DNA of 64,000 nucleotides, from the NCBI GenBank assembly GCA_903934295.1, contig CAIZNI010000013.1, positions 102,888 to 166,887 on the forward strand, in the 5' to 3' direction. Source of the DNA: an uncultured beta proteobacterium (lineage in GTDB: Bacteria; Pseudomonadota; Gammaproteobacteria; Burkholderiales; Burkholderiaceae_E). Shown here in pieces: positions 1 through 64,000 of the stretch (positions are counted from its first letter, which is position 1; every line of letters starts with the position of its first letter). Under the pieces are notes generated by a model. It saw only the letters and a list, made by a program, of their open reading frames with translations. It was not told the DNA's origin and searched no databases. Position numbers and translations under genes: made by a program.

Positions 1-1
1 G

Positions 2-769
2 CTGTTTCCGTTTTACTGGATGACCATCACCGCGTTCAAGCCGAACAGCGAGCTGCTGTCGCGAGACGGCAATCCTTTCTGGGTGGTCGAGCCGACGCTG
101 GCGCACTTCAAGAAGCTGCTGTTCGACACCGCCTATCCCGAGTGGCTGTTCAACACCCTGCTGGTGGCGTTCATCTCCACCTTCCTGTCGCTGGTGGCGG
201 CGGTGCTGGCGGCCTATGCCATCGAGCGGCTGCGCTTCAAGGGGGCGCGTCAGGCGGGTCTGGCGATCTTCATGGCCTACCTGATCCCGCCCTCGATCCT
301 GTTCATCCCGCTGGCGGTGGTGCTGCAGAGCTTCGGTCTTTTCAACACACGCTGGGCGCTGGTCTTCACCTACCCGACCTTCCTGATCCCGTTCTGCACC
401 TGGCTGCTGATGGGGTATTTCCGCTCGATTCCCTATGAGCTGGAAGAGTGCGCGCTGATCGACGGAGCGACCCGCTGGGAGATCCTGATCAAGATCATCC
501 TGCCGCTGGCGGTGCCGGGACTGATCTCGGCGGGCATCTTCGCGTTCACGCTGTCCTGGAACGAGTTCATCTATGCGCTCACCTTCGTGTCCGACTCCGA
601 GATCAAGACGGTGCCGGTGGCGGTGGTGACCGAACTGGTCGAAGGCGACGTGTACCACTGGGGTCCGCTGATGGCCGGCGCGCTGCTCGGATCGCTGCCG
701 GTCGCGGTGTTCTATTCCTTTTTCGTCGAGTACTACGTCTCGGGCATGACCGGCGCCGTCAAGGAATGA
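2..769 (+). CDS. Carbohydrate ABC transporter permease, MalG family (5' end outside window)
   Basis: Inner-membrane permease subunit of a binding-protein-dependent sugar importer. The reading frame is open to the left edge (it reads LFPFYW before the first ATG at 20), and these residues match the end of the first transmembrane helix of MalG/UgpE-like permeases, so the true start lies upstream. About five hydrophobic segments follow, and the ATPase-contact EAA loop is clear (EECALIDGATRWEILIKIIL). The end VSGMTGAVKE is typical of the family. The substrate cannot be told without the upstream genes. The following gene starts 66 bp later and is functionally unrelated. Confidence 0.9.
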   Translation: MFPFYWMTITAFKPNSELLSRDGNPFWVVEPTLAHFKKLLFDTAYPEWLFNTLLVAFISTFLSLVAAVLAAYAIERLRFKGARQAGLAIFMAYLIPPSILFIPLAVVLQSFGLFNTRWALVFTYPTFLIPFCTWLLMGYFRSIPYELEECALIDGATRWEILIKIILPLAVPGLISAGIFAFTLSWNEFIYALTFVSDSEIKTVPVAVVTELVEGDVYHWGPLMAGALLGSLPVAVFYSFFVEYYVSGMTGAVKE

Positions 770-835
770 GCGTGCCGCGATGCCGCGCCCGGCCCCCTTC
801 GGGCCGGTGCCTTCCCCTTTCCTTCCTTTGCCTCC

Positions 836-1918
836 ATGACTGACGACCCCATCCTGTTCGAAGAGCTCGCCGCGGCGGGCGGCCGCCGTGTCGGCGTGAT
901 CACCCTGAATCGCCCGCGTCAGCTGAACGCGATCAACCTCGAGATCTGCGAGCGCATGCTCTCGATGCTGCGCACCTGGGCGTCGGACACCGGCATCGCG
1001 ATGGTGATGCTGCAGGGCGCCGGTGATAAGGGCTTTTCCGCGGGCGGCGACGTGGCCGAGGTCATCCGGCAGGTGCGCGCCGGCGGCGATCGCCGCTACG
1101 TGTACGGCGATGCCTTCTTCGAGATCGAATACCAGCTCGACCTCCTGATCCACACCTATCGCAAGCCGATCCTGTCCTGGTCGCACGGCGTGTGCATGGG
1201 CGGGGGCGTCGGTCTGGTGGCGGGCGCCAGCCACCGGGTGGTCGCCGATGCGTCGCGAATTGCCATGCCCGAGATCCACATCGGCCTGTTCCCCGATGTC
1301 GGCGGCGGCTTCTTCCTGAACCGCGTGCCGGGCGGCATCGGACGCGTGATGGCGCTGACCGGACTGACCATCAACGAGGCCGACGCGATCTTCGCCGGTC
1401 TGGCCGATTTCTTCGTGCCCAACGAGGAAAAAGCCGGGGTCATCGACGAGGTCCTGGCGCACCACTGGGTCGAGGACGCGGGGGCCAACCACCGCGCGCT
1501 CTCGCACCTGCTGATGGCACGTCATCGCCGCTACCGGGCGGGCCTGCCGCTCAATCACCTGCTCCAGTATTTCGATGCGCTGCGATTCATCGCGATGCAG
1601 CCCGAACTCGTCGGCGTGCGCGACGCGCTGCTGGCGGCGGCTGCCGACGATCCCTGGTTCGCCGCGCCGGCGCGCAGCCTGGCCGATGGCAGTCCGACCG
1701 CGGCCTGGGTGACCGATGCCTATCTTCGCCGCTCGCGTCACCTCTCGCTGGCGCAGGTGCTCGACCTCGACCTGGTGCTGGCCCGTCAGTTCCAGCGCCA
1801 TGCCGACTTCCCCGAAGGCGTGCGCGCCTTGCTGATCGACAAGGACCGCAAGCCGCAATGGGCCGCCGGCAGCCTGGCGTCGGTCAGCCAGTCGGAAATC
1901 GACTCGCACTTCGTCTGA
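836..1918 (+). CDS. Enoyl-CoA hydratase/isomerase family, 3-hydroxyisobutyryl-CoA hydrolase type
   Basis: A 360-residue crotonase-fold protein. The oxyanion-hole regions are visible as GFSAGGD (about residues 64-70) and HGVCMGGGVGL, followed by MPEIHIGLFPDVGGGFFLNR. The ECH_2 subgroup, including 3-hydroxyisobutyryl-CoA hydrolase of valine catabolism, has this PE-IGxFPDVGG block, this length (crotonases are usually about 260 residues) and a conserved C-terminal half with an RALLIDKDRKPQW segment. The expected reaction is thioester hydrolysis of 3-hydroxyisobutyryl-CoA in the cytoplasm. No other valine-degradation genes are adjacent, so a divergent hydratase role remains possible. Confidence 0.85.
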   Translation: MTDDPILFEELAAAGGRRVGVITLNRPRQLNAINLEICERMLSMLRTWASDTGIAMVMLQGAGDKGFSAGGDVAEVIRQVRAGGDRRYVYGDAFFEIEYQLDLLIHTYRKPILSWSHGVCMGGGVGLVAGASHRVVADASRIAMPEIHIGLFPDVGGGFFLNRVPGGIGRVMALTGLTINEADAIFAGLADFFVPNEEKAGVIDEVLAHHWVEDAGANHRALSHLLMARHRRYRAGLPLNHLLQYFDALRFIAMQPELVGVRDALLAAAADDPWFAAPARSLADGSPTAAWVTDAYLRRSRHLSLAQVLDLDLVLARQFQRHADFPEGVRALLIDKDRKPQWAAGSLASVSQSEIDSHFV

Positions 1919-1949
1919 TCCGGCTGCGCCGGCACGCGGCGCGAACGGG

Positions 1950-1977
1950 TTGAAAAGCGCGCGCATCGGCCCCACCT
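1950..1977 (+). promoter_or_regulatory. Candidate sigma32 (RpoH) promoter of htpG
   Basis: GTTGAAA (TTGAAA at 1950-1955), a 14-bp spacer, then CCCCACCT (1970-1977). This resembles the RpoH consensus CTTGAAA-N13-15-CCCCATNT and lies 35 bp before the htpG ATG, a classic heat-shock gene. No sigma70-like -10 is seen in this gap. Confidence 0.6.
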
Positions 1978-2012
1978 GCGCGCCTGCCCCTATTTTTTGA
2001 CTGATCCACACC

Positions 2013-3941
2013 ATGTCCGACCTGAAAGAAACCCTGGGTTTTCAGACCGAGGTTCGTCAGCTGCTGCAGCTGATGATCCATTCGCTCTACAGCCACCGCG
2101 AAATCTTTCTGCGCGAGCTGATCTCCAACGCGTCCGACGCCTGCGACAAGCTGCGCTTCGAGGCGATCGACGCGCCGGCCCTGCTGGCCGATGACCCGGA
2201 GCTCGCGATCCGCATCGAGTTCGATCGCACGGCGCGCACCATCACCATCGCCGACAACGGCATCGGCATGTCGCGCCAGGAAGCGATCGATCACCTGGGC
2301 ACCATTGCGCGTTCGGGAACCCGCGAGTTCTTCGGCAAGCTGTCCGGCGATCAGTCGCGCGATGCCCAGCTGATCGGTCAGTTCGGCGTCGGCTTCTATT
2401 CCTCGTTCATCGTGGCCGATCGGGTGACGGTGCTGACCCGGCGCGCCGGTGCGCCGGTGGCCGAGGGGGTCCGCTGGGAGTCGGAGGGCAGCGGCGATTT
2501 CACCGTCGAGCCGGTCGAGCGTGCAGCCCGCGGCACCGAGGTGATCCTGCATTTGCGCCCGGATGCCGACAGCGGCGATGCCCAGGCGCAGTTCTCGGCG
2601 CTGCTGTCGTCCTGGGAGCTGCGCAGCACCGTGCGCAAGTATTCCGACCACGTCTCCCTGCCGATCCGCATGCGCCAGGAGGAGTGGGACAAGGAGGCGT
2701 CCGAGTACCGCACGCTCGATGCGTGGGAAACGGTCAACCAGGCCAGCGCGCTGTGGACGCGGCCCAAGTCCGAGATCGACGACGAGCAGTACAAGGCCTT
2801 CTATCAGCACGTCTCGCACGACAGCGCCGAGCCGCTGGCTTGGACCCACAACCGGGTCGAAGGCCGCAGCGAGTACACGCAGCTGCTCTACATCCCCTCG
2901 AAGGCGCCGTTCGACATCTGGGACCGCCAGCAGCGCCGCGGGGTCAAGCTCTATGTGCGCCGCGTGTTCATCATGGACGACGCCGGTGAACTGCTGCCGA
3001 CCTACCTGCGCTTCGTGCAGGGCGTGGTCGACTCCAGCGATCTGCCGCTGAATGTGTCGCGCGAAATCCTCCAGGAAAGCCGCGACGTCAAGGCGATCCG
3101 CGAGGGCTGCGCGCGGCGCGTGCTGGCGATGCTCGAAGACCTGGCCGAGAACCAGCAGGACAAGTACGCGCTGTTCTGGAAGGAGTTCGGGCAGGTGCTC
3201 AAGGAGGGGCTGGGCGAGGACACCGCCCAGCAGGAAAAGCTGGCGCGACTGCTGCGCTTTGCCTCCACCGCCAGCGAGAGCAATGAGCAGACCGTTTCGC
3301 TCGACGAGTATGTGGCCCGCATGAAGGAGGGTCAGGAGCACCTCTACTACGTCACCGGCGACACGCCGGCGTCGGCCCGCAACAGTCCGCATCTCGAGGT
3401 CTTCCGCAAGAAGGGCATCGAGGTCCTGCTGCTCACCGATCGGGTCGACGAGTGGATGCTGTCCTTCCTGTCCAGTCATCAGGACCAGGCGCTGATGTCG
3501 GTGGCGCGTGGCGGCCTGGATCTGGGCTCGCTCGCCGATGAGGAAGAAAAGAAGCAGGCCGAGCAGGTGGCCGGCGAGTTCAAGCCGCTGGCCGACCGGA
3601 TTCGCGAGAGCCTGGGCGATCGGGTCAAGGATGTCCGAGTGACCTCCCGGCTGACCGATTCGCCCTGCTGCCTGGTGTCCGACGAAGGCGAGATCAGCGG
3701 TCACCTGGAGCGCCTGCTCAAGCAGGCCGGCCAGCAGGCGCCCGATCGCAAGCCGATTCTCGAGATCAACCCCGAGCACGCGCTGCTGCGGCACCTGAAA
3801 CCGGACGATCCGGCGCTCGACGACTGGTCGGCCCTGCTGTTCGACCAGGCGATCCTGGCCGAAGGCGGGCAACTGGCCGATCCGGCGGCCTTCGTGCGGC
3901 GACTCAATTCGATGCTGCTGGCATCCCCCCGGGCTGACTGA
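2013..3941 (+). CDS. htpG: Molecular chaperone HtpG (bacterial Hsp90)
   Basis: Cytosolic ATP-dependent Hsp90 chaperone of 642 residues, close to the usual 620-640. The N-terminal GHKL ATPase motifs are complete: [15 protein letters not shown] (ATP/Mg-binding Asn), [23 protein letters not shown] (lid) and [11 protein letters not shown]. The middle domain carries the family motif [12 protein letters not shown] and the catalytic Arg region. The C-terminal dimerisation domain ends without the eukaryotic MEEVD, as expected. The ATG at 2013 gives the standard [14 protein letters not shown] start. A sigma32-like promoter lies just upstream. The next gene begins 4 bp after its stop, so co-transcription is likely. 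Confidence 0.98.
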
Positions 3942-3944
3942 GCG

Positions 3945-5273
3945 GTGAGCGGCAAGCCGGGCAGGGGCGCGCAGGCCGCGCGGCTGCGCGGATTCGAACC
4001 GGTCGCCGATGTCCGGGCGCGGGTGCTGGTGCTGGGCAGCTTCCCCAGCGAGGCTTCCCTGGCGGCGGGTCATTACTATGCCCACCCGCGCAACCAGTTC
4101 TGGCGGCTGATGTCGTCGGTGCTGGGCCAGGACCTGCTGCAGGCCGACTGGCCCACGCGCTATGCGGCGCTGCGCGACAACCGCATCGCCCTCTGGGATT
4201 CGGTCGACGCCTGCGAGCGGGCGGGCAGTCTCGATGCCGACATTCGTCAGCCCGAGGCGAATGATCTGGGCACGCTGGTCGCCCGGCTGCCCGAGCTTCG
4301 CCGGATCGTGTTCAATGGCGCGACCGCCGCCCGCCAGGCGCGGCGTCTGGCCGAGTCGGGCTTCGAGATCCGGGTGCTGCCCTCGAGCAGCCCGGCCCAT
4401 GCGGCGATGCCGTTCGAGGCCAAGTGCGAGCGCTGGCAGGAGGCCCTGTCGGAACGTTTTCCCGCGGATGAGCGCGAGCCCGCCCCGGACAACCCGCGAC
4501 CGGCGACGCGGGGGCGCCATCGCTCGGTGGCGGTGCCGATCAACCTGTCGGAGTTCGCCGGTGTCCGATACCTGCATTTCGGTACCCCCTGGGTCCAGGG
4601 TGCGATGCTGACGGCGCATCCGAACCTGCTGGTGCTCGACTACATCCAGCGCATGATGGCCTGGCTGCTCTTCCTGTCGCCGCCCGCCGAGATCCTGCAA
4701 CTCGGGCTGGGCGCGGGATCGCTCACCCGCTTCGTGCATGCGCGCCTTGCGCCCAGCCGGATCACCGTGGTCGAGTACAGCCGCGATGTCATCGAGGTGA
4801 CCCGATCGTTCTTTGCGCTGCCGCCGGATGACGCGCGGCTGCAGGTGCAGTGCGACGAGGCCGAGCGTTTCGTCGCCCGGCCTGCGCTGGCCGGCCGCTT
4901 CGGCGTGATCCAGGTCGACCTCTATGACGAAGAGGCGCGCGGACCCGCGGTCGATTCGGAATCGTTCTATCGTGACTGCCGGCGCGTGCTGGCCGAGCCC
5001 GGCATCTGCGCGGTCAATCTGTTCGGCAGCCACCGGTCGTTCGCCCCGAATCGGGCACGCCTGTCGGCGGCTTTCGACGGCCGCTTGCTCGAATTGCCGC
5101 CCAATCGCGAGGGCAACCGGATCGTGCTGGCCTTTGCCGGCCCGCCCCTGCGCATCGAGTGGTCAGCGCTCGAGCAGCGGGCCCGCTGGCTGGAGCAACG
5201 CTTCGGCTGGCCCGCGACCGCCTGGTGCCGCCTGCTCAAAGCCCGTCGCCGGCGCGCCGTCTGCGAGGTTTGA
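3945..5273 (+). CDS. Fusion: DNA-deoxyinosine (hypoxanthine) glycosylase-like domain + spermidine-synthase-like domain
   Basis: A single 442-codon frame from GTG 3945, three bases after htpG. Residues about 25-170 resemble family-6 uracil/hypoxanthine-DNA glycosylases: LGSFPSEASL, then HYYAHPRNQFWRLM (about 43-56), and the late SSSPAHA motif (about 147-153). A charged, Pro/Arg-rich linker (about 172-195) leads into a spermidine-synthase-like Rossmann domain: NLSEFAGVRYLHFGTPWVQGAM, the SAM/aminopropyl-donor loop LQLGLGAGSLTRF (about 251-263), and VVEYSRDVIEV. In many bacteria these are separate proteins. The N-terminal part would excise deaminated bases. The C-terminal part may be a polyamine synthase or only a fold relative. 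Function of the fusion is inferred. Confidence 0.75.
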   Translation: MSGKPGRGAQAARLRGFEPVADVRARVLVLGSFPSEASLAAGHYYAHPRNQFWRLMSSVLGQDLLQADWPTRYAALRDNRIALWDSVDACERAGSLDADIRQPEANDLGTLVARLPELRRIVFNGATAARQARRLAESGFEIRVLPSSSPAHAAMPFEAKCERWQEALSERFPADEREPAPDNPRPATRGRHRSVAVPINLSEFAGVRYLHFGTPWVQGAMLTAHPNLLVLDYIQRMMAWLLFLSPPAEILQLGLGAGSLTRFVHARLAPSRITVVEYSRDVIEVTRSFFALPPDDARLQVQCDEAERFVARPALAGRFGVIQVDLYDEEARGPAVDSESFYRDCRRVLAEPGICAVNLFGSHRSFAPNRARLSAAFDGRLLELPPNREGNRIVLAFAGPPLRIEWSALEQRARWLEQRFGWPATAWCRLLKARRRRAVCEV

Positions 5274-5282
5274 GTCACCGCC

Positions 5283-5309
5283 CATCCGGGCGCTTCCGGC
5301 ACCCGGATG
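5283..5309 (+). terminator. Hairpin after the glycosylase-fusion gene (possible terminator)
   Basis: Perfect 8-bp stem CATCCGGG (5283-5290) / CCCGGATG (5302-5309) around an 11-nt loop, starting 10 bp after the stop codon. No T-run follows, so it may protect the 3' end rather than be a classical intrinsic terminator. Confidence 0.35.
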
Positions 5310-5367
5310 CGGGGCTGTTATCGTGGGTCATCGCGGCAACCGGCCAGCCGGCTTTCGGGAATGATCC

Positions 5368-7215
5368 ATGGCCCATGACACCTCCCTCGACCTTTCGCCG
5401 CTGACCGACGCGCACGACGATCCATCGACCCGGGTAGCCGCGCCGCGCGCGCTGGGCAAACCCGGTCAGCGGGTCCAGGTCGGCGAGCTCATCGATGCGC
5501 TGGTCGAGGATGGCCTGCTCGAGGACGACCAGGGTGCCAAGCTGGCGCTCTACTCGAAGCTGTCGACCTCCGAGCAGCACGCGCTGGTGTCGCTGGCGCA
5601 GCGCCAGCTGCGCAGCGCCCGTCCACCTCACCGAACCCTCGACCTCGAAACGCTCACCGAGTGGTTCGCCGCCCGCGTCGGGCTCGCCTATGTGCACATC
5701 GATCCGCTTCGGGTGAACCTGTCCAAGGTGGCCGAGGTGATGTCGAGCCAGTACGCCACCCGCTTTCGCATCCTGCCCATCGAGGTGCGACCCGGCGAGG
5801 TGGTGATCGCCACCGCAGAACCCTTTCTGACCGACTGGATCCCGGAGCTCACGCACCTGCTGCGCACCGAGATCCGGCGGGTGGTCGCCAACCCGCAGGA
5901 CATCACCCGCTACATCGCCGAGTTCTTCTCGCTGGCCAAGTCGGTGCGCAACGCGCAGAAGAACGGCGCGACCAACAACCAGAACAACTTCGAGCAGCTG
6001 GTCGAACTCGGGCGCAGCGGCAAGAACGTCGACGCCAACGATCAGCACGTCGTCACCATCGTCGACTGGCTGATGCAATACGCGTTCGAGCAGCGTGCCA
6101 GCGACATCCACCTGGAGCCGCGGCGCGATCTGGGCGTGGTGCGCTTTCGCATCGACGGTGTGCTGCACAACGTTTACCAGGTGCCGGTGGCGGTGCTGTC
6201 GGCGATGACCAGCCGGATCAAGCTGCTGGGCCGCATGGATGTGGTCGAGAAACGCCGTCCGCAGGACGGTCGCATCAAGACACGCGGGCAGACCGGCCGC
6301 GAGGTCGAACTGCGCCTGTCGACGCTGCCCACCGCTTTTGGTGAGAAGCTGGTGATGCGGATCTTCGACCCCGATGTGCTGGTCCGCGATTTCACCGAGC
6401 TCGGCTTCAACGACGAGGACCGCAGCCTGTGGAACGCGATGGTCTCGCGCCCCAACGGCATTGTGCTGGTGACCGGCCCGACCGGCTCGGGCAAGACGAC
6501 GACGCTCTACACCACCCTCAAGCAGCTCGCCACCGAGGAGGTCAACGTGTGCACGGTCGAGGACCCGATCGAGATGGTCGAGCCCTCGTTCAACCAGATG
6601 CAGGTGGTCCACGGCATCGACCTGTCCTTCGCCGATGGCATCCGGGCGCTGATGCGCCAGGATCCCGACATCATCATGGTGGGCGAGATCCGCGACCTCG
6701 AGACAGCCGAAATGGCGGTGCAGGCCGCGCTCACCGGCCACCTGGTGCTGTCGACCCTGCACACCAACGACGCGCCTTCGGCGATCACCCGGCTGCTTGA
6801 TCTGGGGGTGCCGTCGTACCTGATCAGTTCGACGCTGGTGGGCGTGATGGCCCAGCGTCTGGTGCGCACCCTCTGCCCGAACTGCAAGGAGGAGGGGGCC
6901 GAGATCGACGAGGCGCAGTGGAAATCGCTGATCTCGCCGTTCCGGGCGCGCAAGCCCGATCGCGTCTGGCGGGCGGTCGGATGCCTCGATTGCCGGATGA
7001 CCGGCTACAAGGGCCGCAGCGGCATCTATGAGCTGCTGCTGCTCACCGATGAGCTGAAGGCCCTGATCGACGCGCAGCCCGATCCCCGCAAGCTGCGCTC
7101 CAGTGCGATCCGCAGCGGGCTGCGACCGCTGCGTCTGTCGGGCGCGCAGAAGATCGCGCAGGGGGTGACCACCTTCGAGGAGGTCATCCGGAACGCGCCG
7201 CCGATCGAGCACTGA
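5368..7215 (+). CDS. GspE/PulE/PilB family secretion or pilus assembly ATPase
   Basis: Cytoplasmic hexameric motor ATPase of 615 residues. An N-terminal MshEN-like region (about 35-200) precedes the ATPase core. Walker A is GPTGSGKTTTLY (about 370-381), the Asp box is seen around CTVEDPIE, Walker B around MVGEIRDLETAE, and a His box as LSTLHTNDAPSA. A zinc-binding tetracysteine occurs near the end (CPNC ... CLDC), a mark of GspE/PilB rather than the retraction ATPase PilT. No GspF, GspG, pilin or secretin gene is next to it, so the machine it drives is unknown. It stands alone between unrelated genes. Confidence 0.9.
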   Translation: MAHDTSLDLSPLTDAHDDPSTRVAAPRALGKPGQRVQVGELIDALVEDGLLEDDQGAKLALYSKLSTSEQHALVSLAQRQLRSARPPHRTLDLETLTEWFAARVGLAYVHIDPLRVNLSKVAEVMSSQYATRFRILPIEVRPGEVVIATAEPFLTDWIPELTHLLRTEIRRVVANPQDITRYIAEFFSLAKSVRNAQKNGATNNQNNFEQLVELGRSGKNVDANDQHVVTIVDWLMQYAFEQRASDIHLEPRRDLGVVRFRIDGVLHNVYQVPVAVLSAMTSRIKLLGRMDVVEKRRPQDGRIKTRGQTGREVELRLSTLPTAFGEKLVMRIFDPDVLVRDFTELGFNDEDRSLWNAMVSRPNGIVLVTGPTGSGKTTTLYTTLKQLATEEVNVCTVEDPIEMVEPSFNQMQVVHGIDLSFADGIRALMRQDPDIIMVGEIRDLETAEMAVQAALTGHLVLSTLHTNDAPSAITRLLDLGVPSYLISSTLVGVMAQRLVRTLCPNCKEEGAEIDEAQWKSLISPFRARKPDRVWRAVGCLDCRMTGYKGRSGIYELLLLTDELKALIDAQPDPRKLRSSAIRSGLRPLRLSGAQKIAQGVTTFEEVIRNAPPIEH

Positions 7216-7375
7216 GCGGTCGGCGACACCGCGGCGAGATGCGCCCCCGTGCGCGGGCCCCGCCTCGGGAGGGTGATTCCGTTCCCCAATGAGCGAGCGC
7301 ACGGCGGGTCGCCCCGGCTCTGACAGAATCAATCGCGTCGCGGTGAGCGGCACCTCCGGGGCCCTTCTGCATCCC

Positions 7376-8548
7376 ATGTTGTCCGAGTTTCATATCCCCA
7401 CGGCGTTCCTGATCGGCGGTCTGAGCAGTGCGCTGGCGGGCGCGATTCTGCTCGGTTCGACGCGGGAGGGCGAGCGGTCGCGCCTGGCGGTCCGCCTGAT
7501 GGCCGGTGCCGGACTGTTGTTCAGCCTGGCCCTGTTTGCGCTGGCCGCCGCCGCATCGAGCTCGGCGCAATGGTTCCAGCCGATGGGCGCCGCGGCAGCG
7601 GTGGGCGCCCTGCTGCTGGCTGGCGAGGGTTCGCGTGCCCTGATTCATCGGCCGCCAAGGCTGAAACGGGTGCTGGCAGTGCTGCTGATTCTGGCCGTCC
7701 TGCTCTGGAGCCTGCGGGGGTCCGCTCGAATCCTGTCGGTGGCGCAGTTGCTGGTGGCGGTGATCGCCGGCGAGTTCGCGGTCACGCTCTGGCGTGGCCG
7801 TAGACTGCTGGGTCGCGGTGTCGGCATTCTCCTGCCGGCGCTGCTCGGCGGGGTGGCGGTTGCCGCCGGTGCGCGGGCAGCCAGCCTTTTCTCGTTTCCA
7901 GTCCCCGACGATTCTGCGCTGTCTTTCAGCCTGGGCAGCGGCGGGGCGATTGCCGCGGTGCTCTATGTGCTGACGCCGCTGGTGCTGGTCTTCACCACCA
8001 CGTTGGTCCTGCATCGGCGCAGCCAGGCGGCGCTGGAAGCGCTGGCCAACAACGATTCCCTGACCGGCCTGGCGAACCGTCGGGTGCTGCTGGAGCGGGG
8101 CAGCCTGCTCAACCAGCGGCGACGCGACGATCCGCCGCGCGTGGCGGTGCTGATGATCGACATCGATCATTTCAAACGGGTCAATGACAGCTTCGGCCAC
8201 CGGGCCGGCGACTCGATCCTGCAGCAGGTCGCCCAAACAATGACGATGTCGCTGCGCGCCAGCGCCTTGCTGGCCCGCTATGGGGGAGAGGAGTTCGGCG
8301 CGCTGGTGCCGGTCGCCGATGAAGACGAGGCGCGGGCGGTGGCCGAGCGGCTTCGCGCGGCGGTGGCGAGAGAGACCTATCTGGCCGAAGGCCATCCGGT
8401 CAGCATCACGGTGAGCGTGGGGATGACGGTGACCGATCTGTCCGGGGAGCGCTTCGACGATCTGCTGCGGATCGCCGACCAGCGGGTCTATCGGGCCAAA
8501 TCGAACGGGCGCAATCAGGTCGTCGATTCGGAGAGCCTGCCGACCTGA
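7376..8548 (+). CDS. Membrane-bound diguanylate cyclase (GGDEF domain)
   Basis: About seven hydrophobic helices occupy the first roughly 220 residues and form a membrane sensor of unknown ligand. A GGDEF domain follows (NDSLTGLANRRVL, then the active-site variant RYGGEEFGALV), expected to make cyclic-di-GMP from two GTP. GGEEF is an active variant. The inhibitory I-site RxxD, normally five residues before GGEEF, reads RASA, so product inhibition is probably lost. I chose ATG 7376 (MLSEFHIPTAFLIGGL) because it puts the start directly before the first helix. ATG 7289 would add 29 hydrophilic residues and lacks a well-placed ribosome site. It converges with the next gene. Confidence 0.88.
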   Translation: MLSEFHIPTAFLIGGLSSALAGAILLGSTREGERSRLAVRLMAGAGLLFSLALFALAAAASSSAQWFQPMGAAAAVGALLLAGEGSRALIHRPPRLKRVLAVLLILAVLLWSLRGSARILSVAQLLVAVIAGEFAVTLWRGRRLLGRGVGILLPALLGGVAVAAGARAASLFSFPVPDDSALSFSLGSGGAIAAVLYVLTPLVLVFTTTLVLHRRSQAALEALANNDSLTGLANRRVLLERGSLLNQRRRDDPPRVAVLMIDIDHFKRVNDSFGHRAGDSILQQVAQTMTMSLRASALLARYGGEEFGALVPVADEDEARAVAERLRAAVARETYLAEGHPVSITVSVGMTVTDLSGERFDDLLRIADQRVYRAKSNGRNQVVDSESLPT

Positions 8549-8570
8549 AGCGGCCCGGCAGGCGGGTCCT

Positions 8571-9746
8571 CTACTTGGACAGTTCGCGCATCGCGCGTTC
8601 GAGTCCGGCCAGCGTCACCGGGTACATCCGGTTGGTCATCAACTGCTTGATCACCGAGATCGACTGGCGGTATTCCCAGACACCTTCCGGCTCCGGGTTC
8701 AGCCAGGCAAATTTCGGATAGCGCTCGACCAGCCGGCGCAGCCAGATCGCGCCGGCTTCCTCGTTGTTGTACTCGACCGATCCGCCCGGCTGCAGCACCT
8801 CGTAGGGGCTCATGGTGGCATCGCCCACGAAGATCAGCCGGTAGTCGGCGTTGTACTTGCGGATGATGTCCCACGTCGAGTGCCGCTCGGAATGACGGCG
8901 GCGGTTGTTCTTCCACACATGGTCGTAGACGCAGTTGTGGAAGTAGAAGAACTCGAGGTGCTTGAACTCGGTCTTGGCGGCCGAGAACAGTTCCTCGGTC
9001 TGCTTGATGTGGTCGTCCATGGTGCCGCCCACGTCGAGCAGCATCAGCACCTTGATGGTGTTGTGCCGCTCGGGGACCAGCTTGATGTCCAGATAGCCGG
9101 CATTGCGGGCGGTGCTGGCGATCGTGTCGTCGAGATCGAGCTCTTCTTCGGCGCCTTCACGGGCGAACTTGCGCAGACGCCGCATCGCCACCTTGATGTT
9201 GCGGGTGCCCAGTTCGATCTGGTCGTCGTAATCGCGATAGGTCCGCTGCTCCCAGACCTTGACTGCGGTCCGGTTGCCCGCTGACGGGCCGCCGACGCGC
9301 ACGCCTTCCGGGTTGAAGCCGCCGTTGCCGAACGGCGAAGTGCCGTTCGTGCCCAGCCACTTCTTGCCGCCTTCGTGGCGTTCCTTCTGTTCCTCGAGCA
9401 GCTCGCGCAGGCGCTCCATCAGCTTGTCGAGTCCGCCCATGGCTTCGATCTGGGCCTTTTCCTCGGCGGTGAACTCGCGCTGCAGCTGGCGCTTGAGCCA
9501 TTCGAGGGGCACATCGATGTCGATGCCCGGCATGGCCTGGACATCCTTGAAGTAGGAGCCGAAGGCCTTGTCGAACTTGTCGAAATTGCGCTCGTCCTTG
9601 ACCAGGGTCGCGCGCGACAGGTAGTAGAACTCGTCGATCGAGTTGCTGATCACATGCTGCTTCAGCCCCTCGAGCAGCATCAGGTATTCCTTGATCGAGA
9701 CCGGCAGCTTGGCCTGACGCAGGTGCAGGAAGAAGTCGATGAGCAT
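8571..9746 (-). CDS. VWA (CoxE-like) domain protein, partner of MoxR ATPase
   Basis: A 391-residue protein of the VWA-containing CoxE-like family (start MLIDFFLHLRQAKLPVSIKEYL). A von Willebrand A fold sits in the last third. The metal-site strand reads VLMLLDVGGTMDDHI instead of the classical DxSxS, as is common in this family. The middle is charged and flexible (about 130-190). It lies 16 bp behind the MoxR-type ATPase, the usual MoxR-VWA pair thought to act as a metal-insertion or protein-maturation chaperone system. Its client is unknown; cytochrome c genes diverge from the pair. Confidence 0.88.
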   Translation of the reverse strand: MLIDFFLHLRQAKLPVSIKEYLMLLEGLKQHVISNSIDEFYYLSRATLVKDERNFDKFDKAFGSYFKDVQAMPGIDIDVPLEWLKRQLQREFTAEEKAQIEAMGGLDKLMERLRELLEEQKERHEGGKKWLGTNGTSPFGNGGFNPEGVRVGGPSAGNRTAVKVWEQRTYRDYDDQIELGTRNIKVAMRRLRKFAREGAEEELDLDDTIASTARNAGYLDIKLVPERHNTIKVLMLLDVGGTMDDHIKQTEELFSAAKTEFKHLEFFYFHNCVYDHVWKNNRRRHSERHSTWDIIRKYNADYRLIFVGDATMSPYEVLQPGGSVEYNNEEAGAIWLRRLVERYPKFAWLNPEPEGVWEYRQSISVIKQLMTNRMYPVTLAGLERAMRELSK

Positions 9747-9762
9747 GTGGCTGACTCCGGGA

Positions 9763-10605
9763 TCAGCGGTTGTGGCGCGCCATGAAGATCAGGCGCTCGA
9801 ACAGGTGCACGTCCTGTTCGTTCTTGAGCAGTGCGCCGTGCAGCGGCGGAATGATCTGCTTGGCATCCTGCGAGCGCAGCGCTTCCGGGGGAATGTCCTC
9901 GGCCAGCAGCAACTTGAGCCAGTCCAGCAGCTCCGAGGTGGACGGCTTCTTCTTCAGACCCGGGATCTCGCGGATCTGATAGAAGGCTTCCATCGCTTCC
10001 TTGAGCAGCGTCTGCTTGAGGCCCGGGTAGTGGACACCGACGATCGACTGCATCGTTTCCTTGTCCGGGAACTTGATGTAGTGGAAGAAGCAGCGGCGCA
10101 GGAACGCGTCAGGCAGTTCCTTCTCGTTGTTCGAGGTGATGACGACGACCGGGCGATGGCGTGCCCGCACCAGCTGGCGGGTCTCGTAGACATAGAACTC
10201 CATGCGGTCGATTTCGCGCAGGAGGTCGTTGGGGAACTCGATGTCGGCCTTGTCGATCTCGTCGATCAGCAGCACGACCGGCTTGTCGGCCTCGAAGGCC
10301 TGCCAGAGCACGCCCCGGACGATGTAGTTGTGGATGTCCTTGACCCGCTCGTCGCCGAGCTGGGAGTCGCGCAGGCGGGACACCGCGTCGTACTCGTAAA
10401 GGCCCTGCTGCGCCTTGGTGGTCGACTTGATGTGCCACTGCAGCAGCGGCATGTCCAGACCCTTGGCGATTTCTTCGGCCAGCATGGTCTTGCCGGTGCC
10501 CGGCTCGCCCTTGATGAGCAGGGGGCGCTGCAGGGTGATGGCGGCATTGACCGCCAGCTTGAGGTCGTCGGTGGCGACGTACTGCTCGGTGCCTTCGAAT
10601 CGCAT
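9763..10605 (-). CDS. MoxR-family AAA+ ATPase
   Basis: A 280-residue AAA+ ATPase. Walker A is GEPGTGKTML (about 34-43), Walker B VVLLIDEIDKAD, sensor 1 VVITSNNEKELPDAFLRRC with its arginine finger. The start was set at 10605 (MRFEGTEQYVATDD), where family homology begins; the open frame extends 49 codons further but reads through low-quality sequence. Transcribed with the following VWA gene. MoxR proteins remodel or load cofactors into partner complexes. Confidence 0.93.
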   Translation of the reverse strand: MRFEGTEQYVATDDLKLAVNAAITLQRPLLIKGEPGTGKTMLAEEIAKGLDMPLLQWHIKSTTKAQQGLYEYDAVSRLRDSQLGDERVKDIHNYIVRGVLWQAFEADKPVVLLIDEIDKADIEFPNDLLREIDRMEFYVYETRQLVRARHRPVVVITSNNEKELPDAFLRRCFFHYIKFPDKETMQSIVGVHYPGLKQTLLKEAMEAFYQIREIPGLKKKPSTSELLDWLKLLLAEDIPPEALRSQDAKQIIPPLHGALLKNEQDVHLFERLIFMARHNR

Positions 10606-10685
10606 GGGAATTTGATCGGATGAGAGTGCGCACTGCACGGGATGGCGTCGAGTATACGGTAAGCATTGCGCGTGCGTGCCCGAAC

Positions 10686-10715
10686 TGGACGGGCAGATGA
10701 CCCCTCGGCTAAAAT
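10686..10715 (+). promoter_or_regulatory. Candidate sigma70 promoter of the two cytochrome c genes
   Basis: TGGACG (10686-10691), 18-bp spacer, TAAAAT (10710-10715). The -35 is weak, the -10 good. A perfect hairpin TGCTTG-AAAAA-CAAGCA (10724-10740) would lie at the very 5' end of the transcript. Confidence 0.4.
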
Positions 10716-10784
10716 CCGGTGTTTGCTTGAAAAACAAGCACTTCGCGCGCAATCAGACGCGCTCTCTCCGAATCCTAGGTGGAT

Positions 10785-11093
10785 ATGCTCAAGAAATTGG
10801 TACTTCTCGCCCTGGTCGCGGCGCCGCTCGCTGCGTTCGCGCAAGGCAATGCCGAAAACGCGAAAAACAAGATTTCGCAGTGCATCGGGTGTCATGGCAT
10901 TCCGGACTACAAGGCGTCGTTCCCGTCGGTCTATCGCGTTCCGATGATCGCCGGCCAGACGGCCCGCTACATCGAGAACTCATTGCAGGCCTACAAGAAG
11001 GGTGAGCGATCGCATCCGACGATGCGCGCGATCGCGGGTTCGCTCAGCGATCAGGACATGGCCGATCTCGCGGCTTACTACGGCACCAAGTAA
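10785..11093 (+). CDS. Small periplasmic cytochrome c (class I)
   Basis: About 102 residues. The N-terminal signal peptide (MLKKLVLLALVAAPLAAFA) directs it to the periplasm. There is one heme c site, CIGCH, soon after the mature start, and a distal Met candidate in the segment before or after the AYKKGERSHPTMRAIA stretch. The last residues DQDMADLAAYYGTK are the typical class-I C-terminal helix. ATG 10785 is preferred to GTG 10779; the AGGTGG just before it is rather close for a ribosome site. A second cytochrome follows after 10 bp, so the two form an operon. They probably shuttle electrons, partner unknown. Confidence 0.88.
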   Translation: MLKKLVLLALVAAPLAAFAQGNAENAKNKISQCIGCHGIPDYKASFPSVYRVPMIAGQTARYIENSLQAYKKGERSHPTMRAIAGSLSDQDMADLAAYYGTK

Positions 11094-11103
11094 GGAACAC
11101 GCC

Positions 11104-11442
11104 ATGAGCCGCCTTTCCCAGATTCTCCCGTTCATCGCCGCCACGGCTGCCCTTTGCGCCGCTCCGGCATTCGCTGCCGACATCGCCCAGGGCCGCCAGA
11201 AGGCCGAGCAGGTGTGCTCGGCCTGCCATGGCAAGGACGGCAACACCCCGATCGATCCTTCGTACCCCCGGCTGGCCGGTCAGTACCGTGACTTCCTCGA
11301 GCGCGCCTTGCTCGACTATCGGTCGGAAGCCCGCAAGAACGCGATCATGGTCGCTCAGGCCAAGCAGCTCACGCGCGACGACGTCCGCAACCTGGCGGCC
11401 TACTACGCGAGCCTGCCGGGTTCGCTCAGCATCAAGAAGTAA
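11104..11442 (+). CDS. Small periplasmic cytochrome c (class I), second of pair
   Basis: 112 residues with a signal peptide ending APAFA and one heme site CSACHG followed by KDGNTPIDPSYPRLAGQY, the block typical of cytochrome c553/c4 halves. Met ligand candidate in AIMVAQAKQL. The ATG at 11104 is preceded by AAGGA at a good distance. Together with its upstream neighbour it may work like the two halves of a diheme cytochrome c4 made as separate polypeptides; this is inference. Confidence 0.9.
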   Translation: MSRLSQILPFIAATAALCAAPAFAADIAQGRQKAEQVCSACHGKDGNTPIDPSYPRLAGQYRDFLERALLDYRSEARKNAIMVAQAKQLTRDDVRNLAAYYASLPGSLSIKK

Positions 11443-11452
11443 TCCCGATCAT

Positions 11453-11473
11453 CGGACGGCCCGGTGCCGTCCG
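11453..11473. terminator. Hairpin between converging cytochrome and czcA genes
   Basis: Perfect 8-bp stem CGGACGGC / GCCGTCCG with a 5-nt loop, 10 bp after the cytochrome stop and before the end of czcA, which arrives from the other side. No T-run on either strand; could serve both transcripts. Confidence 0.4.
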
Positions 11474-11526
11474 CCGCCGCAGCCCGACACCGTATCGCGC
11501 GCGCGGGACGCCCACCCCTTGGGGAT

Positions 11527-14500
11527 TCAGGGCTCGGTTCGGTCGGCGTGGTCTTCGCCGGCATGCAGCCACAAATACAGCGTCGGCAGCACCAGCAGCG
11601 TGAGCAGGGTGGCGGTGATCAGGCCGCCGATGATCACGATGGCCAGCGGGCGCTGGGTCTCTGCGCCGATGGCGGTCGACAAGGCCATCGGCAGCAGACC
11701 CAGAGAGGCGAGCAGGGCGGTCATCAGCACTGTCCTGAGGCGGTCCAGCGATCCGCGAAACACCGCGTCATACAGATCCTCCCCGTTTTCGCGCAGATGC
11801 CCGAAGTGCGACAGCATCACCACCCCGTTGAGTACCGCCTGCCCGAACAGCGCGATGAAGCCGATCGCGGCGGACACTGACAGCGCGATGCCGCTGAAAT
11901 ACAGGGCGAGGATGCCGCCGATCATCGCGAACGGTATGTTGGCGATGATCAGGGTGGCGTTCTTCAGCGATCCGAAGGCATTGAAGAGCAGCATGAAGAT
12001 GATGAGGATCGACAGCGGCACCACCCAGGCCAGTCGAGCCATCGCGCGCTCCTGATTCTCGAACTCGCCCGACCAGCCGATCTGGTAGCCCTGCTGCAGC
12101 TTGACGGTGGCGGCGACCGCGGTCTGCATGTCCTTGACCACGCTGCCCATGTCGCGATCCTTGATGAACACGCCGATCGACAGCACGCGGCGGCCACCCT
12201 CGCGGGCGATGTTCATGGCGCCGCTGGTGCTGCGGAAGGTGGCGATGTCCTGAAGCGGCACGAATGCGCCCCCCGGCGTGGCCACCGCGATCTCCTTGAC
12301 GCGCGCCAGGCTTCTTTCCTGATCGGCCAGTCGGACCGTCACCGCGAAGCGGCGCTCGCCTTCCCAGATGTAGCTGACCGCCTGGCCGGCCAGCGCTGTC
12401 TGAATCACCGTCTGGACCGCATCGACCGACAGGCCGTAGCGCGCGGCGCGTGCCCGGTCGATGTCGATCCGGTACTGCGGGAGCTGACCGTCACGGTCGA
12501 TGAAGGCTCGCGAGACCCCCTGAACCCCGCGCACTTCGGTGAGGATGGCTTGCCCGTAGCTGCGCAAGGTGCCCAGGTCCTCGCCGGTGATCTTGATGAC
12601 GATCTGGCCATCGATTTGCGAGATCGACTCCAGAACGTTGTCGCGAATCGGCTGCGAGAAGGTGACGGTGATCCCCGGGATGGTGCGCAGGTTCTGTTCG
12701 ATCTCGGCCAGCACCTGCTTCTTGGATAGTCCGCGCTTCCAGTCCTCCTCGGCAAACAGATCGACCAGCGCCTCGATCTGGCTGGCGATCTTGGGGTCGG
12801 TGCCGTCCTCGGGACGACCGAGCTTGCTGACCACCCCTTCGACCTCCGGTGTCTTGCGAACCTGGGCGCGGATGCGGCCGGCCTGCAACTGGGCCTCGCC
12901 GATCGACACGCTGGGTTCGAGCGTCACATTGAGCCAGACGCTGCCTTCGTTGAGCTCCGGCAGGAATTCCGATCCCAGGCGGGTGGCGGCCGCCAGCGCG
13001 ATCGCCAGCCCGATGCCCGCCAGTCCGAGAACGATGTTCCGGTGGGCGAGCGCCCAGCGCAGACTCGGCGCGTAGAGGCGCTTGCTGAAGTGCAGGATGC
13101 CGGGCTCCGTGTGCGACAGCTTCCCGCGCAGCAGCCAGTACGACAGCAGCGGCACCAGGGTGAGCGACAGCAGCAGCGAGGCGATCAGGGCCGACACCAC
13201 GGAATAGGCCATCGGGGCGAAGATCCGGCCCTCGTGGCGCTGCAGCGTGAAGATCGGGATGTGGGCCGCGATGATGATCAGCATCGAGAACACCGTGGGA
13301 CGGCCGACCTCGGCGGTCGCCGACAGCACGGTGTTCATCTTGGTCTTGCGATCGGCGCTGTCGGGCAGCAACTGCAGTCGATGAAAGATGTGCTCGACCA
13401 CGATCACCGCGCCGTCGACGATGATGCCGAAGTCCATCGCACCCAGCGACAGCAGGTTGGCGGGAATGCCGATCCAGGTCAGCCCCAGGAAGGTACCCAG
13501 CAGCGACAGGGGAATGATCGAGGCCACGATGGCCGCCGCCCGCATGTTCTTGAGAAACAGGTAGAGCACCACGCTCACCAGCAGGGCGCCTTCGAGCAGA
13601 TTGGTGAACACCGTCTTGAGCGTGCGGCCGATCAGCCAGCTGCGGTCGTAGAAGGGTTCGATGGTGACGCCGGGCGGCAACTGCATCCGGGTGATCTCGT
13701 CGATGCGCTCCTTGACCGATGCCAGGACCACCGACGCGTTCTCGCCCTTGCGCATCAGCACCATGCCGTAGACGATGTCGTCATCGGCATCCTGACCCGC
13801 GACGCCCTGGCGCGGCACGCCGCCGATGGCCACCCGCGCGATGTCCTTGACCAGGATCGGATTGCCGTTGAACTGGGCCACCGGCACCAGCTCGAGGTCT
13901 TCGGCGCTGTGCAGCAGACCGATGCCGCGGATCAGGTACTGCTGGCGGCCGTGTTCGACATAGCCGCCGCCGGCGTTGCTGTTGGACTTCCCCAGTGCCT
14001 GTGACAACTGCTCGAGGCTGATGCGATAGTCGCGCATCTTCAGCAGATCGGGCTGAACCTCGTAGGTCTTGATCAGGCCGCCGAAGCTCACCACGTCGGC
14101 GACGCCGGGCACCGTCTTGAGCTGACGCTCCATGACCCAGTTCTGCAGGGTGCGCAGATCGGTCGAACCCAGGTGGTCCGCACGGATCCGGTATCGGTAG
14201 ATTTCACTGATCGCCGAGGTCAGTGCCGCCAGTTCCGGCTGCACGCCCTCGGGCAGATCGGCGTTGCGCAGCCGCTCGGTGACCTGCTGACGGGCGAAAT
14301 AGTCATTCACCTTGTCATTGAAGGTGACCACCGTGAACGACAGCCCGAACTGGGTGTGCGAGAACAGTCGCACCGCATTCGGAATGCCCGAGAGCGCGAC
14401 CTCCAGGGGGATGGTCACCTGGCGCTCGACCTCTTCGGCGGCGCGGCCCGGATAGAGGGTGATGATCGTTACCTGGGTGTCGGTGACATCCGGGAACGCC

Positions 14501-14610
14501 TCGACGGGCAGGCTCCTGAAGGCCATCAGCCCGCCGCCGATGAACACCAGCATGGCCAGCAGAATCACCAGCGGCTGGTGCAGCGAGACGCTGACGATTC
14601 GGCGGATCAT
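11527..14610 (-). CDS. czcA: Heavy-metal efflux RND transporter, CzcA type
   Basis: Inner-membrane proton-driven pump of 1027 residues, the usual size for HME-RND proteins. Twelve membrane helices in two repeats with two large periplasmic loops. The helix-4 motif DFGIIVDGAVIVVEH (about 393-407) with the paired acidic residues is that of the Zn/Co/Cd (CzcA-like) group rather than Cu/Ag pumps. Last gene of czcCBA, overlapping czcB by 4 bp. Metal specificity is inferred from the motif only. No metal-responsive regulator gene is adjacent. Confidence 0.93.
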   Translation of the reverse strand: MIRRIVSVSLHQPLVILLAMLVFIGGGLMAFRSLPVEAFPDVTDTQVTIITLYPGRAAEEVERQVTIPLEVALSGIPNAVRLFSHTQFGLSFTVVTFNDKVNDYFARQQVTERLRNADLPEGVQPELAALTSAISEIYRYRIRADHLGSTDLRTLQNWVMERQLKTVPGVADVVSFGGLIKTYEVQPDLLKMRDYRISLEQLSQALGKSNSNAGGGYVEHGRQQYLIRGIGLLHSAEDLELVPVAQFNGNPILVKDIARVAIGGVPRQGVAGQDADDDIVYGMVLMRKGENASVVLASVKERIDEITRMQLPPGVTIEPFYDRSWLIGRTLKTVFTNLLEGALLVSVVLYLFLKNMRAAAIVASIIPLSLLGTFLGLTWIGIPANLLSLGAMDFGIIVDGAVIVVEHIFHRLQLLPDSADRKTKMNTVLSATAEVGRPTVFSMLIIIAAHIPIFTLQRHEGRIFAPMAYSVVSALIASLLLSLTLVPLLSYWLLRGKLSHTEPGILHFSKRLYAPSLRWALAHRNIVLGLAGIGLAIALAAATRLGSEFLPELNEGSVWLNVTLEPSVSIGEAQLQAGRIRAQVRKTPEVEGVVSKLGRPEDGTDPKIASQIEALVDLFAEEDWKRGLSKKQVLAEIEQNLRTIPGITVTFSQPIRDNVLESISQIDGQIVIKITGEDLGTLRSYGQAILTEVRGVQGVSRAFIDRDGQLPQYRIDIDRARAARYGLSVDAVQTVIQTALAGQAVSYIWEGERRFAVTVRLADQERSLARVKEIAVATPGGAFVPLQDIATFRSTSGAMNIAREGGRRVLSIGVFIKDRDMGSVVKDMQTAVAATVKLQQGYQIGWSGEFENQERAMARLAWVVPLSILIIFMLLFNAFGSLKNATLIIANIPFAMIGGILALYFSGIALSVSAAIGFIALFGQAVLNGVVMLSHFGHLRENGEDLYDAVFRGSLDRLRTVLMTALLASLGLLPMALSTAIGAETQRPLAIVIIGGLITATLLTLLVLPTLYLWLHAGEDHADRTEP

Positions 14611-15770
14611 CGGGGTGCCGCTGCCGCGTTGCGCGGCGCGGTGGCCTTCTGGCTGATCAGCTGCTGCAGCAGCAGTGCGCCGTCGGCCACCACCTTTTCA
14701 CCCATGACCAGGCCACCGGAGACCCGCATTGAACCCAGCGAGCCTTCCTCCGCCTTCAGGGCCCGGCGCACGAAGCGCCCGGTCGACTCCTCGACGAATG
14801 CGTAATGGGTGTCGCCCAGCAGGTAGACCGCGGTGCTGGGCACTTTCAGGGCGGTGGTGGGCGGGATCTCGACATCGCCGGTGATGTACATCTCGGCCTT
14901 CAGGCGCCGGTCCCGATTGTCCAGCGCGGCGCGGGCTCGCACGGTCCGGGTCTGGGGGTCGATCGCGTCGGCGACGTACTCCACCCGGGCCGAGAAGGTT
15001 TCCCCCGGCAGAGCCGGCACGCCGATTCGCACCAGTTCGCCGACCTGAATCTCGCGGGTGAGAATTTCGGGCACATCGAGCAGCACCCAGAGCCGTGCAG
15101 GATTGGAGATCACGAAGAGCGGCTGATCGCTGGACTGTTCCGGCCTGATTTCCTGCCCCAGCGTGACCTGCCGCTGCACCACCACGCCGTCGATCGGGGA
15201 AACGAGCTTGAACTGCTGATCGATTGCGCCAGCGCCACCGTACAGGCGTTCCTTGGCCAGGGTGCGCTCCCGTTCGGTGCGCGCGCGCGCATGGTCGTTC
15301 TCGGCGGCTTGCTGCTCCTTGAGCGCGATGACGCCGGCCTTCAGCAGCTCGTTGGCCCGCGCCAGATTGCGTTCGGCGAAGATCAGGTCGTTCTCGGCGC
15401 GCCGTGCTTCCGCCTGGGTCTGACCAAACTCGGGCGAGGAAATCACCGCCATCGTCTGGCCGCGCCGCAGGTGGGCGCCAGGCATCGCCAGCAGCGCCGA
15501 CACGCGCCCGGCGACCGGCGAGTTCACCCTCGAGGTCAGGGTTTCATCCCAGGCCGTGCGACCGTTGATGCGCACCCGGCTCTCGCGCTCAGGGGCCACC
15601 GTGGTCGTGCGCAGGGTGCTGAGTTGCGGACTGTCCTTGGGGAAACTGATGACATTGCCCTCGACCGATGCGCCCGGTACGGGGGGTTTGAGCGGCTCGG
15701 CAGGCTTCTGGCAGGCCGCCAGCAACAGCAACCCCAACAGGGCACAGGCTGTCGGGAAGCGCAGGTTCAT
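14607..15770 (-). CDS. czcB: RND efflux periplasmic adaptor, CzcB type (lipoprotein)
   Basis: 387 residues. The signal ends in a lipobox LLAAC, so the protein is probably lipid-anchored. The membrane-fusion-protein order is visible: barrel-sandwich part around VAGRVSALLAMPGAHLRRGQ, an alpha-helical hairpin (EARRAENDLIFAERNLARANELLKAG region), then VSPIDGVVVQRQVTLGQ and beta-barrel domains. It links the CzcA pump to the outer-membrane channel. No His-rich metal-binding N-terminus is present, unlike the plasmid-borne CzcB. Overlaps both neighbours by 4 bp, so translation is likely coupled. Confidence 0.9.
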   Translation of the reverse strand: MNLRFPTACALLGLLLLAACQKPAEPLKPPVPGASVEGNVISFPKDSPQLSTLRTTTVAPERESRVRINGRTAWDETLTSRVNSPVAGRVSALLAMPGAHLRRGQTMAVISSPEFGQTQAEARRAENDLIFAERNLARANELLKAGVIALKEQQAAENDHARARTERERTLAKERLYGGAGAIDQQFKLVSPIDGVVVQRQVTLGQEIRPEQSSDQPLFVISNPARLWVLLDVPEILTREIQVGELVRIGVPALPGETFSARVEYVADAIDPQTRTVRARAALDNRDRRLKAEMYITGDVEIPPTTALKVPSTAVYLLGDTHYAFVEESTGRFVRRALKAEEGSLGSMRVSGGLVMGEKVVADGALLLQQLISQKATAPRNAAAAPR

Positions 15771-17080
15771 GGGTTGACTTCCTCGTGGAGTACGGCTTCC
15801 CGCCAGACCAGCACCGCCTTCGAGTAGTCGGCTCGCGCCGCCAGCGCTTCGACCCGCACCGCGGCCAGCTGACGGCGTGCGTCGAACAGGTCGGTCAAGG
15901 TGGCGGCGCCTCGGGAAAAGGCGAATTCGATGGCCTGCGCTGCCTGCGACGCCGCGGGGATCGAGGTCTGGTCGATGCGGCGCACCCGTTCGGCTGCCGA
16001 CTGCAGCAGGGCGCGCGCGCGCGCGGCGTCTGCCTGTATCAGGCCGCGGACGCGGGCGAGCTCTTCGCGGGCGATGCTGAGGTCGGCATCGGCCCGGGCG
16101 ATGTCGCCGGAGAAGTCGTTGTTCAGGAAGAGGGGAATCGAGGCGCTGATGCCGAACACATTGCCCCCCAGGGACGGGGCGCGTTCGGTCTGAACGCCCA
16201 AGGTGACGTCTCGGGTGCGCTGCGCCAGAGCCAGGGCGCGGGCCTGTTCGAGTGCTTCGATGCGCGCGATCAGGGCGGCGACATCGGGTCTGCGCGCCAG
16301 GGCGAGTTCCAGATCGTGCGGTTGCGGCACCGGCTGCTCGAGCGGCAGGAATTCATCGCTCGCCGTCAGTGCAGTGGCCCGGGTCTCGATGCCCAGGGTG
16401 AGCGCCAGCGCGATCCGCGCCTGTTCGGCGGCGGCGGCGGCCGAGCGCGCCTCATTGCGTGCGCGTCCCTCCTCGACGCGCAGGCGCGACACGTCGACGG
16501 CGGCGATGTCGCCGGCCAGCAGCCGGCGCTCGGCCGCCAGCCGCAGGCGTTCGTGGCCGGCGACGGTCTCCAGGGCGAGTGCCTGGGCCTGCTGTGTGGC
16601 GACGAGCTCGAAGTAGGCTTGGGCCAGGGCCAGTCGCTGCTGGCGAGCGGTTTCACGAATGTCCAGACTGGCGGCGCGTTCCAGGGCGCGCGCGCCGGCG
16701 GTGCGCAGTCCGCGTTTGCCGCCGCGTTCGAAGAGCTGCTCGACGCGGATGATCCAGTCCGAGTCGGGCACCTGGTAACGGCGGGCAGTGCTGTTCGAGA
16801 CCGAGGCCGACAGCGATGGATTGGGAGCGACATCGGCGCGTCGCACTTCGGCGCGGCTGACATCGAGTTGCAACCGGGCATTGCGCAGGGCCCGGTTCGA
16901 CTGTTGCAGCAGGTCCAGGCACTGGCGGTACGACAGCGGATTCGTCGGGGAGGGGAGCGGCGTCGATGTTGTCGCCGAAGTCGAGGCGACGGTCTGGGCG
17001 TTGACGCCGGTCGCTGCGATCAGAACCACCGAGACCGCCGCGGCGATTCGAAGAACCCGCATGCTGATCCGATCAGGCAA
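15767..17080 (-). CDS. czcC: TolC-family outer-membrane efflux protein, CzcC type
   Basis: 437 residues with a signal peptide ending in VNAQ, then two OEP repeats rich in Ala/Arg heptads typical of the TolC helical tunnel. First gene of the leftward czcC-czcB-czcA operon. Start at 17080 gives MPDRISMRVLR; the second Met (17062) is a possible alternative and places the start closer to the signal core. It forms the outer-membrane exit duct for metal ions. Confidence 0.88.
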   Translation of the reverse strand: MPDRISMRVLRIAAAVSVVLIAATGVNAQTVASTSATTSTPLPSPTNPLSYRQCLDLLQQSNRALRNARLQLDVSRAEVRRADVAPNPSLSASVSNSTARRYQVPDSDWIIRVEQLFERGGKRGLRTAGARALERAASLDIRETARQQRLALAQAYFELVATQQAQALALETVAGHERLRLAAERRLLAGDIAAVDVSRLRVEEGRARNEARSAAAAAEQARIALALTLGIETRATALTASDEFLPLEQPVPQPHDLELALARRPDVAALIARIEALEQARALALAQRTRDVTLGVQTERAPSLGGNVFGISASIPLFLNNDFSGDIARADADLSIAREELARVRGLIQADAARARALLQSAAERVRRIDQTSIPAASQAAQAIEFAFSRGAATLTDLFDARRQLAAVRVEALAARADYSKAVLVWREAVLHEEVNP

Positions 17081-17145
17081 TGGGATGATGAATGGTCACC
17101 CCACGCGTCGTGAGGGCAACCAGTGAGGAGGGCGAAAAAAGGTAT

Positions 17146-17166
17146 AGCTGATATCGGCTTTCAGCT
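17146..17166 (-). promoter_or_regulatory. Inverted repeat upstream of czcC (candidate operator)
   Basis: AGCTGA-N9-TCAGCT located 66-86 bp before the czcC start, in the 172-bp gap after moeA. It is of a size used by dimeric repressors or MerR-type activators, but no matching -35/-10 pair is evident, so the call is tentative. Confidence 0.25.
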
Positions 17167-17252
17167 TGCTGACGCCGCGGTAAGACTGGCGCTTCAGACG
17201 CTGTGTCTGCACCAGAGTCTTGGCCGATCGGTGCACCGGGGCAGACTTGCCC

Positions 17253-18548
17253 TCAGACCAGCCCGTCGAACAGCAGGCAATCGACCCAGCCACCCTCGGG
17301 GACCGAGGCCTGATCGTGGTGGAGCACCACGATGCAGTTGGCCCGCGACATCGACCGCAGCACGCCGGAGCCCTGGCTGCCGGTGGTACGCACTTCCGGC
17401 TCCCCGTCGGGCGAACGGGTGATGATGGCCCGCTGGTACTCGGTGCGGCCGGGCTTCTTGCGCAGGAATTCGCGTGATCGGGCGCGGGTGAATACCGACG
17501 GTGATTCGCTGGCGCCCATCAGGCGCAGCAGGGCGGCGCGGGCGAAGAAATAGAAGGTGATCATCACCGCGACCGGATTGCCCGGCAGACCGAAATAGAC
17601 CGCATCACCGATGCGCCCGAAGGCCAGTGGTCGGCCCGGGCGCATGGCGATCGTCCAGAACGCGACATCGCCCAGGCGCGCCATGATCTCGCGGGTGAAG
17701 TCGGCCTCGCCCACCGAGACGCCGCCCGAGGAAATGATGGCGTCGGCGCTGCCGGCGGCGGCGCGAATCGCGGCTTCCAGGGCGAGCGGATCGTCGCGGA
17801 CCACGCCCATGTCGATCAGGTCGACGCCGAGACGGGCGAGCATGCCGTGGAGGGTGTATCGGTTGCTGTCGTAGACCTGGCCCGGACCCAGTGGCTCGCC
17901 GATCGAGCGCAGTTCGTCGCCGGTGGAGAAGATCGCCACCCGCAGACGGCGCCGGACCGGCACTTCGGCGATGCCCAGCGAGGCCAGCAGGCCCAGATCG
18001 GCCGGTCGGATGAGGCGGCCGGCTTCCAGCGCCGGCTGGCCGGCGGTCAGGTCCTCGCCCTTCAGGCGCCGGTTCTGGCCGGCTTCCTGGCCGGGGGGAA
18101 CGGTCACGAAGCCGTCCTGCTCGCGGGCCACTTCCTGGATGACCACCGTGTCGGTACCCGTCGGCATCACCGCACCGGTCATCACGCGGACCGCTTCGCC
18201 GGGGCCCGGCACCTGCGGCAGCGGCTTGCCCGCCAGCGCGGTGCCGATGAGGCGCAGACGAACCGGGGTGTCGGCGACGAGATCCGCATGACGCACCGCG
18301 AAGCCGTCCATCGCCGAGTTGTCGTGGGCGGGAACGCTGATCGGCGACAGGATGTCGTGCGCCAGGATCCGTCCCAGGCTCGCCCGGATCGCGACCTGCT
18401 CGATCGCGGCCACCGGCCGCAGCAGTCGGGCGATGACCCGGCAGGCATCGTCGACCGGCAGCGCGCCGGGATCGTAGGACGACAGACAGCCGATGGCATC
18501 GGCCAGGCTTGCCGGGGCCTCGGGCGGATCGGACGGGCGATCGGTCAT
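17253..18548 (-). CDS. moeA: Molybdopterin molybdenumtransferase MoeA
   Basis: 431 residues (family about 400-430). It inserts molybdate into adenylylated molybdopterin. MoeA landmarks are present in order: the N-terminal SVPAHDNSAMDGFAVR, PTGTDTVVIQE, an AIFSTGDEL motif, the GPGQVYDSN block, the MoCF-type ISSGGVSVGEADF, and PLAFGRIGDAVYFGLPGNPVA. Start overlaps the mobA stop by 4 bp. It belongs to a leftward moaA-fdhD-mobA-moeA cluster that points to maturation of a Mo-bis-MGD enzyme such as formate dehydrogenase. Confidence 0.96.
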   Translation of the reverse strand: MTDRPSDPPEAPASLADAIGCLSSYDPGALPVDDACRVIARLLRPVAAIEQVAIRASLGRILAHDILSPISVPAHDNSAMDGFAVRHADLVADTPVRLRLIGTALAGKPLPQVPGPGEAVRVMTGAVMPTGTDTVVIQEVAREQDGFVTVPPGQEAGQNRRLKGEDLTAGQPALEAGRLIRPADLGLLASLGIAEVPVRRRLRVAIFSTGDELRSIGEPLGPGQVYDSNRYTLHGMLARLGVDLIDMGVVRDDPLALEAAIRAAAGSADAIISSGGVSVGEADFTREIMARLGDVAFWTIAMRPGRPLAFGRIGDAVYFGLPGNPVAVMITFYFFARAALLRLMGASESPSVFTRARSREFLRKKPGRTEYQRAIITRSPDGEPEVRTTGSQGSGVLRSMSRANCIVVLHHDQASVPEGGWVDCLLFDGLV

Positions 18549-19135
18549 TCCAGTGATCTCAATTCATCCAGGGTGTTCAGATTGCGAAAGGCCTCTTCAT
18601 CGGAAAACGCGACGATGGCCGGGGAAAGGGACGCGTACCACGCGTCGATGCGCCGGCGCCCGGTCGCCAGAAAGGCTTCCAGATCGGGGAGCAGCGTGCG
18701 GCGGGCGAGCAGGAAGACCGGCTGCGGCTGGCCGCCCGTGTGGACGACCGCCACCGGTGCGCCGGCCTGCTGCGCGCCCTGCGCCAGTCGGGCAGCCAGG
18801 TCATCGGGAAAGAATGGCGAGTCACAGGGCACGGTCAGCACCCAGTCGGTGGTGGCGCTGGCCATCGCGCTCGCCAGCCCGGCCAGGGGGCCGGCGAAGC
18901 CGTCCAGGCGGTCGCTGATCACCGGCCACCCGAAGGCCCGGTACGCATCCTGATTCCGGTTGGCGTTGACGAGGAGGGCGCCGACCTGCGGCTGCAGACG
19001 CGCCAGTGCCTGCACGACCAGGGGCTGGCCGCGAAAAGGCTGCAGTCCCTTGTCGGTGCCCTGGCCGTCGGCACTCATCCGGCGGCCCAGCCCGCCGGCC
19101 AGCACGACGCCGGTGATGTCGGTACGCGCAATCAT
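18545..19135 (-). CDS. mobA: Molybdenum cofactor guanylyltransferase MobA
   Basis: 196 residues. It transfers GMP from GTP to Mo-molybdopterin to give the MGD form. The nucleotide-binding signature VVLAGGLGRRM (about 10-20) is followed by DKGLQPFRGQPL. PCDSPFFPDDL contains the acidic Mg-binding part. Overlaps the fdhD stop and the moeA start by 4 bp each, indicating translational coupling. Confidence 0.95.
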   Translation of the reverse strand: MIARTDITGVVLAGGLGRRMSADGQGTDKGLQPFRGQPLVVQALARLQPQVGALLVNANRNQDAYRAFGWPVISDRLDGFAGPLAGLASAMASATTDWVLTVPCDSPFFPDDLAARLAQGAQQAGAPVAVVHTGGQPQPVFLLARRTLLPDLEAFLATGRRRIDAWYASLSPAIVAFSDEEAFRNLNTLDELRSLE

Positions 19136-20010
19136 GCGAGCGCTGTGACGCCGGGGCCGTGGAAGCGCTCGGCCCCGGTGAACAGCAGGTAGTGCTTGCC
19201 CTGGCAGCGGCCGATCAGGGTGATGCCGAGCCGGCGCGCCAGCTCATGACCCATCTGGGTCAGGCCGGAGCGCGACAGCAGGAAAGGCACGCCGATCTGC
19301 GCGCACTTGATCACCATCTCGGAGGTGAGCCGGCCGGTGGTGTAGAAGATCTTGTCGGCACCGCTCACCCCGTTCAGCCACATCCAGCCGGCGATTGCGT
19401 CGACCGCGTTGTGGCGTCCGACATCCTCGACGAACATCAGGATCTCGCCGCGTTCGTCACCGGTGTTGGCGCACAGCGCGCAGCCATGCACCGCGCCGGC
19501 GACCTTGTAGATCGACTCGTGGCGGCGGGCCTGATCCATCACCGTGTAGAGCACTTCCTGCGACAGCCGCGCGTCGGCCGGCAGCGCCAGGTCGTCCAGC
19601 GACGCCATCAGGTCGCCGAACAGGGAGCCCTGGCCGCAGCCGGTGGTCACGGTGCGTCGGGACAGGCGCGCCGCGAGATCCTCCTCGCCATTCGCCCGAT
19701 CCCACAGGGCGACACCCTCATCGGCCATCGAGCGGGTGGTGACGGCGACCGCCCCGGTGCTCCAGTCGACCTGGACCGCGGCGATGTCCTCCACCCGGGA
19801 CAGCAGGCGCTGGTTGCGCAGGTAGCCGATCGCGAGGTATTCGGGCGCAGCGCCCAGGGTCATCAGCGTGACGATCTCGCGTTTGTCCAGATACAGGGTC
19901 AGCGGATGCTCGCCGGCGATCGCGGTGGGCACGCTTTGTCCGCGCTCGTCCAGCGCCAGGACCTCGAAGGTCGATGGCCGGGCGGCCCGGGTCAGCAGGG
20001 GAGTCGGCAT
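19132..20010 (-). CDS. fdhD: Formate dehydrogenase accessory sulfurtransferase FdhD
   Basis: 292 residues from ATG 20010. FdhD passes sulfur from the cysteine desulfurase IscS to the Mo-bis-MGD centre of formate dehydrogenase. Conserved blocks: LMTLGAAPEYLAIGYLR, the sulfur-transfer loop TTGCGQGSLFGD (one Cys here, where E. coli has two nearby), VHGCALCANTGD, EDVGRHNAVDAIAGW and FYTTGRLTSEMVIKC. The longer open frame upstream overlaps moaA and is not needed. Its presence predicts a formate dehydrogenase elsewhere in the genome. Confidence 0.93.
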   Translation of the reverse strand: MPTPLLTRAARPSTFEVLALDERGQSVPTAIAGEHPLTLYLDKREIVTLMTLGAAPEYLAIGYLRNQRLLSRVEDIAAVQVDWSTGAVAVTTRSMADEGVALWDRANGEEDLAARLSRRTVTTGCGQGSLFGDLMASLDDLALPADARLSQEVLYTVMDQARRHESIYKVAGAVHGCALCANTGDERGEILMFVEDVGRHNAVDAIAGWMWLNGVSGADKIFYTTGRLTSEMVIKCAQIGVPFLLSRSGLTQMGHELARRLGITLIGRCQGKHYLLFTGAERFHGPGVTALA

Positions 20011-20018
20011 CGGCCGGC

Positions 20019-21122
20019 CTAACCGCCGATGTAGGACATTTCGATCTTGCGCAGCGGCGCGGTCTCGGCCGACCGGATCTCGGAGTAGCGGTCCTCGCGC
20101 TGGCCCCACAGGTGACCGATCGCCGCGGCGATGCGCTCGTCGCTGTCGCCCCCGCGCAGCAGGGCCCTCAGGTCATGTCCACCGGTCGCGAACAGGCAGG
20201 TGTACAGGCTGCCTTCGGTCGACAGCCGGGCGCGCGAGCAGTCCGAGCAGAAGGGCTGGGTGACCGAGGAAATCACCCCGATCTCGCCGCTGCCGTCCCG
20301 ATAGGCCCAGCGCTCGGCGACTTCACCCGGATAGTTGGGCTGCAGGCTGGTGAGCGGCAGTTCCGCATCGATGCGCCGGACGATCTCGGCGCTCGGCAGC
20401 ACCTCGTCCATTCGCCAGCCGTTCGAGGCGCCGACATCCATGAATTCGATGAAGCGCACGATGTGTCCCGTGCCGCGGAAATGACGGGCCATCGGGACGA
20501 TCTCGTGGTCGTTGACGCCGCGCTTGACGACCATGTTGATCTTCAGCGGTGCCAGGCCGGCGCGTTCGGCAGCCGCGATCCCCTCGAGCACATCGCTGAC
20601 CGGGAAGTCGACATCGTTCATCCGGCGAAAGGTGGCGTCATCCAGCGCATCCAGGCTGACGGTGATCCGGCGCAGGCCGGCCTCGCGCAGGGACTGGGCC
20701 TTGCGGGCGAGCAGCGATGCATTGGTGGTCAGGGTCAGATCCAGCGGTTCGCCGGCCGGCGTGCGGATCGCGGCGAGCATGCCGATCAGCCGCTCGAGGT
20801 GCTTGCGCAACAGGGGTTCGCCGCCGGTCAGGCGAATCTTCTCGACGCCATGCGCCACGAAAAGGCGCACGAGACGATCGATTTCCTCGAAGCTGAGCAG
20901 TGAGGTCTGGGGCAGGAAGGCGTAATCCTTCCCGAAGACCGATTTCGGCATGCAATAGGTGCAGCGGAAATTGCAGCGATCGGTGACCGAGATGCGCAGG
21001 TCATGCAGGCGGCGACCTCGCCGATCGGTCAGTTGGCCATCGGGCGCGGCGGCAAGGTCGGGCACGAACGGACGCTGGCGTTCGTAGCGTCCGTCGGCTA
21101 TCGGAATGATGCGCTCGGTCAT
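20019..21122 (-). CDS. moaA: GTP 3',8-cyclase MoaA (radical SAM)
   Basis: 367 residues, first step of molybdenum cofactor synthesis. The radical-SAM cluster motif CNFRCTYC is at the N-terminal side, the GTP-binding [4Fe-4S] triad near the C-terminus ([18 protein letters not shown]), and the chain ends in the double-glycine-type tail YIGG that is important in MoaA. The region [16 protein letters not shown] is the SAM-binding GGE motif. First gene of moaA-fdhD-mobA-moeA. MoaC, MoaD and MoaE are not in the window. Confidence 0.97.
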
Positions 21123-21145
21123 CGTTCAGATCCTTGCAAGGGGAT

Positions 21146-21218
21146 CGCCCCGGCTGGCGGCCGGGGCGCTCTCAGGACAGTCGGCACTGTGCACCGACCC
21201 ACCCGAGAGGCGGGTCGG
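21146..21218 (-). terminator. Two hairpins downstream of rne
   Basis: Following the rne stop on the minus strand come CCGACCC/GGGTCGG (21194-21200 with 21212-21218) and then a 9-bp perfect stem CGCCCCGGC/GCCGGGGCG (21146-21154 with 21160-21168). No T-tract follows, so they may be Rho-linked or protect the RNA end. They fill most of the 117-bp gap before moaA. Confidence 0.4.
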
Positions 21219-21239
21219 CCAGTGCGCAGCACCCGCTGC

Positions 21240-24200
21240 TCAGCGGTTGCCGTCCTCGGGACGGGTTTCCACCTGCTGCAGCGGTTCGGCCGGTGCGGCG
21301 GCGGCCCGCGGACGGCGCACCCGTGCCGGCCTGGCGGCGGGCAGCGTCTCGAGACTATCGTCGAGCGACAACTGGCGCGACTTCGTCTCGACCCACTGCA
21401 GCCCGGCACCGCTGACGATGCTGTCGAGGTCGGCCTTGGCGGGTGCAGCGGCGGGTGCCGCCGGCGCGGCGATGGCCACCTGGGCTGGCGCGGGGGCCGG
21501 TGCGGGGGCTGGCGCAGGGGCTGGCGCAGGGGTCGGATCAGGGACGGCCACCACGATCGGCTCGACCGCGGCAATCACCACGGGTTCGGGTGCGGCGACG
21601 ACGGCAGGTTCCACTGCTGGGCTGACCGCCTCCGGGGCTGGCATGACCACCACCGGTGCGGGCAGCGACTCGGCCGGCGCGGGCGCTGCCGCGACGACAG
21701 GCGCCGCTTCAGCGGACGTTGCCTGCGCAGGTGCCGGTGCCGTAACAGCCGGCTCGATCGCGGGCGCTTCCTGGCTGGCCACCGGCTCGGGCGCGGGGGC
21801 CGGTGCCACAGCGGCCGGAGTCACGGCTTCGGTCACCGGAACCGCCGGCTCGGCAGCGGCTGGCGTGGCGGCAGGCTCGGTTTCAGCCTGCAGTGCCGAA
21901 ACAGCCTGCGCAGCGCTCGGCTGCACAGCGTCGGCGCCTTCGCCCGCCTCGTCGCCACTGCCTTGACCGGTGGCATCGGCGTCGGTGCCCGCACCCCCAC
22001 GGCCGCGCCGACCGCGGCGGCGCCGCGAACGACGGCGTTCCTCATCGCCCTCCGCGCCGCCCTCGGCGGTGGCATCGGTGCCTTCCGGCTCAGCGGACGC
22101 TGCGGTCACCGCAGCGGCAACCACGGGTGACGCCGATTCGGCGACTGCGGGGACATCGGTTGCCACCACGGCCCCGGCAACACCGGCTGCAGCGACCAGC
22201 CCGGCCGTGTCGAGCCCGGTATCGGCGCGTTCACCCTCGGCCGGCTGCGCTTCGCGCGGTCCGCGTCCGCGGCGACCGTCACCGCGGGTTCCACGGCTGC
22301 GCCCGCCGCCTTCGCGGGCAGCCGGTGCGCCTTCGGTGTCGGGCGCCACGGGCGCGGCGACACCATTCTCGAGCATCTCCTCACCGGCGACCTGCGGGGC
22401 GCGCGGCGCGCGCTGACCCTCGCGGCGACCGTCGCCGCGCGGTCCGCGTTCGCCTTCGGCCCGCGGTGCGCGGTCTTCACGCATCGGCCGATCTTCCCGG
22501 CTGGGCCGGTCTTCACGGGGAGCCCGCTCCTCGCGGGGCGTCCGGGCGCGTTGTTCCTCGCGCGGCCGACCATCCTCGCGCCCTTCGCGCGGGCGGTCGC
22601 CGCGGCCGCCGCGTGAGCGGCCATCGCGTCGTCCTTCGTCGCGCCGTCCGTCTTCACGGGGGCGGCGGGCCTGTGTCGCGTCGCCGGTACGCGGCGCCTG
22701 GGCGGTGGCCTGAGCCGTCGCGCTGGCGACCGGTTGGGCTGCAGGTTCGGCGGGCTTGCGCTTGAACAGCATCATGAACCGGCTGAACAGCCCTGCCTCT
22801 TCGAGCGCAGCGGGCGCACGGGCAGGCGCGGCAGCGACCGGCACCGGTTCCGGGGCGACCGGCGCCGGCGCCGCCACCGGCGTGGGCATCGGTGCCGGTT
22901 GCGACGGCGTGATGCCTTTCACCATGGCTTCGGACTTGGACTTGCTGGCCTCGAATTTCGATTCGAGATAGGCGTTGTCTTCGGTTGGGCCATCGGCCAG
23001 CGCATAGCTGGCGCGGTAGTTGTTCAGGCGCTCGTCGTCGTGACGCAGGCGCTCCAGGTGGTAGTGCGGCGTCTCGATGTGCTTGTTGGGGATGAGAACG
23101 ACCTCGACCTTGAGACGTGCCTCGAGCTTCGCGATCTCGGCGCGTTTCTCGTTGAGCAGGTAGGTCGCGACGTCCACCGGCACCTGCGCATGCACGGTGG
23201 CGGTGTTGTCCTTCATCGCCTCTTCCTGAATCACGCGCAGCACGTGCAGCGCAGATGATTCGGTGTCGCGGATCACGCCGGTGCCATTGCAGCGCGGGCA
23301 GGTGATGTGGGTGCCTTCATTGAGCGCCGGGCGCAGCCGCTGGCGCGACAGTTCCATCAGCCCGAAGCGGGAGATCTTGCCCATCTGGACCCGCGCCCGG
23401 TCGTAGTGGAGCGCGTCTTTCAGACGCTGCTCGACCTCGCGCTGGTTCTTGCTGTTCTCCATGTCGATGAAGTCGATCACGATGAGACCGCCGAGATCGC
23501 GCAGGCGCATCTGGCGGGCCGCCTCGTCGGCCGCCTCCGTGTTCGTGCGCAGCGCGGTTTCCTCGATGTCCCCGCCCTTGGTGGCGCGCGCCGAGTTCAC
23601 GTCGATCGCCACCAGTGCCTCGGTGTGGTCGATCACGATCGCCCCGCCCGAGGGCAGCGGCACGACCCGCGAATAGGCCGTCTCGATCTGGTGCTCGATC
23701 TGGAAGCGCGAGAACAGCGGCACGTCGTCGCTGTAACGCTTCACCCGCGACACGTTGTCCGGCATCACGTGGGCCATGAACTGATGGGCCTGCTCGTAGA
23801 TGTCCTCGGTGTCGATCAGCAGTTCACCGATGTCGGAGGTGAAGTAATCGCGGATCGCCCGGATCACCAGGCTGGATTCCTGATAGATCAGGAAGGCGCC
23901 GGGCGCCGAACCGGCCGCCTGTTCGACCGCCCGCCACAGCTGCAGCAGGTAGTTCAGGTCCCATTGGAGTTCTTCGGCGGTGCGGCCGATGCCCGCGGTT
24001 CGGGCGATCATGCTCATGCCCGAGGGAACCTCGAGCTTGTCCATGGTCTCGCGCAGTTCCTGCCGGTCCTCGCCTTCGACGCGACGCGACACGCCGCCGC
24101 CGCGCGGATTGTTGGGCATCAGGACCAGGTACCGGCCCGCCAGCGAAATGTAGGTGGTCAGCGCCGCGCCCTTGTTGCCGCGTTCTTCCTTGTCGACCTG

Positions 24201-24503
24201 GACGATGACTTCCTGGCCCTCGGCGATGGCGTCCTGGATGCGGGCGCGCCCGGCATCGACGCCGCTCTTGAAGAAGACCTTGGAGATCTCCTTGAAGGGC
24301 AGAAAGCCGTGGCGTTCCTCGCCGTAGTTGACGAAACACGCTTCCAGGCTGGGCTCGACCCGGGTGACCACGCCCTTGTAGATATTGCTTTTCCGGGATT
24401 CGTGGCCGGCTGATTCGATGTCGATGTCGATCAGCTTCTGGCCGTCGACGATGGCGACTCTCAACTCTTCCGAGTGGGTCGCATTGAAAAGCATCCGCTT
24501 CAT
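21240..24503 (-). CDS. rne: Ribonuclease E
   Basis: 1087 residues from the ATG at 24503, where the canonical [22 protein letters not shown] begins. An S1 domain (about 35-120) is followed by the RNase H/DNase I-like catalytic core with active-site Asp residues in [10 protein letters not shown] and VIDFIDMEN. The zinc link is CPRCNGTG. From about residue 530 the tail is low-complexity: Pro/Ala-rich, then a long Arg/Glu/Asp-rich RNA-binding region of REDRP-like repeats, then Ala/Pro-rich sequence. It ends in a short conserved-looking segment with [12 protein letters not shown]. It starts mRNA decay and processes tRNA and rRNA. Divergent from rluC as in E. coli. Confidence 0.97.
21483..21536. 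repeat. Tandem 12-bp GC-rich repeat inside rne
   Basis: Imperfect units of GGGGCTGGCGCA on the plus strand that encode alternating Pro-Ala in the RNase E tail. Simple coding repeat; likely variable in copy number between strains. Confidence 0.6.
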
Positions 24504-24951
24504 GGGTAATCCGCTCCAGTGCGCCGGCGGCGCAGCCCGGCAGGGCCGGCGGAACATGCCCCGACAACGCGGGGCCGACGGAAGCGAGCCAAGCGCGGGC
24601 TCAGAGAGCCGCGCACCGAAGTCGTGAGACTGGGAGGAAGGTCGACAGGCTGCGGCACTTTCGGCCCTGGCCGACGCGCTCGGGCACGCGCCGGCATTCC
24701 GCAAGGAATGCCGCTGACGGCCGGGTCGGGGAGGGGGGGAAGGTCCGCATCTTGGTTCGGCCCTGCTTGCGCGTGGTCGCAGGCAGCAGTCGTCAGGTCA
24801 GGCTCGGGGGTCCGTCGGTGTTCCGCTCTTCCGCTGTGCGGAAGCCGCGAAAAAAAGTGTTCTTGTCTTGTCGCTCTCCGGCGGGGAAGCCGTGCCGATA
24901 CAATCCAGCCTTTCTGGCTATTACGGCGCACGACACTGAAAGTATAGCAAC
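24504..24951. other. 448-bp rne-rluC divergent region: long rne leader
   Basis: No gene is seen here. It holds the putative rne promoter at its right end and a leader of about 430 nt. Within it lies a perfect 9-bp hairpin (24692-24713, arms CGGCATTCC / GGAATGCCG, 4-nt loop) and a run of seven T in the rne-sense strand (complement of about 24850-24856). E. coli rne also has a roughly 360-nt leader whose hairpins mediate autoregulation by RNase E. Confidence 0.6.
24899..24904 (+). promoter_or_regulatory. Candidate -10 box for rluC
   Basis: TACAAT, five of six to consensus, 48 bp before the rluC ATG. No convincing -35 at the normal distance. Confidence 0.3.
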
Positions 24952-24970
24952 ATGAAGGCCTTACCGACAA
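24941..24970 (-). promoter_or_regulatory. Candidate sigma70 promoter of rne
   Basis: Minus strand TTGTCG (24965-24970), 18-bp spacer, TATACT (24941-24946). It overlaps the start of rluC and would give an rne leader of about 430 nt. Confidence 0.45.
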
Positions 24971-25986
24971 AACTTGAGAGACCGCTTGCAGGTCGGCCGC
25001 CAGCGCCCGTCGGGGCGGAGCGGCCTCGCGTGGTCATGCTCACGGTGGGCGAGGACGATGGTGCCAGCCAGCGGCTGGACAATTTTCTGTTGCGGCACTA
25101 CCGGCACGTGCCCAAGAGCCACCTCTACCGGATCATCCGCAGCGGCGAGGTGCGGATCAACGGTGCGCGCTGCCGGCCCGATGATCGGCTCTCTGAAGGC
25201 GATGTGATCCGGGTCCCGCCGATCCAGCCGCCGGCCGCAGGCGCGCCCGAGCCGGGGGCGGTGGTCGGCCCGGCGCCGCCGCTGGCACTGCCGGTTCTGT
25301 TCGAGGACGAGCACCTACTGGTGGTCGACAAGCCGGAAGGTCTGGCGGTTCATGGGGGCAGCGGCGTGTCGCACGGGGTGATCGAGCGGCTGCGGGCGGC
25401 CCTGCCGCAGAACCGGTTCCTGGAGCTCGCCCACCGGATCGACCGCGAGACCTCGGGCGTGCTGGTGCTCTGCAAGAAACGCAGCGCACTGGTGGCGCTG
25501 CACGCCCAGTGGCGCGAGCGGGTAACCGGAAAGCATTATCTTGCGATCGTGCGCGGGCGCTGGCCGCTGCGCACCAAGACGCTCGATCAGCCGCTTCAAC
25601 GTTATCTGACCCCGGAGGGTGAACGACGCGTCAGCGTGCAGGCCGGCGGTCAGGAGGCGATTTCCCGGGTCACCGGGGTCACTCGCCTGGAACTGCCGGA
25701 ACTGGGCGAACTCACCGTGGTCAAGGTCGACATCGAGACCGGCCGCACGCACCAGATACGCGTGCACCTGGCCCATGCCGGTTTTCCGATCCTGGGTGAC
25801 GACAAGTACGGCGATTTCATGCTGAACCGCTCGCTCGACCGGCTGGGGCACCGGCGCATGTTCCTGCACGCGCAGCAGCTCGACTGCATTCACCCCCTGG
25901 GCGGGCGGCGCCTGCAGCTGGTCGCGCCGACGCCGGCGGCTTTCGACGCGCTGATCGCGGCCGCGGCGCCGGCGCTGGCGCTGTGA
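24952..25986 (+). CDS. rluC: 23S rRNA pseudouridine synthase RluC
   Basis: 344 residues. An N-terminal S4 RNA-binding domain (RLDNFLLRHYRHVPKSHLYRIIRSGEVRINGAR) precedes the pseudouridine synthase core with the catalytic-Asp motif AHRIDRETSGVLV and the late block IETGRTHQIRVHLAHAGFPILGD. RluC isomerises U955, U2504 and U2580 in E. coli 23S rRNA; this role is assigned from family and from its position divergent to rne. The first ATG gives 28 extra residues before the S4 domain; an internal Met at 25036 is an alternative. Confidence 0.93.
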   Translation: MKALPTKLERPLAGRPPAPVGAERPRVVMLTVGEDDGASQRLDNFLLRHYRHVPKSHLYRIIRSGEVRINGARCRPDDRLSEGDVIRVPPIQPPAAGAPEPGAVVGPAPPLALPVLFEDEHLLVVDKPEGLAVHGGSGVSHGVIERLRAALPQNRFLELAHRIDRETSGVLVLCKKRSALVALHAQWRERVTGKHYLAIVRGRWPLRTKTLDQPLQRYLTPEGERRVSVQAGGQEAISRVTGVTRLELPELGELTVVKVDIETGRTHQIRVHLAHAGFPILGDDKYGDFMLNRSLDRLGHRRMFLHAQQLDCIHPLGGRRLQLVAPTPAAFDALIAAAAPALAL

Positions 25987-27107
25987 GCGGCATGGCCCCG
26001 ATGCGACCCGGACGCGAGCCGGCCGTCCCGAGCCTCCCGGCCGGCGCCGGGCAGGCGGCGATCGAGCTGGTGGTCTTCGACTGGGATGGCACCCTGATCG
26101 ATTCGACGGCCCCGATCGTCGATGCCCTCTGCCTGACCGCGACCGACCTCGGCTTGCCGCCGCCGTCGCGCGAGCAGGCCCGCCAGGTCGTTGGCCTGGG
26201 TCTCGCGCAGGCGATCCGCCACATCGCGCCAAGCGCCTCCGGCGAACAGCTGGCCGCATTCATCGACGGCTGCCGCGCCCGCTTTGCCGTCCTGAATGAC
26301 GAACTGCGTCCGTTCGCCGGCATCGTCGACCTGCTCGAGGACCTGCACGCGCTGGGCGTGCCGCTGGCGGTCGCCACCGGCATGTCGCGCAGCGGCCTCG
26401 ACCGGGCGCTGGCGCGCCTGAACTGGGTCAGTCTGTTCGCCGGTACCCGATGCGGCGACGAGGGTATTCCCAAGCCGGACGCCTGGATGTTGCGGGATCT
26501 GTGCGACACCCTTGGGGTGGCGCCGTCGCGCGCAGTGATGATCGGCGACACCACTCATGACCTGGGCATGGCGGCCGCGGCGGGCGCTCCCGGTGTGGCG
26601 GTGAGCTACGGTGCCCACCGGCGCGAGGCCCTGGCGGCCGGACAGCCGGCGGCGCTCGTCGACGAGGTGGCGCAGCTGCGCGCATGGCTCTGGCCGCGGC
26701 TGGTTGCGGCGGGTCGCGATCTGCCGCCCGGTTCGCACTGGCGGGCGGTCTGCGTGTCGGCCGATCTGAAGGAAGGCGGCGATGGGGTGCGCTTCGATGC
26801 CGCGCCGCCGGGCGCCGGCGCGCCCGGCACGACCGCCAGACGGCCGGCATTCGTGGTTCGCCACGAGGGGCTGCCAAGGGCTTATCTGAACGAGTGCGCC
26901 CATGTGCCCGTCGAGCTCGACTGGCCGGCCGGCCGCTTCTTCGATCACAGCGGCCTATACTTGGTGTGTGCCACCCATGGCGCGACCTATCGCGCCGCCG
27001 ATGGAAGCTGTGCCGGCGGCCCTTGCCGCGGCCGCGGCCTGACTCCCCTGAAGACCCGGGAATCCAACGGCAGAGTCTGGGTGGCCTTCGAAACCCGCGA
27101 CGCATGA
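25983..27107 (+). CDS. Fusion: HAD-superfamily phosphatase + Rieske [2Fe-2S] domain
   Basis: 374 codons from GTG 25983 (ATG 25992 is an equally good start), overlapping the rluC stop. Residues about 28-238 form a phosphoglycolate-phosphatase-like HAD hydrolase: DWDGTLID (nucleophile D33, D35), the motif II Thr in ATGMS, K164 in GIPKPDA, and IGDTTHD (D189, D193). Residues about 250-374 are a Rieske domain with C305-A-H307 and C329-x2-H332 ligands. In other betaproteobacteria I know these as two adjacent genes before sppA. Here there is no stop between them. The substrate and any electron-transfer role are unknown. Confidence 0.85.
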   Translation: MSGMAPMRPGREPAVPSLPAGAGQAAIELVVFDWDGTLIDSTAPIVDALCLTATDLGLPPPSREQARQVVGLGLAQAIRHIAPSASGEQLAAFIDGCRARFAVLNDELRPFAGIVDLLEDLHALGVPLAVATGMSRSGLDRALARLNWVSLFAGTRCGDEGIPKPDAWMLRDLCDTLGVAPSRAVMIGDTTHDLGMAAAAGAPGVAVSYGAHRREALAAGQPAALVDEVAQLRAWLWPRLVAAGRDLPPGSHWRAVCVSADLKEGGDGVRFDAAPPGAGAPGTTARRPAFVVRHEGLPRAYLNECAHVPVELDWPAGRFFDHSGLYLVCATHGATYRAADGSCAGGPCRGRGLTPLKTRESNGRVWVAFETRDA

Positions 27108-28150
27108 CCACACCCGACGATCCCGATTCCCGGCCCGCAGCGGCCGGATCTTCCGACTTGCCCTCAACCGGTGCTGCATCGGCCGCTGGTGCGCAAGGTC
27201 AGTCACCGGGATGGGAGCGCGCGGTCCTCGAGAAACTCGCGCTGTCGAGCCTCGATGAAAAACGTCGCGCGCGCCGCTGGAACATTTTTTTCAAGATCCT
27301 GTTCTTCGCCTATCTGGCCCCTTTCCTGCTCATCTTCCTGGGCTGGTGGTCGCCGGGCGAGCACAAGGCCGGACAGGCCGGTCGCCATACCGCGATGGTC
27401 GACATCAAGGGCGTCATCGAGTCCGACGGCGAGGCGTCCGCCGAGGCGATCAACGCCGCGTTGCGTCTGGCCTTCGAAGACGTCAAGACGGCCGGCATCG
27501 TGCTGCGCCTGAACACGCCCGGCGGCAGCCCGGTCCAGGCCGGCATCGTTCACGACGAGATCAAGCGCCTGCGGGCCCTGCATCCGGACACGCCGGTGTA
27601 TGCGGTGATCGAGGAAATCTGCGCCTCGGGCGGCTACTACATCGCCGCGGCAGCCGACCGCATCTATGTCGACAAGGCGAGCATGGTGGGCTCGATCGGC
27701 GTCCTGATGGACGGCTTCGGTTTCGTGGGGGCGATGGACAAGGTGGGCGTCGAGCGACGCCTGCTCACCGCTGGGCGCAACAAGGGCTTTCTCGACAGCT
27801 TTTCGCCGATGAACGACGAGCACCGGCAGATCGCCCAGAAGATGCTGAGCGAGATTCATCAGCAGTTCATCGAGGTGGTGAAGGCCGGCCGTGGTGCTCG
27901 ACTGAAGGACAGCCCCGATCTGTTCACCGGTCAGGTCTGGTCGGGCGCGCGCAGCATCGAACTCGGCCTGGCCGATGCCCTGGGCTCTGTCGAGGGTGTG
28001 GCCCGTGATGTCATCAAGGCAGAGGACATCGTCGATTTCTCGACCCATGAGAACCTGGCCGAGCGCCTGGCCAAGCGGATCGGGGCGGCGGCCGGCCAGA
28101 CGCTGGCCGGGACGCTCAGCGCCGCCGGGGTGACCCCGCGCCTGCGCTGA
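27104..28150 (+). CDS. sppA: Signal peptide peptidase SppA-like S49 peptidase (short form)
   Basis: 348 residues from ATG 27104, overlapping the previous stop (ATGA). A cytoplasmic N-terminus is followed by one membrane segment (IFFKILFFAYLAPFLLIFLGW, about 63-83) and a periplasmic S49 domain. The nucleophile Ser is in EEICASGGYYIA, the general-base Lys in GRNKGFLDSF. It degrades cleaved signal peptides or other small membrane peptides. Its 3' end overlaps the converging gene by 35 bp. Confidence 0.9.
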   Translation: MTTPDDPDSRPAAAGSSDLPSTGAASAAGAQGQSPGWERAVLEKLALSSLDEKRRARRWNIFFKILFFAYLAPFLLIFLGWWSPGEHKAGQAGRHTAMVDIKGVIESDGEASAEAINAALRLAFEDVKTAGIVLRLNTPGGSPVQAGIVHDEIKRLRALHPDTPVYAVIEEICASGGYYIAAAADRIYVDKASMVGSIGVLMDGFGFVGAMDKVGVERRLLTAGRNKGFLDSFSPMNDEHRQIAQKMLSEIHQQFIEVVKAGRGARLKDSPDLFTGQVWSGARSIELGLADALGSVEGVARDVIKAEDIVDFSTHENLAERLAKRIGAAAGQTLAGTLSAAGVTPRLR

Positions 28151-28973
28151 CCGGTTTGCGCGTTCCAGACGCCGGCCGGTTCGACGGGCGGGCGCCGGGC
28201 CGGGCGGGCAGCCGCGCGGGTTTGCCCCCGGGTTCGGCCGCCAGGGTGAACACGGTGGGCGTGCGGGCCAGTTCCGCCGGCTCGGCACGCCATCGGGCGA
28301 TCGTGCGCACCCGGATGCTTTCTTCCGGCAGGCTCAGGTCGCTGGCGATGCCCAGCAGCGTCGACGGCGACAGCGCGCCGACCAGTGCCTCGAACAGCGC
28401 CTGATTCCGGTACGGCGTCTCGATCATGATCTGCGTCTGGCCTTCGTCGGCCGATCGTCTTTCCAGTGCCTGGATCCGGGCGAGCCGCTCGCCCGCGTCG
28501 ATCGGCAGGTAGCCGACGAAGGCGAATGACTGGCCGCTCATGCCGCTGGCCATCAGCGCCAGCAGCAGGGCACTCGGTCCCACCAGCGGCACGACCCGGA
28601 TCGCGCGCTGATGGGCCAGTGCCACCAGGATCCCGCCGGGATCGGCGACCGCCGGGCAGCCGGCTTCCGACAGCAGACCGACCGAGCGGCCGGCCAGCAA
28701 CGGGGCCAGCAGCGCCGCGACCGCATCCGATGGCGTGTGCGTGTTCAGTTCGGCGATCTCGATCGACTGCATCGGGCGGCCCATGGCCAGTCGCCCGAGC
28801 ACCGACCGCGCGGTTCGCGCGTTCTCGGCGATGAAGCAGTCGAGGGTCCGGATCGCCGCCAGCGTGGCCGCCGGCAGGTTGTCGGCAGGGTCTTGCGCCG
28901 GACCCAGCGGCACCGGCACGAGAAACAGCGTCCCCGGGGTCCGGGCCGACGCTGTCGGGGGGGTGTCGCTCAT
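28116..28973 (-). CDS. SAM-dependent methyltransferase, RsmI (tetrapyrrole methylase) family
   Basis: 285 residues with the TP-methylase fold: start TLFLVPVPLGP, FIAENARTARSVLG, the SAM loop LLSEAGCPAVADPGG, and PLVGPSALLLALMASGMSGQSFAFVGYLP. RsmI 2'-O-methylates C1402 of 16S rRNA. This protein is a relative, perhaps a paralogue rather than RsmI itself, because several Burkholderiales carry a second such gene next to maf. The tail is basic and Pro/Arg-rich. Overlaps the maf stop by 4 bp. Confidence 0.82.
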   Translation of the reverse strand: MSDTPPTASARTPGTLFLVPVPLGPAQDPADNLPAATLAAIRTLDCFIAENARTARSVLGRLAMGRPMQSIEIAELNTHTPSDAVAALLAPLLAGRSVGLLSEAGCPAVADPGGILVALAHQRAIRVVPLVGPSALLLALMASGMSGQSFAFVGYLPIDAGERLARIQALERRSADEGQTQIMIETPYRNQALFEALVGALSPSTLLGIASDLSLPEESIRVRTIARWRAEPAELARTPTVFTLAAEPGGKPARLPARPGARPSNRPASGTRKPVSAGAGSPRRR

Positions 28974-29590
28974 TCGAGCGGGCCGCCCAGCACGTCCAGC
29001 CCGGCCTCGTCGAGCAGGCGGGTGAGTGCAATCAGCGGCAGGCCGACGATCGCGGTCGGATCGGTGCTCTCGAAGCCCGCCATCAGCGCGATGCCCAGGC
29101 CTTCGGCCTTGGCCGAGCCCGCGCAGTCGAAAGCGGGCTCCAGCGTCAGGTAACGCTCGATCGCGGCATCGGAAAGCCGGCGAAAGCGCACGGTGGTGTC
29201 GATGACCTCGACCTTCGCGAAGCCGAGTTCGGCGCGCACGACCGCCAGCGCGGTGTGAAAGGTCAGCACCTTGCCGCTGGCCTGGCGCAGCTGTTCGCGG
29301 GCCCGCTCGCGCGTGCCGGGCTTGCCGATGGTGTCGCGCCCGTCCAGGGTGGCGGTCTGATCGGAGCCGATCACCACCGCCCCGGGCGTCCCGTCGGCCA
29401 CCGCGCGTGCCTTGGCCAGCGCGAGGCGCAGTGCGGCCTCGCGCGGACCCTCGCCGGGCAGCAGGGTCTCGTCGGTTTTGGGCGAACGGACTTCGAAGGG
29501 CATCTGCAGGCGTTCGAGCAGCTGGCGGCGATAGATCGATGTCGAGGCCAGGATCAGGGAAGGGCGGCCGGCGGGCGTCGCGTCTTGCAT
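28970..29590 (-). CDS. Maf/YceF nucleotide pyrophosphatase (7-methyl-GTP type)
   Basis: 206 residues from the ATG at 29590 (the longer open frame has no homology). Motifs: LILASTSIYRRQLLERL, SPKTDETLLPGE, GSDQTATLDG, KPGTRERAREQL. The YceF group hydrolyses m7GTP and perhaps other modified nucleotides; assignment rests on these motifs and on the E. coli-like position opposite yceD-rpmF. Confidence 0.9.
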   Translation of the reverse strand: MQDATPAGRPSLILASTSIYRRQLLERLQMPFEVRSPKTDETLLPGEGPREAALRLALAKARAVADGTPGAVVIGSDQTATLDGRDTIGKPGTRERAREQLRQASGKVLTFHTALAVVRAELGFAKVEVIDTTVRFRRLSDAAIERYLTLEPAFDCAGSAKAEGLGIALMAGFESTDPTAIVGLPLIALTRLLDEAGLDVLGGPLE

Positions 29591-29831
29591 CGAAGGGACT
29601 TTCGGTAGGACATTCCGGTGGATGGCGAGACTGGCCGTGATCAGCCGGGTCAGGTCGTCATGGGGCGGGCCCGCACGCGTCAGGCCGCGCACGGGTCAGG
29701 CCGGTATCATAGCGATCCTCGGGTTCGTGCCCGGGCTGCCGGATCGCGGGGGTCCCGGATGACCGTCGTCGCTCCCGTCCCATTCGCGCAGGCTGCGCGC
29801 GCGTCTGCTTCACCACAGGATCCATCCGCCA

Positions 29832-30428
29832 ATGGCCAGGCCGAATGAACCGACTCGTCCCTGGATCGACACCCAGGAGTTCACCCGCACCGGCGGTCGT
29901 CTCGAGGGGCATTGGCCGATCGCCCGCCTGCCGCGACTGGCCGACATGCTGGTCGATTCGACCGGTAACGTCGACTGGGCGATTCAGGGGGAGCGGGTGC
30001 GCCGCGCCGATGAGGGCTATGACGCTGGGCTGTCGCTCGCTTTCTCGGCCACGGTGCGCATGCCCTGCGTGCGCTGTCTGGAACCGGTCGAGGTGTTTGT
30101 CGAGGAGGAGCGGCGCTACCGGCTGGTGGTGAGCGAGAGCATCGCCGAGCGCGAGGATGCCGAAGCGCAGGACCACGACGTCCTGGTTTCTTCTGCGCAC
30201 CTCGAACTGGTCGATCTGATCGAGGACGAGGCGATCATGGCGCTCCCGCTGGCCCCTCGGCATGACCGGTGCCAGCCGCCGCCGGGCGCCGATTCGGTGA
30301 CGGGGGAGGGCATCGAGCCGCCGCCAGACGAGGCCGGCGCGGGCGAGGCGGCCGAGGAGCGGCCCAATCCGTTCGCGGTGCTGGCGCGCCTGAAACGCGG
30401 CGGAACGGACGGCGGTGGGACGAATTGA
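29832..30428 (+). CDS. yceD: YceD family protein (DUF177), rpmF-linked
   Basis: 198 residues with the conserved CVRCLEP motif (about 78-84) and an acidic C-terminal half with LVDLIEDEAIMALPL. YceD is always near rpmF and is implicated in 23S rRNA accumulation or ribosome assembly; its mechanism is unsettled. The end is enriched in Pro/Glu/Gly. The gap before rpmF contains a promoter. Confidence 0.93.
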   Translation: MARPNEPTRPWIDTQEFTRTGGRLEGHWPIARLPRLADMLVDSTGNVDWAIQGERVRRADEGYDAGLSLAFSATVRMPCVRCLEPVEVFVEEERRYRLVVSESIAEREDAEAQDHDVLVSSAHLELVDLIEDEAIMALPLAPRHDRCQPPPGADSVTGEGIEPPPDEAGAGEAAEERPNPFAVLARLKRGGTDGGGTN

Positions 30429-30447
30429 ACTTCCCGCGCCAATTCCT

Positions 30448-30456
30448 TGATATAAT
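30448..30456 (+). promoter_or_regulatory. Extended -10 promoter of rpmF-plsX-fab genes
   Basis: TGA-TATAAT (30448-30456), a perfect -10 with an upstream TGN extension, 32 bp before the rpmF ATG. A TTGAAC lies further up but at 20 bp spacing. Transcription would run into rpmF and the fatty-acid genes. Confidence 0.6.
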
Positions 30457-30487
30457 TGCGGATTAACTTTTCAACGGAGCGACCGAG

Positions 30488-30670
30488 ATGGCCGTTCAGC
30501 AAAACAAAAAATCCCCCTCCAAGCGCGGCATGCACCGCTCACACGATTTCCTGGGCGCGCCCCCCATCGCGGTTGAGCCGACCACCGGTGAAATCCATCT
30601 GCGCCACCATGTGAGCCCGAACGGCTTCTATCGTGGCAAGAAGATCCTCAAGACCAAAGCCGACGAATAA
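30488..30670 (+). CDS. rpmF: 50S ribosomal protein L32
   Basis: 60 residues, exact family size: [19 protein letters not shown] then [20 protein letters not shown] and a lysine-rich end. The zinc-binding cysteines found in some L32 are absent, as in most proteobacterial C- forms. A GGAG ribosome site precedes the ATG. Confidence 0.98.
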
Positions 30671-30735
30671 GAGTCTCGGTTGGCCGCTGCGTTTTCGGTC
30701 GTGCTTGCGCGGGTGAATGGCTCGCGTCGGCCTGA

Positions 30736-31767
30736 ATGAGTCTGCGGATCGCCATTGATTGCATGGGCGGGGACCATGGCTTGACAGTCACGGTCCCCGC
30801 TTCGCTGTCCTTCCTCGGGCACACGCCGGGGGTAGGGCTGATTCTGGTCGGTCTGTCCGACCAGATCGAGGCGGAACTCTCGAAGGCCTCGTTTGTTGAT
30901 CGCAGCCGCATCGAGGTGCGTCACGCGGCGGAGGTGGTGGGCATGGACGAGCCGCCAGCCAGTGCGCTTCGTGGCAAACGGCAGTCATCGATGCGGCTGG
31001 CGGTCGAGTCGGTGAAGTCGGGCGAGGCTCAGGCCTGCGTCAGTGCTGGCAACACCGGTGCGCTGATGGCGATTTCCCGCTTCGTGCTCAAGATGCTCGA
31101 TGGCATCGATCGGCCGGCCATCGCGGCGCCGATCCCCAACCAGAAGGGCGGGGTCACCACCGTCCTGGACCTCGGCGCCAACGTCGACTGCGAACCACAG
31201 CATTTTCTGCAGTTCGCGATCATGGGCGTGGCGCTGGCCGAGGCGATCGAGGGCAAGGCGAACCCGACGGTGGGCCTGCTGAACATCGGCGAAGAGGTCA
31301 TCAAGGGCAATGACGCCGTCAAGCAGGCCGCCGAACTCCTGCGGGCCAGCACGCTGGACTTCCGCGGCAATGTCGAGGGCAACGACATCTATGAGGGCAC
31401 CACCGACGTGGTCGTCTGCGACGGCTTCGTCGGCAATGTCGCGCTCAAGACCTCGGAAGGCCTGGCCCGCATGATCGGCGGCTTCATCCGCGAGGAGTAC
31501 TCGCGCAACTGGTTTACCCGTCTGGCCGGCCTGGTCTCGCTGCAGGTGCTCAACCGGCTCAAGGGTCGGCTCGACCATCGCCGCTACAACGGCGCCAGCC
31601 TGGTGGGGCTTCGCGGCATCGTCATCAAGAGCCACGGCTCGGCCGATGCGATGGCCTTCGAACAGGCGTTGCGGCGGGCGCATGAAGCCGCCCGCAACGG
31701 CCTGCTCGACCGGATCGCCAAAGCCCTGCCCCGGCTGTCGGGCGAGGCCGTCAGGGCGGACACATGA
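30736..31767 (+). CDS. plsX: Phosphate acyltransferase PlsX
   Basis: 343 residues. It makes acyl-phosphate from acyl-ACP for phospholipid synthesis. Signature parts: [10 protein letters not shown] at the start, [48 protein letters not shown] and [17 protein letters not shown]. It is followed closely by fabH, the standard order. Confidence 0.98.
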
Positions 31768-31777
31768 AGGGAGTCAG

Positions 31778-32755
31778 ATGACACGCTATTCCCGTATCGT
31801 CGGAACCGGATCGGCCCTGCCGGAACGGCTGGTGACCAATGCCGATCTCGTGCGCGAACTCGCCGCGCGCGGCATCGAAACCTCCGAAGACTGGATCGCC
31901 GATCGCACCGGCATCCAGCAGCGCTACCTGGCCGCGCCCGACGTCACCAGCAGCATGCTCGGTGCACAGGCGGCACAGGCGGCGTTGCTCAGCGCCGGCG
32001 TCGCCGCAGCCGACATCGATCTGATCATCGTCGCGACCTCGACACCCGACTTCATCTTTCCCAGCTCCGCCTGCCTGGTCCAGAAGGCGCTCGGCGCCTA
32101 TGGTGGCGCGGCGTTCGACGTGCAGGCGGTCTGCAGTGGCTTCGTCTACGGCATGGCCACCGCCGATGCGATGCTGCGTACCGGCATGGCCCGACGCGCC
32201 CTGGTCATCGGCGCCGAGGTCTTTTCGCGGATTCTCGACTGGAACGATCGCGGCACCTGCGTGCTGTTCGGCGATGGCGCCGGCGCGGTGGTGCTGGCTG
32301 CCGACGACTCGCCCGGCATTCTCGCGTCGAAACTGCACGCCGATGGTCGTCACGAGAGCATCCTGCGCACCGCCGGCAGCGTTCATTCGGGTGCGGTCAC
32401 CGGCCATCCCTTCCTGACCATGGACGGTCAGGCGGTGTTCAAGCTGGCGGTCTCGGTGCTCGATTCGGTGGCCCGTGAAACCGTTGCCATGGCCGGCATG
32501 GCGGTGTCTGACATCGACTGGCTGATTCCGCATCAAGCCAATGTCCGCATCCTGCAGGCCACTGGCCGAAAACTCGGGATTGCGCCCGAGCGGGTGGTCG
32601 TTACCGTCGACCGCCATGCGAACACCTCGGCGGCATCGGTGCCGTTGGCGCTCGATACCGCGGTTCGCGACGGCCGGATCACGGCAGGCCACCACGTCCT
32701 GATGGAGGGCGTGGGCGGCGGATTCACCTGGGGTGCAGTGCTGGCCCGGATGTAG
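31778..32755 (+). CDS. fabH: 3-oxoacyl-ACP synthase III FabH
   Basis: 325 residues from ATG 31778 with AGGGAG-like ribosome site. It starts fatty-acid elongation by condensing acetyl-CoA with malonyl-ACP. Catalytic Cys119 in AVCSGFVYG, His in IPHQANVRI, Asn in [13 protein letters not shown]. The longer upstream frame overlaps plsX and is not used. Confidence 0.98.
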
Positions 32756-32803
32756 CCGGCGCTGTCTCATGCGCCAGCGGCGCGTTTTCACACAGATACC
32801 ATC

Positions 32804-33757
32804 ATGACGATCGCATTTGTTTTTCCCGGGCAGGGTTCCCAGTCGGTGGGCATGCTCGACGCTTTTGCCGGCAACCCGGTGGTGGCCGATGTCCTTGCGC
32901 GGGCCGATGAAGCGCTCGGCGAATCCCTGAGCGGACTGATCGCGGGCGGGCCGGCCGAGAGCCTGGGCTTGACCGTCAACACCCAGCCCGCCATGCTGGT
33001 GGCGGCCTATGCCTGCTGCGCCGCCTGGCGGGCAGCGGGCGGCCCGGGGGCCGCGGCGGTGGCCGGTCACAGCCTTGGCGAGTACACCGCGCTGGTGGCC
33101 GCCGAGGTGCTCACGCTCGAGGAGGCGGTTCGTCTGGTTCGTCTGCGGGCGACCGCGATGCAGGAAGCGGTGCCGGTCGGCACCGGCGGCATGGCGGTCA
33201 TCATGGGACTGGATGACGATGCAGTGCGCCAGGCGTGTGCGGCCGCCGCCCTGCCCGGTGAAGTGGTCGAGGCGGTCAATTTCAATGCGCCGGCGCAGGT
33301 CGTGATCGCCGGGCACAAACCGGCGGTGGAGCGGGCTTGCGCGAAGGCCAAGGAATCGGGCGCCAAGCGCGCGCTGCCGCTGCCGGTATCGGCGCCGTTT
33401 CATTCCTCGCTGCTGGTGCCTGCCGGGGAGCGGCTGCGCCGGGCCCTGGCCGATCTCACCTTGCGCACGCCGACCATCCCCCTGGTGAACAACGTCGATG
33501 TCGCTGTCCAGACCGAACCGGCGCTCATCATCGACGCGCTGGTGCGTCAGTCGTTCTCGCCGGTGCGCTGGGTCGAGGTGGTTCAGCGGCTCAAGGCGAT
33601 GGGCATCGATCGCGTCATCGAGTTCGGCCCGGGCAAGGTGCTGACGGGTCTGATTCCCCGGATCGACAAGTCGATCCAGGCGTTCGCGGTCCACGATCCG
33701 GCCAGCCTCGAGGCGACGCTGGCGGCCCTGCGTGAAATCCCCGGAGCGTCGGCATGA
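32804..33757 (+). CDS. fabD: Malonyl-CoA:ACP transacylase FabD
   Basis: 317 residues. FPGQGSQSVGM at the start, nucleophile Ser90 in GHSLGEY, catalytic His in VSAPFHSSLL. Transfers malonyl groups to ACP. Overlaps fabG by 4 bp. Confidence 0.98.
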   Translation: MTIAFVFPGQGSQSVGMLDAFAGNPVVADVLARADEALGESLSGLIAGGPAESLGLTVNTQPAMLVAAYACCAAWRAAGGPGAAAVAGHSLGEYTALVAAEVLTLEEAVRLVRLRATAMQEAVPVGTGGMAVIMGLDDDAVRQACAAAALPGEVVEAVNFNAPAQVVIAGHKPAVERACAKAKESGAKRALPLPVSAPFHSSLLVPAGERLRRALADLTLRTPTIPLVNNVDVAVQTEPALIIDALVRQSFSPVRWVEVVQRLKAMGIDRVIEFGPGKVLTGLIPRIDKSIQAFAVHDPASLEATLAALREIPGASA

Positions 33758-34500
33758 GCGCGCTGCAAGGTCAGATCGCACTGGTCACCGGCGCCTCGCG
33801 CGGCATCGGCCGAGCCATCGCCATCGAACTGGCGCGTCACGGTGCCCAGGTGGTCGGTACCGCCACCTCGGCCGCCGGCGCCCAGGCCATCACCGACGCC
33901 TTCGCCGAGGCGGGGCTCACCGGACGCGGCGTGGTGCTCGACGTCACCGACGCCCAGGGCGCCACCGCGCTGCTGGACGACATGGGAAAAAATGGGGGCG
34001 CGCCCGGCATCCTCGTCAACAACGCCGGCATCACCCGCGACAACCTCGCGATGCGGATGAAGGACGAGGAATGGGATGCGGTCATCGACACCAACCTGTC
34101 TTCGGTCTTTCGGCTGTGTCGGTTGGTCATGCGTCCGATGATGAAGGCGCGACACGGCCGCATCGTCAACATCACTTCGGTGGTCGGCTCCAGCGGCAAC
34201 GCGGGGCAGGCGAACTACGCCGCCGCCAAGGCCGGGGTCGCCGGGATGACGCGCGCGCTGGCCCGGGAACTGGGCAGCCGCAACATCACCGTCAATTGCG
34301 TGGCACCCGGGTTCATCGACACCGACATGACCCGCGCCCTGAGCGAGGCCCAGACCGCCAGCCTCGTGCAGGGCATTCCCCTGGGTCGCTTCGGTCAGCC
34401 CGAAGACATCGCCGGCGCGGTCCTGTACCTGGTCAGCCCGCAGGCCGGATATGTCAGCGGCGTGACGCTGCATGTCAATGGCGGGATGTACATGGAATGA
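33754..34500 (+). CDS. fabG: 3-oxoacyl-ACP reductase FabG
   Basis: 248-residue short-chain dehydrogenase. NADPH loop TGASRGIGRA, NNAGITRDNLAMRM, and catalytic Ser/Tyr/Lys in SSGNAGQANYAAAKAG. The C-terminus GVTLHVNGGMYM is typical of FabG. Part of plsX-fabH-fabD-fabG. Confidence 0.98.
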   Translation: MSALQGQIALVTGASRGIGRAIAIELARHGAQVVGTATSAAGAQAITDAFAEAGLTGRGVVLDVTDAQGATALLDDMGKNGGAPGILVNNAGITRDNLAMRMKDEEWDAVIDTNLSSVFRLCRLVMRPMMKARHGRIVNITSVVGSSGNAGQANYAAAKAGVAGMTRALARELGSRNITVNCVAPGFIDTDMTRALSEAQTASLVQGIPLGRFGQPEDIAGAVLYLVSPQAGYVSGVTLHVNGGMYME

Positions 34501-34517
34501 ACTGGCGGCTCGGCCTT

Positions 34518-34538
34518 TCGACCGGTCCCTCCGGTCGA
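34518..34538 (+). terminator. Hairpin after fabG
   Basis: 8-bp perfect stem TCGACCGG / CCGGTCGA with a 5-nt loop, 18 bp after fabG. No T-run. It lies before the acpP promoter and may separate the two transcripts. Confidence 0.45.
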
Positions 34539-34557
34539 GCCCGGCCGGGCAACTAGC

Positions 34558-34566
34558 TGATAGAAT
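34558..34566 (+). promoter_or_regulatory. Extended -10 promoter of acpP
   Basis: TGA-TAGAAT (34558-34566) in the 191-bp fabG-acpP gap, 126 bp before acpP. A separate strong promoter fits the high ACP demand. Confidence 0.45.
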
Positions 34567-34691
34567 CCGCGCCGTTCGTGACCGAGGCAGCGCGGGCAGG
34601 CCGCACAGTCCGCTCCTGCAACAGTGCAGGGCGGAACCAGTCAACATCAGGGGCACGGCCGATCCGTGTCCCATCTTGAGGAGCAGGACAA

Positions 34692-34931
34692 ATGGATAAC
34701 GTCGAACAGCGCGTGAGAAAGATCGTGGCCGAGCAACTCGGCGTCTCCGATGCCGAAATCAAGATCGAGTCCAACTTCGTGGAGGACCTCGGGGCCGATT
34801 CGCTGGACACCGTTGAACTCGTGATGGCGCTCGAAGACGAATTCGAGACCGAGATTCCCGACGAAGAGGCCGAGAAGATCACCACGGTTCAGCTGGCGGT
34901 GGACTACATCAAGTCCCATTCCAAGGCCTGA
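34692..34931 (+). CDS. acpP: Acyl carrier protein
   Basis: 79 residues, acidic. The phosphopantetheine Ser37 is in [16 protein letters not shown]. Good ribosome site (GAGGAGCAGG). The carrier is activated by AcpS, encoded at 44874 in this window. Confidence 0.99.
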
Positions 34932-34959
34932 TCCCCGGGTCTGCGGCAAGGAGAGCGCT

Positions 34960-36198
34960 GTGAGTCGTCGTCGCGTTGTCATCACCGGTCTGGGCATCGT
35001 CAGCCCGGTCGGCAATGATGTGTCGAGTGCCTGGACCAATCTGGTCGCCGGGCGCTCGGGCATCGATCGGATTACCCGGTTCGACACCTCAGCGTTCGCC
35101 GCGCAGATCGCTGGCGAAGTGCGTGGTTTCGACATCACCCAATACCTCGCCGCCAAGGAGGCGAGGCACTTCGACACCTTCATTCACTACGGCATCGCGG
35201 CCGGCGTCCAGGCGCTGCGCGATTCCGGTCTGCAGGTCGACGAGAGCAACGCCGAGCGGATCGGCGTGGTGGTCAGTTCCGGCATCGGCGGCCTGCCGAT
35301 GATCGAGGACAACCACAGCGATTTCGTCAATCGCGGCCCCCGTCGCATCTCTCCCTTTTTTGTGCCGGGCTCCATCATCAACATGGTGTCCGGCCAACTG
35401 TCGATCATGCTTGGCCTGAAGGGCCCGTCGTTTGCGGTCGTGTCGGCCTGCACCACCGGCACCCATTCAATCGGTGAGGCCGGACGGATGATCGAGTACG
35501 GCGATGTCGACGTCATGGTGGCCGGCGGCACCGAGTCCACCATCTCCCCGCTGGGCGTGGGTGGTTTCGCCTCGATGCGCGCGTTGTCGACCCGCAATGA
35601 CGACCCGGCCACCGCCAGCCGACCGTTCGACAAGGATCGCGACGGTTTTGTGCTGGGCGAGGGTGCCGGTGTGGTGGTTCTCGAGGAATACGAACACGCC
35701 CGGCGTCGCGGTGCGCGCATCTACGCCGAACTCGCCGGTTTTGGCATGAGTTCCGATGCGTTCCACATGAGTGCGCCCTCCGAAGACGGGGAAGGTCCGG
35801 CACGGGGCATGCGCCAGGCATTGCGCAATGCCGGCGTTTCTCCCGACGACGTTCAGTATGTGAACGGGCACGCCACTTCGACCCCGCTGGGTGACATCGC
35901 TGAAACCCGTTCGATCAGGCGGGCCTTCGGTGAGGCGGCCAACCGGCTGGTGGTCAATTCGACCAAGTCGATGACCGGGCACCTGCTTGGGGCTGCCGGC
36001 GGTATCGAAGCGGTCTTCACCGCGCTGGCGGTTCACCATCAGGTCTCGCCACCGACCATCAACATCTTCAACCAGGACCCGCTTTGCGATCTTGATTACT
36101 GCGCCAACACCGCGCGTGACATGAAGATCGAGGTCGCGATGTCGAATTCCTTCGGCTTCGGCGGCACGAACGGCTCCCTGGTGATGCGTCGGGTCTGA
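34960..36198 (+). CDS. fabF: 3-oxoacyl-ACP synthase II FabF
   Basis: 412 residues from GTG 34960, preceded by AAGGAGAG. Catalytic Cys164 in VSACTTGTHS, the two His in NGHATSTPLGD and SMTGHLLGAAGG, and the C-terminal NSFGFGGTNGSLV. It elongates unsaturated and medium acyl chains. Confidence 0.98.
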   Translation: MSRRRVVITGLGIVSPVGNDVSSAWTNLVAGRSGIDRITRFDTSAFAAQIAGEVRGFDITQYLAAKEARHFDTFIHYGIAAGVQALRDSGLQVDESNAERIGVVVSSGIGGLPMIEDNHSDFVNRGPRRISPFFVPGSIINMVSGQLSIMLGLKGPSFAVVSACTTGTHSIGEAGRMIEYGDVDVMVAGGTESTISPLGVGGFASMRALSTRNDDPATASRPFDKDRDGFVLGEGAGVVVLEEYEHARRRGARIYAELAGFGMSSDAFHMSAPSEDGEGPARGMRQALRNAGVSPDDVQYVNGHATSTPLGDIAETRSIRRAFGEAANRLVVNSTKSMTGHLLGAAGGIEAVFTALAVHHQVSPPTINIFNQDPLCDLDYCANTARDMKIEVAMSNSFGFGGTNGSLVMRRV

Positions 36199-36244
36199 CC
36201 CGCAGGCGCTGCGGCGAGCGGGTTGCGGCGTCGGGCCGGCGAGC

Positions 36245-36721
36245 GTGTCCTTTGCCTTCGAGATGCCCCTGGGCGGCAGCGCTCGTGTCCGGGTGGCGAC
36301 GTGGGCAGTCCGAGGTCTGGCGGTTGCCGGCCTGATCACGGCAGGTCTGGCGCTGGCGACCGGCGCGGGGCAGCCGGCACCAGGTGGCGTGCTGTTGAGC
36401 GCCATCACCGTCTGCGGCGCAGTGCTGGGCGTGCGGCTGCGGGGGTCTCTGGCCGTGATCGATTCCGGCGACCTGCTGTCGGTGGACGCCGACGGTGTGG
36501 CTCGGCTGCTGCCGCTCGCCGGACCGCCCATCCCGCTCGAGATTCGTCGGTTTCATCAGGCGCTGGGCATTGTCTGGATCGACGCCACCGCGGATGCCCG
36601 CCGATGGCATCTGGTGTCAGGCCGCGACCGGCTCGACGACGCAAGATGGACCCGATTGTGTGCCTGGCTGATGTGGTTGGAGCGCGGCGGTTCCCGAGCC
36701 GGCGTCCAGCTGCCGGCCTGA
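36245..36721 (+). CDS. Small membrane protein between fabF and mucD (YgfX-like?)
   Basis: 158 codons from GTG 36245. Two hydrophobic helices near the N-terminus (about 20-62), then a soluble region with WHLVSGRDRLDDARWTRLCAWL. The size and layout recall YgfX/CptA-like proteins and the small unknown gene often found between fabF and rpoE in Burkholderiales. Here rpoE-rseA-rseB that would follow are absent. No function is assigned. Confidence 0.65.
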   Translation: MSFAFEMPLGGSARVRVATWAVRGLAVAGLITAGLALATGAGQPAPGGVLLSAITVCGAVLGVRLRGSLAVIDSGDLLSVDADGVARLLPLAGPPIPLEIRRFHQALGIVWIDATADARRWHLVSGRDRLDDARWTRLCAWLMWLERGGSRAGVQLPA

Positions 36722-36800
36722 GCGGCGGCGAGTCTTGCAATCTGCTCCTTCTGCCCCCATTTTCCAGCGCACACCTCCATTCAACGCCCACGGCCTCCGC

Positions 36801-38306
36801 ATGAACTCCAAACGACTGCTGCTTCTCTTCACGCTTCTGGTCGGGCTATTCGGCCCGCTGACGGGGCCGGGCGTCCAGGCGCAGGCGCGTGACCTGCCCG
36901 ACTTCGCCGATCTGGTCGAGAAGGCGGGCCCCGCGGTCGTCAATATTCGGACCACCGAGCGTTCCCGCGCGGGCGCCGCGCCGGGTAGCGGTCCCGGATT
37001 CCAGATGCCCGAGGGCCTCGATGAGAACGATCCGTTCTACGAGTTTTTCCGCCGCTTCATTCCTCCGCGCCAGTCGCCTTCTCCGGGACAGGGCCAGACG
37101 CCGCGCAACCGCGGCGGCGAAGAAGTCCCCCGGGGGGTCGGATCGGGCTTCATCATTTCCAGCGACGGCTTCGTGCTGACCAATCACCACGTGGTCGAGG
37201 GTGCCGATGAAATCTATGTGACGTTGACCGACAAGCGCGAGTTCAAGGGCAAGGTGGTCGGTTCGGACCGGCGCACCGACGTCGCCCTGGTCAAGATCGA
37301 GGCGTCGAACCTGCCCAGGCTCACTGTGGGCGACTCCAACCGCGTACGGGTGGGCGAGTGGGTGCTGGCGATCGGCTCGCCCTTCGGGCTGGAAAACACC
37401 GTCACCGCCGGCATCGTGTCGGCCAAGGGCCGCGAGACGGGCGATTACCTGCCTTTCATCCAGACCGATGTGGCGGTCAACCCCGGCAATTCGGGCGGTC
37501 CGCTGCTGAACATGCGCGGCGAGGTCATCGGCATCAATTCCCAGATCTACAGCCGCACCGGCGGATTCATGGGCATCTCGTTTGCCATTCCGATCGATGA
37601 GGCCATGCGGGTGGCCGATCAGCTCAAGAGTTCCGGGCGGGTGGTTCGCGGGCGCATTGGCGTCGGCATCGCCGAGGTCACCAAGGAAATCGCCGAGCCG
37701 CTGGGCCTGCCCAAGGCCGCCGGCGCCCTGGTTCGCAACGTCGAGGCCAACGGCCCGGCCGCCAAGGGTGGCCTGGAGGAAGGCGACATCATCCTGCGTT
37801 TCGACGGCAAGGCAATCGAGAAGTCCAGCGATCTGCCGCGCTTGGTCGGTTCGACCCGGCCGGGCGCCCGGGTGAGCCTGCAGGTCTGGCGCAAGGGCGC
37901 CACGCGCGACCTGATGGTGACGGTGGGCGAGAGCGAGCCCGATCGCGCCCAGAAGGCGCAGCGCCCGGGCGCGCCCGGCTCCGGCCCCGGTGCGCCGCCG
38001 GCGTTGGCCGCTGCCAACGCCCTGGGCATCGCGGTGGTCGACATCACGGAGGAGCGCCGGACCCAGTTGCGACTGAAGAACGGCGTCCAGGTCGAGTCGG
38101 TCGACGGTGTCGGCGCGCGCGCCGGTCTTCGCCCCGGCGACCTCCTCTTGTCGCTGAACAATCAGGACGTGACCAGTGCGCGCCAGTTCGCCGAACTGGT
38201 CGCGAAGCTGGACAAGAGCAAGACGCATGTGGCGCTGGTGCGTCGCGGTGAAAGCGCCAGTTTCGTGCCGCTTCGTCCGCTGCCGGCGCCCGCGCCGGCC
38301 CGCTGA
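36801..38306 (+). CDS. mucD: DegP/MucD-type periplasmic serine protease (HtrA family)
   Basis: 501 residues from ATG 36801. A signal peptide ends VQAQA. The trypsin-like triad is His in LTNHHVVEGADE, Asp in RRTDVALVKIEA, Ser in NPGNSGGPLLN. Two PDZ domains follow (about residues 290-370 and 410-490). It degrades misfolded envelope proteins. A Pro/Gly-rich loop sits between residues 60 and 115. In relatives it is co-transcribed with rpoE-rseA-rseB; here those genes are absent. Confidence 0.95.
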   Translation: MNSKRLLLLFTLLVGLFGPLTGPGVQAQARDLPDFADLVEKAGPAVVNIRTTERSRAGAAPGSGPGFQMPEGLDENDPFYEFFRRFIPPRQSPSPGQGQTPRNRGGEEVPRGVGSGFIISSDGFVLTNHHVVEGADEIYVTLTDKREFKGKVVGSDRRTDVALVKIEASNLPRLTVGDSNRVRVGEWVLAIGSPFGLENTVTAGIVSAKGRETGDYLPFIQTDVAVNPGNSGGPLLNMRGEVIGINSQIYSRTGGFMGISFAIPIDEAMRVADQLKSSGRVVRGRIGVGIAEVTKEIAEPLGLPKAAGALVRNVEANGPAAKGGLEEGDIILRFDGKAIEKSSDLPRLVGSTRPGARVSLQVWRKGATRDLMVTVGESEPDRAQKAQRPGAPGSGPGAPPALAAANALGIAVVDITEERRTQLRLKNGVQVESVDGVGARAGLRPGDLLLSLNNQDVTSARQFAELVAKLDKSKTHVALVRRGESASFVPLRPLPAPAPAR

Positions 38307-38361
38307 TCGCCCGCGACGACGGCGTCCCTCGTCGGGTCTTCGGGCCCCGGTGACCCGCCAC

Positions 38362-38370
38362 TGCTAGAAT
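38362..38370 (+). promoter_or_regulatory. Extended -10 promoter before lepA
   Basis: TGC-TAGAAT (38362-38370), 47 bp before the lepA ATG; start of transcription would fall near 38377, just at the hairpin described next. Confidence 0.45.
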
Positions 38371-38378
38371 GCAAGGTC

Positions 38379-38408
38379 GGCGCGCCCTCCGGCGCGCCTT
38401 TGATTTTT
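38379..38408 (+). terminator. Strong hairpin with U-tract in the mucD-lepA gap
   Basis: GGCGCGCC (38379-38386), CTCC loop, GGCGCGCC (38391-38398), then TTTGATTTTT. The arms are self-complementary, so the 8-bp GC stem is very stable. It ends only 8 bp before lepA ATG. It could terminate mucD mRNA or act as a leader element of lepA. Confidence 0.7.
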
Positions 38409-38416
38409 CCGGGTCC

Positions 38417-40210
38417 ATGCGGCACATCCGTAATTTTTCGATCATCGCCCACATCGATCATGGCAAGTCGACGCTTGCCGATCGCCTGATACAGCGTTGC
38501 GGCGGCCTGTCCGACCGCGAAATGGAGGCCCAGGTCCTCGATTCGATGGATCTGGAGCGCGAGCGCGGCATCACCATCAAGGCCCAGACGGCGGCATTGC
38601 GCTACAAGGCGGCCGACGGACAGGTCTACCAGTTCAACCTCATCGACACGCCGGGCCACGTCGACTTCTCCTACGAGGTCAGCCGCTCGCTGTCGGCCTG
38701 CGAGGGCGCGCTGCTCGTGGTCGATGCGACCCAGGGCGTGGAAGCGCAGACGGTCGCGAACTGCTACACCGCGATCGACCTCGGCGTCGAGGTCGTCCCG
38801 GTGCTCAACAAGATGGACCTGCCCTCGGCCGATCCGGACTCGGCAGCCGCCGAGGTCGAGGACGTGATCGGCATCGACGCCACCGACGCGGTGCGCGCGA
38901 GCGCCAAGACCGGTCTGGGCATCGACGAGATCCTGGAGTCGATCGTCGTCAGGATTCCGCCCCCCAAGGGCGATCCGACGGCGCCGCTGCAGGCGCTGAT
39001 CATCGACTCCTGGTTCGACAATTATGTCGGCGTGGTGATGCTGGTGCGGGTCTTCAACGGCGTGCTGCGCCCGCGTGACCGCATCAAGCTGATGGCCACC
39101 GGCATGGCCTACAACTGCGAGCAGGTCGGGGTGTTCACGCCCAAGTCCTCGTCGCGCGAGGCCCTGTCGGCCGGTGAGGTCGGTTTCATCATCGCCGGCA
39201 TCAAGGAGCTGAAGGCGGCCAAGGTCGGTGACACCGTCACGCTGGTCAATCCGAGCGCCAAGCAGGCCCTGCCCGGATTCAAGGAGATCAAGCCGTCGGT
39301 CTTTGCCGGTCTCTACCCGGTGGAGTCGAACCAGTACGAGGCGATGCGCGACGCGCTCGAGAAGCTCCAGTTGAACGACGCCTCGCTGCATTACGAGCCG
39401 GAAGTCTCGCAGGCGCTGGGCTTCGGGTTCCGGTGCGGCTTCCTCGGTCTGCTCCACATGGACATCGTCCAGGAGCGACTCGAGCGTGAGTTCGACATGG
39501 AACTCATCACCACCGCGCCGACGGTCATCTATGAAATCCTGATGCGCGACGGCACGCTGCTGCGCATCGAGAATCCGTCGAAGATGCCCGATCCGGCCAA
39601 GATCGAGGAAATCCGCGAGCCGATCGTCGACGTCACCATCTTCGTGCCGCAGGAGTACGTCGGCAACGTCATCACGCTGTGCACCAACAAACGCGGTGTC
39701 CAGACCAATCTGGCCTATCACGGGCGTCAGGTCCACCTCAGCTACGAACTCCCGATGAACGAGATCGTTCTCGATTTCTTCGACAAGCTGAAGTCGACCT
39801 CGCGCGGTTACGCGTCGATGGACTACGAGTTCAAGGAATACCGCGCCTCCGATGTGGTGAAGCTCGACATCATGGTCAACGGCGACCGGGTCGATGCGCT
39901 CAGCCTCATCGTCCATCGCTCGATTTCCCAGAGCCGCGGGCGCGACGTGGCCGCGCGCATGCGCGAACTGATTCCGCGCCAGATGTACGATGTGGCGATC
40001 CAGGCGGCGATCGGCGCCAACATCATCGCTCGCGAGAACGTGAAGGCGCTGCGCAAGAACGTGCTGGCCAAGTGCTATGGCGGCGACATCTCGCGCAAGA
40101 AGAAGCTGCTGGAAAAGCAGAAGGCCGGCAAGAAGCGCATGAAACAGGTCGGCACGGTCGAGATCCCTCAGGAAGCCTTCCTGGCGGTGCTGCAGGTCGA
40201 TGATCGCTGA
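38417..40210 (+). CDS. lepA: Elongation factor 4 (LepA)
   Basis: 597 residues from ATG 38417 ([19 protein letters not shown]). GTPase motifs [21 protein letters not shown] and [10 protein letters not shown]. The LepA-specific C-terminal domain ends in [23 protein letters not shown] ribosome-associated GTPase acting in translation initiation or back-translocation. A GGGTCC just before the start is a poor ribosome site. Confidence 0.98.
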
Positions 40211-40252
40211 GCCGGGCATTTTGCCGAGCCCCCCATCCGAGACGGAGAGCGA

Positions 40253-41167
40253 GTGGACGACACCAGTACCTCATTGAATTTCGCGCTGATCCTGTTCGGT
40301 CTGCTGGTGGTCTGCTTTGCCGCCTGGCTGGGTGACCGGTTCTACTTTCAGCCGGCGCGCCGGCGCACCGCGCAGCGGCAGGCGGCCGAGTTCGATGCCC
40401 AGCAGGCAGCCCTGGCGGTTCATCAGCGGATCAATGATGCGCCGGCCGCCCGGGCGGCCATCGTCCGCGAGGCCCTTCGCCAGCCGCTCTGGCTCGAATA
40501 CACCGCCGGCCTGTTCCCGGTGATCGCAGTGGTGTTCTTCCTGCGCTCTTTCCTGGTCGAACCCTTCAAGATTCCTTCCGGCTCGATGCTGCCCACCTTG
40601 CTGATCGGTGACCTGATCCTGGTCAACAAGTTCAGCTACGGCGTTCGCTTGCCGGTGGTGCACACCAAGATCATCGATGTCGGCAGTCCGCAGCGCGGTG
40701 ACGTCACCGTGTTTCGCTTCCCGCGCGACCCGTCGATGGATTACATCAAACGAGTGGTCGGCTTGCCCGGCGACAAGGTCTCCTACGAGAACAAGCGCCT
40801 GCGCATCAACGGGGCCGACGTGGCGCTGGCCGCTGCTGGCGAGTTCTATGACGCCGACCGGCTGAGCTACTCGCGGCAGTACCAGGAAAAGCTCGGCGCG
40901 GTCGAGCATCGGATATTGACAGAACTCGACAAACCGTCTTTCATCACCGCGGTGGATGGCTTTCCTTTCCGGGATCAGTGCAACTACAGCGGTGCGGGTG
41001 TCAGCTGCACCGTGCCCCCGGGTCACTACTTCGTGATGGGCGACAACCGCGAGAACAGCCTCGACAGCCGATTCTGGGGCTTTGTCCCCGAGCGAAATCT
41101 GGTTGGCAAGGCGTTTTTCATCTGGATGAATTTCAGCGATCTCAAGCGGATCGGAAGGTTTCACTGA
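40253..41167 (+). CDS. lepB: Signal peptidase I
   Basis: 304 residues from GTG 40253 with GGAGAG before it. Two membrane helices at the N-terminus. The catalytic Ser is in KIPSGSMLPTLLIGD, the Lys in MDYIKRVVGLPGD, and GDNRENSLDSRFWGFV marks box E. It removes signal peptides of secreted proteins. Its stop overlaps the next ATG. Confidence 0.98.
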   Translation: MDDTSTSLNFALILFGLLVVCFAAWLGDRFYFQPARRRTAQRQAAEFDAQQAALAVHQRINDAPAARAAIVREALRQPLWLEYTAGLFPVIAVVFFLRSFLVEPFKIPSGSMLPTLLIGDLILVNKFSYGVRLPVVHTKIIDVGSPQRGDVTVFRFPRDPSMDYIKRVVGLPGDKVSYENKRLRINGADVALAAAGEFYDADRLSYSRQYQEKLGAVEHRILTELDKPSFITAVDGFPFRDQCNYSGAGVSCTVPPGHYFVMGDNRENSLDSRFWGFVPERNLVGKAFFIWMNFSDLKRIGRFH

Positions 41168-41553
41168 TGATGTCGTTGCCAGCCTCCCGCCGCCTTGCCC
41201 TGCGAGCTCGCCAGCGCGGTCTGAGCCTCTTCGGACTGCTGTTCATCGGTGCCCTGATCCTGATGGTCGTGTTGCTGGTGATGCGGGTGCTGCCCACCGT
41301 GCTCGAGTACCAGGCCGCCAGGAAGGCGCTGCAACAGATCGTCGCCACCGGCGAGACGTCGCCGGCGCTCATCGCCCAGTCATTCGACCGGATTGCCGCC
41401 ATCGAAGACATCTCGAGCATTACCGGGCGTGACCTGAAGATCGTCCGGATCGACAACAAGGTCACCATCAGCTTCGCTTACCAGAAGACGGTGCCCCTGG
41501 TGTCGATCGCGAGTCTGCTGCTCGATTACCGTGCGAGCGCTGCCAGCAAATGA
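41167..41553 (+). CDS. DUF4845-type small membrane protein
   Basis: 128 residues. One N-terminal membrane helix ([21 protein letters not shown]) with a pilin-like [11 protein letters not shown] start, then a small soluble domain. Found between lepB and rnc in many beta- and gammaproteobacteria. Function unknown. Confidence 0.88.
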
Positions 41554-41560
41554 GCGCCGG

Positions 41561-42325
41561 ATGAGCATCGACAGCCTGCAGCAACGTCTGGCCTATCGCT
41601 TTCGCGACCCGGCTCTGCTCGAGCAGGCCCTGACGCACCGCAGCTTCGGCCAGCCGAACAATGAACGGCTCGAGTTCCTGGGCGACAGCATCCTGAACTG
41701 TGTGATCGCTGCGCTGCTGTACCAGGCTTTCCGGGACATCGACGAGGGCGATCTGTCGCGAGTGCGGGCCAATCTGGTCAAGCAGCAGTCGCTCTTCGAG
41801 ATCGCCGCCCGTCTCGAACTCGGGCCGCATCTGCGTCTGGGCGAGGGTGAGGCCCGCAGCGGTGGCTTCCGCCGACCCTCGATTCTCGCCGATGGGGTGG
41901 AAGCCCTGTTCGGTGCCATCTTTCTCGATGGCGGTTTCGACAGTGCGCATGGCGTCATCGCGGCTCTGTATGCGGGCGTCCTGAAGACCGTCGATCCCCG
42001 CACCCTCGGCAAGGATGCCAAGACCCTTTTGCAGGAGTACCTTCAGGGCCGGCGCATGCCGCTGCCGGTCTATTCGGTGGTCGCCACCCATGGCGCAGCC
42101 CACAGCCAGACCTTCGAGGTCGAATGCGCGATTGCCAAGCTGGGCATCACCGTCATGGGCGGCGGTGCCAGCCGCCGGGCGGCCGAGCAATCGGCGGCCA
42201 AGCTCGCCCTCGAACAGGCCCAGACGATGGCGCCTGGCGCGCCGCGGCGCAGCCGTGGCAAGGGCGTGGGTACCGCGCCAGCCGCCAGCCCCGATTCCAT
42301 TGATTGCGCACCCCACACCGCCTGA
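41561..42325 (+). CDS. rnc: Ribonuclease III
   Basis: 254 residues from ATG 41561. Catalytic signature [12 protein letters not shown] and [15 protein letters not shown], then a dsRNA-binding domain (about 150-225). A low-complexity tail follows. It processes rRNA precursors and double-stranded regions. TGATG overlap with era. Confidence 0.97.
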
Positions 42326-43224
42326 TGCCCGATACCCCTGTTGCTGAACACCGTTGCGGCTATGTCGCCATCGTCGGCCGCCCCAATGTGGGCAAGTCGA
42401 CGCTGCTCAATTACCTGATCGGCCAGAAACTCTCGATCACGTCGCGCAAGGCGCAGACCACGCGGCACCGCATCGTGGGCGTGCTTTCGCGACCCGACGC
42501 GCAACTGCTGTTCGTCGACAGTCCCGGCTACCAGACCCGTTCGATGGGACCGCTGAACCGGGTGCTCAACCGCACCTCCCAGCAGGTGGCCGCCGACGCC
42601 GATGTGGTGATCCTGGTGTGCGATGCTTCCGGGTGGACCGACGCCGATCGCGAGATGGCCCGGCTGCTGCCCAACGGCCTGCCGCTGCTGCTGGCGGTCA
42701 ACAAGTCCGACTCGGTCGCCGACAAGTCGCGGCTCGCGCGTCTGATCGGTCAGGCCAGTGCCGAGCGCAGCTTCGATGAAGTCGTGCCGATCAGCGCGCG
42801 CACCGGTCACCAGGTCAAGCTGCTGGCCGACCTGTGCGTGGCGCGTCTGCCGGTGGGACCGTCGGTGCTCGAGGAGGACGCGCTCACCGACCGCAGCGAA
42901 CGCTTCCTGGCGACGGAACTCATTCGCGAGAAGCTGTTCCGCCTGCTTGGCGATGAATTGCCTTACGAGAGCACGGTCGTCATCGAGAAATACGAAGAGA
43001 TGCCCCGGCTGCGGCGGGTGTTCGCGACCATCATCGTGGCGCGCGAGGCCCACAAGCCGATCATCCTGGGCGCGGGCGGCGAGCGCATCAAGCGGATCGC
43101 CAGCGAGGCGCGCGTCGATCTGGAAAAGATGGCTGGCACCAAGGTGTATCTCGAGCTGTTCGTGAAGGTGCGCGGCGGCTGGGCCGACAACGAGACGAGC
43201 CTGCGCGCCTACGGCTACGAATAG
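42325..43224 (+). CDS. era: GTPase Era
   Basis: 299 residues from ATG 42325. Walker A GRPNVGKST, switch II DSPGYQT, NKSD, and a KH domain with ILGAGGERIKRIASEARVDLEKM. It binds the 3' end of 16S rRNA during 30S maturation. The upstream TTG 42304 is not preferred because it lies inside rnc. Confidence 0.97.
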   Translation: MPDTPVAEHRCGYVAIVGRPNVGKSTLLNYLIGQKLSITSRKAQTTRHRIVGVLSRPDAQLLFVDSPGYQTRSMGPLNRVLNRTSQQVAADADVVILVCDASGWTDADREMARLLPNGLPLLLAVNKSDSVADKSRLARLIGQASAERSFDEVVPISARTGHQVKLLADLCVARLPVGPSVLEEDALTDRSERFLATELIREKLFRLLGDELPYESTVVIEKYEEMPRLRRVFATIIVAREAHKPIILGAGGERIKRIASEARVDLEKMAGTKVYLELFVKVRGGWADNETSLRAYGYE

Positions 43225-43236
43225 GACGCGGCGGCG

Positions 43237-43965
43237 ATGGGTTCTCCCCTGCCTCGGATCGATCAGCAGGCAGCGTTTCTGCTGCACAGCGTGCCCTACC
43301 GCGAGAGCAGCCTGATCGTCGATCTGTTCACCCGCGAGCACGGTCGGATCGCCGCGGTTGCCAAGGGGGCCCGGCGGCCGCACTCCGCGCTGCGGGGGGT
43401 GCTGCTGCAGTTCCAGCCGCTGTCGGCGGGCTGGACCGGACGCAGCGAGTTGCGCACCCTCACCGCCGCCCAGTGGGTCGGCGGGCTGGCCAATCCCCAG
43501 GGCGATGCGCTGCTGTGCGCGTTCTACCTGAACGAACTGCTGATGAAGATGCTGCCGCGCGAGGATCCGTATCCCGGCCTCTATGCCGCCTATGCGCAGG
43601 CGCTGCGGGAACTGGGCGAGGGCGCGCCGCTGGACGACACGCTGCGCCGCTTCGAATGGCTGCTGCTGCGCGAGACGGGCTATGCGCCCGACCTTGATTG
43701 CGACACCGACGATGCGCCGATCGACCCGGCGCGGCATTACCACTGGCAGCCCTCGGCCGGCTTCGCTGTCGCCGAGCCCGGCAGCGAGGGCAGGGGGGGC
43801 GCACTGGTCAGCGGCGAGACCCTGCAAAGCCTGGCCGCCGGCAGCTTCGATTCGCCGCGCGCCCGAACGCAGGCAAAATACCTGACTCGCGCGATCCTCG
43901 CCCACCACCTGGACGGCGCGGTGCTCAACACCCGACAGATTCTCATCGACCTGCACAAACTATGA
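43237..43965 (+). CDS. recO: DNA repair protein RecO
   Basis: 242 residues. An N-terminal OB fold ([37 protein letters not shown]) and a helical rest. The zinc cysteines of some RecO are not obvious. It loads RecA in the RecFOR pathway. The stop overlaps the pdxJ ATG. Confidence 0.95.
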
Positions 43966-44741
43966 TCGAACTCGGCGTCAACATCGACCATGTGGCCACC
44001 GTGCGCCAGGCCCGGCGCACCCATGAACCGGACCCGGTCTGGGCGGCGGTCGAGGCCCATCTGGGCGGCGCCGACGGCATCACCGTCCACCTGCGCGAGG
44101 ATCGCCGCCACATCCAGGACGAAGACGTCCGCCGGCTGCGTGATCTCACCCACATCAAGCTCAATCTCGAGATGGCCGCGACCGACGAGATGCTGGGCAT
44201 TGCCCGAGGCATCCGGCCCGAGATGGCGATGCTGGTGCCCGAAGGCCGCCACGAGGTGACCACCGAAGGCGGTCTGGACATCGTGTCCCAGGAAGCGCGC
44301 ATTCGCGAAATCGTGGCGTCGCTGGCCGATGCAGGCATCGTCACCAGCGTGTTCATCGATGCCGAGATCGCACAGGTCGAGGCAGCGGCCCGGGTCGGCG
44401 CGCGGGTCTGCGAAATCCACACCGGCCCCTACGCCCATGCGTTTCACACCCTGGGGCGCGATCCCGAGAGCCCGGCGGTGGTCGCCGAACTCGGCCGCAT
44501 CCGCGCGGCGGGTGAGGCGGTGCGCGGGCTGGGCATGCGGTTCAACGCCGGGCACGCGCTCAACTATTTCAATGTGCAGCCGGTGGCCGCGCTGGTCGGC
44601 ATCCGCGAACTGCACATCGGTCATGCCATCGTGTCGCGCGCGCTGTTCGTCGGCCTGCGCGAGGCGGTGCGCGAGATGAAGCGGCTGATGCGCGAAGCCG
44701 CCGACGGACCGCGCGCGCGCCGTGAGTCGGCGGATCGCTGA
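43962..44741 (+). CDS. pdxJ: Pyridoxine 5'-phosphate synthase PdxJ
   Basis: 259 residues from ATG 43962. TIM barrel with [26 protein letters not shown], catalytic Glu in KLNLEMAAT, and [27 protein letters not shown]. It condenses aminoacetone phosphate and deoxyxylulose phosphate in vitamin B6 synthesis. In E. coli pdxJ and acpS are also linked. Confidence 0.97.
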
Positions 44742-44742
44742 C

Positions 44743-44877
44743 GTGCCGGCGCAGGGGCCTGTGGTGACCGATCTGCCCGCGGTGACGTCCTTGCCGGCCA
44801 TGGCATTCCGGCCCGCGATGACGTCCCTGCCTGCGATGGCGACTCTTCCCATGATGACCGGTCTGGCCTGCGCATGA
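44743..44877 (+). CDS. Candidate small ORF of hexapeptide repeats between pdxJ and acpS
   Basis: 45 codons from GTG 44743 (one base after the pdxJ stop) to TGA 44877, overlapping acpS ATG by 4 bp. The peptide has six 6-residue units: VTDLPA, VTSLPA, MAFRPA, MTSLPA, MATLPM, MTGLAC. All six start with Val or Met, so the frame has internal GTG/ATG codons. No clear ribosome site is seen. It may be a coupled leader peptide or just a repeat filling the gap. Confidence 0.3.
   Translation: MPAQGPVVTDLPAVTSLPAMAFRPAMTSLPAMATLPMMTGLACA
44763..44870. repeat. Six imperfect 18-bp tandem repeats
   Basis: Units at 44763, 44781, 44799, 44817, 44835 and 44853, best copy GATGACGTCCCTGCCTGC. They fill the gap between pdxJ and acpS almost exactly (the array ends 3 bp before the acpS ATG). 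18 bp equals six codons, so the array stays in frame. Confidence 0.75.
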
Positions 44878-45311
44878 TCTACGGCATCGGTACCGACATC
44901 GTGGTGATCGCCCGCATCCAGAGCCTCATCGATCGCTATGGCGAGCGGTTCGCGCGCCGGGTGCTCGGCCCCGAGGAACTCACCGAGTACCGCCGGCGCG
45001 CCGCGCGCGGCGATCACGGTCCGGCTTACGCCGCGCGCTATCTGGCCAAGCGCTTCGCGGCCAAGGAGGCCTTCTCCAAGGCGCTCGGGCTGGGCCTGCG
45101 CGCGCCGATGACCTTGCTCTCGCTGCAGGTGCTCAACGACCGTCGCGGCCAGCCGGTGGCCCATGCCCGCAAGGCCCTCGAACCCTACCTGCGCGAGCGC
45201 GGGCTGGTCGCCCACGTTTCCCTGTCCGACGAGGTCGACAGCGCGGTGGCCTTCGTCGTCATCGAGACCCGGTCGCCCGACACCCCCTTACCTGGAAGCG
45301 CCGCCGCATGA
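44874..45311 (+). CDS. acpS: Holo-[acyl carrier protein] synthase
   Basis: 145 residues from ATG 44874. MIYGIGTDIVVIARI holds the Mg-binding Asp, AKRFAAKEAFSKALG the Glu/Lys motif. It attaches phosphopantetheine to ACP (acpP at 34692). Overlaps nagZ by 4 bp. Confidence 0.96.
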   Translation: MIYGIGTDIVVIARIQSLIDRYGERFARRVLGPEELTEYRRRAARGDHGPAYAARYLAKRFAAKEAFSKALGLGLRAPMTLLSLQVLNDRRGQPVAHARKALEPYLRERGLVAHVSLSDEVDSAVAFVVIETRSPDTPLPGSAAA

Positions 45312-46252
45312 TGATGAAACCCGGTCCCGTGGTGCTCGATGTCGCCGGCTTGTCGCTCACGCCCGCCGACCGCGAGCGTCTCGCCCATCCGCTGGTCGGC
45401 GGGGTGATCCTGTTCGGTCGCAATTTCGAGAGCGCGGCCCAGGTCACCGAACTGGTCGGCGAGATCCGGCGCGCCCGCCCGGGTCCGCTGCTGGTCTGTG
45501 TCGACCATGAAGGCGGCCGGGTCCAGCGGTTTCGGGAGGGCTTCACCGCGATCGAGCCGATGCGGGTGCTGGGCCAGCGCTGGGACACCGATCCCGTGCG
45601 GGCCTGCCGGCTGGCCACCGAATGGGGCGCGACCATCGGGCGCGAACTCCGGGCGGTGGGCGTGGACCTGAGCTTCACGCCGGTGCTCGATCTCGATCAC
45701 GGCCCGTCCGGCGTCATCGGCGATCGGGCTTTCCATCGCGATCCGCGCACGGTCACGCTGCTGGCCAAGAGCCTGATGCATGGTCTGTTGCTCTCGGGCA
45801 TGGCCAATTGCGGCAAGCATTTCCCCGGTCACGGCCATGCGCATGCCGACTCCCACCATGAATTGCCGATCGACGAGCGTCCGCTCGCCGCACTGCTGGC
45901 CGACGATGCGGCGCCCTACGGTTGGCTGGGCGAGTCGTTGCTGTCGGTGATGCCGGCGCATGTGGTCTACCCGGCGGTCGATTCCGCACCGGCGGGCTTT
46001 TCGCGCAAGTGGCTGCGCGACATCCTGCGCCGGCGGCTCGGTTTCAAGGGGCTGATCTTCTCCGACGACCTGACGATGGAAGCCGCGGCGGTGGCCGGCG
46101 ACATCGTCGCCCGGGGCGAAGCGGCGCTGTCGGCCGGCTGTGACATGGTGCTGGTGTGCAACCAGCCGGTCCTGGCCGATCGGTTGCTCGATTCGCTGGC
46201 CTGGAAAAGTTCGCCGGCGTTCGCGCGGCGCCTGTCGGCGCTGATGCGTTGA
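45308..46252 (+). CDS. nagZ: Beta-N-acetylhexosaminidase NagZ
   Basis: 314 residues. Glycoside hydrolase family 3: [12 protein letters not shown], the NagZ catalytic loop [16 protein letters not shown] with the Asp/His dyad, and nucleophile Asp in [10 protein letters not shown]. It removes GlcNAc from anhydromuropeptides in peptidoglycan recycling. Start at 45308 or 45311 (MMMK). Confidence 0.96.
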
Positions 46253-46289
46253 ATCGCCCGCCGCGCGCGCGCTGAGCCGCACGATCGGG

Positions 46290-48167
46290 ATGACGATGAC
46301 GCCCACCGACACCGCCGAGCCGCAGGATGACCCGGCGCCCTTCGATCCGAAGCCGATCCTGGCCGGGCTGCCCAACCTGCCCGGCGTCTACCGGATGCAT
46401 GACGCCAGCGGCGCGCTGCTCTATGTCGGCAAGGCGCGCGACCTCAAGAAGCGCGTCTCGTCGTATTTCCAGAAAAATCTCGCCAGTCCGCGGGTCGCGC
46501 ACATGGTCGGGCAGATCGCTTCGCTCGAGACCACCGTCACCAGCTCGGAAGCCGAGGCGCTGCTGCTCGAGAGCAATCTCATCAAGACCCGTCAGCCGCG
46601 CTACAACATCCTGTTTCGCGACGACAAGTCCTATCCGTACCTGAAGATCACCGGCCATGAATTCCCGCGGGTGACCTACTACCGCGGCGCGGTCGATCGG
46701 CGCAGCCAGTATTTCGGTCCGTATCCGAGCGCGTGGGCGGTCAAGGAGAGCATTCAGGTGCTGCAGAAGGTCTTCCGGCTGCGCACCTGCGAGGACTCGG
46801 TCTTCAGCAATCGCTCGCGACCCTGCCTGCTGTTCCAGATCGAGCGATGCAGCGGCCCGTGCGTGGGGTCGATCAGCCCGCCGGCGTATGCGAAGGATGT
46901 CGCGGACGCGACGAACTTTCTGCGCGGTGGCCATCGCGACGTGCTGCAGGCACTCGAGGACCAGATGCATGGCGCGGCCGCCGAGCTGCGTTTCGAGGAG
47001 GCGGCGGTGCTGCGCAATCGGATGACGGCGCTGTCGCGGGTGCTGCATCAGCAGTCGATGGACACCGGATCGGACATCGATGTGGATGTGGTGGCGGTCG
47101 AATCGCAGGGTGGCAAGGTCTGCGTGAACCTGGCGATGATTCGCGGCGGGCGGCATCTGGGCGACAAGGCCTACTTCCCGGTGCACGCCAGCGCCGAGGA
47201 CACCGTGCCCGACATTCTGGAGGCGTTCGCGGCCCAGCATTACACCGATGCGTTCGTCCCGCCGGTGATCGTGAGTCATGACGAGCCTCTGTCGGGCGCG
47301 CTGGTCGACCTGTTGCAGCAGCAGTCAGGACACCCGGTGCTGTGGGTTTCGCGCCCGCAGGCGGCGCGCCGCAAATGGCTCGACATGGCGCGCCAGAATG
47401 CGCAGCTCGCCCTGGCGCGGCTGCTGGCCGAGGAGGGCTCGCAGAAAGGCCGCACGCGCGAGCTGGCCCGCGTGCTCGGTCTGGACGAGGAAACCGACCT
47501 GACCGCGCTGCGGATCGAGTGCTTCGACATCAGCCACACCATGGGCGAGGCGACCCAGGCCTCCTGCGTGGTGTTCAGCGCCCATGAGATGCAGCGCGGC
47601 CAGTATCGCCGCTTCAACATCGACGACATCATTCCGGGCGACGACTACGCGGCCATGCGTCAGGTGCTCACCCGGCGCTACGGGCGACGCCCCGACGAGG
47701 GCGCCGCCCGCGAGCCGGCGCCGATGCCCGACGTGGTGCTGATCGACGGCGGCAAGGGGCAGGTCGAAGTGGCGCGCCAGGTCTTCGAGGAACTCGGGCT
47801 GGACATCGGTGCGCTGGTCGGGGTGGCCAAGGGGGACGACCGAAAAGTCGGGCTCGAGACGCTCGTCTATGCCGACGGTCGCGCGCCGGTCGCCCTGGGC
47901 CGTGATTCGGCGGCGCTGATGCTGGTGGCCCAGATCCGCGACGAGGCCCACCGGTTCGCGATCACCGGCATGCGGGCGCGGCGCGCCAAAGCGCGAAACA
48001 CCTCGCGGCTGGAGGAGATCGACGGCGTGGGGCCGCGCAAGCGCCAGCGGCTGCTGGCGCGGTTCGGTGGGCTGCGTGGCATCATGGCGGCCAGCGTCGA
48101 GGATCTCGCGCAAGTCGAGGGCGTGTCGCCCGCGCTGGCCGAGATCATCTATCGACAGCTTCATTAG
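46290..48167 (+). CDS. uvrC: Excinuclease ABC subunit C
   Basis: 625 residues. A GIY-YIG nuclease domain ([19 protein letters not shown]), a cysteine-rich patch, UVR motif (about 205-240), RNase H-like nuclease domain ([19 protein letters not shown]) and a C-terminal helix-hairpin-helix pair ([19 protein letters not shown]). It makes both incisions in nucleotide excision repair. Followed by pgsA, as in E. coli. Confidence 0.98.
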
Positions 48168-48171
48168 CGCT

Positions 48172-48191
48172 GCCTCATGGCGCCATGAGGC
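48172..48191. repeat. 20-bp perfect palindrome after uvrC
   Basis: GCCTCATGGCGCCATGAGGC, 4 bp after the uvrC stop and about 70 bp before pgsA. Every base pairs and the centre has no loop, which suits a protein-binding site better than an ordinary terminator. Confidence 0.6.
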
Positions 48192-48261
48192 TGGAACTTC
48201 CCGTGTCCGGCTGACCGGCGCACACTGTCCGTATCCGCGATCGCCAAGGCCCCGCCGCTCG

Positions 48262-48825
48262 ATGCCCCTGAATCTGCCGACCTTCCTGACCTGGCTGCGA
48301 ATGCTCGCCATTCCGCTGCTGGTGGGCATCTTCTATGCGCCGCTGTCCGCCTCGGCGATGAATCTCGCCGCGACCGCGCTGTTCCTGGCTGCCGCGATCA
48401 CCGATTGGGTCGACGGCTGGCTGGCGCGTCGTCTGAAGCAGACCTCGGCCTTCGGCGCCTTTCTCGATCCGGTAGCCGACAAGCTGCTGGTCTGCGCGGC
48501 GCTGGTGATGCTGGTGGAACTGAACCGGGTGCATGCACTGATCGCGGTGATCATCATCGGCCGCGAAATCACCATCTCGGCCCTGCGCGAGTGGATGGCG
48601 CAGATCGGCGCGCATTCGAACGTGGCGGTGCATTCCATCGGCAAGTTCAAGACGATCGCGCAGCTGGTCGCCATCCCGATGCTGCTCTACAACCAGCCGC
48701 TGTTCGGTTGGGTCGACTGCGCGCTGCTCGGTCGCTGGCTGATCGTGGTCGCGGCGATCCTGACGGTGTGGTCGATGCTCTTCTACCTGCGGCGGGCCTG
48801 GCCCTACCTTCGAGACGCCGCTTGA
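48262..48825 (+). CDS. pgsA: CDP-diacylglycerol-glycerol-3-phosphate 3-phosphatidyltransferase
   Basis: 187 residues from ATG 48262 (MPLNLPTFLTWLRML). The CDP-alcohol phosphotransferase motif is complete in DWVDGWLARRLKQTSAFG...DPVADK. Several membrane helices. Makes phosphatidylglycerol phosphate. The long upstream frame overlaps uvrC and is rejected. Confidence 0.97.
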   Translation: MPLNLPTFLTWLRMLAIPLLVGIFYAPLSASAMNLAATALFLAAAITDWVDGWLARRLKQTSAFGAFLDPVADKLLVCAALVMLVELNRVHALIAVIIIGREITISALREWMAQIGAHSNVAVHSIGKFKTIAQLVAIPMLLYNQPLFGWVDCALLGRWLIVVAAILTVWSMLFYLRRAWPYLRDAA

Positions 48826-48835
48826 GCTTGCTGAT

Positions 48836-48863
48836 TTGACAGACGCTGTCGACCAGCTATAAT
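48836..48863 (+). promoter_or_regulatory. Consensus sigma70 promoter of the tRNA-Gly gene
   Basis: TTGACA (48836-48841), 16-bp spacer, TATAAT (48858-48863). Both boxes are perfect. The tRNA starts 27 bp after the -10. Confidence 0.85.
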
Positions 48864-48889
48864 CTTGTTTCTTTGCAGCACAGCACCAC

Positions 48890-48965
48890 GCGGGAATAGC
48901 TCAGTTGGTAGAGCGCAACCTTGCCAAGGTTGAGGTCGCGAGTTCGAGACTCGTTTCCCGCTCCA
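48890..48965 (+). tRNA. tRNA-Gly (anticodon GCC)
   Basis: 76 nt including encoded CCA. Acceptor GCGGGAA pairs with TTCCCGC, discriminator T, anticodon loop TTGCCAA with GCC, T-arm with GTTCGAGAC. The order uvrC-pgsA-tRNA-Gly-tRNA-Cys matches E. coli. Confidence 0.97.
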
Positions 48966-48972
48966 GAATTCC

Positions 48973-48997
48973 AAGGGAAGCGCTTGCTTCCCTTTTT
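48973..48997 (+). terminator. Intrinsic terminator after tRNA-Gly
   Basis: 9-bp stem AAGGGAAGC / GCTTCCCTT with GCTT loop, then TTTG. It sits between the two tRNAs, so tRNA-Cys may depend on read-through or on its own promoter. Confidence 0.65.
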
Positions 48998-49034
48998 GTT
49001 TGAAGCCGCCGGGCGCGTCAGCGTCCCGGTGCAG

Positions 49035-49108
49035 GGCGGGGTGGCAGAATGGTCATGCAGCGGCCTGCAAAGCCGTCAATGCCGGTTCGATTCCGGCCCC
49101 TGCCTCCA
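49035..49108 (+). tRNA. tRNA-Cys (anticodon GCA)
   Basis: 74 nt with CCA. Acceptor GGCGGGG pairs with CCCTGCC (one G-T pair), discriminator T as is usual for tRNA-Cys, anticodon loop CTGCAAA. The T-arm is GCCGG-TTCGATT-CCGGC. The E. coli neighbour tRNA-Leu (leuZ) is missing. Confidence 0.97.
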
Positions 49109-49152
49109 GTAAATTCAAGAACTCCATCGCGGCCAGGCCCAGGGCGAGGGGC

Positions 49153-50235
49153 TCACCGGGCCGCCTCGACGCGCTGACCCGTCGACGGGTCGAACCAGTG
49201 CAGGCGCTCAGCCGGCACACGCAGGTACAGCGTCTGGCCGGGGCGCGGCGGGGTCAGCATGCCGTCGATGCGCAAGGTGTAGGGCGCGCCGGCCAGATGC
49301 CCGTGCACCAGGCGTTCGGCGCCCAGCATCTCCACCACCTCCACGCACAGCGGCCAGCAGGCCGGGTCGCCCTCGGTGCCCGGCTCGGTGTGCTCCGGGC
49401 GCAGACCCAGGGTCAGGTACCCGTGCCGCGGCGCTGCACCCGGAAGGGGCAGCCGATGCGCGCCGAGCGCGAATCCGGCGGCCGTGGCCTGCCCGTTCAG
49501 CAGATTCATGGGCGGCGAGCCGATGAAGCTGGCCACGAAGGTGGTGGCCGGCGCACCGTAGACCTGCTCGGGCGTGCCGATCTGCTCGATGCGCCCGGCA
49601 TTCATCACGATCATGCGCTGGGCCAGCGTCATGGCCTCGACCTGGTCGTGCGTGACGAACAGCGAGGTGATGCCCAACTCGCGGTGCAGCTTCTGGATCT
49701 CCAGGCGCGTCTGCGCGCGCAGCTTGGCGTCCAGGTTGGACAGCGGCTCGTCGAAGAGGAACACCTGCGGCTGCCGCACGATGGCGCGGCCCATGGCCAC
49801 CCGCTGGCGCTGACCGCCTGACAGTTGCCGGGGTTTGCGCTGGAGCAGGTGTGACAGCTCCAGCGTGGCTGCAGCCTTCTCGACACGTCGCTGCACTTCG
49901 TCCCGCGGCAACTTGCGGATGCGAAGTCCATAGGCCATGTTGTCGAAGACGTTGAAGTGTGGATAAAGCGCGTAGTTCTGGAACACCATCGCGATGTCGC
50001 GGTCAGCGGGGTCCACGCCGTTGACGACGCGACCTGCAATCGCGATCTGGCCTGTGGTGATGTCTTCCAGGCCCGCCACCATTCGCAGCAAGGTGCTCTT
50101 GCCGCACCCGCTGGGGCCGACGATGACGACGAACTCTCCGTCGTCGATGTCGGCGTCTACGCCGTGGATGGCTTCCACGGCCTTGGCGCCCTGTCCGTAG
50201 GTCTTCCCGACCTGCTTGAGCGAAATCGCACCCAT
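49153..50235 (-). CDS. ugpC: Glycerol-3-phosphate ABC transporter ATPase, UgpC type
   Basis: 360 residues from ATG 50235. Walker [10 protein letters not shown], signature [14 protein letters not shown], Walker [17 protein letters not shown], and a MalK-like regulatory C-terminal domain with LRPEHTEP. Drives uptake through UgpA/UgpE. The assignment to Ugp follows from the UgpB/A/E partners; MalK-like proteins are alike in sequence. It is more GC-rich than ugpE/A/B in the lines I counted. Confidence 0.88.
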
Positions 50236-50273
50236 CCTGGATCCCGTTGTTCTGCGGCACCGGGCCGCGCAGG

Positions 50274-51182
50274 TCATTTCTCGCTGTCCACCAAACCCTT
50301 GACGAACCAGCGCCGCATCAATATCACCACCAGTGCAGGTGGCAGCACTGCCAGCAGTGTTGTGGCCATCACCTGAGGCCAGTTAGTCGTGGCATCCCCC
50401 GTGCCAATCATCTTGGTGATTCCCACGACGATGGTGTCGAGCCGGTTGTCTGTGGTCATCAGCAGGGGCCAGAGGTACTGGTTCCAGCCGTAGATGAACA
50501 GGATGACCGCAAGCGCCGCGATGTTGGTGGCCGACAGCGGCAGCACCACGTCCTTGAAGAAGCGCAGTGGCCCGGCGCCATCGATGCGCGCAGCCTCGAC
50601 AAGCTCGTCGGGAAGCGTCATGAAGAACTGACGAAAGAGCAGCGTACCCGTCGCGCTGGCGATGAGGGGAAGCGTGAGCCCGGTCATCGTGTTGATGAGC
50701 TGGAGGTTGCTCACGACCGCGTAGGTCGGGACGATCCGAACCTCCACTGGCAGCATCAGCGTGAGGAAGATCATCCAGAAGGCGATCATGCGACCGCGAA
50801 ACTCGAAGAAGACCACCGCGTAGGCCGACATCATCGACAGCACGATCTTTCCGGCCGTGATGATGAGTGCCATGAGCAAGCTGTTCCACATCATCTGCCA
50901 AACCGGCGGGCTGAGGTAGGTGCCTTTCATGCCCTGTATCAGGATGGCGTGGTAGTTCTCCGCCAGGTGCGCGCCTGGCAGCGCCGGCATCGGCGCCTGC
51001 GCCACGTCCTGAGCCGTGAGCGTGCTTGCCACGAAGGCGATGTAGAGCGGAAAGGCTGTGACGGCGATCCCCAGCCAGAGCACCAGGTGAGGCAACCAGT
51101 CGAGCCCGGTGTCACTGGATCCAGCGGGGCGTGACGGCCGGCCCGCGGCCGCCGGTGCAGCACCGGAGGCTGGCTCAGCCAT
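50274..51182 (-). CDS. ugpE: Glycerol-3-phosphate ABC transporter permease, UgpE type
   Basis: 302 residues. After a Pro/Ala-rich start come six helices, an [14 protein letters not shown] block and the EAA loop [25 protein letters not shown]. Overlaps ugpA by 8 bp. Confidence 0.9.
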
Positions 51183-52059
51183 AGTGCACCCGCCTTTCGA
51201 CGAAGCGGAACTGCAGAAGGGTCAGGCCCACGACAATGACCATCAGGACAACGCTTTGCGCCGCACTGCTGCCCAAGTCCAGGTTGTGCACACCGTCCTT
51301 GTAGACCTTGTAGACCAAGGTCTCCGTCGCGGTGGCAGGTCCGCCCTGGGTGATGGCGCTGATGATGCCGAAGGTATCGAAAAAGGCGTACACGAGCCCC
51401 ACCACCAGCAGGAAGAAGGTGGTCGGAGACAACAGGGGGAAGATGATGGTCCAGAAGCGACGCGTCGGTCGCGCACCGTCGATCGCTGCGGCTTCCAGTA
51501 GGCTCTTGGGGATGCTCTGCAGGCCGGCCAGGAAGAAGAGGAAGTTGTAGGCCACCTGCTTCCAGGCTGACGCGAGGATGACAAGCCACATGGCGTCAGC
51601 GCCGTCCAACGTGGGGTTCCAGTCGACCCCCACCGCCTTCATCCACCATGCCAGCACCCCGATGCTCGGGTTGAACATGAACAGCCACAGCACGCCTGCC
51701 ACCGCCGGAGCAACCGCATAGGGAATCAGCATGGCGGTGGTGTAGAAGGTGCTGGCCTTGACGACGCGGTCGGCCATGACCGCAAGCCACAGGGCCGGCA
51801 CCATCGCCAGAACGGTCACGCCCACACTGAAATACAGCGTGCGCCAGAGGGCCTGCAGGTAACCCTCATCGCCCAGCACGTGGGCGAAGTTGTCCAGGCC
51901 CGAGAACTTGACGCTGGCGCCAAAGGCATCCTGCTGCAGCAGGCTCATGTAGATGGCCTGCCCTCCCGGCCAGAAGAAGAACACGAGGGTCACCGTCAAC
52001 TGCGGCGCAAGCAGCAGCCAGGGCAGGGTCTTGTGGGGAAAGACGACTCGGCGTTGCAT
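51175..52059 (-). CDS. ugpA: Glycerol-3-phosphate ABC transporter permease, UgpA type
   Basis: 294 residues. MalF/UgpA-like permease: [28 protein letters not shown] at the N-terminus and the EAA loop [27 protein letters not shown]. Preceded by a hairpin in the 72-bp gap after ugpB. Confidence 0.9.
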
Positions 52060-52082
52060 TTAAGGGGCAGACAAAGAACGAA

Positions 52083-52108
52083 CCGCCTCAACCTGCCGGC
52101 TGAGGCGG
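52083..52108 (-). terminator. Intercistronic hairpin between ugpB and ugpA
   Basis: Perfect 8-bp stem CCGCCTCA / TGAGGCGG around a 10-nt loop. On the mRNA it is followed by the moderately U-rich TTCGTTCTTTG. It may lower ugpAEC expression relative to the binding protein. Confidence 0.5.
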
Positions 52109-52131
52109 CCCGAACTCAGGTATCCAGTCGA

Positions 52132-53472
52132 TCAGGAGGCGCTGCGCTCGAAAGCACGCAGCAATACGTTGCCCCTGCGCTCAGTGTTGCGCAGCACGTC
52201 GGCTGCGCTCTGATTACCCTGCAACGCCTTTTCCATCTCCTCATGGAACACGTCCCGGATTTCCACCCAGCGCCCAAACCGGTAGCCATTGGTGTTGTCA
52301 CCCTTGGCCCCTTCAATGAGCGACAGGACAGGGACGTCACGGCCCGGGTTCTTGGCAAAGAAGCCCTCGGCCTGCATGGCGCGGAAGGCACTGTTGGTGG
52401 CCGGCAGGAACCCGGTGGCCTTGGCCCATTCGGTCATCACCGCGTCGCTGCGCAGGAAGTCAAGAAAGCGCGCCACACCGCGGAACTCGGCCTGCGTACG
52501 GTTGGGCGCATTGAACACCCAAAGCGACGCACCGCCAATCGTGGTTGCATAAGGAGCGCCCGTGACGTCGGGCCAGAAGGGCAGCTGACCGACCCCAAAG
52601 CTGAACTTGGCTCCCTGCGTGATCGCGCCAAGCCCACCGGAGCTCTGCGTGAGCATCGCGCACTCTCCGCTGATGAACTTTGCGGCCGCGTCGTTGCTGC
52701 GTCCGCCGTAGTCAAAGCTCTTGTCCTTCTGCATGTCAATCAGCGTCTGCAACTGGCGGCTCAGCACGGCATTGTTGGCCAGTGTCAGCGAAGCGTCCAA
52801 CCCGCCTCGTCCGTTACCTTGGGTGCCGAAGGCCACGTTGTGGCGGCTGGCGATCTGCTCAAGCATCACCCATGCAAGCCATGTGGTGGTGTACCCGCAG
52901 GCCGCGGCGTTGGTCGTGCGGATCTTCTTGGCTGCATCAATCAATTCGGGCCAGGTGCGCGGTGCCTTATCGGGGTCGAGCCCGGCCTTGCGGAAGGCAT
53001 CCTTGTTGTAGAACAGGACCGTCGTGCTGACGTTGAAGGGCATCGACAGCAGGTCGCCGTTCGGAAGGCCGTAATAGCCGCGCGCCGCCGGGATGAAGTC
53101 CGCCGCATTGAACTGCAGGCCTGCGCGCCGGAAGACCTCGCTCACGGGCACGATGGCGGTGCGAGCCGACATCATGTCCCCGCTACCGGCGTCGAACATC
53201 TGCATGATGTGCGGAGGGGTGCCGGCCCGGTATGCGGCCACCGCAGCGGCACGTTGCTCGGGGTACTGCCCCTTGAACGAGACGACCACGCGGTAATCGT
53301 TCTGCGTCTTGTTGAAGTCCTCACCGAAGCGGGTCAGCATCTCGCCGCCCTGACCGGTGAGGCCCATCCACATGTTGATCTCGATCGGCTTGTTCTGTGC
53401 CGATGCACCAAAGGCCAGTGCGGCCGTGGCGGCAGCCAGCAGGCCGCGGGTAATCATTCGCTTCAGTTGCAT
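52132..53472 (-). CDS. ugpB: Glycerol-3-phosphate-binding periplasmic protein, UgpB type
   Basis: 446 residues from ATG 53472. A signal peptide ends FGASAQ. The mature protein has the ABC-type sugar-binding fold with INMWMGLTGQGGEMLTRF at the N-terminus, as in UgpB (INFWHSMEG type), and QYPEQRAAAVAAYRAG. It captures glycerol-3-phosphate or its diesters. First gene of a leftward ugpB-A-E-C operon without ugpQ. Its ribosome site lies in a hairpin (see 53478-53514). Confidence 0.9.
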   Translation of the reverse strand: MQLKRMITRGLLAAATAALAFGASAQNKPIEINMWMGLTGQGGEMLTRFGEDFNKTQNDYRVVVSFKGQYPEQRAAAVAAYRAGTPPHIMQMFDAGSGDMMSARTAIVPVSEVFRRAGLQFNAADFIPAARGYYGLPNGDLLSMPFNVSTTVLFYNKDAFRKAGLDPDKAPRTWPELIDAAKKIRTTNAAACGYTTTWLAWVMLEQIASRHNVAFGTQGNGRGGLDASLTLANNAVLSRQLQTLIDMQKDKSFDYGGRSNDAAAKFISGECAMLTQSSGGLGAITQGAKFSFGVGQLPFWPDVTGAPYATTIGGASLWVFNAPNRTQAEFRGVARFLDFLRSDAVMTEWAKATGFLPATNSAFRAMQAEGFFAKNPGRDVPVLSLIEGAKGDNTNGYRFGRWVEIRDVFHEEMEKALQGNQSAADVLRNTERRGNVLLRAFERSAS

Positions 53473-53477
53473 CGGAA

Positions 53478-53514
53478 CTCCCAGATGAATGGATCTGAAT
53501 GCGAAGTCTGGGAG
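53478..53514 (-). promoter_or_regulatory. ugpB leader hairpin covering the Shine-Dalgarno
   Basis: On the mRNA strand CTCCCAGA (53514-53507) pairs with TCTGGGAG (53485-53478) over 8 bp. The second arm contains the GGGAG ribosome site five bases before ATG. A competing stem CAGAT (53497-53493) with ATCTG (53486-53482) would free most of it. Confidence 0.55.
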
Positions 53515-53593
53515 TGATTTGTTACGGTTTCGTTTATCTCCGCAATCGACCCTGCGGCCATTCGGGAAACTTCCCAATCGCGCCGGCGGCTGC

Positions 53594-55549
53594 CTACGGC
53601 AGTTTCAGATAACCCTTCCGGTATGCCTCCGACGCGAGCTGGTAATAGCTGATCGCGGTCTCCAGCATCTGTTCGCCGGCTTGATCGGCCGCCAGCAGCT
53701 GGCCGCTCCGGGCGTCGACGATCCGCGACCGGCCGTTGGGCCGAAGCTCGACGATTCGTCCGTTGGCGTAGTAGCCGACCGTCTGGTAGTTGGCCATCAG
53801 CGCCCGCGGATTGGCGGGGCCGTCGCGCAGGATGTCTTGCCCGAAGAATCGTGAGCGGTAGGAAATGCCCAGCATGCCCAGCAGCGTGGGCGCCACATCG
53901 ATCTGCGAGGCGATGGTGTCGACCCGGCCTGGCGCAATGTGGCCGGGCGCGTAGATGATCATCGGGATGTGGTAGGCGTCCAGCGGCAATTCCTGGCGGC
54001 CCCGACCCTTGTGGGTGTGGTCGGCGACGAACACGAACAGCGTCTGGTCGAACCAGGGACGCTGGCGCGCCTGCTCGATGAATTGCCCGATCGCATGGTC
54101 GGTGTATTTCACGCCGCCCTCGCGGCTGGTCTTGCTCGGAATGTCGATTCGGCCCACTGGATAGGTGAAGGGTCGATGGTTCGACGTGGTCATCACATGG
54201 GCGTAGAAGCGTTTGCCCTGCGCGTGGCGCGCATCGAGCTCGCGCAGCGTGAGCGAAAACAGGTCCTCGTCGGCGACCCCCCAGATGTTCTCGAAGTGGA
54301 TCTGCTCCGGTCGCAGGGCGGTCCGGTCGATCACCGTGTAGCCGTTGCCGCCGAAGAACGCGCTCATGTTGTCGAAGTAGCCGTAGCCGCCGTAGAGGTA
54401 GATCGGCTCATGGCCCTGCTGGCGGAACACCTCGCCCAGAGTGAACAGGCCGGCGTTGTCGGGGCGCTTGACGATCGAATGGCCGGGCGTGGGGGGCACC
54501 GACAGGCTGATTGCCTCGAGCCCGCGCACGGTTCGCGTGCCGGTGGCATAAAGCCGGGTGAACAGCAGCCCTTCGCTGGCCAGGCGGTCCAGGTGCGGTG
54601 TGAGCCGCCCGGTGTTGCCGAAGCTGCCCATGAATGAGGCGCTCAGGCTTTCGATCGACACCAACACGACATTGCGCCGGCTCGGCTGGTTGCCGTTGTC
54701 GATCGGCCGGTCATAGGGACGTGCCGCCGTTGCGCCGGGGGCGCCGCCCGCCATGGCGGCGGCCAGGCGCGCTACCGCGCGTTCGCGGGGCAAGGTTCGG
54801 TAATAGCGTTCGTAGTCGATCTCGTTGTAACGGAACGCATGCCAGAAATCGAAGTAGCCGTTGCCGGCGAGTTCGTTGAGCTGGCCGTTCTCGGAGAACT
54901 CCTTGAACCGCGCCTGGCACGACACGATCAGCACCAGTGGGGCGATCAGACCCAGCACCAGCGCGGGGCGCCAGCGCCGGGCGAAACGCTCGTCGGAATC
55001 GCGCAGCGGCGCGAGCCCCCAGCGCCAGGCCAGGCCCCACAGCAGCACCGTTGCGGCCCCTACCACGCCCAGGAGCATCGGCAGGTTGTAGGACTCGCGG
55101 ATGTTGCCGATCACTTCGTTGGTGTAGATGAGGTAGTCCACCGCGATGAAATTGAAGCGCGAGGCGAACTCGTTCCAGAACGTGAATTCGGACAGCGCGA
55201 CCAGGCTCGCGACCCCGGCCAGCGGCACCAGCAGCAGACCGGTGAACGTGCGCAGACCACGCGAGGTCGGCCGGCCTCGGGTCGGCCACAGGGCGTAGAG
55301 CCACGCGATCGGGGCCAGGCCGATCAGGCCGACGCACAGATCGAACAGCAGACCGATCGCCAGGGCGGGGGCCAGTCGCCAGGGGTAGAGCAGCGAGGTG
55401 TCCTGGTTGAACAGGGCCAGGCCGATGCGCACCAGCGCATTGAGCGCCAGAAAGAGCACCAGCAGACGCCCCAGCGACCGGAACCGGCCTCTGAATGGGG
55501 AAAGCGCTTTCACCGAACCGGTGTAGCGAAGCAGCGATCTGCTTGACAT
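53594..55549 (-). CDS. LtaS/OpgB-type sulfatase-fold phosphoglycerol transferase-like membrane protein
   Basis: 651 residues. Five membrane helices in the first about 210 residues, then a periplasmic alkaline-phosphatase-fold domain. Likely metal and active-site residues: E300 in VSIESLS, a Thr in ATGTRTVRG (T338/T340), H458 in TTSNHRPF, D510-H511 in ADHTHKGRG. Family members move phosphoglycerol from phosphatidylglycerol to glucans or lipoteichoic acid, or phosphoethanolamine to lipid A. Target unknown. It sits behind ugpB; the sides share an interest in glycerol phosphate, which may be chance. Confidence 0.85.
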   Translation of the reverse strand: MSSRSLLRYTGSVKALSPFRGRFRSLGRLLVLFLALNALVRIGLALFNQDTSLLYPWRLAPALAIGLLFDLCVGLIGLAPIAWLYALWPTRGRPTSRGLRTFTGLLLVPLAGVASLVALSEFTFWNEFASRFNFIAVDYLIYTNEVIGNIRESYNLPMLLGVVGAATVLLWGLAWRWGLAPLRDSDERFARRWRPALVLGLIAPLVLIVSCQARFKEFSENGQLNELAGNGYFDFWHAFRYNEIDYERYYRTLPRERAVARLAAAMAGGAPGATAARPYDRPIDNGNQPSRRNVVLVSIESLSASFMGSFGNTGRLTPHLDRLASEGLLFTRLYATGTRTVRGLEAISLSVPPTPGHSIVKRPDNAGLFTLGEVFRQQGHEPIYLYGGYGYFDNMSAFFGGNGYTVIDRTALRPEQIHFENIWGVADEDLFSLTLRELDARHAQGKRFYAHVMTTSNHRPFTYPVGRIDIPSKTSREGGVKYTDHAIGQFIEQARQRPWFDQTLFVFVADHTHKGRGRQELPLDAYHIPMIIYAPGHIAPGRVDTIASQIDVAPTLLGMLGISYRSRFFGQDILRDGPANPRALMANYQTVGYYANGRIVELRPNGRSRIVDARSGQLLAADQAGEQMLETAISYYQLASEAYRKGYLKLP

Positions 55550-55874
55550 GGGCCGCCATTGTTGCGCTCAGGGTCGCGCGCCTGGAGCGCGGACTTTGCG
55601 CCGGGAGGGCGGACTCTATCAGAGCCCGGGGCGACGATCCGGGCGCACCAGCGTTGAACGCGGGTCCCTTACGCGGCGGATTGCGCACCGCAGCAATGCG
55701 GGCGTGCCGGCTGTGCCCTCACCTGGCGCACCGATAGCGGGCGTCGGAGGCGGATTCTGTCTGCCTGCGGCGCGATATGCCCACCTGGCACAAGGGTTGC
55801 TCTACAAAGCCTGTCGCCGCATCCATGCGATCGATCACCTCCCATCCAATCGGTCCCTCGACCCAGGAGCAAGA
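55550..55874. other. 325-bp divergent region before urtA
   Basis: No gene seen. It holds a sigma54 promoter (55786-55801) and three GCACC half-sites (55645, 55685, 55728) that could belong to NtrC sites, spaced about 40 bp apart. The leftward promoter for the LtaS-like gene was not identified. Confidence 0.6.
55786..55801 (+). promoter_or_regulatory. Sigma54 (RpoN) promoter of the urea locus
   Basis: TGGCAC-AAGGG-TTGCT, with GG at -24 and GC at -12, close to the consensus TGGCACG-N4-TTGCW. Transcription would start near 55812, 63 bp before the urtA ATG. It fits nitrogen (NtrC) control of urea uptake. Confidence 0.75.
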
Positions 55875-57125
55875 ATGACCCGTCGTCTATTTCTGAAGTC
55901 TGCCGCCGCCACCGCCGCCGTGTCGAGCGCTGGCCTGCCGTCCGCCTTCGCTCAGAGCAACACCATCAAGGTCGGCATCCTGCACTCGCTGTCGGGCACG
56001 ATGGCGATCTCGGAGACGGCGCTGAAGGACACCGCGCTGATGACCTTCGAAGAGATCAATGCCAAGGGTGGCATCCTCGGCAAGAAGATCGAGCCGGTGG
56101 TCGTCGACCCGGCCTCGAACTGGCCGCTGTTTGCCGAGAAGGCCCGCCAGCTGATCACCCAGGACAAGGTGGTCGCGGTGTTCGGCTGCTGGACCTCGGT
56201 GTCGCGCAAGTCGGTTCTGCCGGTCTTCAAGGAACTGAACAACCTGCTGTTCTATCCGGTTCAGTACGAGGGCGAAGAGCTTGAAAAGAATGTGTTCTAC
56301 ACCGGCGCGGCGCCCAACCAGCAGGCGATCCCGGCCACCGAATACCTGATGAGCAAGGAAGGCGGCGGCGCCAAGCGTTTCGTGCTCCTGGGCACCGACT
56401 ACGTCTACCCGCGCACGACCAACAAGATCCTGCGCGCCTTCCTGACCAGCAAGGGCGTGAAGGAGTCGGACATCGACGAGAAGTACACGCCGTTCGGCCA
56501 CAGCGATTACCAGACCATCGTGGCCGACATCAAGAAGTTCGCCGCCGGTGGCAAGACCTGCGTGATCTCGACGATCAACGGTGACTCGAACGTGCCGTTC
56601 TACAAGGAACTGGGCAACCAGGGCCTGAAGGCCAAGGATGTGCCGGTGGTGGCGTTCTCGGTCGGTGAAGAGGAACTGCGCGGCGTCGACACCAAGCCGC
56701 TGCTGGGTCACCTGGCCGCCTGGAACTACTTCATGTCGGTGAAGAACCCCGAGAACGAGGCCTTCGTCAAGAAGTATCGCGCCTACGCCAAGGCCAAGAA
56801 TCTGCCCAACGCCGACAAGGTGGTGACGAACGATCCGATGGAAGCGACCTATGTGGGCATCCACATGTGGAAGCAGGCCGTCGAGAAGGTCAAGACCACC
56901 GATGTCGACAAGGTCATCGAGGCAATGGGCGGCCAGAAATTCAAGGCGCCCTGCGGTTTTGAGCTGACGATGGACAAGACCAATCACCACCTGCACCGGC
57001 CGGTGATGATCGGTGAAATCCGCGGTGACGGTCAGTTCAACGTCGTGTACAAGTCCAAGGGCCCGGTCCGTGCGCAGCCCTGGAGCCCGTTCATTGCCGG
57101 CAACGAGAGCAAGCAGAAGATCTGA
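55875..57125 (+). CDS. urtA: Urea ABC transporter substrate-binding protein UrtA
   Basis: 416 residues from ATG 55875 with AGGAG before it. The signal has a twin-arginine type start (TRRLFLK) and ends SAFAQ. Mature protein is of the type-I periplasmic binding fold (VGILHSLSGTMAISE, KIEPVVVDPASNW, GCWTSVSRKSVLPVF, the last being typical of UrtA/FmdD). It captures urea for UrtBCDE. Followed by a terminator. Confidence 0.96.
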   Translation: MTRRLFLKSAAATAAVSSAGLPSAFAQSNTIKVGILHSLSGTMAISETALKDTALMTFEEINAKGGILGKKIEPVVVDPASNWPLFAEKARQLITQDKVVAVFGCWTSVSRKSVLPVFKELNNLLFYPVQYEGEELEKNVFYTGAAPNQQAIPATEYLMSKEGGGAKRFVLLGTDYVYPRTTNKILRAFLTSKGVKESDIDEKYTPFGHSDYQTIVADIKKFAAGGKTCVISTINGDSNVPFYKELGNQGLKAKDVPVVAFSVGEEELRGVDTKPLLGHLAAWNYFMSVKNPENEAFVKKYRAYAKAKNLPNADKVVTNDPMEATYVGIHMWKQAVEKVKTTDVDKVIEAMGGQKFKAPCGFELTMDKTNHHLHRPVMIGEIRGDGQFNVVYKSKGPVRAQPWSPFIAGNESKQKI

Positions 57126-57172
57126 TCCCGCCAGGGCGGATCGGTTCGGTTTTTCTCGGTAGTGGTGTTCAT

Positions 57173-57201
57173 GGCCGGGTCTGGTGCCCGGCCTTTTTTT
57201 T
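57173..57201 (+). terminator. Strong intrinsic terminator between urtA and urtB
   Basis: 7-bp stem GGCCGGG / CCCGGCC, 7-nt loop, then eight T. The best terminator in the window. It probably lets only part of the transcripts pass into urtBCDE-ure. Confidence 0.85.
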
Positions 57202-57228
57202 GTACTCGACGCAATGAGGGATGTACCG

Positions 57229-58884
57229 ATGAAAGCGGGTGACGGCGAGGGCGCGGATGACCGCGGTTCGGCGGACCGTCGATCGCCGGCGGCCACCGGT
57301 GTCCTGATGCGTCGTTTCCGTTTCGCGCTGATGGCGTTCGGGCTGTGGCTGGCGCAGGCATCCGGCGTGATGGCGCTGCCGTCGTCGATGATCGAACCGC
57401 TGGCCGGCGATGACGCCGAGGCGCGCAGCGCGGCGCTGGCGACCATCGTGGCCTCGGGTGACCCCCGGGTGGCGCGCGTGATCGAGGCGCTGGGCGACGG
57501 TCGCCTGCATTTCGAGAACGGCGCGGGCGTGCTGGTCGAGGACGGCAAGGCAATCCGGGTCGACACTGGCGCGGCGGTGGCCATGCCCAAGGGCGAGGCC
57601 ATCGTGGCCAATAACCGGTTGCGCTCGGAGATCGACGCGGCGCTGTCCGGTCTCAAACTGCTGGACCCCGATGCAAAGGTGCGGCTGGCGGCCGCCAAGG
57701 CACTGGCCGAGTCGGCCGAGCTCGCGCAACGCGCGGCGATCACCGCGGCGCTGGCCAAGGCCGAGCCCGCACTCCAGGTGTTCCTGACGGTGGCGCTGGC
57801 TCGGATCGACCTGGCCGACGAGGATCCGGCGAAACGCCTGGCGGCGGTGCGCGCCTTCGTGGGCAGCGACGACCCGCAGATCCGCAGCGTGCTGGCCGAG
57901 CGGCGAAAGGAAGAGTCTGATGCCGGCGTGAAGCGGGCGATCGACGAGACGCTGGCCGGGATCGCGGCCCGCATGGAGCGCTCCGAATGGATCGGACGGG
58001 TGCTGACCGGCATCTCGCTGGGCAGCGTGCTGCTGCTGGCGGCGCTCGGGCTGGCGATCACTTATGGGGTCATGGGCGTGATCAACATGGCCCATGGCGA
58101 ACTGCTGATGGTGGGCGCGTATGCAACCTACTTCACCCAGGGCTTTTTTCGCGCCTGGTTGCCGCAGTGGGTCGACTGGTATGTGGTGGCGGCGATCCCG
58201 GTGGCCTTCATCAGCGCCGGGCTGGTGGGGCTGGTGATCGAGCGCACGGTGATCCGATTCCTGTATGGCCGCGCGCTCGAGACACTGCTCGCGACCTTCG
58301 GGGTGTCGCTGCTGCTGTCGCAGGCGGCGCGCACGCTGTTCGGTGCCCAGAATGTCGAGTTGTCCAACCCGTCGTGGATGTCGGGCGGGCTGGAGATCAC
58401 CTCCACGCTGGTGCTGCCCTGGAACCGCATCGCGATCGTCGGTTTCTCGATCGCGGTGCTCGCGGTGGTCGCGTTCCTGCTGGTTCGCACCCGTCTGGGC
58501 CTGCATGTGCGCGCGGTGACCCAGAACCGGCGCATGGCCTCGTGCATTGGCGTGCCCACCGGGCGCACCGACGCGCTCGCTTTCGGGCTGGGATCGGGCA
58601 TCGCCGGGCTGGGCGGGGTCGCGCTGTCGCAGTTCAGCAATGTCGGGCCCGACATGGGCCAGGCCTACATCGTCGACAGCTTCATGGTGGTGGTGCTGGG
58701 TGGCGTGGGACAGTTGGCGGGGACGGTGATCGCCTCGTTCGGCCTGGGCGTGGTCAGCAAGTTCCTGGAGGGCTGGGCCGGCGCGGTCATCGCCAAGATC
58801 CTGGTGCTGGTGTTCATCATCATTTTCATCCAGCGGCGCCCCCAGGGGATGTTCGCGCTCAAGGGAAGGCAGGCAGACGCATGA
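57229..58884 (+). CDS. urtB: Urea ABC transporter permease UrtB
   Basis: 551 residues from ATG 57229, chosen for its GAGGG ribosome site 8 bp upstream. A second start, ATG 57307, is directly before the signal-like RRFRFALMAFGLWL helix but lacks a ribosome site. The periplasmic extension (about 50-265) is Ala-rich and HEAT-like, as is usual for UrtB. The C-terminal LivH-type permease has ALGLAITYGVMGVINMAHGELLM. Overlaps urtC (ATGA). Confidence 0.95.
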   Translation: MKAGDGEGADDRGSADRRSPAATGVLMRRFRFALMAFGLWLAQASGVMALPSSMIEPLAGDDAEARSAALATIVASGDPRVARVIEALGDGRLHFENGAGVLVEDGKAIRVDTGAAVAMPKGEAIVANNRLRSEIDAALSGLKLLDPDAKVRLAAAKALAESAELAQRAAITAALAKAEPALQVFLTVALARIDLADEDPAKRLAAVRAFVGSDDPQIRSVLAERRKEESDAGVKRAIDETLAGIAARMERSEWIGRVLTGISLGSVLLLAALGLAITYGVMGVINMAHGELLMVGAYATYFTQGFFRAWLPQWVDWYVVAAIPVAFISAGLVGLVIERTVIRFLYGRALETLLATFGVSLLLSQAARTLFGAQNVELSNPSWMSGGLEITSTLVLPWNRIAIVGFSIAVLAVVAFLLVRTRLGLHVRAVTQNRRMASCIGVPTGRTDALAFGLGSGIAGLGGVALSQFSNVGPDMGQAYIVDSFMVVVLGGVGQLAGTVIASFGLGVVSKFLEGWAGAVIAKILVLVFIIIFIQRRPQGMFALKGRQADA

Positions 58885-59990
58885 CGCCGTGGTCTCGACC
58901 GGTCCTGTCGCGTCCCGAGTGGACGACGGCACTGGCGGTGTTCGCGCTGATCGGCGTGCTGGTGCCGCTGGCCCATGTGCTGCTGCCCGAGACCAGCCCG
59001 CTGCGGCCCAGCACCTACGCGGTGACGCTGGTGGGCAAGATCCTGTGCTATGCCACGGTGGCGGTCGCGATGGACCTCATCTGGGGGTTCGCCGGCATTC
59101 TCTCGCTGGGGCATGGCCTGTTCTTCGCGCTCGGCGGTTATGCGTTCGGCATGTACCTGATGCGCCAGATCGGGCGCGACGGCAGCTACGGTGCCGAGCT
59201 GCCCGACTTCATGGTGTTTCTCGACTGGAAGCAGTTGCCCTGGTTCTGGCAGGGCTCCGACCAGTGGTGGTGGGCGATGCTGATGGTGCTGCTGGTGCCG
59301 GGTCTGCTCGCCTTCGTGTTCGGCTGGTTCGCGTTCCGCTCGCGCATCAAGGGCGTGTACCTGTCGATCGTGACGCAGGCGCTGACGTATGCCGCGATGC
59401 TGCTGTTCTTTCGCAACGAGACCGGCTTCGGCGGCAACAACGGCTTCACCGATTTCAAGCGCATCTTCGGGGTCTCGATCACGTCGCCGCAGACGCGCGC
59501 GGCGCTGCTGGCGGCGTCGGCGCTGTGTCTGCTGGGCGCCTTCGTGCTGTGTCGCTACCTGGTGCGCTCGAAGTTCGGCCGGGTGCTCGAGGCGATTCGG
59601 GACGCCGAGGCGCGCGTCATGTTCCTGGGTTACGACCCCTTGCCCTACAAGCTGGCGGCCTGGGTGATCTCCGCGCTGCTGTGCGCGGTGGCCGGTGCGC
59701 TGTACGTGCCGCAGGTCGGGATCATCAACCCGGGTGAAATGAGCCCGGCCAATTCGATCGAGATCGCGGTCTGGGTCGCGGTCGGCGGTCGCGGGACGCT
59801 GGTCGGTCCGATCGTCGGCGCCTTTCTGGTCAACCTCTCCAAGAGCTGGTTCACGCAGGCGTTCCCGCAGCTCTGGCTGTTCTTCCTGGGCCTGCTGTTC
59901 GTGATCGTCACGCTGGCGCTGCCGCGCGGTGTGGTGGGGCTGGTGGTGCAGTGGCGTGAGCGCCGCGCGGCGAAGGGAGTCTCCCGGTGA
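58881..59990 (+). CDS. urtC: Urea ABC transporter permease UrtC
   Basis: 369 residues from ATG 58881. LivM-type permease with MDLIWGFAGILSLGHGLFFALGGYAFGMYLM, FRSRIKGVYLSIVTQALTYA, NNGFTDF and VGGRGTLVGPIVGAF. It pairs with UrtB. Overlaps urtD by 4 bp. Confidence 0.96.
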   Translation: MTPWSRPVLSRPEWTTALAVFALIGVLVPLAHVLLPETSPLRPSTYAVTLVGKILCYATVAVAMDLIWGFAGILSLGHGLFFALGGYAFGMYLMRQIGRDGSYGAELPDFMVFLDWKQLPWFWQGSDQWWWAMLMVLLVPGLLAFVFGWFAFRSRIKGVYLSIVTQALTYAAMLLFFRNETGFGGNNGFTDFKRIFGVSITSPQTRAALLAASALCLLGAFVLCRYLVRSKFGRVLEAIRDAEARVMFLGYDPLPYKLAAWVISALLCAVAGALYVPQVGIINPGEMSPANSIEIAVWVAVGGRGTLVGPIVGAFLVNLSKSWFTQAFPQLWLFFLGLLFVIVTLALPRGVVGLVVQWRERRAAKGVSR

Positions 59991-60853
59991 GCGATTTTAT
60001 CGGCCGCCGGGCGCGGCCCGGCGAGGCGCAGGCGATGCGTGGCGAGGCCCGCGATGGCGACGGTGGCGCCAGCGGCGGCAGTCACCTGCTGGTGCCCGGC
60101 CAGATCGACGTCTCGCACAAGGTCATCCTGTACCTGGAAGGCGTGACGGTGTCCTTCGACGGCTTCAAGGCGCTCAACGAGTTGTCGCTGTCGATCGACA
60201 ATGGCGAGATGCGCGCGATCATCGGCCCCAACGGTGCCGGCAAGACGACGATGATGGACGTGATCACCGGCAAGACGCGGCCCGACGCGGGCAGGGTCTT
60301 CCTGGGGCAGACGATGGACCTCACGCGGATGAGCGAGGCGGCGATCGCGCGCGCCGGCATCGGGCGCAAGTTTCAGAAGCCGTCGGTGTTCGAACAGGCG
60401 ACGGTGCTGGAGAACCTGTGGCTGGCCTGTGAAGGCGCCAAGGGCTGGCTGCGTTCGCTGCGCGAGCGCATCGCCCCCGGTCAGCGCGAACGCATCGACG
60501 AGGTGATCGAGACGGTCGGTCTGGCCGATGCCCGCGACCGGCTGGCGGGATCGCTGTCGCACGGCCAGAAGCAGTGGCTCGAAATCGGCATGCTGCTGAT
60601 TCAGGGGCCCAAGCTGTTGCTGCTCGATGAGCCGGTGGCGGGCCTGAGCGACGAGGAGACCGAGCGCACCGCGGTGCTGCTGCGCCAGCTGGCCGGTCGT
60701 CACTCGGTGGTGGTCGTCGAGCACGACATGCATTTCGTCGAGCGGCTGGGCTGCCCGGTGACGGTGCTCCATCAGGGACGGGTGCTGGCCGAAGGCGACC
60801 TGGCGACGGTGCAGGCCGACGCCCGGGTCATCGAAGTGTATCTGGGGCGCTGA
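59987..60853 (+). CDS. urtD: Urea ABC transporter ATPase UrtD
   Basis: 288 residues from GTG 59987. LivG-type ATPase: GPNGAGKTTMMDVITGK, signature LSHGQKQWLEIGM, LLLLDEPVAGLSDEE. About 45 hydrophilic, Gly/Arg-rich residues precede the ATPase, longer than the core domain needs. Confidence 0.95.
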   Translation: MSDFIGRRARPGEAQAMRGEARDGDGGASGGSHLLVPGQIDVSHKVILYLEGVTVSFDGFKALNELSLSIDNGEMRAIIGPNGAGKTTMMDVITGKTRPDAGRVFLGQTMDLTRMSEAAIARAGIGRKFQKPSVFEQATVLENLWLACEGAKGWLRSLRERIAPGQRERIDEVIETVGLADARDRLAGSLSHGQKQWLEIGMLLIQGPKLLLLDEPVAGLSDEETERTAVLLRQLAGRHSVVVVEHDMHFVERLGCPVTVLHQGRVLAEGDLATVQADARVIEVYLGR

Positions 60854-60855
60854 CC

Positions 60856-61551
60856 ATGAGCCTGCTGGAAGTCGACAAGCTGTCCCAGGCCTATGGCGGC
60901 AGCCGCATCCTGCGCGAGGTCAGTTTCACCGCCGAGGCGGGTCAGGTGGTGGTGCTGCTCGGGCGCAACGGCGTGGGCAAGAGCACCCTGCTGCGCACCC
61001 TGATGGGCGTGCACCCGGCGCTGTCGGGGCAGGTGCGATTCGATGGCTGTCCGCTCGACGGTCTGCCCCCGCACCTGCGCGCGGCGGCCGGGATCGGCTA
61101 TGTGCCGCAGGGCCGCGAGATCTTCCCCCGGCTGACGGTCGAGGAGAACATGCGGGTCGGTTTCGCCACCGGGCGGCTGAGCCGGATCGATGACGAGATC
61201 TACGAGTTGTTCCCGGTGCTGGCCGAGATGCGGGCCCGGCGCGGCGGCGACCTGTCGGGCGGCCAGCAGCAGCAGTTGGCGATCGCGCGGGCGCTGTGCA
61301 CGCAGCCGCGCATGCTGCTGCTCGACGAGCCCACCGAGGGCATCCAGCCGTCGGTCATCAAGGACATCGGGCGGGTGATCCGGCGCCTGGCCCGCGACCG
61401 CGGCCTTTGCGTGCTGCTGGTCGAGCAGTACTACGACTTCGCCGCGGAACTGGCCGATGCCTATCTGGTGATGGAGCGGGGCGAGATCGTGGCGCGCGGG
61501 CCGGGTTCGGCGATGGCCGAGGACGGCGTTCGGCAGATGGTCTCGGTGTGA
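60856..61551 (+). CDS. urtE: Urea ABC transporter ATPase UrtE
   Basis: 231 residues. LivF-type ATPase: LGRNGVGKSTLLRTLMG, LSGGQQQQLAIARAL, LLLDEPTEGIQPSVI. Last gene of the transporter; ureD follows after a 72-bp gap. Confidence 0.96.
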   Translation: MSLLEVDKLSQAYGGSRILREVSFTAEAGQVVVLLGRNGVGKSTLLRTLMGVHPALSGQVRFDGCPLDGLPPHLRAAAGIGYVPQGREIFPRLTVEENMRVGFATGRLSRIDDEIYELFPVLAEMRARRGGDLSGGQQQQLAIARALCTQPRMLLLDEPTEGIQPSVIKDIGRVIRRLARDRGLCVLLVEQYYDFAAELADAYLVMERGEIVARGPGSAMAEDGVRQMVSV

Positions 61552-61619
61552 CCGTCGCGGCGGCGCTGCCGCTGCCGCTGCCCTGGCAGGGGCACACGCG
61601 CAGGCGCAAATCCTCTCCC

Positions 61620-61625
61620 TATAAT
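61620..61625 (+). promoter_or_regulatory. TATAAT at the ureD start (candidate -10)
   Basis: A perfect TATAAT overlaps the first possible ureD ATG (61624). No good -35 is seen at 17 bp. If used, it would give urease an own promoter and move ureD start to a GTG at 61648 or 61660. Confidence 0.35.
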
Positions 61626-62571
61626 GCCGGCTGCCGGACAACCCTGCGTGGAAACTGCCGTGTCACCCGATCCCTGGCCTGAAGAGCCTGCTGCCCGCGC
61701 CGCGCTGAGTGCCTACGGCGGCGGCTGGCGTGCGAGCCTGTCGGTCGGGATGGAGCGGGTGGCTGAACGCTGCGTGGCCGCGCGGGTCAGCCATGTCGGC
61801 CCGCTGCGCATCCAGAAGGTGCTGTGGCCGGAAGGCCCTTCGCTCGCGCATCTGATCCTGCTGCATCCGCCGTCGGGGCTTGCGGGTGGTGACTCGGTCG
61901 CGTTCGACCTCACGCTGGCCGAGGACTGCCGGGTGCTGTTGACGACCCCGGGTTCCGGGCGCTGGTATCGGGCCGATGCGCCAGCGTCGCAGACGGTGGC
62001 GGTCAGTGTTGGCGCGGGCGCCAGCCTCGAGTGGCTGCCCCAGGAGACCGTGTTGCACGACGGCGTGCTCGGACGCAGCCGCATGACGATCGATGTCGCG
62101 GCCGGTGCCGCGGCGCTGGGCCTGGAGGTGCTGGTGCTGGGGCGGCGCGCCAGCGGCGAGACGCTGACCCGGGCCGATTTCCGCAGCCACCTGACGCTGC
62201 GTCGCGAGGGCCGTCTGCTGCTGGCCGAGGCGGCGCGCGTGGGCGGTGCCGAGCGCGGCCCGGCGGCACTCGGGCAAGGCCATGTCAGCGGCCTTTTCTG
62301 GGCGGTGTCGCCACAGCCGATGGCGCCGGAACTCGTCGAGACGATCGAGGCGGCGCTGGATGAGGCGCTCGGCGCCGATGCGGTGGCCCGCGACCGTGGC
62401 GACGGCCAGGCGATCGGGGCTGCCTCACTGATTGATCCGCATCTGCTGCTGGTGCGCGCGGTGGGCTCTTCGCCCGAGCGCATCCGCGCGGCGCTGATGC
62501 GTGCCTGGGTGCTGTTGCGCCCGCTGCTGATCGGACGGGCGGCGGTGACGCCCCGAATCTGGATGACCTGA
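61624..62571 (+). CDS. ureD: Urease accessory protein UreD
   Basis: 315 residues from ATG 61624; GTG 61648 or 61660 are alternatives because homology begins only around ALSAYGGGWRASLSV. Family motifs: RVSHVGPLRIQKVLWPEG, LHPPSGLAGGDSVAF, LLTTPGSGRWYR and LEWLPQETVLHDG. UreD binds apo-urease and forms the channel for nickel delivery with UreF and UreG, which are outside this window. Confidence 0.95.
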   Translation: MPAAGQPCVETAVSPDPWPEEPAARAALSAYGGGWRASLSVGMERVAERCVAARVSHVGPLRIQKVLWPEGPSLAHLILLHPPSGLAGGDSVAFDLTLAEDCRVLLTTPGSGRWYRADAPASQTVAVSVGAGASLEWLPQETVLHDGVLGRSRMTIDVAAGAAALGLEVLVLGRRASGETLTRADFRSHLTLRREGRLLLAEAARVGGAERGPAALGQGHVSGLFWAVSPQPMAPELVETIEAALDEALGADAVARDRGDGQAIGAASLIDPHLLLVRAVGSSPERIRAALMRAWVLLRPLLIGRAAVTPRIWMT

Positions 62572-62637
62572 GGCGCGCCCGGCCCCCGGCGCACCTGCGA
62601 TCGACCCGAACGTCATTGAACACGGAGAACCCGACCC

Positions 62638-62940
62638 ATGGACCTGACCCCCCGCGAAAAAGACAAGCTGCTGATCTTCACCGCTTCGCTGCTGGCCGAA
62701 CGCCGGCTGGCGCGCGGCCTGCGGCTCAATCATCCCGAGGCGGTGGCGCTGATCAGCGCCGGCATCCTGGAGGGGGCCCGCGACGGGCGCAGCGTGGCCG
62801 AACTGATGTCGCTGGGCAAGACCTTCCTGCGCCGCGACCAGGTGATGGAGGGGATCGCGGAACTGATTGCCGAGATCCAGGTCGAGGCCACCTTTCCCGA
62901 CGGCACCAAGCTCGTCACCGTCCACCAGCCGATCGCCTGA
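62638..62940 (+). CDS. ureA: Urease subunit gamma
   Basis: 100 residues, exact family size: [63 protein letters not shown]. Separate from ureB, as in most bacteria. Confidence 0.98.
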
Positions 62941-62980
62941 GCGGCGTCGCAGCGACCCCAACCCCGAGGGAGATCCGAAC

Positions 62981-63355
62981 ATGATTCCAGGCGAGATCAT
63001 CGCCGCTGCCGGCGACATCGAGCTCAACGTCGGCCGGCGCAGCCTTCGCATCGAAGTGTCCAACACCGGTGACCGCCCGATCCAGGTCGGGTCGCACTAC
63101 CACTTCGCCGAAACCAACGCCGCGCTCGCCTTCGATCGTCAGGCCGCCCGCGGCATGCGACTGAACATCGCGGCCGGCACCGCGGTGCGTTTCGAGCCGG
63201 GCCAGTCGCGCACCATCGAGCTCGTCGATTTCGCGGGTCGTCGCGAGGTTTACGGTTTCAACGCGGCGGTGATGGGTCCGCTGGATTCGGCTGGCGCCCC
63301 GGCGTCGGCCCCTGCCGCGGCGGGCCCGTCCGCCGGTACCGGAGAACGCACATGA
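62981..63355 (+). CDS. ureB: Urease subunit beta
   Basis: 124 residues from ATG 62981. [33 protein letters not shown] and [15 protein letters not shown]. An Ala/Pro-rich tail of about 25 residues lengthens it. Overlaps ureC by 4 bp. Confidence 0.98.
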
Positions 63356-64000
63356 AGATCTCCCGCCAAGCCTATGCCGAGATGTTCGGCCCGACCGTCG
63401 GCGACCGCGTGCGGCTGGCCGACACCGACCTGTTCGTCGAGGTCGAGCGCGACTTCACGATTTACGGCGAGGAAGTGAAGTTCGGCGGCGGCAAGGTCAT
63501 CCGCGACGGCATGGGTCAGTCGCAGGTGACCAGTGCCGGCTCGGTCGACACCATCATCACCAACGCCCTCATCATCGATCACTGGGGCATCGTCAAGGCC
63601 GACATCGGCATCCGCCACGGTCGGATCGCCGCGATCGGCAAGGGCGGCAACCCGGACATCCAGCCCGGGGTCGACATCGTCATCGGGCCCGGCACCGAGG
63701 TGATCGCCGGGGAGGGCATGATCGTCACCGCCGGCGGCATCGACACCCACATCCACTTCATCTGCCCGCAGCAGATCGACGAGGCGCTGATGTCGGGCAT
63801 CACCACGATGTTCGGCGGCGGCACCGGGCCGGCGACCGGCACCAACGCCACCACCTGCACGCCCGGTCCGTGGCACCTGGCCCGCATGCTCGAGGCCGCC
63901 GAAGGCCTGCCGATGAACCTGGGCTTCATGGGCAAGGGCAACGCGAGCCTGCCGGCAGCACTGGTCGAGCAGGTGAAGGCCGGGGCGATCGGGCTCAAGC
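63352..64000 (+). CDS. ureC: Urease subunit alpha (3' end outside window)
   Basis: The first 216 codons of the catalytic subunit (full size about 570). [22 protein letters not shown], the nickel-binding H133-I-H135 in GGIDTHIHF, and at the edge AGAIGLK, where K216 corresponds to the carbamylated Lys that bridges the two nickel ions. It hydrolyses urea to ammonia and carbamate. Confidence 0.98.

Follow-up and report, generated by a model that had tools for sequence, protein, structure and literature searches.

Glycosylases of UDG family 6 are described as acting predominantly on hypoxanthine in DNA (PMC10776899). Spermidine synthases are reported to need D or E in the motif GxG(D/E)G for binding of decarboxylated SAM, and in the same account the absence of that D or E separates the N-terminal histidine methyltransferase (NHMT) from the spermidine synthases, while an acidic residue that matches E277 of the protein analysed here is linked to SAM binding (PMC10349129). 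The GxG(D/E)G motif is said to be highly conserved among aminopropyltransferases (PMC11107197), and the C-terminal domain of METTL13 has been presented as a distant relation of spermidine synthase (PMC6109062). In our literature search no paper combined a deoxyinosine glycosylase with a spermidine synthase, none of the 10 listed out of 277 matches paired a hypoxanthine DNA glycosylase with a gene fusion, a methyltransferase or an operon, and none paired METTL13 with the term 'spermidine synthase-like'. A DNA-deoxyinosine glycosylase is named in a single paper of that search, which deals with Campylobacter transcriptomes.

In the window (the whole stretch of 64,000 nt that was analysed, from an uncultured beta proteobacterium), a domain of the first kind and a domain with the spermidine-synthase fold are encoded in one ORF that begins 3 nt after the stop of htpG (Table 1). 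The original prediction, which described a glycosylase and a spermidine-synthase-like domain in a single frame, both intact, is confirmed on these points: the ORF is there, the motifs quoted for it are present, and both the family-6 type glycosylase and the spermidine-synthase fold look whole.

Table 1. Position of the joined ORF, its parts and its neighbours in the window
Feature	Position	Strand	Basis or remark
htpG (Hsp90), directly upstream	2013..3941	+	PF00183
Joined ORF, 442 aa: DNA-deoxyinosine (hypoxanthine) glycosylase and spermidine-synthase-fold domain	3945..5273	+	single open frame, GTG start
Family-6 type glycosylase domain of the UDG superfamily (residues 16-164)	3990..4436	+	TIGR04274, PF03167, 2l3f
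Pro/Arg-rich linker (residues 172-194), predicted disordered	4458..4526	+	pLDDT under 50
Off-frame ATGA, probable relic of a two-gene state	4468..4471	+	read from sequence; residue 175
In-frame GTG, candidate start for a stand-alone second protein	4527..4529	+	read from sequence only
Domain with spermidine-synthase fold (residues 197-434), probable SAM-dependent methyltransferase	4533..5246	+	NF003380 below cut-off, PF01564 over cut-off, model, A257
Type II/IV secretion ATPase gene, downstream	5368..7215	+	PF00437, PF05157

The full-length model of the joined protein, built from 15 sequences, consists of two confident parts separated by the linker, which has pLDDT under 50, as have residues 1-9, and its overall pTM is low (0.57). 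Given two folded halves, a disordered linker and this low pTM, the model lends no support to a fixed arrangement of the domains or to a channel between their sites.

For the first half, the model TIGR04274 (DNA-deoxyinosine glycosylase) scored 156.6 bits on residues 16-164, against a cut-off of 80, and PF03167 scored 42.5 bits against 24.3. Its nearest solved relative by sequence is 2l3f (E 3.9e-28), to which 144 residues align without gaps, with N50 and N124 falling on N39 and N113. The latter two we take to be the active-site asparagines, with a catalytic role, of the Methanosarcina barkeri family-6 enzyme, and N50 and N124 are invariant in 87 out of 87 relatives. From this homology we infer that the first half would act as a family-6 type hypoxanthine-DNA glycosylase, removing deaminated adenine from DNA and leaving an abasic site.

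The same two domains were then located in relatives. After 10 repeats had been dropped from 127 loci, 117 distinct loci were left: in 74 of them no more than 300 nt separate the end of the glycosylase homology from the second homology downstream, and a stop intervenes (hereafter close pairs), in 17 the distance is greater, 25 showed no same-strand glycosylase in the stretch examined, and only one locus, the window, is joined; pairs may be over-represented in these counts, since the loci were picked by their similarity to the joined protein. In a sample of 74 genomes of the family, both domains were found in 41, comprising the window (joined), 30 genomes with adjacent domains and 10 with domains that lie apart or on different contigs, a tally made by hand in which a few of the 30 adjacent cases sit at the end of a contig or include an incomplete domain. 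As judged from sequence, several Burkholderiales families have the two genes next to each other, and no adjacent pair was seen outside Burkholderiales among the matches listed for the wider genome samples (369 and 398 genomes).

The original prediction had pointed to recurrence of the fusion in a clade as the matter to be checked, and within the limits of our searches the window stands alone. No second unbroken full-length match was present among the matches listed for overlapping samples of 61, 74, 399, 369 and 398 genomes, for the last three of which E cut-offs of 1e-40, 1e-30 and 1e-25 were used and at most four candidates were scored per genome, so that a distant fusion could escape. The other spanning matches listed (G003, G015, G014, G330, G359, G387, G164 and G208) have one stop each, and of the matches that start at residues 126-165 (for example G095, G077, G342, G823, G1075 and G378) none, by its range, reaches the first motif of the glycosylase. 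In G095 (contig C83, stretch L034), the glycosylase neighbouring the second gene gives fragmentary matches only and may be broken. Two sister genomes of the same genus, G002 and G006, have no glycosylase match; a possible start of their second gene overlaps the htpG stop as GTGA, and the protein that this gene encodes begins with the stretch GRHR, which is also found in the linker of the window protein.

The junction itself points to the way in which the two frames were joined. In 69 of the 74 close pairs the glycosylase stop falls at residues 170-179 on the scale of the window protein, and in 35 of the 74 a possible start overlaps the stop. At residue 175, which corresponds to the usual stop/start junction of the relatives, an ATGA stands out of frame in the window, and because of this off-frame ATGA the joining was probably brought about by frame changes, or else is an assembly error. 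Moreover, the ORF frame contains no ATG, GTG or TTG from 4407, a position within the glycosylase domain, to 4527, just past the GRHR stretch, and therefore the stretch held in common with the second protein of the sister species has no start of its own in the window. Taken together, the ATGA and this GRHR stretch without a start suggest frame changes around an old overlap. The original prediction held that the ORF does not look like a frameshift, a view that finds no support in the off-frame ATGA, in the stops of the close pairs or in the lack of an in-frame start.

The ATGA may also stand at the junction by chance; among random stretches with the same base composition, such a tetranucleotide is expected in 2.4% (length 36 nt) to 5.8% (86 nt), and among codon-shuffled ones in 24.8%. 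Codon log-odds over 4456-4527 were -0.2 in the ORF frame, -1.4 in the +1 frame and -10.3 in the third frame, with no clear coding signal in any of them, the test having been trained on mechanically picked ORFs that possibly include false ones.

Small assembly or sequencing errors at the junction could have removed the stop between two genes that are in reality separate and overlapping, and we regard such an artefact as quite possible, if short of probable. It would agree with the window being the sole joined locus of the 117 and the sole unbroken full-length match among those listed in the five genome samples, as well as with an ATGA lying off-frame where the junction is expected and with no start codon available in frame around it; in addition, short runs of one base flank the ATGA on both sides (4457-4463 and 4510-4514), although the usual overlap, as read from the sequence, is restored only by two changes about 50 nt apart. 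A DNA comparison with three genomes of the same genus (G003, G002 and G006; 41 regions, 38.7 kb) also argues against error, given that no other obvious split gene was detected in the window, with 20 of the 41 regions reaching 90% coverage and 21 remaining under 90%. The original prediction had named, as the finding that would tell against it, close relatives with two separate genes and a stop missing here through a sequencing error: the separate genes are indeed found in relatives, and a sequencing error is a possible cause of the missing stop.

Elsewhere in the window, positions 26684-28150 form one long ORF, whereas G003 matches them with two ORFs whose frames differ.

Plain loss of a stop would also account for the joining, given that in 31 of the 74 close pairs the two genes share one frame that is interrupted by a stop, G003 of the same genus being one of these. 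In this case a real joined gene would have arisen by loss of a single in-frame stop from an arrangement like that of G003, and the spacing between a conserved Trp and a shared SE..G motif is in keeping with such an event, since it amounts to 43 residues in the window and to 46 positions, stop included, in G003. Nevertheless, a shifted overlap fits the ATGA and the missing start codon better, and the linker is without a clear coding signal in any frame, so that loss of a stop seems to us unlikely, though not far-fetched.

With respect to the second half, its best NCBIfam model, NF003380, scored 192.1-193.7 bits on residues 197-434, under its cut-off of 304, and the spermidine synthase equivalog models also stayed under their cut-offs (TIGR00417, 27.3 against 249.55 bits; NF002010, 37.3 against 260 bits); PF01564 was over its cut-off (31.7 against 22.9 bits). 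The model of this domain (residues 191-442) is confident, with pLDDT 94.7 and pTM 0.92, and among solved structures its fold comes closest to spermidine synthases and to METTL13, a human methyltransferase. Foldseek gave the same E value (7.1e-11) for 5wcj (METTL13) and 3gjy (spermidine synthase), and VIA-align gave Z 22.5 for 3gjy (rmsd 3.7, 234 residues aligned) and Z 21.1 for 5wcj; in these comparisons the identity to METTL13 is 25%. The profile search ranked METTL13 first (E 2.1e-21, against 8.6e-18 for 3gjy), and METTL13 is also the best solved match of the domain by single sequence. The N-terminal strands of the model align to spermidine synthases; PF17284, the N-terminal tetramerisation domain, is present in the SpeD-SpeE protein of this genome and was unlisted for the window protein at E values up to 1, in a search in which the HMMER filters drop weak matches.

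The GxGxG motif of the second domain reads GLGAG (residues 254-258), with A257 in the place where aminopropyltransferases have D or E. Among 99 relatives this position holds A in 78, T in 17, S in 3 and G in 1, and in none of the 99 D or E, and the genome's own SpeE has D at the matching position. The acidic SAM-binding residue is conserved as E277, with E in 92 of the 99 relatives and D in the other 7, and so are D325 and D328, presumably two pocket-lining aspartates of spermidine synthases (99 and 98 of the 99, respectively).

A search of the genome with PF02675 (AdoMet decarboxylase) gave one match, within one ORF that also encodes a spermidine synthase (464 aa). This SpeD-SpeE fusion lies at 787-2181 of stretch L129 (contig C34), and its GGGDGG motif is intact. 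On another contig of the genome (C15; 1264-3234 of stretch L131, minus strand), a 656 aa protein has a C-terminal PF01564 match of 25.3 bits in the genome search; scanned whole, it matched no Pfam family at E 1e-5, and by eye it is a membrane protein with a spermidine-synthase-like tail. In the family sample PF02675 was found in 47 of the 74 genomes, and of the 27 genomes in which SpeD was not detected, several of them incomplete, 24 match the second domain at E 1e-40 or better, the match in G076 being partial; in the remaining three, G019 and G079 have no match to the second domain and G021 has a weaker, partial one. All nine genomes of one genus (g2) carry the second domain and none of them has a SpeD match. 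Since the domain is present in 24 of the 27 genomes without detected SpeD, the NCBIfam name 'polyamine aminopropyltransferase' looks doubtful for these proteins.

Three findings make it probable that the second domain is something other than a spermidine synthase: its motif has no D or E, the genome has a separate SpeD-SpeE protein, and the domain occurs in genomes where SpeD was not detected. The domain is probably methyltransferase-like instead, given that METTL13 is its best solved match by both single sequence and profile and that its motif lacks D or E and is accompanied by E277. Most likely it would use ordinary SAM and methylate some substrate rather than make spermidine. As evidence to the contrary, the domain is by fold at least as close to true spermidine synthases, and the SpeD domain of this genome should make decarboxylated SAM. 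The closeness in fold and the retention of D325 and D328 mean that the domain may be an unusual aminopropyltransferase.

If the joined ORF were real and expressed, it could point to a working partnership in which the glycosylase and the methyltransferase act at the same site on DNA or nucleoprotein, for instance through modification of DNA or of a protein where bases are deaminated, a reading that we consider rather improbable. The link drawn in the original prediction, a truly bifunctional enzyme in which base excision is coupled to polyamine synthesis, is far less credible still: two intact domains in one frame, the spermidine-synthase fold, the retained D325 and D328 and a SpeD domain in the genome speak for it, but the motif is without the D or E that the account cited asks of spermidine synthases (PMC10349129), in the window as in the 99 relatives, the scores of NF003380, TIGR00417 and NF002010 are far under their cut-offs, the genome's SpeD is paired with a SpeE of its own, the domain occurs in 24 of the 27 family genomes without detected SpeD, and none of the genomes searched yielded the fusion a second time. 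This coupling was accordingly dropped as a likely reading, on the missing D or E, the separate SpeD-SpeE protein and the occurrence of the domain where SpeD was not detected.

We therefore favour, as the probable reading, a joining in a single genome of two neighbouring, same-strand and often overlapping genes, which encode a hypoxanthine-DNA glycosylase and a probable methyltransferase of the spermidine-synthase fold, tied together by a flexible linker. This reading draws on sequence evidence, namely the two domains, their occurrence as separate neighbours in relatives, the lack of any other unbroken joined match in the samples and the missing D or E. The joined frame would have originated by small changes at the old gene junction, either within the organism's own lineage or through an error of assembly, and it is reasonable to suppose that each half works much as it does when made separately, given that the linker between them is flexible. 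The joined ORF thus looks like a one-off, or false, joining of a conserved neighbouring pair.

As a fusion, the ORF is of little importance: it was found in one genome, may be an artefact and has no link with polyamines. The conserved gene pair is more promising. In several Burkholderiales families this pair links a DNA-deoxyinosine glycosylase to a protein that is annotated 'polyamine aminopropyltransferase' and is possibly misnamed. If the two proteins work together, the pair would provide a first clue to what this methyltransferase-like family acts on.

Among known systems, the first half resembles UDG family 6 (TIGR04274, 2l3f), in that the whole domain scores over the curated cut-off and both asparagines are kept; it differs in continuing in frame into a second domain, whereas a stop intervenes in the 74 close pairs of the relatives. 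The PRK04457/NF003380 'polyamine aminopropyltransferase' family is the one closest to the second domain in NCBIfam, and it matches 57 of the 57 members of our alignment A1, but the domain of the window falls below the family cut-off and, in the relatives examined, is encoded by a separate gene. The C-terminal domain of METTL13 and the fungal NHMT are both described as having a spermidine-synthase-like fold (PMC6109062, PMC10349129), and NHMT, like the domain of the window, is reported to be without the D or E for decarboxylated SAM, although it carries in addition a seven-transmembrane part (PMC10349129). Finally, the AdoMet decarboxylase-aminopropyltransferase fusions described for Ca. Pelagibacter (PMC11107197) likewise have a domain of the spermidine-synthase fold at the C-terminal end, but there the partner makes the cosubstrate of the enzyme to which it is fused, whereas in the window the partner is a DNA glycosylase.
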